Translations under genes and position numbers: made by a program
The notes under the pieces: generated by a model
What the model saw: only the letters and a program-made list of their open reading frames with translations
Database searches by the model: none
Told to the model about the DNA's origin: nothing
Part shown: positions 1 to 64,000 of the stretch, one piece after another
Numbering within the stretch: the first letter of the stretch is position 1
How the letters are laid out: every line of letters begins with the position of its first letter
Assembly: GCF_018320785.1 (NCBI RefSeq)
Contig: NC_054877.1
Span: 37,904,151-37,968,150, forward strand
Direction: 5' to 3'
DNA: 64,000 nt
DNA from: Cheilinus undulatus
Lineage: Eukaryota > Chordata > Actinopteri > Labriformes > Labridae

Positions 1-404
1 CATTACTGGTAGATTCAGTGCTAGTCCTGTTTCTAGTTGGTTTGATCTCACCCCACAAACAGACTAACCCCGTTCTCTTGTTCCCTCTGTTCTCAGCCTT
101 CTTTCTGTCTATCTCTGCCTTTTCATTGGTGTTTTGTTAATCTTAGAATTGAAGTTTTTTCTACATTAATCAATTTTAACAGCAGCTGCACAGATGAGGC
201 TTAATGTCACAGACAAGAAAGAACATAAGGTACTTCTGATTGGCATCGTAACTTTTTCGAAGCTTTTTAAACAGCAGCTCCGATTTCTGTTAAAGTGAAA
301 AGATTGCACATCAGTAGATGCTTTTGTTTATTCATTTAACCTTTATTTAATTCTCAAATGGAGATTAAAAAGTGGAAAAAAGATGATGCTCAGTAACAAC
401 ACTC
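1..404. other. Left-edge non-coding DNA
   Basis: No exon is visible on either strand. The stretch at about 325-370 (ttcatttaacctttattta followed by a gagatt motif) resembles the 3' tail of a fish LINE or SINE; a similar tail occurs near 42,165. Exon 1 of the SH2 adaptor gene was looked for here and not found. Confidence 0.4.
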
Positions 405-425
405 AGGATGCACGATATTATCTGT

Positions 426-1083
426 TAGTGTTGTAGTACTCATGACTGGTCTCAAGACCACATTTTGAATGTCTTGGTTTTGTCTCGGACTCAAGAGCAT
501 TTTTACTCGGTCTTGTCTCAGTCTCTATTGGCCAGACTCAGGATTTTCCATCAAGACCGGTCGAGACCAGCACTGATCTGCTATTGTTCAATTTCGTTAT
601 TGTGATAATGAGGAGAAGCACTTTTTAAAACAACAAATACCCACACCTGCAAAAACTCAGACAGCAGTCCATCTTAATTCTAATCAGAAATACCTTTAAA
701 CACTTACTTTAGACCTCAATGACCTGACTAATCTAGATACACTTCTCACTTTCATATATTTAAAATAATTCTGGACTTGTCAGTGGCTTTTAAATATATA
801 AAAGGATTTTTTTTATACAAGAAGTTAGTTGGACAAATTTGTTAATATTTGAGACTTTTGCATGTTGTGCTTTCAAATTTGTTAAAAAGAAATCTAAGAT
901 TAAAGAGGAATGCTCTTTAACTGTTCAACCGTGTCATGGTTTTTCAAAATTTATTTTTATGGTCTTGGTCTTGTCTGAGTCTCCGCTTGTCTTGGTCTTG
1001 GTCTTGACTCAGTCTTGACCCCCAAAAGACTTGGTCTTGGGCAACTCTTGGTCTCGGATAGTGTGGTCTTGAGTACAACACTA
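426..1083. mobile_element. Non-autonomous hAT-type element (MITE), 658 bp
   Basis: Terminal inverted repeats start with tagtgttgtagtact and end with gagtacaacacta. The flanks are an imperfect 8-bp duplication, ttatctgt (418-425) and ttatctat (1084-1091), which indicates a hAT transposase. The interior is rich in ggtcttg/cttggtct words and has no transposase. A second, more decayed copy lies at 5,557-6,249. Confidence 0.7.
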
Positions 1084-1093
1084 TTATCTATGT

Positions 1094-1388
1094 CAGTGGT
1101 TCTCAACTGGTTGAGTCACGGGACCCACCATCAACTCCTCAAGGAGAATTGCGAACCAAATTTGGAGATCTTTTTGGTCAATCAAATGTATTTATTAAAA
1201 AAAAATATTAGATCTTGGGCCTAAGAAGGTACAAAAGTTGTAACAAAAAAACCCAGAAAAATATGCATATTTTATAGAGTCTCATAGACAATTTGGCTAA
1301 AATTTTTTCCCAGGCATACATCCGCAACCCACTGAAAAGGGCTTCACAACCCACTTTTGGGACCTGACCCACCATTTGAGAACCACTG
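1094..1388. mobile_element. Short hAT MITE, 295 bp
   Basis: Inverted termini cagtggttctcaa and ttgagaaccactg are flanked by an 8-bp duplication with one mismatch, atctatgt (1086-1093) and atctaggt (1389-1396). No coding potential. It inserted on the edge of the target duplication of the preceding element, so the two duplications overlap. Confidence 0.75.
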
Positions 1389-1779
1389 ATCTAGGTGATA
1401 TTGGTATCACGAAATATTAGCTGTAAAAGAGAATTATTGGTATCTGCTTATATTTATAACTGATGAATTGGCTATGAAAACCTGCCCATATCAGCTGTAA
1501 ATATTTGGCGTACGTACGAATGAATTAGTGAAGTTTCAGGCAGGAACAATAGACATCAGACGCAGCCTTTTACCTTGAAGTGTGTTTTAAGGACTGGTGT
1601 TCAAGGTCTGATTTAAATATCTGTATCTCATGGTATCAGCTAAAATTATTATGTAAATATCAGCGTATCAGATGTAGGCAAAAATAATCCAGTTCTGTGC
1701 ATCGCTAACAATAACACACTTTGTTGAAATGTTGTCAAGATCTGTGTCTTTAACTGTCCAAGAGACACAGCAGTTTCAG

Positions 1780-2307
1780 CATTCAGGACAGTGACTCAAA
1801 ACATACCTCAAAAAGCACCAAGAAATGGTGGGAGACAAAGCGCTGGATAGTTTTCCACTTTCTGAAGTGGCCAGCAATGAATCCGGATCTAAATCCCATT
1901 GAACACCTATGGAGAGATCTCAAAACTGCTGTTGCAAGAAGCACCCTTCAAATCTGAGAGACCTGGAGCAGTTTGCAAAAGAAGAGTGGTCCAAAATTCC
2001 AGTTGAGAGGTGTAAGAAGCTTGTTGATGGTTATAGGAAGTCAGTTATTCAGTTATTCTTTCCCAAGGGTGTGCATCAAAATATCAAGTTTAAGGTGCCA
2101 ACAATTTTGTTTGGCCCATTTTTGAGTTTTGTGTAAAATTATGTCAATTTTGTCTTTTTTCTTCTGCTTTTTTGTGTTGTTCCAATGCACATAAAGGAAA
2201 TAAACATGTGTACACCAAAAACATTTGTAATCGAAACAATTTCTGTGAGAAATGGTGTATTTTCTGGAAAAATTCCAGGGGTTCCAATACTTTCGTCCAT
2301 GACTGTA
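1780..2307 (+). mobile_element. Tc1-like transposon, 3' fragment
   Basis: Closely matches the 3' part of the fuller Tc1 copy at 37,480-39,075. It contains the catalytic-Glu region (NPIEHLW-type, about 1,880-1,920), the transposase C-terminus ending ...KLVDGYRK, and the terminal repeat ending gttccaatactttcgtccat. The reading frame is broken, and a small insertion (ttttccactt) interrupts it near 1,855. The 5' half is missing. Confidence 0.75.
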
Positions 2308-2312
2308 TTTGC

Positions 2313-2625
2313 TTATTTTATTCATTCAGATTTATTTTACCAGGAAAGCCTCATTAATATCACAAATCTCATTTACAAAAATATCCTGGCAAAACATCTA
2401 CAACCTGATTTGTCTTCCTCCAAAGCCTTCAATCTACTTTTAAAACACGTAAAAGAGACCAGCCCCCCAAGACATACATTTTCCTGAAGAAGATTCCAGG
2501 CTGCAGGAGCAGCATACCTGAAACTCTTTTTACCTATCTCAAGACGGACCTTGGGCACAGAGAGCAAAAGTAAATCCTGTGACTGAGTCACAGAGCGAAG
2601 ACAGTTGCAAAGACACAAGTGTTAA
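2313..2625 (-). mobile_element. LINE (CR1/Rex1-like) 3' end fragment
   Basis: The minus-strand translation contains VRLEIGKKSFRYAAPAAWN and, further on, LVSFTCFKSRLKALEE, typical of the C-terminus of reverse transcriptases of CR1/Rex-type fish LINEs. The element is strongly 5'-truncated, starts abruptly next to the Tc1 terminus at 2,307, and its tail holds attcagatttattttaccagg. Confidence 0.6.
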
Positions 2626-2639
2626 TCCTGCACCAAACT

Positions 2640-3060
2640 TTTAATGCTTGATTAAAAACACGGAGCCTCTATTATGATCCTTTCAAGACAAGTTTATATT
2701 GGTCTCAGAGGTCCCCACACCAGCAAGGATTGGAATGACATTGTACTTTAATGGACTTTCGATTGATTCTGTGGGATTCATTCTGTAGAGTATTGAGGAG
2801 GTCGGGCACTGATGTTGGATGAGAGGGTCTGGCTCGCAATCTCTGTTCCAGTTCATCCCAAAGGTCCTTGATGGGCTTGAGTTAAGGGCTCTGTGCGGGC
2901 AACAAGTTCAAGTCCAAACCATGTCGTCCTAGTCCGTGCTTTGTGCACTGGTGCTCAGTCATGTTGGAATAGATAAAAGGTCTTCATCAAACTGTTGCCA
3001 CAAAGTTTGAAGCATACCATCATCCAAAATGTCTTGAAGCATTAAGATTGGCCATTAAAA
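2640..3060. mobile_element. Decayed DNA-transposon relic, family not assigned
   Basis: Words such as tttgtgcactggtgctcagtcatgttggaa and catcccaaaggtccttgatggg are typical of a degraded Tc1-like transposase read on the minus strand. No open frame survives and no termini could be matched. Confidence 0.35.
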
Positions 3061-3069
3061 TAAAAGAAA

Positions 3070-4308
3070 ATCAGAAAGATTCCTGCATGTTATAATAATA
3101 ATAATAATAATATCTTGAATTTATATAGTGCCTTTCAAGAAACCCAAGGACGCTTTACAGGAACACATATACATGGACAAACTATGTGAGGGGTAGGATG
3201 AGTGTAAGTGGTGGTTTAGTGAAGACTGTAGGCTGTGGTGAACAGGTGGTGCTTGAGACGTTTTTTTGAGAATGTCCAGAGATGGAGCGCTACGAATGTC
3301 TGCAGGAAGAGTGTTCCAGAGGGTGGGAGCTGCAGCACTGAAGGCTCTGTCTCCATATGTTCGGAGTTTGGTTTTGGGCATGGAAAGTAGGCTGGTGTCT
3401 GAAGATTGAAGGTTGCGGGATGGTGTGTATGGATGGAGGAGATCAGAAAGGTACTGGGGAACCAGAGCATGGAGAGATTTGTATGTGAGGAGGAGGACTT
3501 TGTAGTTGATATGGGACTTGATAGGGAGCCAGTGGAGGTGGATGAGGGTCGGAGTGATGTGTTGCCAGGGTCTAGTGCGGGTGAGAACTCTAGCTGCAGA
3601 GTTTTGGACGTACTGAAGCCTGTCCAGGGTTTTGCTGGGAACTCCAGACAGGACTCCATTACAGTAGTCCAGGCAGGAGGTTATGAAAGCATGAATGAGT
3701 GTTTCAGCCACAGAATCAGGGAGTGATGGTCGGAGTCTGGAGATGCTCTTGAGATGATAGAAGGCAGATTTGGTGACAGACTTTATGTGGGACTGGAAGG
3801 AGACCTCGGAGGACGAACAGATGGAGGTCCCGTCCACATCAAGCATGAGATCTCCAACCTTCTGCAGCAGCACTTTGGGGGCCACCACCATGAGCTCTGT
3901 TTTATTGCTGTTGAGTTTGAGTTGGTTAGAGGTCATCCAGGCTTTGATGTCGTGGAGGCAGTTTACCAGGGAGTGGGGAGGGAGCTGAGTGGATAGTTTG
4001 GTGCTGAGATAGAGTTGGGTGTCATCTGCATAAGAGTGAAAGCTGAGACCGTGTTTGTGAATAATCTGTCCAAGGGAAGGCATGTAGATGGTGAAAAGGA
4101 GAGGTCCAAGAACAGAGCCTTGAGGCACGCCCTGGTTAACTGGGGCGGGGGATGAGTGAGAGGTGCCGATGGTAACAAACTCTTTTCTTTGTGAGAGATA
4201 TGAGTGAAACCAGGAGAGAGCTGTACCAGTGATGCCAAGATGGTGAGACAGGCGGTCAAGGAGGATGGTGTGGGATATTGTGTCGAATGGAGCGGTTAGG
4301 CATGTTAA
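3070..4308 (-). mobile_element. 5'-truncated L2/CR1-type LINE with reverse transcriptase remnant
   Basis: The minus strand encodes the second half of a non-LTR reverse transcriptase: a palm segment reading FDTISHTILLDRL, the PQGSVLGPLLFTIY motif, the catalytic YADDTQLYLS box (about 4,010-4,040), then the thumb and C-terminus (DYCNGVLSGVPSKTLDRLQ, LWNTLPADIRSAPSLDILKK). One extra A in a run of A near 3,265 shifts the frame before the normal ending FKKRLKHHLF. The 3' tail ends in a (taa)n microsatellite at 3,090-3,112, as expected for L2-like elements. The 5' half (endonuclease) is absent. Confidence 0.85.
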
Positions 4309-4499
4309 TATTATTTAGTCACTGAGGTTTGGTTTCATCTCTACACATGACTAAAATCAGTCATCATCTGCCGTCATCCACACTCTCTCTCTCTCTCTCA
4401 CACAGACTTGATCATTGAGCTGTAGCATATGTGTTGCCTTCCCAGTCAGATTTCACATATTTACAGTCATTTGCATTTTTTTGCCTTTCGTTTTTGCAG

Positions 4500-6775
4500 A
4501 AAAACACCGTTTGTGTACACCTACAGGCTGGTTCACTCGTCTGACGGCTGGTTTCTTCAGCTTCAGGTGAGCGACACTCTTCATGATGGAAAAACTGGCA
4601 CCCACACAAAGGCTTAATCTAAGGCTGTGTCTGTGATTATCAGGGCTCAGGAGTCAGAAAGCAGACTTTCAGGACTCTGGAAATGCTGATAGAGAATTAC
4701 AGACGAGACACCTCTGACGTCAGTATAGCTCCTCTCACAGAGCCACTGGACAGAACACGGGTACACAACTTCAGCTCCGGGCAAGGTATTACCAAACATC
4801 CCCTGAAAAGATACACCTGTACTTCATTACAGCAAAAATCATTTATAATAAAGGATTCACTTTCTATCAAACTGCATGAAAACTCCTGACATATTGTAGG
4901 TTGTTAGGTACAGTAGGGGAGACTGGGGATGGCTGCAACATTATTTTATATTTATTCACATTATTTTCTACTTCACCACAGTTCATATCCTTTAAACATT
5001 TGCACGATTCCTATTTGCCTGTATCACTTAGAGGGGCTTAGACGTGCACTTGGATCATGACACTTGTCAAACAGAAAAACGGAGGATATTGCAAATCAAC
5101 GACTCTATCTTCTGTAAAGTATGTCTTTACCCATGCCTCGAGTGTTTCTGTTTTTAAATTATTTCATTTATTAAGAGAAAAAAGCCATCCAAGCCTATCT
5201 GGCCCTATGTAAAAAAGTAATTATCCCCCTTTGTGAAATCATAAATTACCAGCAAGGAATTACATTGTCTTTAAGGCTGAGTTCAATTTCACTAGCCACA
5301 CCCAGCTTGATTACCGCTAGACCTGCTGAATCAAGAAATCACTTAAAAAGAACCTGTCTGACGAAGTGAAGTAGGCTATAAGATCTCAAAAAGCAACACA
5401 TCATGCTGCAAGCTGAAGAAATTCTAGAACAGATGAGAAACAAAATAATTGACATCAACCAGTCTGGAAAGGGATATATTTTTAAGGCTTTGGGATTCCA
5501 GCATACCACAATGAGAGCCATTATCCACAAATGGAGAATACTTGGAACAGTGGTAACTAGTGTTGTAGTACTCGAGAACAGTCTTGGTCTTGAGACCGGT
5601 CTCAACACCACATTTTGAATGTCTTGGTCTCGTCTAAGACTCAAGAGCATTTTTACTCGGTCTTGTCTCAGTCTCGGATTGGCCGGACATGGGATTTTCC
5701 ATCAGGACAGGTCGAGACCAGCACTGATCTGCTATTCTTTGACTTCATTAATGCGATAATAAGGAGAAGCACTTGCTAGAACAACAAGTAGCTACACCTG
5801 CAAAAACTCAAACATTAGTCCATCTTATTTCTAGTCAGAAATACCTCTGAACACTTAGTTCAGGCCTCATTCACCTGACAGATCTAGATAAACGTCTCAT
5901 TTTCAGATATTCCAAATAATTCTGGATTTGTCAGTGGCTTTTAAATACATACAAGGATTTATTTTATACAAGAAGTTAATTGAACAAATTTGTTAAGATT
6001 TGACATTTTTGCATTTTGTGCTTTGAAAGAGTTGCAGACACCTTGTTTTTATCCGTCAGATTTATTAAAAAAGAAAACTAAAATAAAAGAGAGAATGCTC
6101 TTTAACTGTTCAACCTTGTCGTGGTTTTATAAAATTCATTTTTTATGGTCTTGGTCTTGTGTCTTTCTCGGCTTGTCTTGGTCTTGACCCCCAAATGTCT
6201 TGTTCTCAGTGCACTCTGGTCTCAGACAAGTTTTGGTCTTGGATATTGGTGATCCCTCCCAGGAGTTTCCAGCCTGCAAAATTGACTCCAAGTGCATGTC
6301 GACAAACAACATCAGTAGATGCCACAAAGGGCTTCAAGCACAGTCAGACATTGGTGCTGCCATGCAGTGATAAAGGCTATGCACACGGTGAACGGAAGCG
6401 GTTTTGTGAAACTATAAACATCAGCAATGACACAAGAAAGTTTCTGCATCACTGTGCAAACACGATTAACACAACACGAGACGATTTTGTTTTTTAACAT
6501 GCGAAATTTCGGTTGAATAAACAGTCTCAGTGTGCAAAGGCATTTAGTGTTACAACAGACCCCAGTCTCCCCTACAGTTAAACCTGCCCCATGCACACAT
6601 GAACATACATGAGAATTCAGAGGGTTTTTTTAATTATTGTGGTGTGTCATAGAGCAGCCTGAAACTGTCTGCAGAGAGTGACTGTCTGAACTCTAACACA
6701 GTTTCAATGATGTCTTCCTCAGAATTCATTTACATGGAAACATGCAACAGCAGCCGCGGCAGCTCTGTCTGCTGA
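4500..6775 (+). CDS. SH2D1A/SH2D1B-like (SAP/EAT-2 type) SH2 adaptor, exons 2-4 (5' partial)
   Basis: Three exons join in phase: 4500-4566, 4644-4785 and 6723-6775 (stop TGA 6773-6775). Exon 2 gives PFVYTYRLVHSSDGWF, the beta-strand region of an SH2 domain. Exon 3 gives GVRKQTFRTLEMLIENYRR plus VSIAPLTEPLD, the C-terminal half. Exon 4 adds a short tail, EFIYMETCNSSRGSSVC, with one tyrosine. The exon phases (2, 0, 1) are those of mammalian SH2D1A, and the text resembles SAP and EAT-2, free SH2 adaptors of SLAM-family receptors in T and NK cells. Exon 1, with the phosphotyrosine-binding Arg, is not in the window. A polyadenylation signal aataaa lies near 6,889. Intron 3 is filled by a nested transposon. 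Family assignment is fairly sure; SH2D1A versus SH2D1B is not resolved. Confidence 0.72.
5150..6340 (+). mobile_element. Tc1-like relic interrupted by a hAT MITE
   Basis: The left part holds aagaaattctagaacagatg and atccacaaatggagaatact, matching the helix-turn-helix region of the Tc1 copies at 42,480 and 61,200. The right part resumes at about 6,250 (tccctcccaggagt...). The reading frame is destroyed. Confidence 0.6.
5557..6249. mobile_element. Second copy of the 658-bp hAT MITE
   Basis: Starts tagtgttgtagtactcgag and follows the 426-1083 copy closely through attttgaatgtcttggt, ctgctatt and ggtcttgtgtct words. The right terminus is eroded. It inserted in a Tc1 relic at a ggtgaac-like site, with partial duplication (gtggtaac on the left, ttggtgat on the right). 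Confidence 0.6.
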
Positions 6776-7500
6776 AACTCCAACAAGAAGACTAAAACAT
6801 GAAGACCATGACTCATCAAGGACAAGAGCTACATGCTGCATGCACTTTTAATGGCATAAAATTATTTTTTTATTTTGTCACACTTGGTGAATAAATTGTC
6901 TGATGTTATTGCAAACAGAAACTTTGCTAATTTGAAAGTTGCTGCTGTTTTCTCATTTGTTGTCTGGGTGTGGGGAAATTGTATTTTTGTAGTGTGTATT
7001 TCACACATATTGCTATGGTCATGTGGTTTCACAATGTCAGTCTTTGTGTGCACGTACCAAGAGAGGCACTGAAATGTGTTAGAAACTGCTCTGTATCATG
7101 AAGGAAAGACATTTTCTTTTCTATCCTGTTCTCATGTTTCTTTTTCTTTGAATTTATAGAAACATGCATGCGATTATAATGTTTTATATGTTTGTGGAAA
7201 TGACTCCTGATCATAGTGACATCTCTGATGTGTGGTTCACAATCTTATCTGATCACTGAAGCTCAACAGGAACTGCAGGGCGGAGAATCATCTCTTGTGG
7301 GCAAAATCCTCCAACATGTGGCTTTACTTTTATTTCCTTTTCACAACAAAAACTTCTTCTCAGTCAGTGGAACCCTGCTTGTAGACAGTATGTACTATGT
7401 TTGGAAAATGATACCATATGTGACACTGATATCTCTGAAGATTCTTCTTCACAGTTTCTTTCAAAGCTGTGAACGTTGCTCACTTTAGGTTGCTCATTTA
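6576..7500. other. 3' end of SH2 adaptor gene and AT-rich intergenic DNA
   Basis: Contains the last SH2 exon at 6723-6775, a presumed 3' UTR to about 6,900 (aataaa near 6,889), then AT-rich DNA. A 90-codon open frame at 7,216-7,488 has no exon borders or recognisable domain and is probably chance. Confidence 0.4.
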
Positions 7501-7509
7501 TAAACACGG

Positions 7510-9423
7510 TTAAACAGACGTCATTCTCCAAACAGCATAAGCGTAGAACATCTCCCTTTCATGGTAGAAGGTGTGAAACACCCCGTACAAGAGCTGATAC
7601 ACGTCTGCAGCCCGCGTCTGAAAGATGATGAGAAAAGTCATTTCTATTATTCTCACACTGATACTCTCTAAGCGTCATGCTCTCTCTGAGCCACGATTAT
7701 AATAGCTATGAGACATTAGTAGTTATGTATTTTATTTTAACTTATTGTTTTCATTGTCTAGCTTTAATTTGTTTCTAATTGCTCGGTGGTTATTTTGGTT
7801 CATTTTTTTTCAAGTTTTAATGTTTTTGTTTTTTCAGTAATATGAGACATTTGTTAGGGGGGAGACCAGAAAAAGTAAACATAATTGAATTTTAACCCTC
7901 AGATGGTGTAAAATAAATAGTTAAACTGAGGGTGTTTGTGGCCATTATTGGCAGCACACATATAATAAAAGTAATATACATTATTTTTTTCAAACTTATT
8001 TTGCTTTAATTTGATATTTCTAATCACACCTGATCATACATTACTAATAATTCATTTTCGTTAATTTCACCCTTAAATTGCCAGTTTAAGTGCAAAAACA
8101 CTTATTTTGTGATGTAAAAAAACACACACAAAAAACAACATTTTATATTAATTACATGCAAGTTGCATTTCCTTGAAGGGGATTTTCATAACCTTGAATA
8201 TGTTGATAATAAGCAACAACTTTGATCTTTATGTTTTACTATTTTTTTATATTTAAAGATGTTTGTGACCAGAAACAGATGCCATATTTGAATAGTGCTA
8301 AAATTACTACATACAAAAGTTTTAAAAACTTATTTGCAATAATTTTTCTATTAAGATCAGACCTGATCATAAATGTCTAATGCTGATTAATTTTTAGAAA
8401 TGTAACCCTTTCGATGTATAAAACTCCCTCATGTTTGAAATGCAAGAAACAAAAGTTTTTTTTTATGTATTATTAAATTGAATTTTCTTTAGCTTGTATT
8501 TCACAGCCTTGAATACTTTAATATTGAGAAATGATGACAATTTACATGCACAAGTATTTCTTACATCTCAAGATTAACAAAAACTGTTATATTCCAAATG
8601 GATGCCATATATTGCAATAAAAAATATTTAAAAAATCTTTTTTCAACTTTTTTTCAATTAAGATAAGATCTGGTTAAACATATGATTTTTTTTTTTTTAA
8701 TTTTTAGAAATTGTATTTATTATTATTTTGTTAAATTTCAGGATTTCTATAATTTGTAATACACAGGGTGTATAACATGGATGCCATATGTAAATTCCAA
8801 AATGAAAAATATTACACATTATTCTTTATTTACAATGAATTTTCAGTCAAGATCAGATCTGATCATAAATGACACAATGATTAATGTTTAGAAATGTAAC
8901 CCTTCAAATGTCAGGTTAAGTGCAAAAAAAAAAAAAAACCCTCTGATGTTTGTAGTGCAAGAAACACAAGTACTCGTGAAATGGCCATCCTTAGTGCCAC
9001 CCCCAGTATCCTTAATCCTTATTGGCTCTTTGTCTTGTCAGAATGTTTGGGCTGTGTGTTTAACAAGCCACCAGTAGCTTTTTGCATTTAAATGTAGCCC
9101 CCTTTTGCTTTAATTAATGCTCTAAATTGTGGATTAAACATCTTTCTGAGTCCTTTAATAGTTAGAAAAGACTGTATGTTGCCATTCTGTTCTGTTACTT
9201 TTTAAAATTAAAAATTATACTCAGGGATTACAACAACAATTTCATACTCTAAGACAGGTGAGATGATTTGTGAGCATAAAGCATGCTGTACACTAAAATC
9301 TACTGGTAGACAGTCATGTAGACTCTGGACTAGATATAAGTTTGAAAGAGGCTCAGAAACCAAGTTACTTGTAGTCCAGCGATGATGTGAAGTGCCATGA
9401 CATCTGCTGGTGAATATGTCCCA
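7510..9423 (-). CDS. Two terminal exons of an unrecognised gene (5' partial)
   Basis: Two exon-like blocks join in phase on the minus strand. The first is 9369-9423 (55 bp): acceptor tcctgtag, donor gtaact, translation GTYSPADVMALHIIAGLQ. The second is 7510-7617 (108 bp): acceptor tcatctttcag, ending in TAA, with segments TRAADVYQLLYGVFHTFYHE and REMFYAYAVWRMTSV. Both are more GC-rich than the flanking DNA, and phase 0 matches phase 0. I do not recognise the protein and saw no further upstream exon between here and the cytokine receptor gene. It could be the 3' end of a gene whose other exons lie farther away, alternative 3' exons of the cytokine receptor gene, or a relic. Confidence 0.35.
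7950..8975. repeat. Degenerate tandem array, unit roughly 325 bp
   Basis: Three to four diverged units share, in order: gatgccatat, an attactacata-like stretch, aaacttatttgcaataattt, aagatcagacctgatcataaat, tttttagaaatgtaaccctt, then aagtgcaaaaac or tgcaagaaacaaaag. Copies of gatgccatat start near 8,279, 8,602 and 8,781. The DNA is very AT-rich, with no coding capacity. Confidence 0.55.
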
Positions 9424-9911
9424 CTACAGGACTGAAGCAAAATAATATGATTTAATGCAAATATGCCTGTTCTCTTAGCAAGACATGTTTTCTGCATGTA
9501 ATTCAGGTTAGTGCAACATACAAAGTTGAACTTTTTACACTGTCTTTGTGTTGGTGTCACTTTTACATTTGTCTTACTGTATAATTTTTCTGTTAATGTC
9601 CTTTGTTTAAAGAGTGGACTTCCCAGTGAGCTCTCATAGGACCAGACTTTCTAAATAAATCTTGCATTAAGTGTATCACTGTAAATAAAGAGATAATAAT
9701 ATTCAATTTATATTTTATTACAAAAAGGTACACACATTTAATGTAATCACTTAATCCAGCCTTTCTCAACCATAGTGCCTTCTGGCATTCTTAGGGATGC
9801 CCTGAAAACTCAAAATTCAACCAAGAACTATACAGGTGGACAAAACCGCTGGTGAAAGAAAGAAGAACCCACAATGGTCACTGGAATAACTTGAAACTGA
9901 CAAAAGTAATA

Positions 9912-11760
9912 CACTGCATTCCAAATTATTATGCAAATGATATTTTTCTCTGATTTTCCTAAATAGTTGATGCAAATGACAGTCACTGTTATTTTAAGTC
10001 ATCAAGCGTTAGAGCATAATTCAGATTTTATTGAACAAACCTCCCAATGATCCATTTTTTCAAAAACTCAAAATACACAGTTCCAAATTATTATGCACAA
10101 CTCGTTTAAAAACATTTTATTGGTTGTAAAGAACTGAAAATGATCATTTGTTGAATTTTCAGCATTAGGAGGTCATATTTACTGAAATCAAAAGCTATTT
10201 CAATCAAAAACATCTTAACAGGCCAAGTCACATGTTAACATAGGAGCCCTTCTTCCACTGATCCATTGAACTTGTGAGTTTTTGGAGAGTTTCTGCTTGA
10301 ATTTCTTTGCAGGATGTCAGAATATCCTGCCAGAGCTGCAGTTTTGATGTGAACTGCCTCCCACCCTCATAGATCTTTAGCTTGAGGATGCTCCAAAGGT
10401 TCTCAACAGGGTTGAGGTCAGGGGAGGATGGGGGCCACACCATGAGTTTCTCTCCTTTCATGCCGATAGCAGCCAATGGCACAGAGGTATTCTTTGCAGC
10501 ATGAGATGGTGCATTGTCATGCATGAAGATAATTTTGCTACAGAAGGCACTGTTCTTCTTTTTGTGGAAGAACGTGGTCAGTCAGAAACTCTATATGCTT
10601 TGCCGAGGTCATTTTCACACCCTCAGGGACCCTAAAGGGGCCTACCAGCTCTCTCCCCATGATTCTGGCCCAAACATGACTCCGCCACTTCCTTGCTGAC
10701 ATTGCAACCTTATTGGGACATGGTGGCTGTCCACCAACCATCCACTACTCCTCCATCTGGACCATCCAGGGTTGCATGGCACTCATCAGTAAACAAGACA
10801 ACCATTTCTGCTTGTGAGCATTGGTTAGGTGGCTGAATAGTAGGTTTATACACAACTGCAAGCCTCTGGAGGATCCGACACCTTGAGGTTCGTGGGACTT
10901 CAGGGGTACCAGCAGTTTCAAATACCTGTTTGCTGCTGTGTAATGGCATTTTAGCAGCTGCTCTCTTAATTCGATGAATTTGTCTGGCAGAAACCTTCCT
11001 CGTTATGACTTTATCTGCCTTTAACTCATCTGTGCCCTGACTCAGCCACAAATATCTTCACAGTACAATGATCATGTTTAAGTTTTCATGAAATATCTAA
11101 TGTTTTCATTCCTTGTCCAAGGCATTGCTCTATTTGATGTTTGTCATCAGCAGAGTGATCCTTTGTCTTTCCCATATTGCTGAAACCTGTGGCCTGCTTA
11201 ATAATGTGGAACGTCCTTCTTAAAGGTGCAGTGTGTAAAATTGGGACTATCAACATCTAACAGTTCAATTCTGGAGTGTGATGTTCATTTCTCTGGTGAT
11301 AACTGTGGGAACCAGTGAAGTTTAAAAATCAGTACATGCTTAACTGTTATTTGGTTCCTTCTATGGTGCCATAGAAACAGGCAAAGTGCAAAAATCCAAG
11401 ATGGCAGCGTCCTTGGAGGGGACCCTCCCTATGTATGAATAAAAGGCTTATTCTGAGTTAATTTAAAACATAAATTTAAAAAATTTGTTATCAGATGTCA
11501 ACACTTATTTAGATCAATCTACTTATAAATGTTGTTTCATTTTAACCAAGCTTGTTTTGCTAAATGCTAATAGGCTAAATATTACACACTGCACCTTTAA
11601 GTAGTTTCCTTTAATTGGGCTCACCTGGCAAACTAATTATCACAGGTGTCTGAGGTTGATTTCAGTGATCCACAGAGCCCTGAGACACAATACCATCCAT
11701 AACTTTAAATGAAAAACAAAAAATTAAATGTTTATGACACTAAAATCCAATTCAGCATTT
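9912..11760 (-). mobile_element. Tc1/mariner-superfamily element, transposase pseudogene
   Basis: The left end has repeated attccaaattattatgca words (9,920 and 10,083). The minus strand encodes fragments of a DDE transposase: a stretch with the second catalytic Asp (MHDNAPSHAAKNT) followed by SSPDLNPVENLWSILK with the third acidic residue, then a C-terminus near 10,230. Upstream the helix-turn-helix and first Asp region is broken across frames (RQIHRIKRAAAK, VVLFTDECHATLDGPDG). A piggyBac-like MITE interrupts it at 11224-11596. Not functional. Confidence 0.7.
11224..11596. mobile_element. piggyBac-like MITE, 373 bp
   Basis: Inverted termini aggtgcagtgtgtaa and ttacacactgcacct are flanked on both sides by TTAA (11220-11223 and 11597-11600), the target duplication of piggyBac transposases. 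No coding capacity. The Tc1 sequence rejoins cleanly when the element and one TTAA are removed. Confidence 0.8.
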
Positions 11761-12526
11761 TAATGGTTTTAATAGATTGCTTTTGAGATTTATCTTGTTA
11801 ATTCTATGACTAAATAAAGCCTTCAGCAATCATAGGGAAGTAAAATGTTTACTTATTTATTTGTTTATTTATTTTCAACACATGTTGACTTGGGCGGTTT
11901 AAGATTTTTCAAACTTTGAAAGTATACCTTGACAAGAAAAAGGTTAGGAAACACTGACTTAATCTACTGTTTAGTTCAGATACTTCCAAAACAGTCAGGA
12001 AATGAACATTTTTGTTTATTTTGAAACTCTAAAAAACTTTAGAAATGTACAAACATGTATAATAATACTTGTATTTACTCCAACAGTCCCAAAAATGTTA
12101 CAGCCACCTCCCCGAAGTGTGCACATTTTCTTTGGTCTTTAAAGACACGTTAAAATTATGAATGTTGCTATTTTTTAGATGTGGAATGTTACCTGGAAAT
12201 GCAGTCCTTCTATCACATCAGTACCATGCACAGTGTGTGTTTTTATTTATAATTTAGTCTTAGCAGAGAAAAATCCTCTCATATAATCCAGGAAGTATCT
12301 GTTATCATCTTGTTTTACCTTGCACAATAAAAAAATAATTTATGTTAGCATCACAGGACAATCAAATACACAAGAGACATAAAACTATTGCTTTCACACA
12401 AGTGCACAACATAACGTGGCACTGTGCAGACGTTTTACATTCCTACGCCAGTTTCCAGATGGATAGTCTGAATAGAAAATGGGCCCAACATTGTAAGGTT
12501 AGACACGATATCAGGTTTGGTCATTG

Positions 12527-15500
12527 TTACAAGTTGTCAGGGGTTTGCCCTGCGTCCTCCACCTCTGTGATCTCCTCCACGGGTTCAGCTGACAGGGCAG
12601 ACTGAAAGACCTACAAACACAACATTTTAACACATTGTAAGTAAGTGTTTGTGGTCTCTTCATGTGCTGTTTTTGGGGGTTGTACTTACATTGAATGTGT
12701 CGCTTTTTTCAAGGAAACCTTTGTACTTCTGCGGGGGCCGAGGAATCGGAGGAAACAGGACCTCATACACTCTGAAACACAGACACGGTGGGCCTTCAAC
12801 CAGAACGTTAGCACATTTTCAACATTCATGTTTTCAAATTTTAAAAAATGAAATGGCTAAAAGAAAAATGTTTTTGTGCTTCTTTTTTATCTATTTCCCT
12901 TGTGTCACCCTGTGTGTCTATTTTAAAACTCACAGCGGGGAGGTTTTTGTTTTCACTAAAAGGAAGTTCAGGGTGGATGCTTTTGTGGCGGGTTGTAAGA
13001 AAAAAAAAACACACCAACACATCTGTCACTTCTCCTTTATGCAGTTTTTGCACATAACTGTCATCAGGACGACTTTTAACAGCACATTATTCCCCACTCT
13101 CGTCCCAGTCTATCCACTGTCCAATCATGTTTCCTAAAAAGTTGAGACGTTGTGTAAAATCTAAATTAATAACATAATTTAATATTTTAAAACATCTGAA
13201 TCCCTTATTTAAGTGAAAATAGCATAAAAACACATATCAAATGGTGAAGTTAAGAAATACAGTGCTTAACAAATTTATTAGACCACCTGTCATATTTGTC
13301 TCAAAGATCATCCAGCATCATGAAGTGCTTTAATGCGGACTCTTTCATTTTCAGTGAGCTCTCCACGTTTCACCATTTTGAACAGAAATGAGGAATTTCA
13401 AACTGAATTCATCCAAATTTGAGCCGGCTAACTGGGCTTCTCTGAGAAGTCAGAAATGAATCAAGCATAACATTCAACCCCTAAAACTCATTTTTCTCTT
13501 CAGGAATGCAAATAAATAACTATAATTTGACATATTAATCAAGAAATATTATGATGTGATATGCTTTACTATTTTTCCAGTTTTTTTGTAAATCAGTCAA
13601 TTTGAAAATTCACGGATAACAATAATAATTAGATTTTAGCATTAAAATATCATTTGGGTTAAAGAGCTTCTACATATTGGTGTATTAACCATTGCAGAAA
13701 CATAAAAAATGATTTTGGTAATCACCAATGCTGTTAATTTAGGGCAGCTGTGGCATAAACCTTACTATGGTTAGGGTTAGGGTGGTCTAATATATTTTTG
13801 TTAGGTACTGTACATCTTCCTTAAAAGTTAGAACAGGTCTCAATTGCCAGACCCTGACATTTTATCAAACAGTAACCTCTGGTGTTGAAAATTTTGCCAA
13901 AATAGGGATGCACAAAGCCGCAGTTGCTCATGTGTTCACTTGAGGCAGGCTGCTAAAGCATCAGAGATCACATACACACCCCATTTTTTTTTTTTTTTTT
14001 TTACTTCCTTGGCTGACCAAGACTTAGTTTGAGACAGTGTTCCCAATATGGCTATGGCCACTGATTGGCTTCAAAAGGCAACTTAAGTAAACAAACCAAG
14101 TCTGTGTAATATACATGCACAATCCCAGTTCCAAAAAAGTTGGGGCAATTTGTGAAATGTATAATAAAAACAGAATGCAGGATTTGAAAAGCTCCTAAAC
14201 CCACATTTTTTAACAATAGAACATAAACAACACATTCAGTGTTGAAACAGACACTTTAACATTTCATGAAAAGCATGAGCTCATTTTGACTTTGATTTTA
14301 GCAATGTCATCTCAAAAAAGTAGGGACAGGGCCATTTTTACCATTATGTAGCATCCCCTATCCTTCTAACAACAGTCTGTAAACGGCTGGGAAGTGAGGA
14401 GACCAGCTGCTGGAGTTTTGGGAGATGAATGCTGTCCCATTCTTGTCTGATGTAAGGTTCTAGCTGCTAACAGTCATGGGTTTAATGTCAGATTATTCCT
14501 TTTAAGTTGTGCCAAATATTTTCTGTCAGTGAAAGGTCTGGACTGTAAGCAGGCCGGTCCAGCACCTGGACTCTTCTTCTGTGAAGCCATGCTGCTTATG
14601 ATTGATGCACAGATCCTGGACAGATTTATCTCCAAGGTCTTTACTTTGTCATGAATTTTCTTAGAAAGTGCAGCGCTTCCTGCTTAAAGCACAGCAAGAA
14701 ATAGGATAGCCTTTTCAGAAAGATATTTCTATTTCCCCTTTTACAAATTTATTTGCTTCTTGGAAGTGATTACAACTATCTTTATCAACCTTAACACGGG
14801 AGCGAACAAGCTTCAATCCTGTCTCCTCCATCAGCTGTGAGCTGATGTGCAGCGATGGAGAAGGAGACAGTCACTGCGTGCGTCTCTCTGTATTTCCAGG
14901 AGCTATATTGCTCCTCCCCAGCAGCATGTCTCTCTATTAGTCAGCTGTGTACTTGTCCTGTTTCTCTCTCTATCTGCCCCTTGGTCAGCGTCGGGCAGGG
15001 GTGGGGACTTGCCAACCAGGGTGATCTTCACTGAACAAAGCTTTTTGAACCAAACAATCAACCAACCAAATGGAAGCTGTCAACCCTACTGTTGTCCGTC
15101 ACATATCATTCTGCTATGCTAACCACAGCTTTAGTTGTAACAGTGTGTTTACTACAAAAAAACTGGTGGCGGTGTTGCAAAAGTCCATTCTGTGGTGAAA
15201 ATTCTACCAGTAGCTGTATCAGTAATGGTTTACTGACCACCACCAAAACATAATGAGTGTAAATATTATCAAAGTATGAATGTATTCAGTTTCAGATGCA
15301 GCCAGAGTCTATCTGTGTGGGATTTACTACTGAGAAGAAAGTTAGTGAAGTCACACGGAAACCTTACCTCTGATGACGCAACAACAGCAGAACAGCAAGG
15401 AGGATCATGGGTAGTCCAAGTGAAATAAAGATGATGACAAGAAGGTTGAGTTTGTCTGTTCGTTCCACAGCTACAAATAAACAAAACTATGCTGTCACTG

Positions 15501-18500
15501 AAGGTGTTGAATGTGTTTGTAACAAACAGATATACCAGTGTATTCAGACATGCTTGAAGGAGAAACACCAGCATTTTAGATGTCTTAAACAAACTGCACT
15601 CACTGACTATATGACTCCAGTCACTCCACTGAGAGTTTTCTGCACATCCATCTGACAGTCTGGTCCTCATCCTCACCCTGTAGGTGTGGCTGGGGTCTGC
15701 ATTCGGCTCCATGTGGGACAGCTTGCCAGTAAAGTTTCTGGGTCTTTCCTGTTCATAAAAGATTTAACCTGTCTTTATTGATAGGACGGCTGAAGAGGTT
15801 TGAAGTTTGTTAAGGTGAGAATGGAAGAAACGTGCATTAAAAGAGCCAAGGCCCAGAGAGTATAGTGGCAGTAAGGATTTCCCAAGTTCGTCTCATTTTG
15901 TTCACCAGAATTATTTTCATAAAAAGTCCTTGCAGGATTGAAAAAAGAGCAGGTCAAACCCATTACAGGGATAGAAATGTCCTAAAAGTGGTCAGGAGTT
16001 CATGTGAAAAAAGGGTTCAACTGTACCTGGTCACCAATGTCCAGCTGGTACTGGAAGCAATGGAGACTGGGGTTGGTCCAACTCTTAGGATTACTCCATG
16101 CCACCTGAAGACCTCCATCATTGATGAACGCGGTGATATTGTGTGGTGGAGACAGGACCTCTGAAACACAAATAACCAGCAGTTTTTCAGGAGGACATAC
16201 TCAAATCTAAGCCAGTTAGACCAGTCCATTGACCAAGATCCAGGACTGCATTCTTCCTCTTTTCTCCTACTTTGATCACAACAAAAACACAGAGGACTGC
16301 CTATTCCATAATCCAAAGGCACCGACAGATTTTATATTTTTATCTTTTTCATACACTAAAACACTGAAAGAGTGTGTGCTGCAGTTTTACCTAGCATCCA
16401 CATGTCATATTTGTAGAAATAGACAGTCCTCTTGTCATTCAGGGTTATGTTAAATTTGAAGATAACATATAAATGCTCATGTGGAAACACAGGCACAGAC
16501 AGGGATCCGACTCTCTTCTCAGACAAATGGTTTAAAGAGGGATCTTCTGTATTGTTGTCACAAATCCTGCAAGAAAAGCAGAAAAACATCTTACATACAT
16601 TATGTACTCATAAATACTCAACAGAGCCTCAACATGTCATTTTAATAAGTACCTCAGATCTACAGAGAGCTGAGCGTCTTCCTGTAAAGTGGAGAACGAC
16701 CAGGAACAGTTGAGTAGATTTGTTGGGTAGAGAAAACAAGGGAAGTTTCTTTCATCCACCACAGCCCCCATCGTGAAGTTAGGATTTTGCACTGAAGGAC
16801 CATCTACTATCAGCTGAAAGAGGTTCACACATTAAGAGCACAATAAAGGAAATCCAAAACTAAAAATCACTCTTAGAGTTTGAAAAATGCATTTTTACTC
16901 ACGTCGCCAGATTCCAGACTCTCATCCTGACACAGATCTGTGTGCTCGGCCTCTGTCCCTGTCAAAAGAGAACACAGGTCTACAGCTGAAGCTTGGTTGA
17001 AGTCAGCTTTACTTGCAGCAGTGTTTGGATACATCTTTGACAATAAAGCTTTGCAAGCTACAATTTCACTATGAGAAGGTAAAATTACAGCAAAGTCCCA
17101 CACAGTGGCAACATTTTCTATCTTCAATGGGATTTTGGCATTCCCAGGCCTGATGGGATACATAATCCCTCCTGTGAGTTCTGGGTGTACCGCATGTCTC
17201 GTCCCAGTTGGTTGTGCCCAGTAGACCTCCGCAGGGAGTTTAATATAGCTTGGGAAGATGTGTGAAGAAACCAACAGTTGACAAGTAAAAGTGAGAACAA
17301 ATGCTTATTGAAATGTGGTGCAAATTAATCTACACAGATTTTGATTTTTTTATGGCATACGCATCCAGGACATATTTCTCTACCAAGAGCAGAAAGGTTG
17401 CTGAATGCAACAGAAGAAGAAAACTGAGGTATTCAATTCAGGAGATACTTTTAATAGGTTGTCTTCCATCTTATTTGTTCACAGCTATGTTCAAAAACCA
17501 TGTTCCTGCAGACCAAGGAACATGATATGATGATGTATGATGCATCGTTTACGATTAATTTTGTGATACAGCTTTATTTGGGTACAGATAAAGTTGCACA
17601 TGGGTCATTCTACCAAACTGGTGCAATCCATAACCAAACCAAATGTGTAAAATTGGTTAATTCTTGCATATTTAGCTATGATCTCACAACCCATTGTAGT
17701 TTTTATATGTATGATGTCCTACTAATCCCTAATACAATGATTAATATAATTTGGCTTATTTGACAAAAAAAACCCTCTTTAATGTCAAAGTGAAAACAAA
17801 TTTCTACAAAGGAATGTCAATTAAACAAAAATATGTAAGTAATTGTATAAATATTCATCCCTTTTTGAGTGACTGACCTCATTCAACATACAGTAGGTCT
17901 AGCCAACTGGTACTAGTAGTCTAGTAGTAGGAATGCAGTGAATCTGTCTTAAGTAATTGTAGTATAAAGACACCTATTCACTGGTTCATGTGTATTCCTG
18001 GCTGCCATTACTTCATGAGGGCAAAAGAACACTCCAAGCAACTCAGGGGAAAGGTTATTGAAAAGTGTAAGTCAGGGGATGGATACAAAAATTCCCTAAG
18101 CCAATGATAATCTCCTAGAGTTCAGTTAAATCCATCATCAAAATGTAAGGAATATGGCACATGCGTAAATCTACCTAGATTAGATCGTCCTCACACACTG
18201 AATGACCATGCAAGAAGGAGACTTGCAAGAGAGGCCACCAAGACACCTATGACTTCCCTGATGAGGGATGAGTTAAAAGCTTCAGCAGCTGAATGGAGGC
18301 TCTGATCCTCATCCCATTTGTTTCCTACTTAACAGAAAAACCGCCCCAGTGCCTACTGGGGGTCTTTGGCTGAAGAAGCCAACAGAATCACATCATGACT
18401 GCACCAACTGCACCATGAGATCCTGTTGAAAACCACAAACAGGATCTGTAATAAGGGAAAACCCTAGTGGAGGCAGACACCCACCAGGGACCAGTCTGCA

Positions 18501-21500
18501 TTTGTGACACAGCTCTCACTTTGTACTAAAGTCAAATTTTAAAAACTTCCCCTTTAAATAGATAGTTGGGTATACATTGCATGCTGTTGTGTCAGCAAGG
18601 CAAGTATCAGTCAATACCAATGTTCAACTGAAGACTGTGCCTGAACGTACCTGTTGTTGAACTCTGTGTGCCCAAGCTGGGTTTATAAAAAGAGCAAACT
18701 CCAGTGTTGAAAAAAAAAAGCAAATGAAGAAGTGCAGAAACACGCAGTCCCTCAGGCATCTGCTTGAAGCAGCAGAGTTCACACACATACCCTATGTAAG
18801 AATACAGCAGAAATACACATGTTTACAGTCTGGTGCCTAAATAGATTTAGATCTATAAAGCTCATGTCTTTATTGTCACACAGTAAGGATGAATTCCTTT
18901 ATAACTATCTGTTTTTGTTTTATAATGGAGCATTATTCATAAGTAGACCTGTGACCAGACTGACATGCTGTCATGGTTTAACTGTTGGTCTGGAGACTTA
19001 AGACCCTCCTCTGCTCCTTCACTTAGCCTGGTATTGGTTGACTGAAAGTTAAGGTTGAGACGGAGTTCCTGATATGGCTGCTGCCATGGATGGGCTTCAA
19101 AAATGTATCAGAAACTTAACCAGTGATGTCACTAAGACCTTGTCCATATATATTTTCAGTCACAGCCCCCAGCATTAGGGATGGGAACCGAGAACCGGTT
19201 CTCAACGGGAACCGGTACCAACTGGCTCGATCCATCAACATCATTTACATTTTATCTTAACAATTCCCTTATCGATGCCTCATTCCTGTGTGCCATAAAA
19301 TACAGGTCTCCCATCTGGCAGTCAGCAAACAAGAACAGAGAAGTTGAGGACATAGACAAACACTTACAGGACTATACAGTATCTCTGCAAGGTGTTTAAT
19401 AAAGACATTGAACAAGCACTTGACGACATGCACGCATACGCACACCAAGTGGAGAGCGCACCTCTGCAGCACTTCATCTAACCCTTTATCAAAATGCTTC
19501 AAGTCTAAAATAAAACAGGTTTATAAGGAGAAGTTTGCAGGAGCGGGAGAAGTGAATTATTTAAGTAAAACAGGTTAAATCAGTGCAGGGGATCAAATGA
19601 AGTTTCTCTTTTTTCTCTTTCAATTACACAGACGTGCGTTCTTTTTCCTCCCTCCCCTCCACTCCTCCCAGAGGTAAGATGAGTTGTGATAATCCAAATC
19701 TAATATCACAGATTCTGGAAATGTGAAGTAATGTTCAGTGTGCTTTTAAACAGATAAAGATTTGACTTTATTATCATTTTATGTCCACATTGTGCTTCAA
19801 TGGCGAGCTCCATCCTGCTGAGTGTTTACTTTACAGCAACCTTATAAAAAGTTACAGAATAGGCCTACTCAAGCACATCAAATGACCAACAAGCAGTGAA
19901 TAATTTAATCTAAATTTCACATTAAACTGGTAAAGATAAGTTTAAAGGAGTTCTGTCATCACTTTTAAAGTGTCATACACAGGCAGTGGTGCTGTGGGTG
20001 GAAAAATACAAATATTCTCGAGGAATTGCTTACTAATGTGTGCTCATCACACAGCCCCAACCATATTACCAGACATTTCTAGTAAACTGTCATAAACACA
20101 GACTAAAGTGGTAAAAAGTGTTGCTTCATTTCCCCAAAAATGACGCACACACAGCAATGTGAACTGTCTGGCAAACAGTGATGACTAATGCATGACATGC
20201 ATCTTTTTGCCCAAGAACTGTTAATTTTGCACAAGAGTTCAGTTTATTCTGATACCTCCGGAGATCTAGGATCCAGAGACTAGTTTTATTTTTATTTTAA
20301 GGGTTTAATCTTTAAAGAAAATGAGTGGTACTGTATTCTAATTCCAAGTTCACAGATTAAAGATCCAGAGAGCAGTTTGTTTTAACTGAGACATATCCAA
20401 CAAAAAAGAGATTTTGGGGGTATTTTAGGATGTTTTCCTCCCAAATACTTGATGTTCAACATGTTTAGCAATCCAAAAAAAAATTCACAGGAAGGAATCG
20501 ATAAGGGAATTGATAAAGAATCGATAAGATCAATCAATAAGAAGAATCAATAACGGCATCGATATCGATAAAATCTTATCAATTCCCATCCCTACCCAAC
20601 ATGCATCCAGCATGGCTAAATCTGTGGAATAAGTGCTAGGTACTGAATGTAAAGTACTGTAACACTGCAGGATTGATTTCAGAGTAAAAGCCTGATCTGT
20701 TTTTACTACAAAGAGATCACATGCACTTTTTACAGTGTTTTGCTCTATTATTTCTCCGAACAGTTATTTCGAGAATGAACTAAAGGGAAAGTAAACTTTG
20801 GGCAGTTTTTAACCTTTGTGAATTATGAAACTGAACTGGTTCATTTTAGTCTGTGTGAACTAAACTTTGAGCTAGTTCTTTTAGGTGTGAACTTGCTTGA
20901 CACTGTTGGTCAATCTCTATAGTTTGAACCTGTTTGTAAAATAAATAAATGATCTATTTGACACAGTTCTTGTGATGCAAACTGATAACAAATGTAAAAC
21001 AAAAATGCCCCATTATAGAAAGGGGTTTCCAACAGCTCTTAAATAAATCTAGATTCATTTGGAAAAATGATCCCTCTCCTCAGTTCAAAATACATGAAAG
21101 CCTCCTTGGAGTTTGAAGAAGCACCTTCAGGACTGTCAGACTGTGAGAAATAAGATTCTCTGGTCTGATGAAACCAAAACTCTCCTGCCCACTTCCATCC
21201 CAACAGTGAAGCGTGGTGGTGGCAGCATCATGCTGTGGGGTTGTTTTCAGCAGCAGGGACTGGGAGACTGGTCAGAGCAGAGGGAAAGCTGAATGGAGCA
21301 ATGTAGAGATAACCTCTGTGAAAACCTGTCCCCCAGCACTCAGGACCGCAGACTGGACTGAAGGTTTATCTTCCAACATGATAATTACTCAGCCAAGACA
21401 ACACAGGGGTGGCTTAAGGACGACTCTGAATGTTCTAGAGTGGCCCAGTCAGAGACCTGACGTAAACCTCACTGAACATCTCTGCAGAGACCTGAAAAAA

Positions 21501-23485
21501 GCAGTCCACCGACGGTCCCCATCCAACATGACTGAGCTTGAGAGGATTTGTAAAAAAAAGAAAATCCCCTAATCCAGGTATGCACAGCTTGTTTTGTCCT
21601 ATTCAAAAAGACTCAAGGCTGAAATTGCTGCCAAAGGTGCTTCAACTAACTACGAAGGAGAAGGCCTGAATAACTGGTTCAATGTCATATTTTTTATTAT
21701 TATTATTTCAAATAAATTTGAAAAATTCTAAAATTCTGTTTTCACTTGTCATTATGGGATACTGAGTGTAGATTAATGAGAGAAGATTTTGGAATTTAAA
21801 TAATGGTAGCATGAGGATGCTAATAAAACATTACAAAAATGAAAAAAATTCAAGGTGGCCTGAATACTTTCTGAAAGCACTGTAAATTAAATGCCATTTC
21901 TTGTGATGAATATGTCATTGAATTGTCTGTTTTCACTTTCATTTTGAGCAGCACAATATCCAATTTAGGATGGTTTAAGTTTTTCTAAATGTTGAAGTCC
22001 AGTGCACAACTGTTTTGGCAGATTATTTTTATTTGGACATCACAGACCTCTCACTTCTTCTCTCACTCTTGCGTGTCTTCTGTGTTTGCACACAGTCCTG
22101 CAGCCCCATGAGGATAAATGGGGCGTTTTTCTGTGCTAATCAAGGAGAACCATGCATAAGCTGCCAGCTTACAAATACATAGCTTTCATTGGTTTAAGTA
22201 CACAGGAGTGCACAGTTCAGCAGTTTAAGAGACTTTTTCAAGCCTTAGCCAAAAATTACAAGCATATTCCTGAAAATTGTTAAGAAAACCCCCTTAAAAT
22301 GTTTTATTATATTAAAAAAAAATTATATAAACACATTCACCAAAATTCCATTAAAGTGATGGGAAAAGATCCAATCAAATTCCCTGAAACTTCCATGAAA
22401 ATGCTTCAATGTTTCAAAGCCCCCAAACAAAAATATCCCCAAAATTTACAAATAAATTTCCCAACTTTCGATGAAAAATTCAAAGAAAATTACCAAAAAA
22501 TTTCAAATCCAGTCAGTGGCTCATTCACCACATGTCATTCCCCATTCTCTCATCCCTGTTTCCAATTCTATCCACTGTCCTAGCTCCCTCTGATAAAGGC
22601 AAAAACTTCCCCAAACAATATAAAACTTGAAACAAAAAGAAAAATAATAATTTCAATCGATTTCCAGTGAAACCCTTTAAAATATATATGCAGAGTCCCA
22701 CATTTTTCACAAAAATACTTCAAATATACAAAAGTTTGGAGAGAAAATTTGTGAAAATTTCACAGTAAATTCTCACAACATTTCAAGCAAATTACCTAAA
22801 CTTGAATGGACATTCTGGGCAGTTGTTTTCAAAAATTCTTAGAGCAAAAAATACTATGTTGTAGAAAAGCAACAATGTAATGTCCTCAAATGTGTATGCA
22901 GGGTATTAGGAGGTTAATCATGATCAGCTTTGAGGTACAGACAGTTTAGTAATTCAAATGTATTCTAAATATTCTGACTCATGGGTTTACTAGTCTGGAA
23001 ACAATATTTAACAATGTTTAACATTTCCCCCCAAAAAATTCAGGAAATTATTTAAACTTAAAACAAAGTTATAAAATAAATGTGAGTGTTGTAAACAGTA
23101 TGAGCCTGCAGGTGAACTATAAGTTTATTTTTACGTGGTTCAATCCTGACCCTCATAGAAGAACTTTGATGACCTCCAGGCGGATGCACTGTGATTGCCA
23201 AGAGGAAGATCTATCAAAGCTGTGCACACATTCTCCTCTCCTATTTCTATTCTATCAGCGTTTTTAAAGTAATCTGGGTGGGATATGAAGCTTTTTCCTT
23301 GAATGCTGCACGAAAAGGGGAATCAAACTGTACCAAACACCCATGTAAAACATGATGAACAAATCAAGCACAGTGCTTTAATGTTACACACCCACAAATC
23401 AGACAGAAAGTCACCTACCAGTTTGTGAGGATGGCAAACTCAGCAAACCAATCCAAAGTACTGGAAGGATTGGAAACAGCTCCAT
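12527..23485 (-). CDS. Class I cytokine receptor alpha-chain-like protein (IL13RA/IL5RA/CSF2RA type)
   Basis: Nine coding exons join in phase into about 357 aa: 23419-23485 (start, signal peptide MELFPILPVLWIGLLSLPSS), 16903-16958, 16653-16813, 16391-16566, 16027-16160, 15604-15748, 15368-15470, 12690-12771 and 12527-12610 (stop). Two fibronectin-like domains follow the leader: the first has FPCFLYPTNLLNCSW, the second starts PPHNITAF and ends with the WSDWS box. Exon 15368-15470 encodes the membrane span (LNLLVIIFISLGLPMILLAV). The tail of about 55 aa carries a proline-rich box 1, VLFPPIPRPPQKYKGFLEK, the JAK-docking motif of IL13RA1/IL5RA/CSF2RA. The short tail without tyrosines suits a ligand-binding alpha chain. 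Which subfamily member it is cannot be settled by eye. Intron 1 (6.4 kb) holds several transposons. Confidence 0.82.
13130..13257. mobile_element. Short Tc1-type terminal fragment
   Basis: The stretch aaaaagttgagacgttgtgtaaaat followed by AT-rich text resembles the terminus at 14,120 (ccaaaaaagttggggcaatttgtgaaatg). It lies in the intron between receptor exons 12690-12771 and 15368-15470. Confidence 0.4.
13260..13810. mobile_element. Tc1/mariner-type MITE, 551 bp
   Basis: The termini cagtgcttaacaaatttatt and ttgttaggtactg are inverted repeats (both continue into a shared accacc/ggtggt word) flanked by TA (13258-13259, 13811-13812). The interior has no transposase frame. It contains ggttagggttaggg near 13,770. 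It lies in a cytokine receptor intron. Confidence 0.65.
14120..14690 (-). mobile_element. Tc1-like transposon relic
   Basis: The terminus ccagttccaaaaaagttggg and the interior words gctgggaagtgaggagacc and gctgtcccattcttgtctga match a common fish Tc1-type element read on the minus strand. The frame is broken, and the far end fades near 14,690. Confidence 0.55.
16960..17280 (-). other. Open frame of unknown origin beside a receptor exon
   Basis: An open frame runs from 17,274 down into receptor exon 16903-16958. The part above 16,960 (about 105 codons, including LPAEVYWAQPTG and VDLCSLL) lies in the intron, because the exon has a good acceptor (ttttgacag) and the signal-peptide exon joins it in phase. 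It may be transposon-derived coding text or chance. I do not recognise it. Confidence 0.25.
17790..18500 (+). mobile_element. Tc1-like transposon, 5' half relic
   Basis: It contains aaatattcatccctttttgagtgactgacc, tcctggctgccattacttcat and aggggatggatacaaaaat. These are the untranslated leader and helix-turn-helix region of a fish Tc1-type transposase. The DDE half is missing. It lies in intron 1 of the cytokine receptor gene. Confidence 0.6.
19176..20594. mobile_element. hAT-type element, 1,419 bp
   Basis: The ends tagggatgggaacc and aattcccatcccta are inverted repeats. The flanks are 8-bp duplications with one mismatch, cccagcat (19168-19175) and cccaacat (20595-20602). The right end has a run of atcgataa-type repeats. 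No transposase frame survives. Confidence 0.75.
21060..21884 (+). mobile_element. Tc1-like transposon, 3' half relic
   Basis: It holds the DDE half of a salmonid-type Tc1 transposase gene (gattctctggtctgatgaaac, gtggtggcagcatcatgctg, tggcccagtcagagacctga) and ends with ctgaatactttctgaaagcactgta. Frames are broken. It is a different subfamily from the relic at 17,790. Confidence 0.7.
22290..22800. repeat. Low-complexity A/T-rich stretch with aaattcc/aaatttcc repeats
   Basis: Short irregular repeats such as aaaattcca, aaattcccc and aaatttccc recur at about 10-20 bp spacing. The 94-codon frame inside is a by-product of the repeat. It lies in receptor intron 1. Confidence 0.4.
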
Positions 23486-23489
23486 AGCC

Positions 23490-25200
23490 AGCCTGAAAGT
23501 CCCACATGAACAGACACACACAAACATAAACACTCACTGAGGCATATCAGAGCAGATATGACCTTCCACACTCAGTAATTTCCTCAGTGTTCACTTCCCT
23601 TATTGAATGCCCACATGGGGACATCTGCTATGACACTTCAATGGGCATAAAACGAAAAATAAACTTGCTTCAAGTTAGGGTTAATTCTTCATTTGTTTGT
23701 ATTGTGAGTTTAGACATTACGATTATTCAAAAAGTCTTTATATTTACAACAAGAAAGATGGAAAAAAAGACAGAAAAAGATTTATCAGTACTTAGTTTTG
23801 TTTGAACTCTGAGCTACACAACTGTAATTCTTGAAATTACAGTTGCTACCCAAGACGTAAGCTTTCCTATGACTGAACCCCACAATTAAACCCCATAGTA
23901 TCAAATAAAACAACATGAAATAGTATAAACATGAAGCTCTTACTTCCTGCTGTCCCTCCACTCTGTTGCTCACTGGCAGAAGACTTCGACACTTTTCTGG
24001 AGAAAGAAGAAGCACCACGTCATGTACTGTACAGAGCTTCAGGAAACAATGCCTTTCTTCCTCTTCCTTTATTTACAAAGTTTCTCTCTCACACATAAAT
24101 GAAGATAGACATAAAGATTTTGGACTGTGTTTACAGTCTACAGCTACAGCAGAGGAAATGTTTCAATGAAAAGCACATCTGGGTAAAGGTTATTTATTCA
24201 CTTATTTATTATGTAGATTTCAGCTTTTTGAAGTTACAAAATCAGTACCTTTCTCTAGATTAAAGTGAAATATCTTCAAATATTTCTAGTAAAGATGGAC
24301 ACCTTTAAACCACCTCAAAACCACCTAATAATCTCCATGTGCACATACTGTACCTATATAACTGTATACATCTCTCTAACCCCAGCCAAAAAAGTGAGGA
24401 CATTTGTGTTTGGTAGATTATTTCTTTGTTCTTTGTTGTCTAGGCAATAAGTCTTATACTAAAGTTGGAAAGCCGGTTTATTTCCACTTTAAATGGTGCC
24501 ACGTTTGTAAAGAACATGTATTTGTGGGATGAGCAGCAGAGCTGAGTATGTGGGCTGCAACCAAGAAAACTTTGCTAAATCTTCTCTGCCAGTGCCAAAC
24601 AGCCTATTCTGCAAATAAACTGTAATCTTATTCTGTAAATAGAGTGCATAAAAACCCTTTGTGGACTGGTGTTTTGTGATATTCTAATATTTTGAAAGTG
24701 TGGATTTTATTTTTGAGAGCTGTAAGCTGTAATCATATTGAAACAAAAAAGGTGGGAAACATTTCACTTTGTAAAAGATGAATCTAGAATATATGGAAGC
24801 TTCCCAATCACAGTTAAGAAAAAAAATGTTTTTGCAACTGTATATTGCTGTGAGTGAGCAAGCTTATGAGCAGTGAATTAATCATGAAATAAATTGTAAG
24901 TAAATTGTTAAGTAACAGTGAAAATGAGAACTAAAATAAACAGTGCTGATATATGGTCTAATAATGAAAGATAATTCTAATGGCTATAAAATGAAAGGGA
25001 GGGGGGTTAGAATGTTGATCGGGCAGGTAAAGTCCTGTAGGTGTTGCTTTAGATTCACAGATTCACATACAATAGCCTATTGATCATAGAAATCTAAATT
25101 AAAAACATTGGTTGTTAGGCTACTCCCGCAACGAGTCTCTACTATGAATCACGTAGATAAGCTGTTAAACAAACTAAAGTCGAATTAACAATACATCGGC
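23490..25200. other. Region upstream of the cytokine receptor gene
   Basis: Presumed promoter and 5' UTR of the cytokine receptor (minus strand) near 23,490-24,050, then AT-rich DNA without recognised exons or clear transposon ends. Confidence 0.35.
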
Positions 25201-25210
25201 AAAAATCACG

Positions 25211-25282
25211 TTCCCTGACCGGGAATCGAACCCGGGCCGCGGCGGTGAGAGCGCCGAATCCTAACCACTAGACCACCAGGGA
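25211..25282 (-). tRNA. tRNA-Glu (anticodon CTC)
   Basis: The minus strand reads tccctggtggtctagtggtt, then the anticodon arm with CTC in cggcgctctcaccgc, then the T arm gggttcgattcccgg and acceptor tcaggga. It is 72 nt with intact A box (tggtctagtgg) and B box (ggttcgattcc). Five T residues follow on the minus strand (25201-25205), a Pol III terminator. It matches vertebrate tRNA-Glu(CTC) throughout. Confidence 0.95.
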
Positions 25283-25858
25283 GGCCTATTGAACCAAACA
25301 ATTATTGTGTGAATATATATCTACTAATACCTTGTGTTTGAAATTTTTTTCAATTTTAGATCTTTTATATGGTGTTCTGTCTAAACGACGCGTTTGTCTT
25401 TTGCGCCTTAAACACCGAACCACCTCCAAGTAAGTCCATACCTTACTCGTTGCTTTGCTTTGTTGGCATTTTTTTATTTCAACAGCTCTCTCTCTCCTCT
25501 CAATATAACGCTCATCATACGCCTGACCATGCGGCTTGAGGTAAGAAGACACATTTGTAAGTTGGTGTTGCAGAATTATTTTATCGTCGCCACTTTTCAA
25601 CACCCAATATATTCTTTCCCACTAGGTGGTGTAAAGGTACCAGTCTTCCGCACTACCATTGTCTCTCATAGCCGACAGTAGTTCTTTTTTTATACATTAA
25701 AAAGACTCGTACATGACTTACCAGATTGGGTGTGTCAATGGGTCATTGAATACCCAATATTTACCTTAAATACTGCAGTACAAAGAGGCAAAATCTCCCC
25801 ATGAGTCCAGCAATGGCCGTCTCAATCTTCCATCGCCTTCATACTATCCTCGACATTT

Positions 25859-25911
25859 GAAAACGAAAGCAGCCAGCCACGCGGGACACAAAAGGAGGGT
25901 TTCAGTTTACC
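25859..25911 (+). promoter_or_regulatory. IRF/ISRE-like sites upstream of the CARD-caspase gene
   Basis: GAAAACGAAA at 25859-25868 fits the IRF core GAAANNGAAA exactly. A second, near match on the opposite strand is tttcagttta (about 25900-25909). Both lie within 90 bp of a candidate first-exon donor, CTCACTCA|gtaagt, at 25946/25947. This suggests interferon induction; it is inference from motif and position only. Confidence 0.4.
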
Positions 25912-26228
25912 GAAACACAACCTGGAGGGGAAAACTTCCTCACTCAGTAAGTTAGCAAGGCTTTTTAAAAATGTGTGTTTGTGTTGCTGTCCTGTCTACT
26001 GGTGCGGTTGCTTTCTTACAGTGTTTTATGCTATTATCGTTTAATAAGGCTGAGTATTCATGTTTGTGTACGTTAGTTTGCACGCGCTGATGTAAAAGTG
26101 GCAGAGATTAGCTCGGGTTACCAGTTGAAGCACAACCTTACAGCCGACAGGTTGTACTTTAATAGTTAGTTGTAAGTTTGTCAACTATATCTTAAAGCCA
26201 TGGCCTCCTCTTGTAATGTATGTAAGGG

Positions 26229-28208
26229 CATGGGCGTCAGAATCGTGAAAAAATGAGTGGGACAGTTTCATGGGGGTCTTCACCAAGGAACTCTTTTCAG
26301 AGTAAATACCGGGTATACAATCCATATTTATTTTGGTTAATGGATTTATGGTTCAGCAGAAGTAATTAAAAGTAAGGATTATTCAATTTTTGGTATATTG
26401 ATGGTTTTCTTTCCTTTAAAAAATATTGCAGAAATATCTGTCAATTTTGTTTTAAAGTCAAGCATTTAGAAGACAAACTTCACTTTTCCGTGTTTAAAAA
26501 TTTGTACATTTTCCAGAACCAAAACTTTGAATTTTTGAGATAATAAACTGGAAAATAGCCTGTTTTACAGAAGATGATGCAGTTTGCCTAGCAAGTACTG
26601 GGACTTACAAGCCAGGTTAGTCCCACGGAGATCAGGCTAAATACTAGGGATGCACCGATCCTGGTATCGGGTATCGGCCGATCCAGCCCCTCACAGCTGG
26701 ATCAGGTATCGGTGGGAAATGGCCGATCCGTGGTGCTGATCCAGGCAACCAGCTCTAAGCCTTTTATACAAGGTTGTTTGCACTATTTTCTCACAGAATT
26801 GCCACTTTGTTTACAGTATGTGGTTAACAACACGTGTGTAATACAGTTTTGTACTGGAATGTTACCTCTGATGCACTTTGTTTTTTGCTGCATTACCAGT
26901 CTACAGGGTATAAAAGTTTACAATTGAATAGTAATTTCTGTAAATTCTGAAGTGTTGTTTTTACCAAACTGCTGGTAAATATTTAAACACTTTATAGTTT
27001 AAATAAATGTCAACTTCAGTAATCTAAATGTACTCATTTTTTTGCCTTTTACCCAAAACAATTACCACTCTTATCTTACAGTAGGGCATGCAGGTTATTC
27101 TTTTAACACTGGTATCGGGTCAGTATCGGTATTGGTCGATACCCAAAGCCCAGGTATCGGAATTGGTATTGGGACCAGAAAAGGTGGATCGGTGCATCCC
27201 TACTAAATACAGGTTAAATGAAATTAAGATACGGAAATACCTGTGATTTTTGCTGACATTATCTATCATCTGAATTAAGAAGAGTTATTTCTGTAAACTG
27301 GGGCTATCCAATCACTGTCTATTTAGCTTGGTTTCTGTTAAATGTAAGACTTAATGTCATAAACATATGACTTTATTAACTTGAAGTTTTCAAGTTTACA
27401 ACGTTAAAATTTCCAACGTTTTTAAACTTACAGAATTTGTGTCTTTTCTCCTAAATTATAGACACTTTAAGAAAACTTACACATTCTTTTTTCTTTTCTT
27501 GTTAATTTATGACTTAATAATCTCCAGTAAGTTTTTCTCAAATATTTCAAGGTTTTTTCCTCAAAAATTAAATGTGCAGTACATAAATTTTGCCACCAAG
27601 GAGCTCTCAACAAAACAATAACAGCAGCTGGTTGAAAGGCTAAAACTAAAACTGGGTTTCTATTTCAGAATCAAATCTCACCTTTAACATGTCTGTGCTG
27701 GACTGTGGTGATGTTCTATACATGCATGCTTCATATCAGAGTTTACATGCTCAGAGAACTGCTGACTAAAGGTTCTGAAACATCAAAAAATATATATTTA
27801 TATTACATGCTCTAGACATGGAGCTCTGAGGTTCATCACTGACTTTAAATCCCTCACTCATCACTGTTTGTTGTAATGTGTCTGATGGTATTTGTCTATT
27901 CGTGGACTAAAACACTGGTGTATTTTTTATCTACAAGGCCACTTGCTTTGTCATAGACAAAAAAGATGACCAAACAATAAGCAAAGGTTTCATTTTCTTT
28001 TCTATATCACTAAAAAAGCCTTTATTGATAATTGTTTAATTAAACATGGAATAATTCTACTCTAACACCAGCAGTTTATGTAAACCTAGTAGTTGTAGTA
28101 GTAGTATAAAGGATGTGATTTTGGGCACAGTTAAGGAGGGTCAACATGAACAATTTAAAAAGTGGGTGAGACTTGTCCCACTTGTGTATAATGGCTCTGA
28201 TGCCCATG
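26229..28208. mobile_element. hAT-type element (1,980 bp) with a nested hAT MITE
   Basis: The ends catgggcgtcag and ctgatgcccatg are inverted repeats. The inner part also matches imperfectly (agtgggacagtttc and gacttgtcccact). The flanks are a perfect 8-bp duplication, tgtaaggg at 26221-26228 and 28209-28216. No transposase is visible. It occupies the presumed first intron of the CARD-caspase gene. Confidence 0.75.
26645..27202. mobile_element. hAT MITE, 558 bp
   Basis: The ends tagggatgcaccgatcc and ggatcggtgcatcccta are near-perfect inverted repeats flanked by a perfect 8-bp duplication, ctaaatac (26637-26644 and 27203-27210). The interior carries repeated ggtatcgg words. Non-coding. Confidence 0.85.
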
Positions 28209-28788
28209 TGTAAGGGTAGTATTCAGTAAGCTGTCCCTTATCAGGCAAGATGAAAGGCGCAGATGCCATAATCTGTTTTTTCCATTCCTCCGTGTGACAG
28301 AGAAAGAGGCTGTAATGTGGTTCATGTGGTTGTTTGAGATAAAATCTTGTTCTTGGTTATCTCTGGTTTTACTTGTCGTGCTGTATCATAGTCATAAACT
28401 TGTCCTTTTCAGTGTTTTAACAAAGTTTTTCACAGGTTTTATAAATAGTTAAAAGGCTTTGACAACGTTCCTGTTGCTGTTGGTTTCTAGTTTATTATAT
28501 AAATTAGACTGATGTTTTGATAGTGCATTATTAATGTTGATTAACAAACATTTTCACAGGAACCACTTCAGATGTTTCTTAGCAAACTGACACCCTTCAA
28601 ACATCAGATTATTTTAATATATTGCATTAAATAGTGTACATTTTATGATAGTAGCTAGTTAGCAGTTTATCAGAGAATAAAGCAACCTCATACAGTATGT
28701 CAGGCTTGAAAGTTTGACTGCATTTTTGGTAGCAAAGTTATTCTTCTTGCCTCTAATGCTGCTATTGTATCCCTGTCTCAGCTTCGTC

Positions 28789-31700
28789 ATGTCAGCCCTC
28801 GACAAAGTGAGATGTAATAAAACAGTAATTCAGTCCACTTTGTGTGGAGATCACAGGCTGATCCTCAACAAGGTTCATGAGAAGGGCCTGATCACTAAAC
28901 GCGAGTACAACAACCTGAAGAGCATCAACAAAGAAGACGTAGAAGGACACGTTGTGGAGCTGGTGGATAAGATCATGAATAAAGGAGAGGACAGCTGCCG
29001 GGCCTTTCTGCACCTGCTGCAAACTGATGAAGACATTAAAATGACGTATCCTGAGCTGAAGAGCATACAGCTGAACATTGCCAGCCCCTTACCTCTACCC
29101 ATCCAAGTTTCTTCACGTGATGACAAAGGTATGCTAACGTAGTTCTGATTGTGTCATTTATTCTGCATTTTAAGCCTTTTGCATGTCCACTTGTCTCTGT
29201 TTTATCTTAGGAGGTGTAATTCTGTTTCATTCTGATCTCCACAGATGTCCTGTCACCAGACAGAAAGAGGCCAAAGCAGGTGAGGGTTTCACTTCATTTG
29301 AAGTCATTTCACTTCAGCTTTATAATGCCTTTAAAACTCAATCAGAGGACAGGTTTTCCTGTCAAAACCAGGCTGTTAATATTAACGCGTTAACGCTCAT
29401 GATAAAGCTGGAAACCTTTACATGTTAAAAAAAAGTAATAATAATCATATGACTAAGTTGACCATAACTAGTCCTGTTGTCCTCCAGCATGGATGTTTAT
29501 GTGTCTGGGGGTAAAAAGGTGAAAGTGGTGAGTGAGGAGAGAGATCCAGGTCTGCTTAACGGTAAATTTAAATTCAAAAAGCTGCTGATTGGAAGCTTAG
29601 ATAAAAGTAATGTCTAAAAGTCACACAGTTGTGTGTTAGCAAAGAATAACACAGGATCAGACTGTGGTCTCCAAGCTACCCTGGCAGAGTCCAGCAGACC
29701 TGGATTTGTCCACAAAACGACAATAACTAAGCAAACTAATGGCATCGCTAAATGTGTCACCAAAAACTGCAGACCATCAAGACAGCCAGTTTATATTCAC
29801 TTTGCAGCAGAGGTTGTTTTGTACTTTATGTGTTCCTCTGCTGGCTAAATTAGCAGTTTATGGGTATTATTACTCAGAGAATTAAGATATTGTAATTTAC
29901 AAACCATTACAACTAAGCTGAGATGTTAAAGTTCAAAACTATAGTTTACCACATGTGTTCGTCTTTATCTCAAATCAAAATGCAAGTTAATTATTTTGAG
30001 AAGCAACCAGATCTCTATGGTTGGGCTTGTCTGATGCAGACCTCTATGATGGGATGACCTCGACTATGGGGCAGGAAGTGACGTGCTAACCCTTGGGTTT
30101 TCCTAAGTTTGTGGTGTTATTTTTATTTTTCATCCCCCTTCAGCTTACCCCAACCCTAACCTTTAGGGTGCCTAACCCTAACTCTCTTTGGGTTTTCCTT
30201 AGTTTGTGATGTGTTATTTTTATTTCTATCCCCATTTGCCTTACCCTAACCTTAAACTTTAGGGTTTAGGTGCCTAACCCTAACTCTCTTTGGGGTTTCC
30301 TAAGTTTGTGGTGTTATTTTTATTTTTATCCCCATTTGCCTTACCCTAACCCCAGCCTTTAGGGTTCAGGTGCCTAACCCTAATTCTTTTTGGGTTCTCC
30401 TTAGTTTGTACTGTGTTATTTTTATTTTCATCCCCCTTTGCCTTACCCTAACCTGAACCATTAGGGTTCTGGTGCCTAACCCTAACCCTCTTTGTTTTTT
30501 TCTTGGCGTGTTAAATGAAAATGTATTCCCCTTAGTGAATTTGTATTCATAACATTCTGCTGTTGTAAAAACAGCCACTTACCGTAACCTTTGGAAAATG
30601 TATGTCTTTCAGTATGCCATTCTGGTTCTGGCTTGGGTAATATACAGACCTTTGGACCGCCTGGTCGAGGTCGCCCCATTGTAGCAGATGAGCCCAAAAT
30701 ATCCCACCATAGAGGTCTGCAGTCAGATCCCGTTGAGTATTTTAAAATGTATGATTAAACTTGTGTTATCACATCATATTTATCTGATCTATCTAACTTA
30801 ATCATTTTTTAATCAATTACCAGCTATAATTATATTATCCTGTTTGAGGTGTAATTGCTGACATTTTTAGTCTCTAAATTGCTTTTATAATCAGGAATAG
30901 CATCTTGTGTCTGTGCAAAGTTCCAGTCTGACAGACAGGACTGGAAGTCGCATCGACATTTCACACAAAGTATCATGGGGGTTAGGAATAAGATGGATAC
31001 ACAAAAAATGTGTGACACCCGTAGTATTATAGCATATAATCTTAGCTTTGTAAAACTGCCGTCATGTAAAAAATGTAAACTAGGAGGAGCTTTTTCTTGA
31101 GTTAAAGCCCTTGCCTTTAAGTAAAAATGTTTTTTTAAAGTTTCTTCATTGTTGGTTTTAGGATGATCAGTATCAGTTGAACAGCCAACCCACTGGTCTC
31201 TGTGTCATAATCAACAATGAGAATTTCATGGATGGTGATGTGAGAAGGGGAACCAACAATGATGCTGGTATGTGACACATTGGATAGGCTTGAAAGTTTT
31301 CTGTTTCTGTAGTTCAAGTCTAACATGTTTTTAATTGATTTATCTTTAGAAAGTCTTGCAGAGGTGTTCAGCTGGCTGGGCTTCAGAGTGCTGATGTGCA
31401 AAGACCAAACCAAGGACCAGATGGATCAGACTCTGACATGCTTAGCCTCTCTGAGTGATCTCAGTCAACTGCATCAGCTGGACATTAAAGAGTGGTCTAA
31501 TAGTGGTTTTACTGATCTTCAGGGATCTCCTGAGCATGGAGATGCCTTCATCTGCTGCCTTCTGAGTCATGGCAGAAAAGGTGTAGTCTTGGGTATCGAC
31601 CGAGAGTCCCTCTCTATTAAACAAATAACTAGAACCTTCAAGGCCACTGACCAATCAGCTCTTACTGGGAAGCCTAAAGTGTTCCTGATCCAGGCCTGTC

Positions 31701-33897
31701 AGGGAGGACTGACACAGAGAGGAGTGTTACTAAGAGATCTGGAGGCTGATGACTCTCAGTCTCTGTACATCCCTGAGGAAGCCGATTTTCTAGTCGCCAT
31801 CGCCACTGTTGAAGATCATGCTGCATTGAGGCATACGATAGATGGAGGCTGGTTCATTCAGTCTTTGTGTGAGCAGCTGAAGGAGGGCTGTGTCAGGTAA
31901 TGTACAAAATAAATATTAATTCATGTACAAATTTGGTGGCCATTGCCTCTACAGCCACTAGTGTTGCTGTGATGTTTACTACCTTTTTTAAGGTTGAGAG
32001 TCACATAAATGTCTAGTGTCTGTCAAGTCCTCAGTTAAGACTTGTTGATTTATCAGCAACTATAGATAAAATGAAAGGCAAAAACCCTGAAGGATCTCTG
32101 GCCGTACCGTGCTATGTAGAAGTATTTGTCCCCCTCCAGATTTTTATTTTTATTTTTTTGCATATTTTTCACACTTAGATACTTTTCTGATCATTGATCA
32201 AATTTTGATGTTAGACAAAGATAACCTAAGTAAACCCAAAATGCTGGTTTTAAAAGCTGATTTATTTTTATGGGCAAAGCCATGCAAACCTACCTGGCCC
32301 AGCGTAAGAAAGTAATTGCCGCCTAAACTTAGTCATTGGTTGTGCCACTCTCGGGGCAACAACTGCAAGCAGGCGTTAAGATACCTGGGAATGAGTCTTT
32401 CACATTGCTGTGGAGGAATTTTGGCCTACTTCTTCATGCAGAATTATTTTAATTAAGCCACATTTGGGGATTTTTGAGCATGAATGGCCTGTTAAAGACC
32501 ATGCCATAACATGTAAATTGGATTTCAGTCCAGACCTTGGCCACTCTAAAACTTTCATGTTATTATTATTATTTTTTTTTTTTCAAGCCATTTAGAGGTG
32601 GACTTGTTGGTGTGTTTCGGCTCATTGCACTGCTGCATAGCCCGAGGCATTCTCCTTTAGGATTTTTACAGCAAGTCCTTCAGTTCCTGAACCATCACAT
32701 TTCAACTACCATGTTTGACTGTTGGTATGTTCTTTTTATGAAATGCTGTTAGTTTTACACCAGATGTAACGGGGGTGCAAAACATACAAAAAGATCAACT
32801 TTGTCTTACCAGTCCACTGAATATTTCTCCAAAAGTCTTGGGATCATCAAGATGTTTCTTGGCAGATGTGAGATGAGCTTTTGTGTTGTTTTTGGTCAGC
32901 AGTGGTTTTGGCCTTGGAACTCTGGCATGGATGCCATATTTCCCAGTCTCGTTCTTATCGTTGAATCATGAACACTGACCATAACTGAGTCAAGTGAGGC
33001 CTGCAGGTCTTTAGATGTGTCTCTGAGTTCTTCTTTGAATTTCTGGATGAATCGTTGATGCGCTATTGGAGTAATTTTTGGTAGACCGGCCACAGTTCAG
33101 CACTGTTCCAAGTTTTCTTCATTGGTGGATAATGGCTGTAGATGTGGGTTGCTGGAGCCCCAAAGCCTTAGAAATTGATTTGTAACCTTTTCCAGACTGA
33201 TAGATGTCAGTGACTTTGTTTCTCATCTGTTCTTGATTTTTTTAGATCATGGCATGATTATGTGTTGGCTTTTGAGCCCACTTTTTAGCCTACTTCATTT
33301 TGTCAGACAGGTTGTGGTTTTTTTATTCAAAAGGTCTGGCAGTAATCAATCAAGAGTGTAACCAGTGAAACTGAACTCGGCTTTCAAAAAATGTGGTTGA
33401 TCATAGTTTACTTATGATTGAACACGGGGTGAATATGATTCAGGGGGAGTTTAGTGTACTACTTTCCATGTAACAGTAATATGTTGTTGTGGGTTTAATG
33501 TTAATGCTAGTTTTTGTCTAATGTTAGCTCGTGGGCTGTCAACTATGTTGTAACTTGAAGTAGAGTCAAATGTCAATCTGGATTTTAGTTCAGTTACATT
33601 TTCTGATGCTGACCAGTCAAGGAAAAGTAAAAGTTTTTGTAAAATGTTTGACTTTAAGCTTGGAAAAATGATGTGAGTTTTCTGACCTGATGATGACATG
33701 AAAGGGAAATGACTTCTAGTACCAATTTTTTTGTATTTGTGTATCTCAGGGGTGAAGACATCACCACTATCCTCCACCATGTGAATGATGAAGTGGGGCA
33801 GAGAGAAGGTTCCGTTCAACCTGGCAAAATAAAGCAGATGCCTGAAGTCAGATTCACCCTGAGGAAGAGACTTGTGTTGTCACCACATCACAACTGA
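28789..33897 (+). CDS. CARD-containing caspase-8-like initiator protease
   Basis: Five exons join in phase into about 391 aa: 28789-29128, 29245-29279, 31162-31267, 31350-31896 and 33750-33897. The first exon encodes a CARD (about residues 1-95; LILNKVHEKGLITKREYNNL, FLHLLQTDEDIKMTYPELK). The rest is a caspase domain closest to caspase-8: NSQPTGLCVIINNENF, catalytic His in FICCLLSHG, catalytic Cys in KVFLIQACQGG, an inter-subunit linker with a possible LEAD cleavage site, then EEADFLVAIATV, WFIQSLCEQL and C-terminal FTLRKRLVLSP. Teleosts are known to have a CARD-bearing caspase-8 paralogue; this fits. The ATG at 28789 follows an acceptor at 28780, so a 5' non-coding exon is expected, perhaps ending at 25946. 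The last intron holds a Tc1 relic. It should be active; its CARD partner is unknown. Confidence 0.85.
30030..30712. mobile_element. Inverted-repeat element containing a minisatellite
   Basis: The left arm tctgatgcagacctctatga and the right arm caccatagaggtctgcagtc are inverted copies; a second matching pair (gacctcga / tcgaggtc) lies farther in. Between them lies a ~100-bp tandem repeat. Target duplication not clear. It lies in the intron between the second and third CARD-caspase exons. Confidence 0.5.
30092..30500. repeat. Minisatellite, about four units of ~100 bp with telomere-like motifs
   Basis: Units begin with gggttttcctaagtttgtgg-like text near 30,095, 30,190, 30,292 and 30,392. Each contains ttatttttatttt, atccccatttgccttacc, and several ccctaac or ttaggg words ending cctaaccctaactctcttt. 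The telomere-like words are part of the unit, not a pure telomeric array. Confidence 0.75.
32105..33460 (-). mobile_element. Tc1-like transposon relic
   Basis: The minus strand resembles the copies at 41,589 and 60,866: AGLPKITP, TSKDLQASLDSVMVSVHDST and the words aaagtcttgggatcatcaagatgtttctt. The left terminus is near gctatgtagaagtatttgtccccct. Frames are broken, with a T-rich expansion at 32,570. It lies in the last intron of the CARD-caspase gene. Confidence 0.65.
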
Positions 33898-33899
33898 AA

Positions 33900-34740
33900 T
33901 GTGAACGTTTCATCCTTAACGCCATCAGGATATGTGATTAACTCAGAGATCAAATGTCTCTCAAGATTCTTTTATTTTCTTTTATCCAAAATTATCACTT
34001 TAAACCATACAGTTTTGTCTTATTTGAGATTTCATATTGGTATTTTACTTAGGTGGAGGTTTTTCCTTGAATGTACAGCCTTTTTTTACAATCCTCAATA
34101 TTTTATTTTTTAAAAACACAGAATCATTGTCTATGATATTGTACCAGATTCATGTAACAGAATATTTTTTTCTTGTAATGGTGAGTAACAATTGTTACAT
34201 GAACTTCTGTAAACTTTAATAGAATATTGTTGACATTTGTATGACACATAAGTAGCCACTACAGGACAGCAGGCTTGTTTTGTCCTTGACTGCCCTGTGA
34301 ATTAAAGTAGTGCTTTAAGTGGATTTCACTTTTAGTCACAATTTTTGTTCCACAATCATGAAAACAATTTAATGGTGATAAAACAATTACTGTGCCACAT
34401 GCCATGTTTTTCTCATTTTATCCTCAGCTTTAGTCATGTGGTAAATGTTTCAGTGTTTGTTGAGATTTTTATTTTGGCCATGAAAGTAATTCATTTTGTT
34501 TGTTTATTGTTACTCTACTTAATTTTTTCACATCTTTATGTATTTTCGTTTGTTTCTTGTTTTTTAAAGTATGAAGAGTATTTAAGCTCATAAATGCACC
34601 CAATGTACTGTAGGTGTTGTAAAATCAATGAGTAATCATGTTTAATAATGGTGATCTCATTAAAGTGTCCAAAAGTGAGTTGAAAGCATTGTTTAAATAA
34701 TTTTAATCTTAACTAAATAACTTCCATACTTTCATATAGA
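33900..34740. other. 3' flank of the CARD-caspase gene
   Basis: AT-rich DNA, presumably 3' UTR in its first part. Open frames here are short and without domains. No clear transposon termini. Confidence 0.35.
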
Positions 34741-34748
34741 TAATTAAA

Positions 34749-35124
34749 CAGAGGTGGAAGAATTGCAAGACTGTCATACTCAAGTAAAAGTTTTGCTACT
34801 TTGGTTTAGTCTACAAAAGTAAAAGTATGGGTCAATAATTCTACTCAAGTAAAGAGTACATCATTCAAACATCACTCAAAATACTAAGTAGCAACGTTTG
34901 ATATCCAACAGATTTGTACAATAAAATATGATCTGTCCTTAATGTGAAGGAACAAAAAACAAAAAAAGAATATAAATCTCCAGCCAGGTTGTTTATAATG
35001 ACTTGTTTTTAATTAAAATGCAGCAACTGTTTTTGGGATGTAATGGGGATTCAAGAAGTACACAAAAAAAAGGCTCAAAGTATTTTGAGGTAATTTGAGC
35101 AAATATAATTATTTTCCACCCCTG
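34749..35124. mobile_element. hAT MITE, 376 bp
   Basis: The termini cagaggtggaag and ttccacccctg are inverted repeats. The flanks are 8-bp duplications with one mismatch (taattaaa 34741-34748; taaataaa 35125-35132). The interior has the aagtaaaagt words usual for this fish family. Confidence 0.75.
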
Positions 35125-35249
35125 TAAATAAAAAAGAACTAGGCTACAACTTTGTGATAACTACTGTTCAGAATTTTTGCTTCAACTCAACAGTGAAAAC
35201 ACATTCACATCATTTCTTAATGGCTGATCGCATCAATTTAATGCAAGTA

Positions 35250-35700
35250 AATACTACATTTATTTATAAAGCACATTTAAAATAACATATTTTGACCAAG
35301 GTGCTGTAAAGGCAAAGACAAGAAGTGGGATAAAAGAGCACGCACAAAAAAGAAACAGAAAAATGTCATGAAAATGAGGTAAAACAGTGAGGAAATTTGA
35401 GAACAATTAAGAGCAAAGATAAAACCATAAAATATAACGATAAAAGATAAGATAAAGATAACCCAGATAAAATACAAAATGATGTTTTTTTTAAGTATTA
35501 AAAAAAATGATTTCATTTATTGAGGGAAGAAGTCATCCAAACCTATTTTGACCCAGTCTTCTCTGCAGAATCATTTTATTCAGCCACATTAGAGTTTGTT
35601 TTTTATTATTATTAGCATGAACTGCTTGTTTAAGGTCATGCCACAGCATCTCGATCAGATTTAAGTCTGGACTTTGACCAGAACCTTTGTCTCTTCCTCT
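35250..35700. mobile_element. LINE-like tail and Tc1 relic fragment
   Basis: At 35,255-35,330, tttatttataaagcacattt and accaaggtgctgtaaag resemble an L2-type LINE tail. From 35,480 to about 35,700, attgagggaagaagtcatcc and catgccacagcatctcgatc are pieces of a Tc1 relic of the 32,105 type. Confidence 0.4.
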
Positions 35701-36080
35701 TTTTTAAAAACAGGGTTATGATAGTTTCTGATTTTTCATTGGTTCATTTTTTTGTTGCCTTTTGTTTTAAATTTTAGTTTAGTTTTGAAAATGTATTTCC
35801 GGCTAGTTTGTTAGTTTATTTTTTTATTTAGCAAAAATGCTTTGTTTTGGTTTAGTTTATATTAGTTTTGGATTTTGGCATAATGGGATACCTGTCAGGG
35901 ATTAGACTTAAAAGGGCTGTTCACTTCTCATTTTATCTATCAAATCAAAACTTGAAATTATCACTGTGGGAAGTCTTTTTCAATGAATTATGCAATTTTA
36001 GTCTCTCCAGGCTTGGCTGTACATGTCAGTTAGTATGCTGCTGTCAAAGACTAAAACTAAGGAGATTTTGTCTATAATTA
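35700..36080. repeat. Dispersed repeat, copy 1 of 2
   Basis: Runs of ttttagtttagttttg lead to agtatgctgctgtcaaagac and ctattttttagg. A related copy with agtatgcttttgccgaagac lies at 57,960-58,200 in a catip intron. Class unknown. Confidence 0.4.
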
Positions 36081-37479
36081 TATTCTATTTTTTAGGCATC
36101 AACAGGTAACAAATCCCACACAGAATCTAGTGATTCTGCTTTGCTGTGATAAGCTGATCCAAAAAATAAGCTTTTCAAATGATGACTGTTAATTTCTCCT
36201 AAATTGTAAAATCATAATAAAGTCAAATAAATTTTTATTCCAATGGCTCCTTTAAAATTACACTAGCTCAGTATTGTATCATTATAATGGATATATTTAC
36301 TTAATTATTTTGTGATGAAAGCTGCTTTTATCATATCCTGATCATTTTCTGGTGATCTATAAAATAAAACATGCTGATCACTGTGATAGGGCAGACCTTG
36401 ACATGGCCTGCTGTATGCCCACATGAAGACTAAATCTATGACTGTTGTGCTTTTACAACCCTGAGGAAAACAGATAAATAGGTCAAGATTTCTTAAACAC
36501 CATAATTACTTTATCCTTAGAAAATAAAGTACATAATAATGATGTGTATGAGATGCACCAAAACTCACTGTTCTGAGAAAGGCCGTTTAGAGCTCTTCTG
36601 GTGCTTGAGCTATAGCAGCCGTTTTCAAAGTGCGAGGCGGACCTCCCCTGGGGGGTGCCGCAGGACTTCAGGGGAGGCATGGAATCATGAACCAGAATAA
36701 AAGGTGATTTGCTTTATCAAGCTAACTTCTACTGTGTGGAGGGCTAAATGGATAGATTTATAGTTACTACAGAGACTATGAGAGTCAACTACTAAGTTAG
36801 CATTTTCCTGCATTGGTCCTGAAGATGCTTAACAGCCACAGTGTGTAATTTGCAAAGATGTACTTAAGCTAATGACAGCATAAGGCTGTGCAAACCGTGG
36901 TGTCATATTGAGACAAAGCACTAAGTCTAGTGACCAAAACCAGGGGAATTTTTTGACAGGAAGAGAAAGGACTTCGGTCACTGAAGGTACCTGAGACATT
37001 TAGTGCAGTAAAGACAGTCTCTGCAAGTGCTGGATGTTTTTTGCATGAAAATGATCAAAATAGAGTACCAGGCAAGGCTGAAGGTGGAGGATGATCTGCA
37101 GTTATGTAAGCCTGCATCATCTGCATTGATGCAAACTCATAGTTCTCACTAAATTAGAGAGTAGGGCATAATAATTAGGTAGTATTGGCAATAAGTTCAT
37201 TAAGAACGTGAACATTAAGGCATTATGTGGAAAAAATACAAGGATAAATTGTCGCTTTTGAAAACAACAAGCTGTGGTCATTACTGCACAACCATCATTA
37301 TTGTAGGCTGAGAGCTCAAACAAACTGCAGATTGTGAAATAATTATACAAAAACCCAGCTGAGCAGGGCCTGCACATATTAGACTTGGCTAAAAACGATG
37401 GAAATCAACAAGTTACTGTAAGCCATTTTCCCTCTGGGAGAGCCCCATGACTGACTGCATCTTATCTGCCAATGACTCA

Positions 37480-37480
<1 letters not shown>
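36080..37480. other. Intergenic DNA without recognised features
   Basis: AT-rich, no exons recognised on either strand. The open frames near 36,483-36,680 and 37,117-37,377 lack domains and splice context. Confidence 0.3.
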
Positions 37481-39075
<1,595 letters not shown>

Positions 39076-39762
39076 AGTAAAAGGTATGGATGTGTTAATG
39101 TAAAAAAGCTGATTTGACTCAGGGTCTGTGTTTGACCCAGGGTCTATGTTGGCCAGCCAGTTCTCATGCCAAGCCCTAATAAAATCTGTTTGATGCTGGG
39201 GTAAAATAAACGGTTATTTAACATTTTCACAAGGTAGACATTTTCCTCCAACATCATGTTCAGAGTAATCAGCTCCAAGGCGTCTAAAATATCTGCTGTT
39301 TAGTGTCTCAAGTCACATCAATGTAGATCTGACAAATTTTTTCTGCATTCCTCCTTATGGTTACCCGTTTTATGTTTCTGGCGTTGTTGTATTGCTGAAA
39401 AGTCCTCATACATGCTATAGTGATGCTGACCAGGAAACAGTCACCATAATCAAACAATCCTCCTCCTCCTCCTGTATGCTCTACCTCAGGCTCCACCTCA
39501 ACCAAATCAGACCATTTTGAGATGTCAGAGGGTATCCAACCCTGACGTCTCACTGAGAGATGTCCATGTCAAAAGAGAATCTAGATAATTCTACATGTCC
39601 TCAAATAATTCAGAAAACATCAGGAATTCATGAGTGAAAGGGGCTGTACATAGAGTTTAAACAGACACCCAAACAACTTGTACACAAGTTGTAGTAAACA
39701 AGGTTGATCTGTGAATCCTTCAACTTGGCACATCCGCAGAGTTGCTCCTGGTCGCAGTCAGC

Positions 39763-42700
39763 TCAAACATACTTGAGGACGAGCTTCCTGGTGAGGGTGT
39801 ACTTGGGCTCAGGCATTTGTTTATAGTTTAAAAAAACTCCCTTGCTGACCTCTCTGTTCACTCGTGTCAGCACAGAGAGGATATCATCCATTTCTGGGCT
39901 GCAAAGAAAACAGCAGAAAGACATTAAATTAGACACCTTGTTTCATGCTGGTGTTTATTTCAAGAAGATTACATACATCATTTAAGGAGGTGAGAGGTCT
40001 GCTGTGTTAGAGCTGATGTAGATCCTGATGTGTAACTGCAAATAAAGACTTGTTGATAATACTTTTACAGAATAGTCAATTTGAAATAACTGTGAGAAGT
40101 CAACCACTGTTACATGAATAACTGTTGTAAAAACTGGTCAACACTTTTAAATTCATAAAGGATTGTGACATAAGGCATTGAGTTCTCACACTTTACGAAA
40201 GGAGTTGTTGCGCCTGGTATCAAAGACTGACTTAGCTCACAAAACCTTTGGCTAAACTGTGGCTACAGATTTAAAAGGCTTGATTTTTAAGAGTGTACAG
40301 AGTCATCTCTCACCTCTCTGCTGATCTCTGAAGCTGCCTGCACAGCTCCTGGATGTAGATGGAGCCGTTTACAGTGTGTCTGAATGTCTTGCACTTGGGC
40401 ACGGTGGCCATACCCAGCAAGAAGTCAGCGTCCCAGGGCACTGTCTCCTCTCGCACACGACTAGGGCCTCCCAGGCAGACCAGCATCTGCCTGGAGGAAG
40501 ATGCTGTGTGCCCACAGATGTTGGTCTGCCTAGAGACAGATGCTGTTTGCCTGCAGATGCTGGTCTGCCTGGAGACAGATGCTGTGTACCTGTCCATCTG
40601 TTTTGGGGTGGGGGGAATTTGTACAGCACCTTCCTGGAAGCTGTTTCCCTGGTTCGCTTGGATAAAGAAGAGTTTGGGCTTCCCTATCAAGGTGGGGACA
40701 TTCCTGCTGGTGAAAGGCTGTGTAAGATCTTGGATTTCTACCTGCAGCTCATCAGTGCCAAAGACAACTCCCTGTTCTCCATGAGACAGCACACACACTA
40801 CCTGAGGAAAAAAAGGCCAACATATTTCAAGAAGGAAATTTATGGCTAAGGCTTAACAACAACATTAGTTATGCTGGCCAAAGACTACACCATTTTTAGG
40901 CCAGATTTGCCTCCCCCAATGATCATGGGGTGTATCCCAAGTGGAGGCTCATCACACATGATTGTTTGTCTGAATAACCTCCAAGTGTGGTGTCAACATA
41001 ATAATCTAACTGCTCCAAATCACGACGTATCCTTCCAGACCCAGATCAGGTTTGATACAGTTCTAGGTCTTGGAGGCCCTTTCATCTCAGAGAGATAGAA
41101 GAGCAGCTTTTTATATTAGTTTCTTGTTACAGGACCGTGAGAAAAGTGTTTGGCCTTTAGCTACTCTACTTTATGGTTTATATCTACATAATACAAGATT
41201 ATGGTGTTAAAACTCATGATGAATTTTAAAAGGGAAAAAAGAGAGGAGAGGGACTGTTGCTGCCTCTCTGAATAGTCAATCAACTGTTTAAATGACTGGT
41301 ATGGACACGAAAAAAAATCAAGACTGTTCCAAAACATGATGACTGGCACAACATAAGATCAAATTTCTTTTTTGATGTGCAGCATTTTTTGACTAAAAAA
41401 GCTGGATCAGTTCAACAGTTTTAATCCTGAAAATCATGGGGAAAGGCTATCCTGCTCCACCTAATAAAAGATAATCGGCTTTGTAGCATCTCTAAAGCCC
41501 ATTAAGGTCGATGTATAAACTTGCCTATTTAGCCCTTAATGAAAATGTGAGTTAATCAAGGTTTAAAATAATTCATCTGCACTTTATACAGTGCTGTGAA
41601 AATGTATTTGCCCACTTTCTGATTCCTGAGTTTTTTGCATATTCATCACACTTAAATATTTTGGATCATCAGACCAATTTTTATATGTCACAAAGACAAC
41701 CCAAGTAAATACATAATGCAGTGTCTGAATGGTTATTTAAATTTTTAAAGGGGGGGTCATATGCAAAAAAGTAATTGCCCCCTTGTTAAATCATGAGTTA
41801 ACTGTGATTAACCACAGTTGCATCTGGAAAACCTTCATGACTAAGCGTTTGGGAAAGGGCAGAGGCTTTGAAAAAAATTCGGAGGGTGACTGGATGAACG
41901 TTCTGTTCATCACATCTTTACGGGCCAATCAGAGCAACAAAATATGTGACGTAGCCGCAACTGAGGTGCCCATGCACAGCTACCAAGGAATAACATGAAC
42001 CATAGCGACTATAGGCATGTAAGTACATGACTTTGTTGTTTTTGAAAAGAAAACAACTCAATGCTGTTCTTTGTTCTTCTTTTAATGAAAAAAAGTTGTC
42101 AAGTCCTGATAAAACTGGCGCAAAGCTCTTCTGCCATAATTATCTATCTATTTATTTATTTATTTAATTTAACCTTTATTTAACCAGGAGAACAACCTCA
42201 TTGAGATTAAAAATCAGCAGCTCAGTCAAAGTTACAGACAAAAAAATGAGTAAACATACAAGTAAGTAAATTGCGCTGGCCTCTTGTTGCTGCTTGCTTG
42301 CTTACGTCACGACTCTGCTGCACCTGAAAGTACTGCCTCTCGTCGCTGATTGGTCCTGTCACTTTCTAACCGGCCCAAATGGTTCAGACGGGAGCTTTGC
42401 AAGATGGATTCGCCAGTGAGAAACAAGGAAACGGGCGTATCCATCTGCTTTTCAAGGTTACATCATGACACGAGCCAAAGAAATTCAAGAACAAATGAGA
42501 AACAAAGTGATTGAAATCAGTCTGGAAAAGGTTACTAAGCCATGTCCAAGGCTTTGGGACTCCAGTGAACCACAGTCAGAGCCATTATCCACAAATGGAG
42601 AAAACTTGGAACAGTGGTGAACCTTCCCAGGAGTGATCGGCCAACCAAAATTACTCCAAGAATGCAACAACAACTCATCCAGGAGGTCCCAAAACAACAT

Positions 42701-45700
42701 CCAAAGAACTGCAGGCTTCACTGACCCCAGTTAAAAAGCACATATTGTGCAAAAATCATTTTTTTAGACTTTTCTAACAAGTATCTTTGCACCTGGCTTG
42801 TCCACAACCCCCTCAAATACCAGAAAAATCCATTCCCTTACACCCTATCTTTCTCCACATTTCAGAAAATGTGTGCTGAAACAAGCCGTTCTCTGATTTT
42901 CCCCTCATGATTTCCCCACATGAAATCTTATAAACTTGTCTTAAAAGGGTAAAATATGTCCCCTCAGAGGTCATGACTCAACCGCAAGAAAGACACTGGG
43001 CAAAAATTGTATCATGGGAGAGCTCCAAGGCCAAAACCACTGCTGACAAAAAAGAGCACAAAGGCTCATCTCACATTTGCGAAGAAACATCTTGATAATG
43101 CTAAAGACTTTTGGAGAAATAATCTGTGGACTGACAAGACAAAAGCTGAACTTTTTGGAAGGTGTGCGGCCTGTTATGTCTGGCATAAAAATAATAGCAT
43201 TTGACAAAAGAACATCATGTGATTGTCTGGGGCTGCTTTGCTGCTTCAGGACCTTGACCATTTGCTGTGATTGATGGAACAATTAATTCTGCTGTCTACC
43301 AGAAAATCCTGAAGGCCAGCATCCAGCCATCAGTTTGTGCTCTCAAGTGCTCTTTGGTTACGCGGCAGGACAAGACCCGAAACATACCAGGAGGTCTACC
43401 TCTGAATGGCTCAAGGAAAACAAAATTCAGGTTTTAGAGTGGCCAAGTCAAAGTCTGGACCTAAATGCAACTGAGGTGTTTTGGGGGTGACTTTAAACGG
43501 GCAGTTCATGCTGGAAAACCCTCCAATATGGCTGCGTTAAAACAATTCTGTGAAGAAAAATGGGTCAACATTCCTCCACAGAAATGCGACTCATCACCAG
43601 TTATCACAAACACTTGATTTCAGTTATTGCTGCTAAGGGAGGCACAACCAGTTATTAGGTTCAGGGGGAATTACTTTTTCACATAGGGCCCGATAGATGT
43701 TGTTGTTTTGCCCCCTAAAAAAATTAAATAATCATTCGGACAATGCATTCTGTATTTACTTGGGTTGCCCATGTGAAATATAAAAATTGGTTTGATGATC
43801 TGAAACACTGAAGTGTGATAAATATGTAAAAACTCAGAAATCAGAGAGGGGGAAAATACTTTTTCACAGCACTGTAGGTACAAATATTACTTATTCATTC
43901 AACATAAAAACTGTCTTCCAGAAAACTAAATTAAATTTATGTATGAAAAAAGAGGAAATGGTTGATAGCCTGTGATAAATGTAAGCTTGTCTTGCACTGC
44001 TTTTCTGCCATTTAAGTTCCAGCGTTAACCTCTACTGTTAACTCACTGAGGGAGGCTGGAAGATGAGGTTTCTTGTTACTCACCAATTGCATTATTTTGT
44101 TATTCTAGTAATACATAATGTCTTTTTCACTATTCTGTTTATTCATAATTGTTGTCGAGGTAGTTAAATAAAAAAATAACCATATATGTGAAATGCTTAC
44201 CAAGCCATCATCCTCAGAAAAATCTCTCTTGCTCAGGTATTGCACCTCTTGTCTCATGGCGTCTGCTGTCAGGTTGCTATGAACCACCACAGTGAAGCCA
44301 AATCGGCTAAACAATTGGCACAGGGCCTCTGCATCACATAAGAAAGGGAGAAAAAAAAAGGTAAGAGTAACAGATTATTAACATTTTACAAAAAGATTGC
44401 AACATATTAGATGTTGGAGGCTGAAGTCTGTACGATTTTGGGTTTGGAGCTAGAGGCTCACCAGTTCATGTCCTGAGATATCAATGCACTTCTTTCATAA
44501 ATAAACAATATTGTTCTTATAAAGTGAAGTGAAAACCATTTTAACATAAGTCTGTGCATCACCATTTATCATCGTTTCACACTCAGGTAGCTTGCAGTGA
44601 GTCCACCTTAAATGGATGTAGCGTTATGGCTAATAATCAAACCTTAAAAGCAGCATACTGAAAGCACAGTGGCTGATAAGAGACAGTAGGAAAGGTGTAG
44701 TGTCTTACACCTCCTGCTTCCCAGTCGGTGCGTAGGTAGGTAAGAAGGAGGTAGGTAGGACTGGCCACAACATTTGGTATAAGGAAGGTAACTTATTTTT
44801 GATTATTTTCATAAATAACAACATTGACTTTAAATAATCAAACTGGCATTTAAAGAGCTGTTTGCTATTTTTGAGCAGGGCTTAGGTTATTTAGGAGATT
44901 TATGCAAAAAGGAGAAAAATATTAATCTGTTAAGTTATTATAGCAGTTTCATTTTGTTCTTAATGACTCAGGAAGATAGTAAATTAAAGACCCTGTAAAG
45001 TGAAATCCAAAAGTTGTGTCTTAACACTCTAGATATGTTGGAATATGGTTGCTCTAAACATGTGAAAACACTAAGAAATAAAGTTTTTCACCTCTTTCCT
45101 GGCAGGGTGTAATTTGGGCAGGGCAAATATGTGGGCTGGTGATGTCACAATTTGTTTCTGTTCACTGTGAGGTAAATTTGCCAAATCTATCAGCCACAGT
45201 GGTCTATGGATCATTTAAAGCAACATAGAGATTTAAGCCAGAAAGCAGACTTTGGCTGTTTTTGAATTGGCCTACTGCATACTCCTGCCACACGCAGTAT
45301 GCAGTATGTATTGTGCGTACTACGTTTGATTGTAGTATGCAGTATGACTGCCAGTCGGACGTTATTGTGCGGTATGCTTGGCCCGGTTTAGCCGGTTTCC
45401 GGTATACAGAAGTACGTCATTTAAGTACTGGTCAATATTAAACAACACTACAGTGTTTTCCATCAATTTACGTACAGAAAAAAATCTGGGAAGTGTTTTT
45501 ATTAGATTTTTCGGGATTTTTATAGCTGTTGGTTTTAGCTTAGCATGTATAGTGCAGTGAAACACACTTGACAGCACCTTTTCGGCCATTACGAGCCGTA
45601 ATGTTAAAACAAAAACAACAGTGACCTTATTAGAACTTGTTTCACTGTAGTACATGTTAAAAAGGTAAAGATAAAAGGTAATGGCACTTTTTTTAACCGT

Positions 45701-48700
45701 CAGCCGCTCCGGTGAATGTTCCGCCTGGAGTTGTAAAATTGGTGGTTTTTCCCTACAAAAACCTGGTCAGAATTCATCCTGCTCGCTAGGAAAACTTGGT
45801 GCACCTGAGATGGCTGCTCCCAGCTGACGGCTGCTTGTAATCAGCAGGCCTGAGAGGTTATATGGAGTAGGTTGGGTGTTTAGTAGAGCTGACTGTGAGG
45901 AACAAGAGACTCAGCAGCTTAAGTTGATTTCTTTGAGTTTGGGTTTGAGTGCTAATTTGTGTGAGTGTGGGGGAATTTTTTAAAAATCATTCCTTTTTTA
46001 CTTATTCCGTAATCATTTTGGTTTTTGTGCAGTTTTTGCTGGTGTCCACAATTATGACCTTTGTTATAAATTTAGTGTTTTCTGGAGGATCAGCAGGTTT
46101 GTTTCATGTCTTCATATAGGTATAAAGACCTGACAAACACTCCTGAAGCTATTGTTCTGAACTGCAGGAGTTGGAGAAGGGTTGACTTGCTTGGATTTGT
46201 CTCTGTTTTGTCCTTTCATGTGGATTTTTGTGCTTCTACCGTGGGTTGGTAACCTATTTATAAATAAATGCACTTTCTCTTGCTCCTCTGACTGGCTCTG
46301 CTACACCCGTTATGGTGTTTTTTGATGTAGTAAAGTAAAATTCAATCTGGCATTTGTCTGGTATCAACACAGAGTATTTTATTCTGAAATTTAAGCAGAT
46401 ATTTTAATAACGTTTCAGGGAACCTTCCTGCCCCTCTTCATCTGCATCTAGGGATGGGTACCTTTCACATTTGAACTGGTACGGTACCGATTCCCGGTAC
46501 CGTACCGTTCAGACTGCCAGAGCTCTGATAGAGCAGGGACGGGAATCTGCTCCATGCCTGTGGCAGACCAGAGAGAGTGAACACATATCTGGTGAAATTT
46601 AGGGGTTAGTATGTCATAATTATCCATGTAAAGGAAACCTTAAAACAGTTAAGTAAATCAACTTTGTTGTGGTGCTAATTTGATAGCAAGAATCCTACAT
46701 TCAAGAAAGCAGAGCAGGACAGAAGCAAGGGACATTAAACAGTAAGAGACACACTGATCAGACCTCATGCTGAGTTATGAGAAGCACTTCTTTGGCTCTA
46801 CAAAGAAATATTGACTTCTTTTCTTTTAGTTTGTGTTATCCAAATCTTTTGATAGAAGTTAGAGGGAGAGGGAAGTGTGTTATTTTAAAACACTCCCCTC
46901 TCTGTGAGGACCATCTATGACCATTCGATGTTACACTTGGTGCACTCGGAGTAAATTTAAGCCTCAAAGTCAGTCAAAGCTAATATGGACGTAGGAGATA
47001 AGACTGACTTTATTTAGGCACAGGTGGTGCACTCTGCCTCTGGAGTGTGCTGTCCGAAAGTTTTCTATTTGTACACTACTACATTTGGGGTGTTAATGCA
47101 CCATGACAAGACAACTTCAGGGTATATTTAATAATACTTTGTGTTAAAGTTGATGTTAGTTCTGAAATGGAGAAATTCATACCCTCATCCATCTTGGACC
47201 CTCTTCGCCTTCCCATCCCCATCTGAAATTCCTCGTTGTTGAAGATCACACACAGACCACGGGGGTTATGACTCAGGTCATAATAATCCGCCTAAAGAGC
47301 AAAAACATGACCACAAAGACAAATCTTAACATTTTAACATTTTTTGAAACATAATGTTGATTGAATGTTAGTGTGTGAGTGATTACTGGGTCATAAAGGG
47401 AAGGACTCTCTGTTACTGGATCTGAATCAGTGTACACAATCTCTCCCCCATCTGAAGAACAAAAACAGAGCACACTTGTATTTCTTATATGTATCAGATA
47501 AAGATTAAAGTACGGCAGTGGAAAGTATAGGGCTTTTAAGCTGTAAACTAGCTAGTAGGTGTAATTAATCGATGACCGTGCCAATAGAAGAAGATGTCAG
47601 AGAGACTTACGGCTGGGCTGAGACTCAGTCACAGGCAGAGAGGGCTGAACCAGCGGAGGATTGTTGTTGATCCTCTGTGGAAAGAAAAGAAAGTTCTCAG
47701 TAAACTGTCTCATTATTGGGCCTACTGTTAAGCACATAGACATTCAGACACAGACATCTACCTGGTGATCCATGCTGACATGAGGAGGTACTTCAGGCTC
47801 AGTTAATCCTGAAAGACAACAATCATTGACAAATGTTATCTAAATATTACATTTGATGCATTTGTGTGCTGAAGTTTGTATGATACCTTGCATGTAGCGC
47901 TCTACTGTTGTTGCCAGTTGTCGGTCAAACTCCTGCAGTGTTTCATGCAGCACATCCAGTTTTCGGTTAGACAGTAAACCAGTCCTTTCCATTTCAGCAA
48001 ATAAGTCCAGTGGTGTCTGTAAGTAAGAGAGAAGAGTGAGTAGAGGTAAAGAGCTCTCCCTGTACAGAAATAAATAAATAAAGTAACATGCTAGAAGTAG
48101 AACAGTCCTTCGGCCCAGCTCAGTATTTATGTTAACCAAATATTGCTAGCAATATAAAAAACAGAGCAGAAAAGAGATAACTTCGTGCAGCAACTTGGTT
48201 GTATGCTTCCTAAGTGGCACAATACATAAATAAATCAAATATCACATAAGTGACCAAAACTATCAATAATCCACATGCAACTAGAATGTGGCCATTTCAA
48301 GAAATTGCAGTGTGACAGCATGACCCACTACCACTGCTGCTGGAGCCTCAGCTGCTGCCTTCAGTGGAATATCTACATTTAAAAGCTGCAGCTAAAAGAT
48401 TTGTAATCCTAGAACACCAACTGCAGGGGAGCTCCAATCCTTCTCCTGGAACAAAATTAGAAAAAGAAATACTTAAACTTCAGTCTTGAAAAGTAAGCAG
48501 TCTGCATCAGCCTCTGTTATGGATCTTGTGATTGCTGAGCTGAGGTAATAAAGCAGCTGCACTGGTGTGACTTCAAAATGCCATATTTGACTCATTTAAT
48601 GCATCATACTAAGCTCTTTCTTTGCTATGATTATTATTTCAATTAGGAAATATTGAAATTGGAGGAGGATTAGGGATACCTTCGAAGGAGAAAATAGTTT

Positions 48701-51700
48701 TAGGCAAGTCGAGATTCAAGTAAAAATTATGAGAAAGTTGAAACTTTCTATTATAAACAGTGGGTCTAGACACCGTTTATGTGCTAAAGAGAAAAAAATC
48801 TCTTTGTTGTTAAATCCAATAATGAGGCAAGTTTCACATATTCATCAATAAAAGGCATAAAGAAATTTGTAGTGACAGTCAAGATATTGTGTCATTGTCT
48901 TAAATACTCATACATCAACAAGAGGGACATAACTGCACTCATGTCTCTCTTCCTCTCTGTCTGATCACCTGTAAAGAGGCACAGGTGACAGGCTCAGCCT
49001 CCATACATGATGGGAGAGCGAGGGGAGATTGATCACTCGTTTAATCATCATGGACAGTTTGCTGCAAATGACAAAATGTTTTTTAAAAAAAAGCGAACAA
49101 GGAACGCTTTGGCACATGTAAAAAGATTTATGTTGAAGTTATTTATCCCACCACAACAAACACTGATCAATAAACGAGTTATCAGTTTCCTTTTACTCTC
49201 CCATTACTGAGGTAGAGTCTGTCACCTGTGCATCTCTACAGGTGATCAGATGGAGAGGAAGAGGAAAAGAGATGGAAGCTGTTATGTCTCCTCTGTTACT
49301 GTGCAATATTTAAGACAATAACTGAGAATCGTGACTGAATGCCTTATGCCTCATATCAATGAATATGTGAAAATATACCTCATTATTGGATTTAACAACA
49401 AAGAGATTCTTTCTCTTAAGCACATAAATACACCATGTCTAAGATCTACTGTTTCTACCTTTTTCTCGTCATTTCAAATTTAATCTCGCCATTGTATTTC
49501 AACTTTATTCTCGAAATTCTTTATTCTAGTCATTTCGGTTTTATTCTCAAATTGCCCGAAATTATTTTCTCATTCAAAGGCGTCCCTAATCCTCTTCCAT
49601 AAAAGTCAATCTTTTTCAAAGATGTCCCTCTTTTTGCCCAAACGTCTCGTGAGTTAGATGACATCTGCTGGAGAGCCGGAAGTTTGACTCCACCAATTTA
49701 GATGCTTGTTTTCCAAACTAATCTGTACATGTTTATTTGAAATAACCTTTACAACAGCCCCTAGTTTAAGTTTCTAAGATTAGATTGGGGCTGTTAAACA
49801 CCACAGAGAATCATGCTTTAATTTAGCACTCTTTTGCTCTCTCTCTCTACTTATTCACTTGCTACTGTTTGATATGCTTTTCCTTTAGCATGCACATTTA
49901 TAAATACTTTGCCACGTCTGCTGTGCCACACAGCAAAAGAGGCGTAAAAAGCAATCGACACCAAACTTTGTGGGCATGTTAGATCAGTGATAAGTGATAA
50001 GTGATAAGTGATTTTTTCATGGATCTGGCTATTTGTTGCCATGTAAAAAGGTTTCCCTGAAATTGCTGATCACTGTCACAGGTAAGTAATAATATTGGCT
50101 ATGAAGTTTTGAAAGCTCAAACCTTAACAAAAAAGGTGATATTATGATCTTGTTATCCTGATGAAAATAAAAGAAAATAAAAATCTTTTTTTCTTTTAAA
50201 CCTGTAAGATATTTAGCTTTTATTCATAAATTCATACTGTGACATCTCCATATCACCATGTCTTTTAGATCTGTAGATATGTTAGTATGAGCTCACCTTA
50301 CATAACTCAAGTTTTCTTTTTTCCAGCTTGCCGCTTGGATGACTGTCCAGCAGAAACTTCATCTTGTCAAAATTATACTGATTCAAGTCCTGATGAATTT
50401 CATACAGCATCACCCTGATAGAAAGAGCAGAGGCGTGGAAAGAAAGCAAATGAGTCAGCTCTGGAAATCACACAGATTGCATAATAATTTGCCATGCTGT
50501 TGAACCTTGAAGTTATAGTAGAGCTCACGTGTAAGCAGACAGCCTGTGGGCTGCATTACTTTCTTCTAATCCCTTGCTGTCTGTCTCAAGCTGACTGAGG
50601 AGGTCTGCTCGATTGATTGTGCGCAGCAACTGAGAAAGAAAAAAAACGTCCCCCATCAGACCTTTCTCTTCTAGTCTCAGGAAAAGATCTTTAGCATAAT
50701 GGACCTGTAAGAGAATGACCAAAAGACACAAGAAGAAAACCATGAGAATTTAATGGTTTAGAACCAAAATCTGAATCAGAATTGGGTTTTATTGCCAAGT
50801 ACATTTTCACATAAGGAATTTGACTTGGTGTGATTTCCAATGCAATCAGTGACAATATGAGGGCAATTATGTTTAAAAAATACATCTACACTGCTCAAAA
50901 AATAAAGGAAGCACTTAAATAACACATCCCAGATGAGAACAAAATAACACAAGAACGATCAATGGAAACCAGAATCACTAACCCATGGAGGACTGGATTC
51001 AGAATCATGCTCAAAATAAAAGTGGAAAAATCAGATCACAGGCTGATCCAACTTCTGTGAAATTTCTAAAGACAACTCAGGATCAGGCTCAATAGTATGT
51101 ATGGCCTGCTTGTGCCTGTATGCACTCCCTACAACATCTGAGCATGCTCCTGATGAGACGACCGGTGGTCCCCTGAGGGGTCTCTTCACAGACCACAATC
51201 AGGGCATCAGTCAGCTCCTGGACAGTCTGTGGTGGGACGTGGCAGCAGTGAATGGATCGAGACATGATGTCCCAGAGGCGCTCGATTGAATTCAGGTCCG
51301 GGGAACGGGCAGGCCAGTCCATAGCATCAGTGCCTTCGTCATGCAGGAACTGCTGACACACTCCAGCCACATTAGGCCAAGAATTGCCATCCACCAGAAG
51401 GAACCTCAGGCCCGATGCACCAGCATATGGTCTGACAATGGGTTTGAGGACCTCATCTGAGTACCAGTCAGGGTACCTCTGGCTAGCACATAGCGGTCTG
51501 TGCGGCCCTCCAAAGATATGCAGTAATTCCCCTACCATTCTATTGGGAGGGTGCCCCCCCCCCCCCCCGATGATCATTTTATCATTTTAACATTCATTCA
51601 TCTGGGATCAATAAACTGGTGGACGGCCCCTTTTGTCCTTTTATTCCTCACATACATGTTTCTCATAGCGCCTGACGCTATTGGTGATATTTATGATCGT

Positions 51701-53174
51701 TATTTACGCTCGTAAATAAACCTCATCCACGTGCAGATTACGACAGAAACTCTTCAACCTTTATAAACGTAGGGGTGTTGACAAAAGATCACACAGGCAT
51801 AGAGACAACAGGAGATGGAGACATGCATGTGTGTGGAGAAGAGAGAAAAAATGAGTAGATAAAGTCAGTGGAGGACAATCAATCAGAACATTCACCAAAA
51901 TACAAAATCTTACCTACTGTATATGTTATATGTTACAATAAACGGTTTTCCTAAATAATATGTTTTGCTTGTTTTTAGTTAAATCTTTCAGATGTCAGAC
52001 TCATTTGTATGTGGGGAGGCCTTTTAGACAGCATAGGAAAACTTTACACTTAATATTGGTCTGATACGGTCCTAAAGTTACTCCTGATGTGGCAGGATGG
52101 CAAAAAAGTTCATTTCCAACTCTGTCATTCACACATGCATAAATAAATAATTATAGATAGATAGAATCTTACATTGACAGCTGGAATTTAAAGTAATCAC
52201 ATGATCACCATGATTCCTGTAAGTGTTTGTGTTGGTGTCTGCCTAACACCCCAAGGCTATAAACCTAGGGGAAACACTGGATATGACTCACTGACCCACT
52301 GCCAAACTGCTCCTGCTGGAAGATGTTGCAGGCAGCAGAACGTTCTCACAGTGTCTCCAGACTCTCTCTCTCTCTCTCTTCCACCTGTTGTCTGTCCCAT
52401 TTGTACAACAGCAGGTGAATCAGTGTTGCTTCCAAACTGGACAGAAGTGTTATTGACTAGGAGCTGCATTGTGATGATTATGTGTTCCCCCTATTTTTTA
52501 AGCAGTGTATTTCACCAGTTAGTCTTCATTCCATAAAATTCAATCACATTTTTTTATTTTGAGTTTCAATAAAAAGAAATTGGCCCAGAAAAATTGTGTG
52601 AATAAACTAAGTTAACCTATAAATTGGTTGGAAGCTATTTTCTGCAACTAATAGTAACATGTTATTGTTATTATTACTGCTTACTCTATCACTACTCTTC
52701 TACTCTTTCTCTACTCTTACATTCTGTTATTACTTTTTTGCATTGATATTTTATGTATTTTAAATCTAATTTTTACCCATTCAAATTGAGCAAACTAACA
52801 TAACATGTTCCTTGTTTGCACCACCATTTACTAGAAACAATAAACGCCATATTACCATTTCTAGTTTTCCAATTTTGTCTTGAATTTTTCTTTTCAAAAA
52901 TCATGAACAATAACATTACACAGGGAGACAAATGGTGAAAACTACATTTTGACTTTGCAACCCTTTAATGGGGTAAAAATTCAGAGGCTATCTTAAGTGT
53001 AATACTGACTTTTTCCTCAGGCAGGGTCTCAGGAAAACTGCAGTTTATAGAGTATGTGGTTTTTACCTCCTCTAGCTGTCTCTTGCTGATAATATTACGA
53101 CACAAGAAGCACAGAGCCGCCACCTCAGATGAATCCAGCTCCTCGTTTAGACAGGACAGCTTCACCCGGTCCAT
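39763..53174 (-). CDS. Tandem-DED caspase-8/10-like protein with Cys-to-Asn active site (predicted pseudoprotease)
   Basis: Eleven coding exons join in phase into about 522 aa without a stop: 53067-53174, 50529-50704, 50297-50414, 47887-48016, 47762-47808, 47611-47674, 47387-47451, 47183-47291, 44201-44328, 40314-40801 and 39763-39898. DED1 (residues ~1-80; [14 protein letters not shown] holds the RxDL motif) and DED2 (~97-175; [20 protein letters not shown]) are followed by a linker and a caspase domain: [15 protein letters not shown], catalytic His in [11 protein letters not shown], then [13 protein letters not shown], where Asn (40652-40654) replaces the catalytic Cys. The small subunit has [22 protein letters not shown] and [11 protein letters not shown]. 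The inter-subunit linker contains a 39-bp tandem repeat. Length and layout equal caspase-8. It may be a casp8/casp10 paralogue or a cflar-like regulator; activity by cysteine catalysis is not expected. Confidence 0.85.
40491..40605 (-). repeat. In-frame 39-bp tandem repeat in the caspase-like coding exon
   Basis: On the plus strand, units start at 40,491, 40,530 and 40,569 (ctggaggaagatgctgtg, ctagagacagatgctgtt, ctggagacagatgctgtg). Each is 39 bp, so 13 residues; the protein units read [26 protein letters not shown] and [13 protein letters not shown]. The array lies between the QANQG site and the small subunit. Confidence 0.8.
41589..43874 (+). mobile_element. Tc1-like transposon with inserted sequences, inactive
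   Basis: The ends cagtgctgtgaaaatgtatt and actttttcacagcactg are inverted repeats flanked by TA (41587-41588, 43875-43876). Transposase text is visible from about 42,480 (agaaattcaagaacaaatg) to 43,620, with multiple frame breaks. Foreign sequence occupies about 41,815-42,460, including a LINE/SINE tail with tatcta/ttta repeats at 42,140-42,250, and about 42,735-42,960 (a MITE-like piece starting aaaagcacatattgtgc). It lies in a caspase-like intron. Confidence 0.7.
44340..47180. other. Caspase-like intron with dispersed repeats
   Basis: No exons. At about 45,180-45,260, cagtggtctatggatcattt is a repeat also present near 59,440. At 45,270-45,350, copies of agtatgcagtatg and tactgcatact resemble a common fish MITE end. 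At 46,447, ctagggatgggtacctttc plus ggtacggtaccg is one end of a hAT-type element; the other end was not found. Confidence 0.4.
48660..49599. repeat. Long inverted repeat (fold-back element), about 940 bp
   Basis: The left arm (48660 to about 49000) starts tggaggaggattaggga. The right arm (about 49210 to 49599) ends tccctaatcctcttcca. Corresponding inner words include taatgaggcaagtttcacat versus tgtgaaaatatacctcatta, and tctgatcacctgtaaagagg versus ctctacaggtgatcaga. The centre (about 49,002-49,208) is unique and has no recognised gene. It lies in the intron between the two DED2 exons of the caspase-like gene. Confidence 0.7.
50889..52507 (-). mobile_element. Tc1-like transposon, inactive
   Basis: The ends cactgctcaaaaaataaagg and ctattttttaagcagtg are inverted repeats flanked by TA (50887-50888, 52508-52509). 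The minus strand 51,089-51,577 encodes the C-terminal part of a DDE transposase ([20 protein letters not shown] with the second acidic region, [20 protein letters not shown] with the third). A poly-C run at 51,557-51,568 disrupts the frame. Foreign DNA from about 51,590 to 52,190 (starting near tcatctgggatcaataaa, with a tagatagatag run near 52,155) looks like a nested LINE tail. It lies in the first coding intron of the caspase-like gene. Confidence 0.75.
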
Positions 53175-53179
53175 GACAG

Positions 53180-54850
53180 ACCCACTCCCACCAGCAGGGA
53201 CCAGAAGATCAGTTCACTTTGATCTATGGGTGGAGTGAAAGATACAGCAGATAACTAATGTACTTTTGTTAGGAAGGCAAAAACTAAAGAAAGGAAAATA
53301 ATATCATGTAATACATTTTATCACACTATGAAAACCCTCAGACACGACAGATTCTCTCTTTGCTTTCTGTGGTTCCATAAAGAATTAACAAATGTTCCTT
53401 GATTAGGCATGAAGTATAAAGAGGTAAAGCAAGATACATTTTTATTTCACCATTTTTTCAATCTCATAGTTCGTAAAAATGCTTATATAAGTGGAAAAGG
53501 GTATTTAAATTATTTCCCCTTATATTTGAGAAAAAAAATATTTTTTTTGCTGTTCCACAAGAGTTTGGCTTTGCTCTTAGTTTCTGCATGTTTAAAGGAG
53601 GTTTCTCCTGCTGCTGTAACTTTGATAAATGTTGTAGCTTGTGGAAGCTAGCATTTTCATGGAAATATACTATAAGTATACCTCATGATTGTTTAATATA
53701 ATTTCTTTCTCCTTGGTTGGTCTTACTTTTTAATTTGACTATGTAGTGTCATGTTTTGTTTTGTTTTTTTTTTTTTGTAGTTTTTCAAACATTGCTAGAT
53801 CAGTATATATTTTATTATTGGGAAAAGATGCAATGATGTACTTTTTTTTGTGTAATTGAGTTTCTATGTTTTATATTTAATATTCCCTTTCTTTTAAACT
53901 TTGATTTGTATCTATATTTGGAAAACCAATTTGAAATTGCTGGGATTTTTGTGCTGTGATAGAATTTAATATTTTCATCAGTTTTATGAAGCAGTAGCTA
54001 ATTCTACTGTCAATAATACTGCAGTCTTTTTTATGTATTTTTATTCTTTATATAAAATGTCAAACAAACCATAACATATTAGGGTAAATAAAAAGCTGAT
54101 AAAATAAAAAGTTAAATAAGAAACAACAAAAAATGTAATAAAAAGGCATTAAAATAAATCAAAACTACAATCGGGCAATATACTGTATGTTAATAAATAT
54201 TTCAATATACTTTATAAATACTTTATAAGTCCAGATGAAGTGCACTATTTGGTGTAAATCTGAATGACAAAGTCCGTCTAAGTCTAGTCTAAACAGTGAA
54301 GGTACATTTTTAAAAGGAGATGACGTCACTAAAAGCACTGTAAAAGTAGAGACTCTTTCAACACAACAAAACGGCAATAGAGTGAACCCAAAAAAATTTA
54401 ACAATATAAAAGAGTTAACAAACAAATTCTTGGCTCACACCATTAAATTTTAATTACGTCAGTTCCAGTAAGTTAGCTCTCATTGTTGTACACTATTCAT
54501 GGGTTACCGCAGGTACCGAAGGTAAGTCAATTCACGAGGTTTAAACTTAAAACCTACCACCATCAGCCCCATTTCCAAGAGCAAAAACATGTTATATCAG
54601 TAATTGAGAACAACTTTCTCCTCTTTGATTTCAAAATTGAAAACTTAAGTTTTCTTATATTGCCCTTCGTTACATCCCACCGGTGAAGGCACCGCACTAA
54701 CACTTCCGGTAGTTTCATTTAAAGTGGGCATGAGAGCTAACCTTTAGAACCTTCAAAGTAAAATAAAACACGTTTACTACGAGTTTCATATTTATTCGAA
54801 TTAGTTTATCTAAAGTGAATAAGGACTATATGAGCGACAGTTGTACATTT
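53180..54850. other. Presumed 5' intron of the tandem-DED caspase-like gene
   Basis: AT-rich DNA with no recognised exon. A poly-T run at about 53,763-53,778 and an 80-codon open frame at 53,409 have no coding features. Confidence 0.3.
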
Positions 54851-54854
54851 TTAC

Positions 54855-55005
54855 CTTTAAAAACTCCGAAACAGGGCTGACCGCTGACAGGGAGCGCTCA
54901 CAGGTAGAAAACGGTCGGCCTATCGGCCTGGTTGAACATTGAGCTGTCCTGTGAAACCATAGGGAGGAGTCTCCGTGCCCGACCAGATAACTATAGATAT
55001 ATATA
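54855..55005 (-). promoter_or_regulatory. Candidate promoter and non-coding first exon of the tandem-DED caspase-like gene
   Basis: On the minus strand a TATA-like atatatata (54997-55005) lies upstream of a GC-richer block that ends with a donor, TTTTTAAAG|gtaaaaat, at 54,855. A first non-coding exon from about 54,968 to 54,855 would fit the usual TATA-to-start distance. No transcript evidence is available. Confidence 0.35.
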
Positions 55006-55009
55006 GAAT

Positions 55010-57160
55010 ACCTACCAGATGAATGTGACTTGGGCTCCCTTTTTATAAGCATCATCAACTCAAACAAAAACGAAAAAATATCAAATGTCAGTTACTAGAC
55101 TGATAAATGGATGAATAATTTGATCAGCATGATCTTGTTTTCTTCAATTTCCCAAAAAATAACCTGTCTTAAATTTACAGATAAGATAAATAGATAAAGA
55201 TAATTTTTAAATGGGCCGGTCTAAACTGTTGTCAGTATTTCTTTAAAGGTCAGCAACTTGTTCCTTTTTTTTTGAAAAAAAAGCAATATATCCTTCAACT
55301 AATCTACAACATAAACCATGAACAATCCTTAGGCCTATAGTCACTGTGTTAGTTGTTTTCATAATGAGACCTACTGCTTTTAATACTACTTTATTGTGTG
55401 ACTCCACCTTGTGATTTAAAAATGAAAGAGTATTGACGATAACATTTATCCATCCGTTTATGTAAAATGTAATATTTCCTCATAAGCATTTATGATACCA
55501 ACCTATTCTTAAGGTGCAGTAATAAATAGCTGCTCAGAGTTGTCCTGTGAGTGGGTATGCAGTGGCTGACAGTGGAGTGATTAGCTCAGACGTAGCGTCA
55601 GCTGTGTTTTTGTCAGAACTGGACAACATTCCTAACAAAGGCAGAGAGCCACACTGAAAGCTTTTCATGCATAATAGATGTTTTTGCTCTTTTCCCTGCT
55701 TGCTTCAGCATGGGTTTGTGATAGTTATGGCCGATGCAGCTGTAGGAAAGTTGCAGTTTAATTGGAACTTGACCGCATTTTCTTTCGATACAAGAAATAA
55801 GAGTCACACCAAAAGTGTCTTGGCAGCGATGTGTTTGCACGTCTCCCGAGCAACCATGTTTTATCCACCGATGAGCTCCATCATTCACAACTACGGCTGC
55901 GGTTACCTGACAGCTCAGGAGAAACGCATGCATACATCATTTTGTCTTGTCGCTAAGATTGGCCTGTCATGAATGTGACAAGCAGAACATTAAATCAATT
56001 TCAGAGAATTTATTGAAAAGTCCTGCCCTTCCCTAATGCCTTCTATGGGAGCTTTCCCAGTTGAATGTGAAATTTATCCGTGCAATAGATATATGAAACA
56101 GTTGATCTGGTGTGTCAGGTGATGGCATTATCTAAATTGCACAAATATGTTGGCAACATTTGGAGAAGTGGATAGAAATGATGAGGTGTTAGGGGACATC
56201 TTTGCATCTTGCCATTTCACCCACTTTCGCAAAGTTGCCAACAAATTTGTGAAATTTTGAGTAAAAGAGTTTGCTTGCAGTTTTCAATAATTAAAAACAA
56301 TAAATTAACTTGCATCTCATTCTAATATATCTAAAAAAATGCCTTACTTTAAATGGCTATATTTTAAGAGCCCCTTGACGCAAGAGGCCCCAGGTAGTTG
56401 CGGACCTTTGCCTAATGGTGTAACAGACTATGGACACAGCCAAGAAAGCAGTGTAGATGATGGTTAGCTGATGATGCCAGACAGGTTGCCATGTAAGGAC
56501 ACAATAAAAAGACATCGGGGTGCTAAATCATATGTCACCAGGTCATATAATTCCATTTCAAAGTGTAACATTGAAATGTTTTTAAAATGATTAAATAAGT
56601 AAATAGACTTAACATGGCACGTAACAGTCATAAATATCCTTCATGATGTCCTATTCCTGCTAGTGGATCTCTGCATCGCTGCTTCCAATCACAATGAAAG
56701 TTAGCACTGGCTCAAATCCAAATGTGAACCAATCCAGTCACAGTGGGCGGGCCTAACTCCCTGACCTTGCACCTCAAGTAAAAAAGTCATATCATGTCCA
56801 TGGGGCCCCCAAAATGAACACATACCAATAGTTCTTTACAGGTGCTTGAAATTGTCAAGAACTACTATAGATACTCTGCCGTGTCACAAAAAAAAAACAG
56901 TATCCCAAAATAAAACTACAAAGTACAAAAAAAATCTTTATTCAGCTCTATAAAGTGTATGATAGCAAGATCACACAGAATAGGTGAAGTTTGAGGTTTA
57001 AAAGCCACTGTTAATCACCCCAAAAAATATTTTTATACCAATACGTATCTGTCGCTAAAGATAAGAAGAGAACAATATTCAAGTGTTAAACTTGTGAGTA
57101 TGACAAATTAACAGAAATCTATACAAAGAGTGTTCCAAACAGGTCAGATGTGCATTTGTT
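55010..57160. other. Intergenic DNA between the caspase-like gene and catip
   Basis: No recognised exons. The open frame at 55,667-55,972 has no domain or exon borders. The right part includes the presumed 3' UTR of catip (minus strand). Confidence 0.35.
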
Positions 57161-57165
57161 TGCTT

Positions 57166-60100
57166 TCAGAGTGATGGTGCTTTCAGGCTTGGCTCTGCAG
57201 AATAGCTGGAGGCAAACGGGAGAAAGTAGTCTCGGGCAAACTGGATGACATCATCAGGTTTTCTCAGCAGCAAGAACTGCAGGAAGTCGGATATGAGTGC
57301 ACGGATCTCTGGATGCTGTCTGAGGTACGAGGCATGGTCAGCTTTTAATTCCTCCTGTCACAGTGAAACAAAACATGCACTTAAACATATCCTGCTTAAG
57401 TCACTCTTCTCAGTAATATTGAGTTATTTGACAGGGGGGATAGTTGCGGAGTTTTATCTCTAAAATGTATCTAAAAGTGAAAGTCTAAATAGTGGAGAAC
57501 ATGAGATAAAGAAATCTGAAATCCATCCTGGTCAGTTTAATTTTATCATCAATCAGTATTCAAGAGTGACTTTTTGAAAAATCATATATGAATGTCAACA
57601 TTATTACCTTTCTGTCCAAAAACTTGGAGCACATCTGCATGTCTTCTTCCCAAACCAATGGGATCTTCTCAAAACCTAACACAAGTGAAAACACAAACAT
57701 AAAGACAACATAAATGATCCTGATGACTGATTAAAGTATCTTCTATGTAAGTGTGAATAATAACCTTTTTGTAGCTTTGAAGGCAGCTGCAGAAGCCTCA
57801 TGGTGACTGGAGATCCAACCTGCACTCTGCTCGCTAAATGCCTGATCAATAAACATATGAGCAGTTGTTTTATTTCATGAAAGCACCTTCAAAGCATGAA
57901 GCCATGATGTTTGCATTAATGGAGGATGTAGATAAGTGTCTAAGGTAGCCTGAAATTTGATATCTGAAAAAATGTAAGACCTAAAACTGCCATTGTGTGA
58001 AGTCTTCTCTGATTATATCAGTCCATTTTATACTCTCCAGGGCGTACGGCAAATGCCAATTAGTATGCTTTTGCCGAAGACTAAAATAAAGATTTTTTTT
58101 TCCTAATCCTATTTTATTTGATTAGTTTTGTAAGCACACAATACAATTTTGGTTAGTTTTTTAATCTGCTTTTAAGTTCAGTTTTCTAACAGGATTTCTA
58201 CATTTTGTTTGTTATTTTCTTTGTCTTAAGGCCTCTTAAAATCAAGGACAACGCAAATAGACGATGTGAATGGCAAATATCTCAGAGGTGAATTCTCATG
58301 CACCTTTCTATTCACATGAGGTGCGAAGTGATTTTCTGAATTAATGCCCTTGCTTACCAGGGGTGTTTCTCTCATGCAAATAATTTGCACAAAATCATTT
58401 TTTCCAGTATGTACCAAGTCAATGCAAGCTTCACATCAGCAATGTAATTTCATCATGTAAAATTGCAGCTAGTATTGTTTTAAACCACTTCAGATTTTTT
58501 TTAAAGTTTCACTACAATGAGCAAACACTTGACCAATCTAATCTGATACTGATGGTAAAAGAGTTGTGAGGCAAACAGAGGACCAAAAATTTCTCTCTTT
58601 TTTCCTTTTCATATGATTTTTTTTTTCTAGCCACTGACAAGTTATTTTGATCTTGAAAGTTGTATCCTGTTTGATCACAATGTAGCCTGTGTGACTCATA
58701 AACAAGGACAAGAAATTCAAGGGATAAAGACATTTGTTTACCCATCAGCAAGGAAGTAGCTCTGCCAGGTGATGGGGCTGTTCTCCACTGAATGAACTGT
58801 CCTCTCCACCCCAAACACCTCCACTGTGTCCACTCCGACCTCCAGCTGCTTCACACCCAGACCGCTCTGACCACAGTTACAGTCAATCAGAGTTTAACTT
58901 CTCAGAACAAAACAGGACCAAAAGAATATTTTACTGGCGGACTGACTCACAAATGTGGTGTGGATGATGTGCAGTCTCTCTTCCAAAGAAATGAAGGTCA
59001 TGTTTTCTGGCACTTTCTTTCTCAGGTTGATCAGACGCTTCAGCAGCAGGCTTGAACCCTCGGTTACTAAACCACTGAGGACTGACATGGGGTAGGAAAC
59101 ACTCTCCTTTGTCACCTCCTGTTAAAATGAAACAATTAACTGTATTCAAAAACAGTATGTTTTTTTTTAATGTCAAGCAAGAATGCTACAAAGACTGAAA
59201 ATGACTGAAAAATTAAGCTACACAAAAATACCTGAAAGGTATAGCCAAAAAAAAGGCCTTAATTTCTTGTCTCTCACCTCTCCTGCAACGGTAACTTTAT
59301 CGATTACCATCTGGTCATCACGCTGCACCATGTGACACCTTTTGTCTAAACTGTGGCCTTCAAGCTGAAAACAGAGTCACAATAAATAAAGACAATAGAA
59401 AGAAACAGTGACATCCAAGCTGGAATTGAATGTCTGGCTGTGGTCTATGGGTCATTAAAAGTATCATAACAGAGAGACTTGTGCCAGAAAACAGTAAATT
59501 CAACCCCCAATGTCTGTCTCTCTGCTCTGGCACAGGCAACTAAGCTCTGATCAGAAGCATTTTTTAAAATTTGAGAGGATAGCACTTCCTGTGAGTGGGC
59601 GGGGCTTCAGCTCATTTGACAAACACGCCCACACCTTCCTCAGGCAGATTGTACTGCCTCACTTTTCATGATTTTGAAGCTTAATTTTATAAACTTAGAG
59701 ATGTTTTTTAATAACTGAAATTTGCCCTGTACGTTCATAACACAGTGATCTGTCATATAACAAACCTAAAGTAAAGATTTTTACTTTACAGAAAGAGGCT
59801 AAACTCCTAAATTAGACAGGCATCCAACCAAGAGGTGACTGTGTTTACACCAAATCCCAACCAAGGCCAAAACCTCCACTGACCAAAAAGAACACAAAGG
59901 CTCAACTTACATTTAAGTTATTTTTTATGATTTTTTAACATTGCTATCCTACTTTAAAGTGTAAGTGAACCCCCAACTCAAAGCTAACTCCGCCCACTTC
60001 AGTAATTAAAAAATGCACAGAAAGTGAGCAGTCCAGATGAGGCGGGAGTAACAGTGACGTCTGCTTAATTATTGCAAAAATCAATTTGATTAGTCTCTCA

Positions 60101-62900
60101 CAGTCCTAGATTATTGGGATATAATCTATCAACATGTTTCTGCAGTCATTGCTGTGATAAACTCGTGGCATGGTAAAGACTTATGACCATCTTTTACTGG
60201 ATGTTCATCAGTCTTCACAATATCTGGACAAGACCACTGGCTCTCACAGATTTGCTCAGCTAGCTAACTGATGCCTCAGGTTCCACAGTTTAACGCCGAG
60301 CTTTGAGAACTCACCTTAAGCTTTTGTGCTTCAAACAAGAAAAATTACTGACAAATAAGCTGTCAATCTCTTGCAAAAACCAAGTATGTAAATGAACAAA
60401 GTATCCAGTACTGTATGATGAATCGGCACTGTTAGATAGTGAATATTTGTCTGAAAATGAAAGACAACATGATAAACTTTCTCACCTTCTCACCAAGACT
60501 CACCTCAACATACTCATGGTAATCTTCCTCCAGCACCTCCAGGTCTGTTGTTAGGTAGGCTGAAATATTAACAAGTAAAAAAAATGAGGATCAATATATA
60601 AACAGAACTGAGATTGACTTATCTGTGACTCTCTCCTAACCTGTCACTGTAGTTCCACAGGGGCAGTCATCAATGGCTCCCTGGCTCTGAGCATGCAGCA
60701 GCATACATGGCTGCTGGCCCCTGCATGCAAACTCCACTGTGACTGTAAACTTCCCCAGGTCTCTGCCACCCTCTGACACAGTCACCAGAGAGTCTGCAAA
60801 CACACATTTCTGCAGCTCTGCAGGCTCTGAGAGAAAATATCCGTAAATTTAGCCATACTGGAAAAATTTATGGACAAAGCAGTGAAGAAGTATTTACTTC
60901 CTTCCTGATTTCTTCAAATCATCAAACCTCTTAATAGTAGACAAAGATAGCTAGAGTAAACCCAAAATGCAGTTTTTAAATTACTATTTCATATATTGAG
61001 TGAAAAAGCCACCCAAACCTACCTGGTCCTATGTGAAAAAGTAATCCCCCCCCTAAACCTAATAACTGCTTGTGCCCCCCTTGGCGGCCACAACTGCGGG
61101 CAAGCATTTGTGATAACTGCTCACAAGTCTTTCACATCGCTCTGGAGGAATTCTGTCCTCCTTCTCTTTACAAGATTATTATAATTCATCCACATTTCAG
61201 GGTTCAAGAACAGATGAGAAACGTCATTGACATCTATCAGTCTGAAAAGGGTTACAAAGCAATTTCTAAGGCTTTTGGACTCCAGCAAACCATGGTGAGA
61301 GACATTATCCACAAATGGAGAAAACTTGGAACAGTGATGAACCTTCCCAGAAGTGGCTGGCCTACCAAAATTACACATCAACAACTCATCCAGAACAACA
61401 TCTAAAGACCTGCAGGCCTCACTTGACTCAGATAAAGTCAGTGTTCAAGATTCAACAATAAGAAAGAGACTGGGCAAAATGGGTATCCACGGGAGAGTTC
61501 CAAGGCCAAAACCACAGCTGACCAAAAAGAACACAAAGGCTCGTCTAACATTTAATTAAAAATGTCTTGATGATCCCCGAGACTTGTGGAAAAATATCCT
61601 GTGGACTGATGAGACAAAAGTTGAACTTTTTGGAAGGCATGTGTTCTGTTACATCTGGTGTAAAACTAACAGCATTTGACAAAAGAACATCATACCAACA
61701 GTCAAACATAGGGGTGGTAGTATGATGGTCTGGGCTGCTTTGCTGCTTCAGGACCTGGACCACTTGCCATAATTAATGGAACCATAAATTCTGCTCTCTA
61801 GTTGAAAATCCTGAAGAAGAGTGTCTGGCCCTCAGTTCGTGACCCAAAGTCTGGACTTCATTCTGATTGAGATGCTGTAGCATGACCTTAAACAGGCCGT
61901 TCATGCTCAAAAACCCTCCAGTATGGCTAATTGGAACAATTCTGTTAGAACAGTGGGCCAGTATTCCTCAACAGTGATGTGAAAGATTCATTTCCAGTTA
62001 CTGCAAACACTTGTAGTTGTTGCCACCAAGGATGGCACAACCAGTTATTGGCTTTAAGGAGCCGTTTCTTTTTCCACAAAGGGCCAGGTAGGTTTGGATT
62101 ATGTTTTCCCTTAATAAATTAAATCGTAATTTAAATTTTGCATTTTGTTCTTACTTGGGTTATCTTTGTCTTATATTAACCCTTTAAAGCCTGAATATAC
62201 AAATTATAGCCAGAAATTCTCTTTTTTTTTTGGAACTGAAATGTTTATTTCACTTTCTACTAAAATAAAAAAAAAATCCAAATTTCCATAAAATTTGACA
62301 TATAGCCTATATTTTTTGTATCTTTTGTATCTATTTGATACATTAGGTGTTTTTTGTTAACTGATCATCCACTTGAGAGCATTTTTATCAAATGCAAATT
62401 ATCAGATTGTATTCAGATTGTTTTTTAGTAATTTATTGATCATATTGATTACATAGAGGTATCATAAAAGTATGTATCAAATGTCACAACAGGCTTTAAG
62501 GGGCTAAGATGTTTGATGATTTGAAACATCTTAGTGTGACAACTAAGAAAAAGGAGTCAGTAAGGAGGTTAATCATTTTTCACACCACTAATATTTACAG
62601 CTTTTTTTCCACGTACTTCAGTGCTTTCATGAGATAAATCAGTTGTTGCCAAATATATGTGGCAACTCGAAGTGCCAAAAGCAGGTGTTGCTTCAGGTAC
62701 TTTCAGGCAGCCACGCAGTTTCTATAGGGGGGTGACCCTAGACTCTACACCAGCCTACAGCATCTATACAGAGACATCTTACCTATGCTTGACAGGAATG
62801 CGACAGCTTCGTCCGACGCTTTCAACTCCTCTCCTTGGTCTTCGTCCTCAGTCCCCGTTGAGACAACGGCAAGACTGTCTTCTTCAAGCCGGGCGTCCAT
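57166..62900 (-). CDS. catip: Ciliogenesis-associated TTC17-interacting protein (CATIP)
   Basis: Nine exons join in phase into about 357 aa: 62783-62900 (start), 60641-60826, 60504-60559, 59278-59364, 58951-59118, 58742-58866, 57765-57841, 57608-57675 and 57166-57354 (stop). Diagnostic matches to vertebrate CATIP are EAVAFLSS at the N-terminus, DGHLASRVQVGSP, PLVWEEDMQMCSKFLDRK, HASYLRQHPEIRALISDFL and LLLRKPDDVIQFA near the C-terminus. Length is close to the human protein. CATIP is a cytoplasmic/basal-body protein needed for actin organisation during ciliogenesis. Intron 1 holds a Tc1 relic. An X-box-like site lies about 185 bp upstream of the ATG. Confidence 0.92.
57960..58205. repeat. Dispersed repeat, copy 2 of 2
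   Basis: agtatgcttttgccgaagac followed by tttgattagttttg parallels the copy at 35,700-36,080, in the same orientation. It lies in the catip intron between exons 58742-58866 and 57765-57841. Confidence 0.4.
59860..59930 (+). mobile_element. Small Tc1 fragment
   Basis: ccaaggccaaaacctccact followed by aaagaacacaaaggctc matches an internal part of the Tc1 copy at about 61,500. It lies in a catip intron. Confidence 0.5.
60866..62595 (+). mobile_element. Tc1-like transposon relic in catip intron 1
   Basis: The left end is near gacaaagcagtgaagaagta, the right near tcatttttcacaccacta. The interior includes agaacagatgagaaacgtca, atccacaaatggagaaaact, the first catalytic Asp region (tgatgagacaaaagttgaac) and gtcaaacataggggtggtag. 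Several frame breaks and a deletion in the DDE region make it inactive. Same subfamily as 41,589 and 32,105. Confidence 0.7.
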
Positions 62901-63084
62901 CAGTATCGCTTTATTTTACAACAGAAACTCCCGGAAGTGTCTCTACGTAGAGCGAACAGCTTTAGAGTAAAGATCTCTGCAGTGACAGACGGGTAGTTCC
63001 TGTCATTTCCCACAAAATCAGCTCTTAGCTGTACTTCAACTGCGGTCCTTTTTCATCTACAGAAAAGCAGATGAACGAATCAGA

Positions 63085-63098
63085 GTTGTTATGGCAAC
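63085..63098. promoter_or_regulatory. RFX X-box-like palindrome upstream of catip
   Basis: GTTGTTATGGCAAC matches the X-box form GTTGCCATGGCAAC at 13 of 14 positions if the T at the sixth base is the only strict mismatch (the fifth base also departs from the perfect palindrome but is allowed as Y). RFX factors control ciliary genes, and the site lies about 185 bp upstream of the start codon of a ciliogenesis gene. Confidence 0.55.
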
Positions 63099-63239
63099 GA
63101 CGCGGCAGTACCGCAATGTCTGTTGTACGTGCGCAGCCGAATCTGAAGCTTTTCCAACTAAAGATCTGCCATTGGCTTAACAAAGAAAACATAGGCTACA
63201 TTTGCTAAGAAAAAGCTCCGTGTTGTATTCGCAGAAGTT

Positions 63240-63870
63240 GTTTGTTCTTAGTACCGAGCATAAGGACCATAGAACGAACCTGGTCACCAGCGTGTCGTTT
63301 TTTGTCTTATATTACTTTCGAGGGCAACGTCTTTGGAACTGCTTCTGTATCTCATTGAATGTTACCGTAATAATGGTTTAACTGTAATTTGGCAGAGCAG
63401 CAGTTAAACACTTGTGTTTCGAGTGAGGGGCAGGTTAAATTAGATTTTTTTCTTCCCCCTGCTCCTCTCTGGACGTGCAATGTAATGGAGTTCTGAATTA
63501 TTTCTTTGACAAAAAAAATTGAACTTTACCATGACCAGAACAAATAAAAATGAGATGAAATATGCATGTTGTTTTCAATTAGTTTGGTAACCCCTTCTAA
63601 TCTATTTTTGGAGCTTTAATGTTCTTCAAGTCACAGGTAACCTCAAAAAGGAGGCAGTAAATGATTTTTCAAAATAAAATTGTAACATTTTTTATGTTGA
63701 AAGAGTTTGATACAGCTTCCTCAATAAAAGATCAAATTTCCAGCAGCCGCACATATCGACCTTGTTACCTAATCCGAACAAATAATAATCTGCCAGTTAT
63801 ATCTTAATCCCTCTTCGCTTCTTATGTTCCTCAAACTTCTTTTATTTTGAAGGTTCGAACGGCGGGCTCT
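63240..63870. other. Intergenic DNA at the right end
   Basis: Between the catip promoter and the right-edge frame. AT-rich in its second half; no repeats or exons recognised. Confidence 0.3.
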
Positions 63871-63871
63871 C

Positions 63872-64000
63872 ATGTCCACTGAAAATGAAACTAACGGAAG
63901 TGCTCAGTGGGTTCACCGGTGGGATTCGAGGAAGAAGGTTTCAGCCACAAGAAGACTTAAAGTTTACAATTTTGATATAAAGAAGGAGAAGATTTTACTA
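63872..64000 (+). CDS. Possible first coding exon of an unrecognised gene, cut by the window edge
   Basis: An ATG at 63872 opens a frame that stays open for 43 codons to the end of the window (MSTENETNGSAQWVHRWDSR at its start, rich in Lys and Arg afterwards). A pyrimidine-rich tract ending ttttgaag precedes it at about 63,852, so it may be an internal exon border or a first exon. Codon content looks coding, but I do not recognise the protein. Confidence 0.4.
   Translation, partial: MSTENETNGSAQWVHRWDSRKKVSATRRLKVYNFDIKKEKILL

Follow-up and report, generated by a model that had tools for sequence, protein, structure and literature searches.

Can a caspase-8-like gene that has lost its catalytic Cys persist as a functional gene and, if so, in what capacity? 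The question is raised by a locus in a stretch of 64,000 nucleotides (hereafter the window; C13:37904151-37968150, from one genome assembly that, by its gene content, is taken to be of a teleost fish) that contains such a gene, which we refer to as gene A. Its paralogue, gene B, is situated just past the end of the window.

Structure and Active Site of Gene A

Gene A was rebuilt from the sequence as 11 minus-strand exons, from position 53174 to 39763, that join in phase to give a CDS of 1569 nt and a protein of 522 residues (Table 1). The marks of a pseudogene (stops, frameshifts and broken splice sites) were looked for across the CDS and its 10 introns and none was found: there are no premature stops or frameshifts and all 10 introns are GT-AG. 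Pfam identified two DED stretches (7.3e-35) and a Peptidase_C14 domain covering profile positions 1-232 of 233 (3.8e-52). The rebuilt model and the Pfam matches agree with the initial annotation, which had claimed eleven exons joined in phase without a stop, both DEDs and the whole caspase fold.

Exon 10 (488 nt) coincides exactly with the coordinates that were first flagged. As had been claimed, its sequence retains the catalytic His in LSHG and reads FIQANQG, without the Cys of the QAC(R/Q/G)G motif, the codon at that place being AAC. The additional claim that AAC is two positions from either Cys codon holds for TGC (two positions) and not for TGT (three). The Cys codon of gene B is TGC with matching flanks (CAAGCGTGCCAGGGAA vs CAAGCGAACCAGGGAA), and the difference between the genes is a clean TG/AA exchange. 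The predicted product of gene A is a caspase fold without the catalytic residue, that is, a pseudo-caspase by definition, and would be expected to lack protease activity.

Other functional positions are retained. RADLL in exon 2 is an RxDLL-type DED motif, and KFLL in exon 3 corresponds in position to the human F122/L123 patch. The Arg of RRGS, the Gln of FIQA and the Arg of TFRHT, presumably the S1-pocket residues, are all present in gene A, and YTLTRKLVL in exon 11 presumably corresponds to the strand at the C terminus of caspase-8 through which the enzyme dimerizes.

Table 1. Features of gene A and of the neighboring card-casp8 gene, in window coordinates.
Feature	Position	Strand	Remarks
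card-casp8 (casp20)	28681..33897	+	CARD exon and caspase exons, QACQG intact; Pfam CARD, Peptidase_C14
card-casp8 caspase pieces	31313-31900, 33697-33897		Splice joins putative
Exon 11	39763..39898	-	Small-subunit end, YTLTRKLVL C-terminal strand, stop codon
Exon 10	40314..40801	-	LSHG, QANQG, expanded linker, small-subunit start
39-bp tandem repeat	40486..40587	-	2.6 copies, in frame, inter-subunit linker
AAC (Asn365)	40652..40654	-	Place of catalytic Cys codon
Catalytic His codon CAT	40781..40783	-	Retained
Exon 9	44201..44328	-	Caspase large subunit
Exon 8	47183..47291	-	Caspase domain start; RRGS Arg kept
Exon 7	47387..47451	-	Linker with VYTD|S
Exon 6	47611..47674	-	Linker
Exon 5	47762..47808	-	Linker
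Exon 4	47887..48016	-	DED2 second half
Exon 3	50297..50414	-	DED2 first half; KFLL kept
Exon 2	50529..50704	-	DED1 second half; RADLL (RxDLL-type) motif kept
Exon 1	53067..53174	-	Start codon, DED1 first half; donor gtaaaa; aligned with gene B

An Intact Sister Gene in Inverted Orientation

An intact casp8 elsewhere in the genome, which had been suggested as something to look for, is present as gene B at C13:37969304-37978353. This gene lies on the opposite strand to gene A and has 11 matching exons, 490 residues and an intact QACQG; the two genes are arranged head to head with their start codons approximately 12 kb apart. Alignment of their DNA gave 12 pieces of 72-90% identity that include exons and several intron stretches. 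Since the two genes have the same exons on opposite strands and can be aligned in both exons and introns, we conclude that they arose by a local inverted duplication. Over 251 aligned columns their caspase domains are 72.5% identical. When the genome was searched with exon 10 of gene A, the 13 matches comprised gene A itself, gene B, which matched as two separate pieces at 64% and 76%, and remoter caspases, the next match by score after A and B being a gene on C15 (52%).

The introns of the two genes differ at 15.3% of 1889 aligned bases, with introns 7 and 9 lacking any alignment, and gene A has far longer introns 8 and 9 than gene B has. Divergence is uneven along the genes: introns 4-5 are about 98% identical where aligned, exons 5-6 are about 95-96% identical and intron 6 differs by 8%, in contrast to introns 3 and 8, which differ by 12-22%. 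Window positions 47611-47842 and the matching C13:37974843-37975074 may thus mark a tract over which gene conversion between A and B took place. Intron 4 is 975 bp in gene B and 78 bp in gene A, and in gene B it contains an inverted repeat (about 220 bp, with 85% identity) at 69783-70705 in window coordinates, past the window end.

The inter-subunit linker is a further point of difference. Gene B has LEED|A in this linker, which we take to resemble the self-cleavage sites of caspase-8, and it is at this place that the 39-bp repeat of gene A stands. A DNA search of the genome, in which simple repeats and very common words were skipped, matched that repeat at this place only. Before the PWDAD of the small subunit, LEED|A is absent from gene A and a single Asp is left, in KQMD|R, presumably an unlikely cleavage site given the preferences of caspases. 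Gene A may encode a protein that cannot be split between its subunits. The linker of this genome's own cflar contains LETD|G, and gene A has no such site in its linker. Between DED2 and the caspase domain of gene A, VYTD|S is a possible caspase-8-type cleavage site.

Assignment to Casp8

The order of genes on C13 is card-casp8, A, B and an MCM gene (C13:38012688-38013926), which lies approximately 34 kb past gene B with other reading frames between and accounts for 4 of the 28 MCM matches found with Pfam. From a motif in its translation we take this gene to be mcm6. Genes A and B are assigned to casp8 because they are flanked by card-casp8 and mcm6, the two genes between which PMC1903365 places casp8 in other teleosts, namely medaka and fugu. 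In the fish studied in PMC1903365 and PMC2779465, casp10 and cflar are placed away from casp8 and on chromosomes distinct from each other. Casp10 was the label considered first for gene A and was dropped because card-casp8 and mcm6 flank both genes.

A tree was constructed from seven caspase-domain rows, including A, B, the CFLAR of this genome, human FLIP, human CASP8, a casp10-like gene on C15 and card-casp8. Genes A and B grouped together (100/100), as did the genome's own CFLAR and human FLIP (100/100), apart from A and B; the tree did not order human CASP8, the C15 casp10-like gene, card-casp8 and the A/B pair relative to one another. The casp8 label for genes A and B is accordingly based on synteny, as sequence alone does not prove casp8 over casp10, and the identities to the caspase domain of human CASP8 (48.5% for the C15 gene, 39.6% for A and 42.5% for B) count against it. 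Elimination leaves the tandem-DED caspase located at C15:41.83 Mb as the likely casp10. The gene at C15:47.28 Mb has human c-FLIP as its best solved-structure match (149 bits vs 57 for caspase-8) and is identified as cflar. These two C15 genes are about 5.4 Mb apart on one chromosome, unlike the arrangement in the fish described in PMC1903365 and PMC2779465.

The initial annotation had offered two alternatives for gene A, a second, independently inactivated caspase-8/10 paralogue or a divergent cflar, and had named a tree placing it inside cflar as evidence against its reading. Gene A fell outside the FLIP clade. The first alternative is upheld by the pairing of A with B, the separate position of the FLIPs and the casp8 synteny; the second fails, in that the cflar on C15, and not gene A, pairs with human FLIP. 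Since gene A is a local casp8 duplicate outside the FLIP clade, its loss of the catalytic Cys is a separate event from that in cflar.

Conservation and Selection

For columns of the caspase domain that are invariant among the C15 casp10-like gene, card-casp8 and human CASP8 (78 in total), changes occurred in A only at two (L282F and C365N), in B only at three (D308N, D385S and V518I) and in both at 14. Similarly, of the 46 DED columns at which two outgroups have the same residue, one was changed in A only, two in B only and 12 in both. Polarization assigned 23 caspase-domain changes to A and 15 to B, with 31 left without assignment, and part of the 23 derived residues of A sits in poorly aligned linker; the corresponding DED values were 10, 8 and 28. 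At the level of sequence, gene A keeps the family pattern as well as the intact gene B does, except for the nucleophile.

The pairwise dN/dS between A and B was 0.57 over 490 codons (dS 0.274), with values of 0.81 for the DED exons, 0.60 for linker exons 5-7 and 0.46 for the caspase exons. Exon 10 has the highest dN (0.27), and exon 11, which encodes the C-terminal strand, has the lowest dN/dS of the 11 exons (0.12). Nonsynonymous changes made up 4 of 12 in exon 11 versus 156 of 223 in exons 1-10 (rounded counts; Fisher p=0.021), a comparison based on few changes. In exons 1-6, dS is lower than in exons 7-11 (p=0.0003).

Codon models gave results that depended on how the A and B branches were treated. 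With four genes, free branch lengths and 239 columns, omega was 0.40 for A and 1.02 for B, and omega of A equal to 1 was not rejected (p=0.25). We attribute the wide separation of these two estimates to the saturated outgroups, with which the branches of A and B are poorly told apart. Setting the two neutral branch lengths equal is reasonable because the copies reside in the same genome and date from a single duplication, and under a clock model with this setting (226 gap-free columns) A had an omega of 0.505 and B one of 0.533; a value of 1 was rejected for A (p=0.024) and for B (p=0.035), and equality of the two was not (p=0.91). If the clock is granted, A and B are near-equally constrained.

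The intact frame of gene A was also compared with neutral expectation. With the CDS of B as a stand-in for the ancestor, neutral evolution since the duplication would have produced approximately 5.8 stops at 0.137 substitutions/site, with zero stops in 0.2% of 2000 runs, or 3.9 stops at the lower intron rate of 0.085, with zero in 2.1%. Frameshifts would number approximately 14 per lineage, based on blastn gaps in introns, of which 36 of 42 are indivisible by three. Neither a stop nor a frameshift is seen in gene A. By our estimate from these rates, A can have been free of constraint for no more than about 15% of the period after the duplication, an estimate of a kind that gene conversion could distort. 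The Cys could have been lost late, with most of the open-frame history of gene A preceding the loss. Support for the earlier claim that selection keeps the frame open comes from the clock model and from the lack of the stops and frameshifts that neutrality would predict; the free-branch model did not reject neutrality of A.

Other Features of the Window and Genome

Telomere-like CCCTAA/TTAGGG-rich repeats occupy window positions 30120-30500, where they separate the CARD exon of card-casp8 from its caspase exons. Reading frames at 37805-38813, 42977-43490 and 51120-51590 resemble remains of Tc1-like and other transposases. A minus-strand frame at about 15760 has a WSDWS-type cytokine-receptor motif and is perhaps an interleukin receptor exon. 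Elsewhere in the genome, a 75-kb region (C4:36949823-37024865) has 11 of the 41 caspase-domain matches and represents an expanded caspase cluster; some of its matches have internal stops, which are probably introns. The RHIM profile had one match in the genome (C13:22414248-22414313), and so short a profile may miss others. Scanning genome-contig and viral-contig collections with exon 10 of gene A gave 21 and 22 pattern matches, respectively, of which tblastn confirmed none.

Alternative Explanations for Gene A

Since the evidence comes from one assembly, the AAC codon might be an artifact of sequencing or assembly. We judge this very improbable, as two neighboring bases are exchanged between flanks that match those of B, the exon 10 linker of A also differs from that of B, and the 1.17-Gb genome is assembled in 46 contigs, from which we infer that long reads were likely used. 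The tandem DEDs and Cys-less caspase domain would fit a divergent cflar too, and the chance of this is close to nil: the tree sets A apart from the genome's own and human FLIP, a separate cflar is present on C15, and A has His and Asn where both FLIPs have Arg and Tyr. Moreover, it is 72.5% identical to B over the caspase domain, and its best solved-structure match is caspase-8, with no FLIP chain among the best 60 of 117 matches at 1e-20. A young pseudogene, in which selection ceased recently and the Cys was lost first, too early for stops to have accumulated, is a more substantial rival that we nonetheless consider unlikely. Copies of casp8 can be redundant, the dN/dS of 0.57 could also be obtained from one constrained and one relaxed copy, and neutrality of A is unrejected without the clock. 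Against these points, about 20 disabling changes would be expected had A been neutral since the duplication and none is seen, the omega of A equals that of B under the clock, and two substitutions in one codon within at most about 15% of the time are improbable unless they were one dinucleotide event.

Gene A might instead be a natural scaffold-only caspase-8, comparable to the laboratory C362S form and serving NF-kappaB/cytokine complexes or as an ASC/inflammasome platform, with B as the protease and the two roles divided by subfunctionalization. This is conceivable, if doubtful, given that A has DEDs and a caspase fold without the Cys and that nearly all invariant columns kept by B are also kept by A. 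Work on mice supplies arguments on both sides: according to PMC8036737, enzymatically dead caspase-8 shows scaffold effects and is also harmful. FLIP-like pairing accounts for the constrained dimer strand and the absent linker site no less well than a scaffold does. Somewhat better than even, in our judgment, is the prospect that gene A encodes a second FLIP(L)-like pseudo-caspase regulator of caspase-8. We propose such a role because the layout of A is like that of FLIP(L), the dimer strand is kept, no LEED-like site is present and an intact sister gene adjoins. Among the points against it are that the genome already has cflar, that A is more derived than B (23 vs 15 residues), that exon 10 has the highest dN, that the low dN/dS of exon 11 is drawn from about 12 changes, that neutrality of A was not rejected with free branch lengths and that the Cys could have been lost late.

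Proposed Role of Gene A and Comparison with Known Systems

The local inverted duplication of teleost casp8 produced the divergently oriented copies A and B. Gene B kept the protease residues, and A lost the catalytic Cys and has no LEED site like that of B. What A retained are its two DEDs, the catalytic His, the residues of the S1 pocket and, most markedly, the dimer strand at the C terminus. Under the FLIP-like reading, the A protein may co-assemble through its DEDs with FADD and procaspase-8 (B, perhaps casp10) and may use its small subunit to pair with B, and it would thereby tune the amount of active, releasable caspase-8 homodimer that is formed. The steps from sequence to function are inferential, and both heterodimerization and the direction of any effect on death signaling are predictions by analogy. 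The analogy is with FLIP(L), which, according to PMC7586951, is without the critical Cys and joins procaspase-8 through its DEDs and (pseudo)caspase domains. Depending on their ratio, it speeds or blocks procaspase-8 processing, and it prevents full release (PMC7586951).

Compared with teleost casp8, represented here by B, gene A shares the locus (card-casp8, mcm6), the 11 exons, two DEDs, the caspase domain and the His, along with the S1-pocket Arg, Gln and Arg; unlike B, it has Asn for Cys and a repeat-filled linker without LEED|A. Like A, c-FLIP(L)/CFLAR is a tandem-DED pseudo-caspase, and we would expect A to pair with caspase-8 as well; the two differ in origin, and A has the His and the pocket, and Asn where FLIP has Tyr at the Cys position. 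From our alignment, we take the conserved Arg and Tyr of FLIP to be at the catalytic His and Cys positions. Caspase-12 is not known to have tandem DEDs. A conserved Arg and Tyr in cFLIP are described in PMC7586951, and cFLIP and caspase-12 are both named as known pseudo-caspases in PMC11121540. Caspase-12 is predicted to be inactive and proposed to modulate an active relative (PMC11121540), as we propose for A, although it belongs to the inflammatory caspase group. The mouse C362S/C362A caspase-8 is, like A, a full caspase-8 without the nucleophile, but it is an engineered allele of the sole casp8, whereas A occurs naturally, alongside an intact sister gene. Zebrafish casp8b resembles A in being a lineage-specific casp8 duplicate on the casp20 chromosome; according to PMC5965869 it has no DEDs, its caspase domain is very similar to that of casp8a and it is specific to the zebrafish lineage, whereas A has DEDs. 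Among the papers listed in searches of the openly licensed literature, judged by title and the beginning of the abstract, none concerns a full-length fish casp8 duplicate without the catalytic Cys, which is weak evidence of absence.

Taken more broadly, gene A may mean that tandem-DED pseudo-caspases have arisen twice, independently, among vertebrates. It would then be a caspase-8 copy disarmed by the change of one residue and lacking its sister's linker site, with pocket and dimer face kept, and would serve B as an allosteric partner or as a scaffold that holds substrate; we consider the chances of this evenly balanced. The c-FLIP lineage is old and has diverged from the caspases over the whole domain, and the steps by which a caspase became its own regulator are therefore hidden in it. 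The A/B pair appears to show an early stage of such a change, as A is nearly all caspase-8 except for the nucleophile and the linker, and it would let one test which changes suffice to turn a protease into a regulator. It would also allow a test of whether caspase-8 has had its scaffold and protease roles, which engineered alleles separate in mice, divided naturally between two genes.
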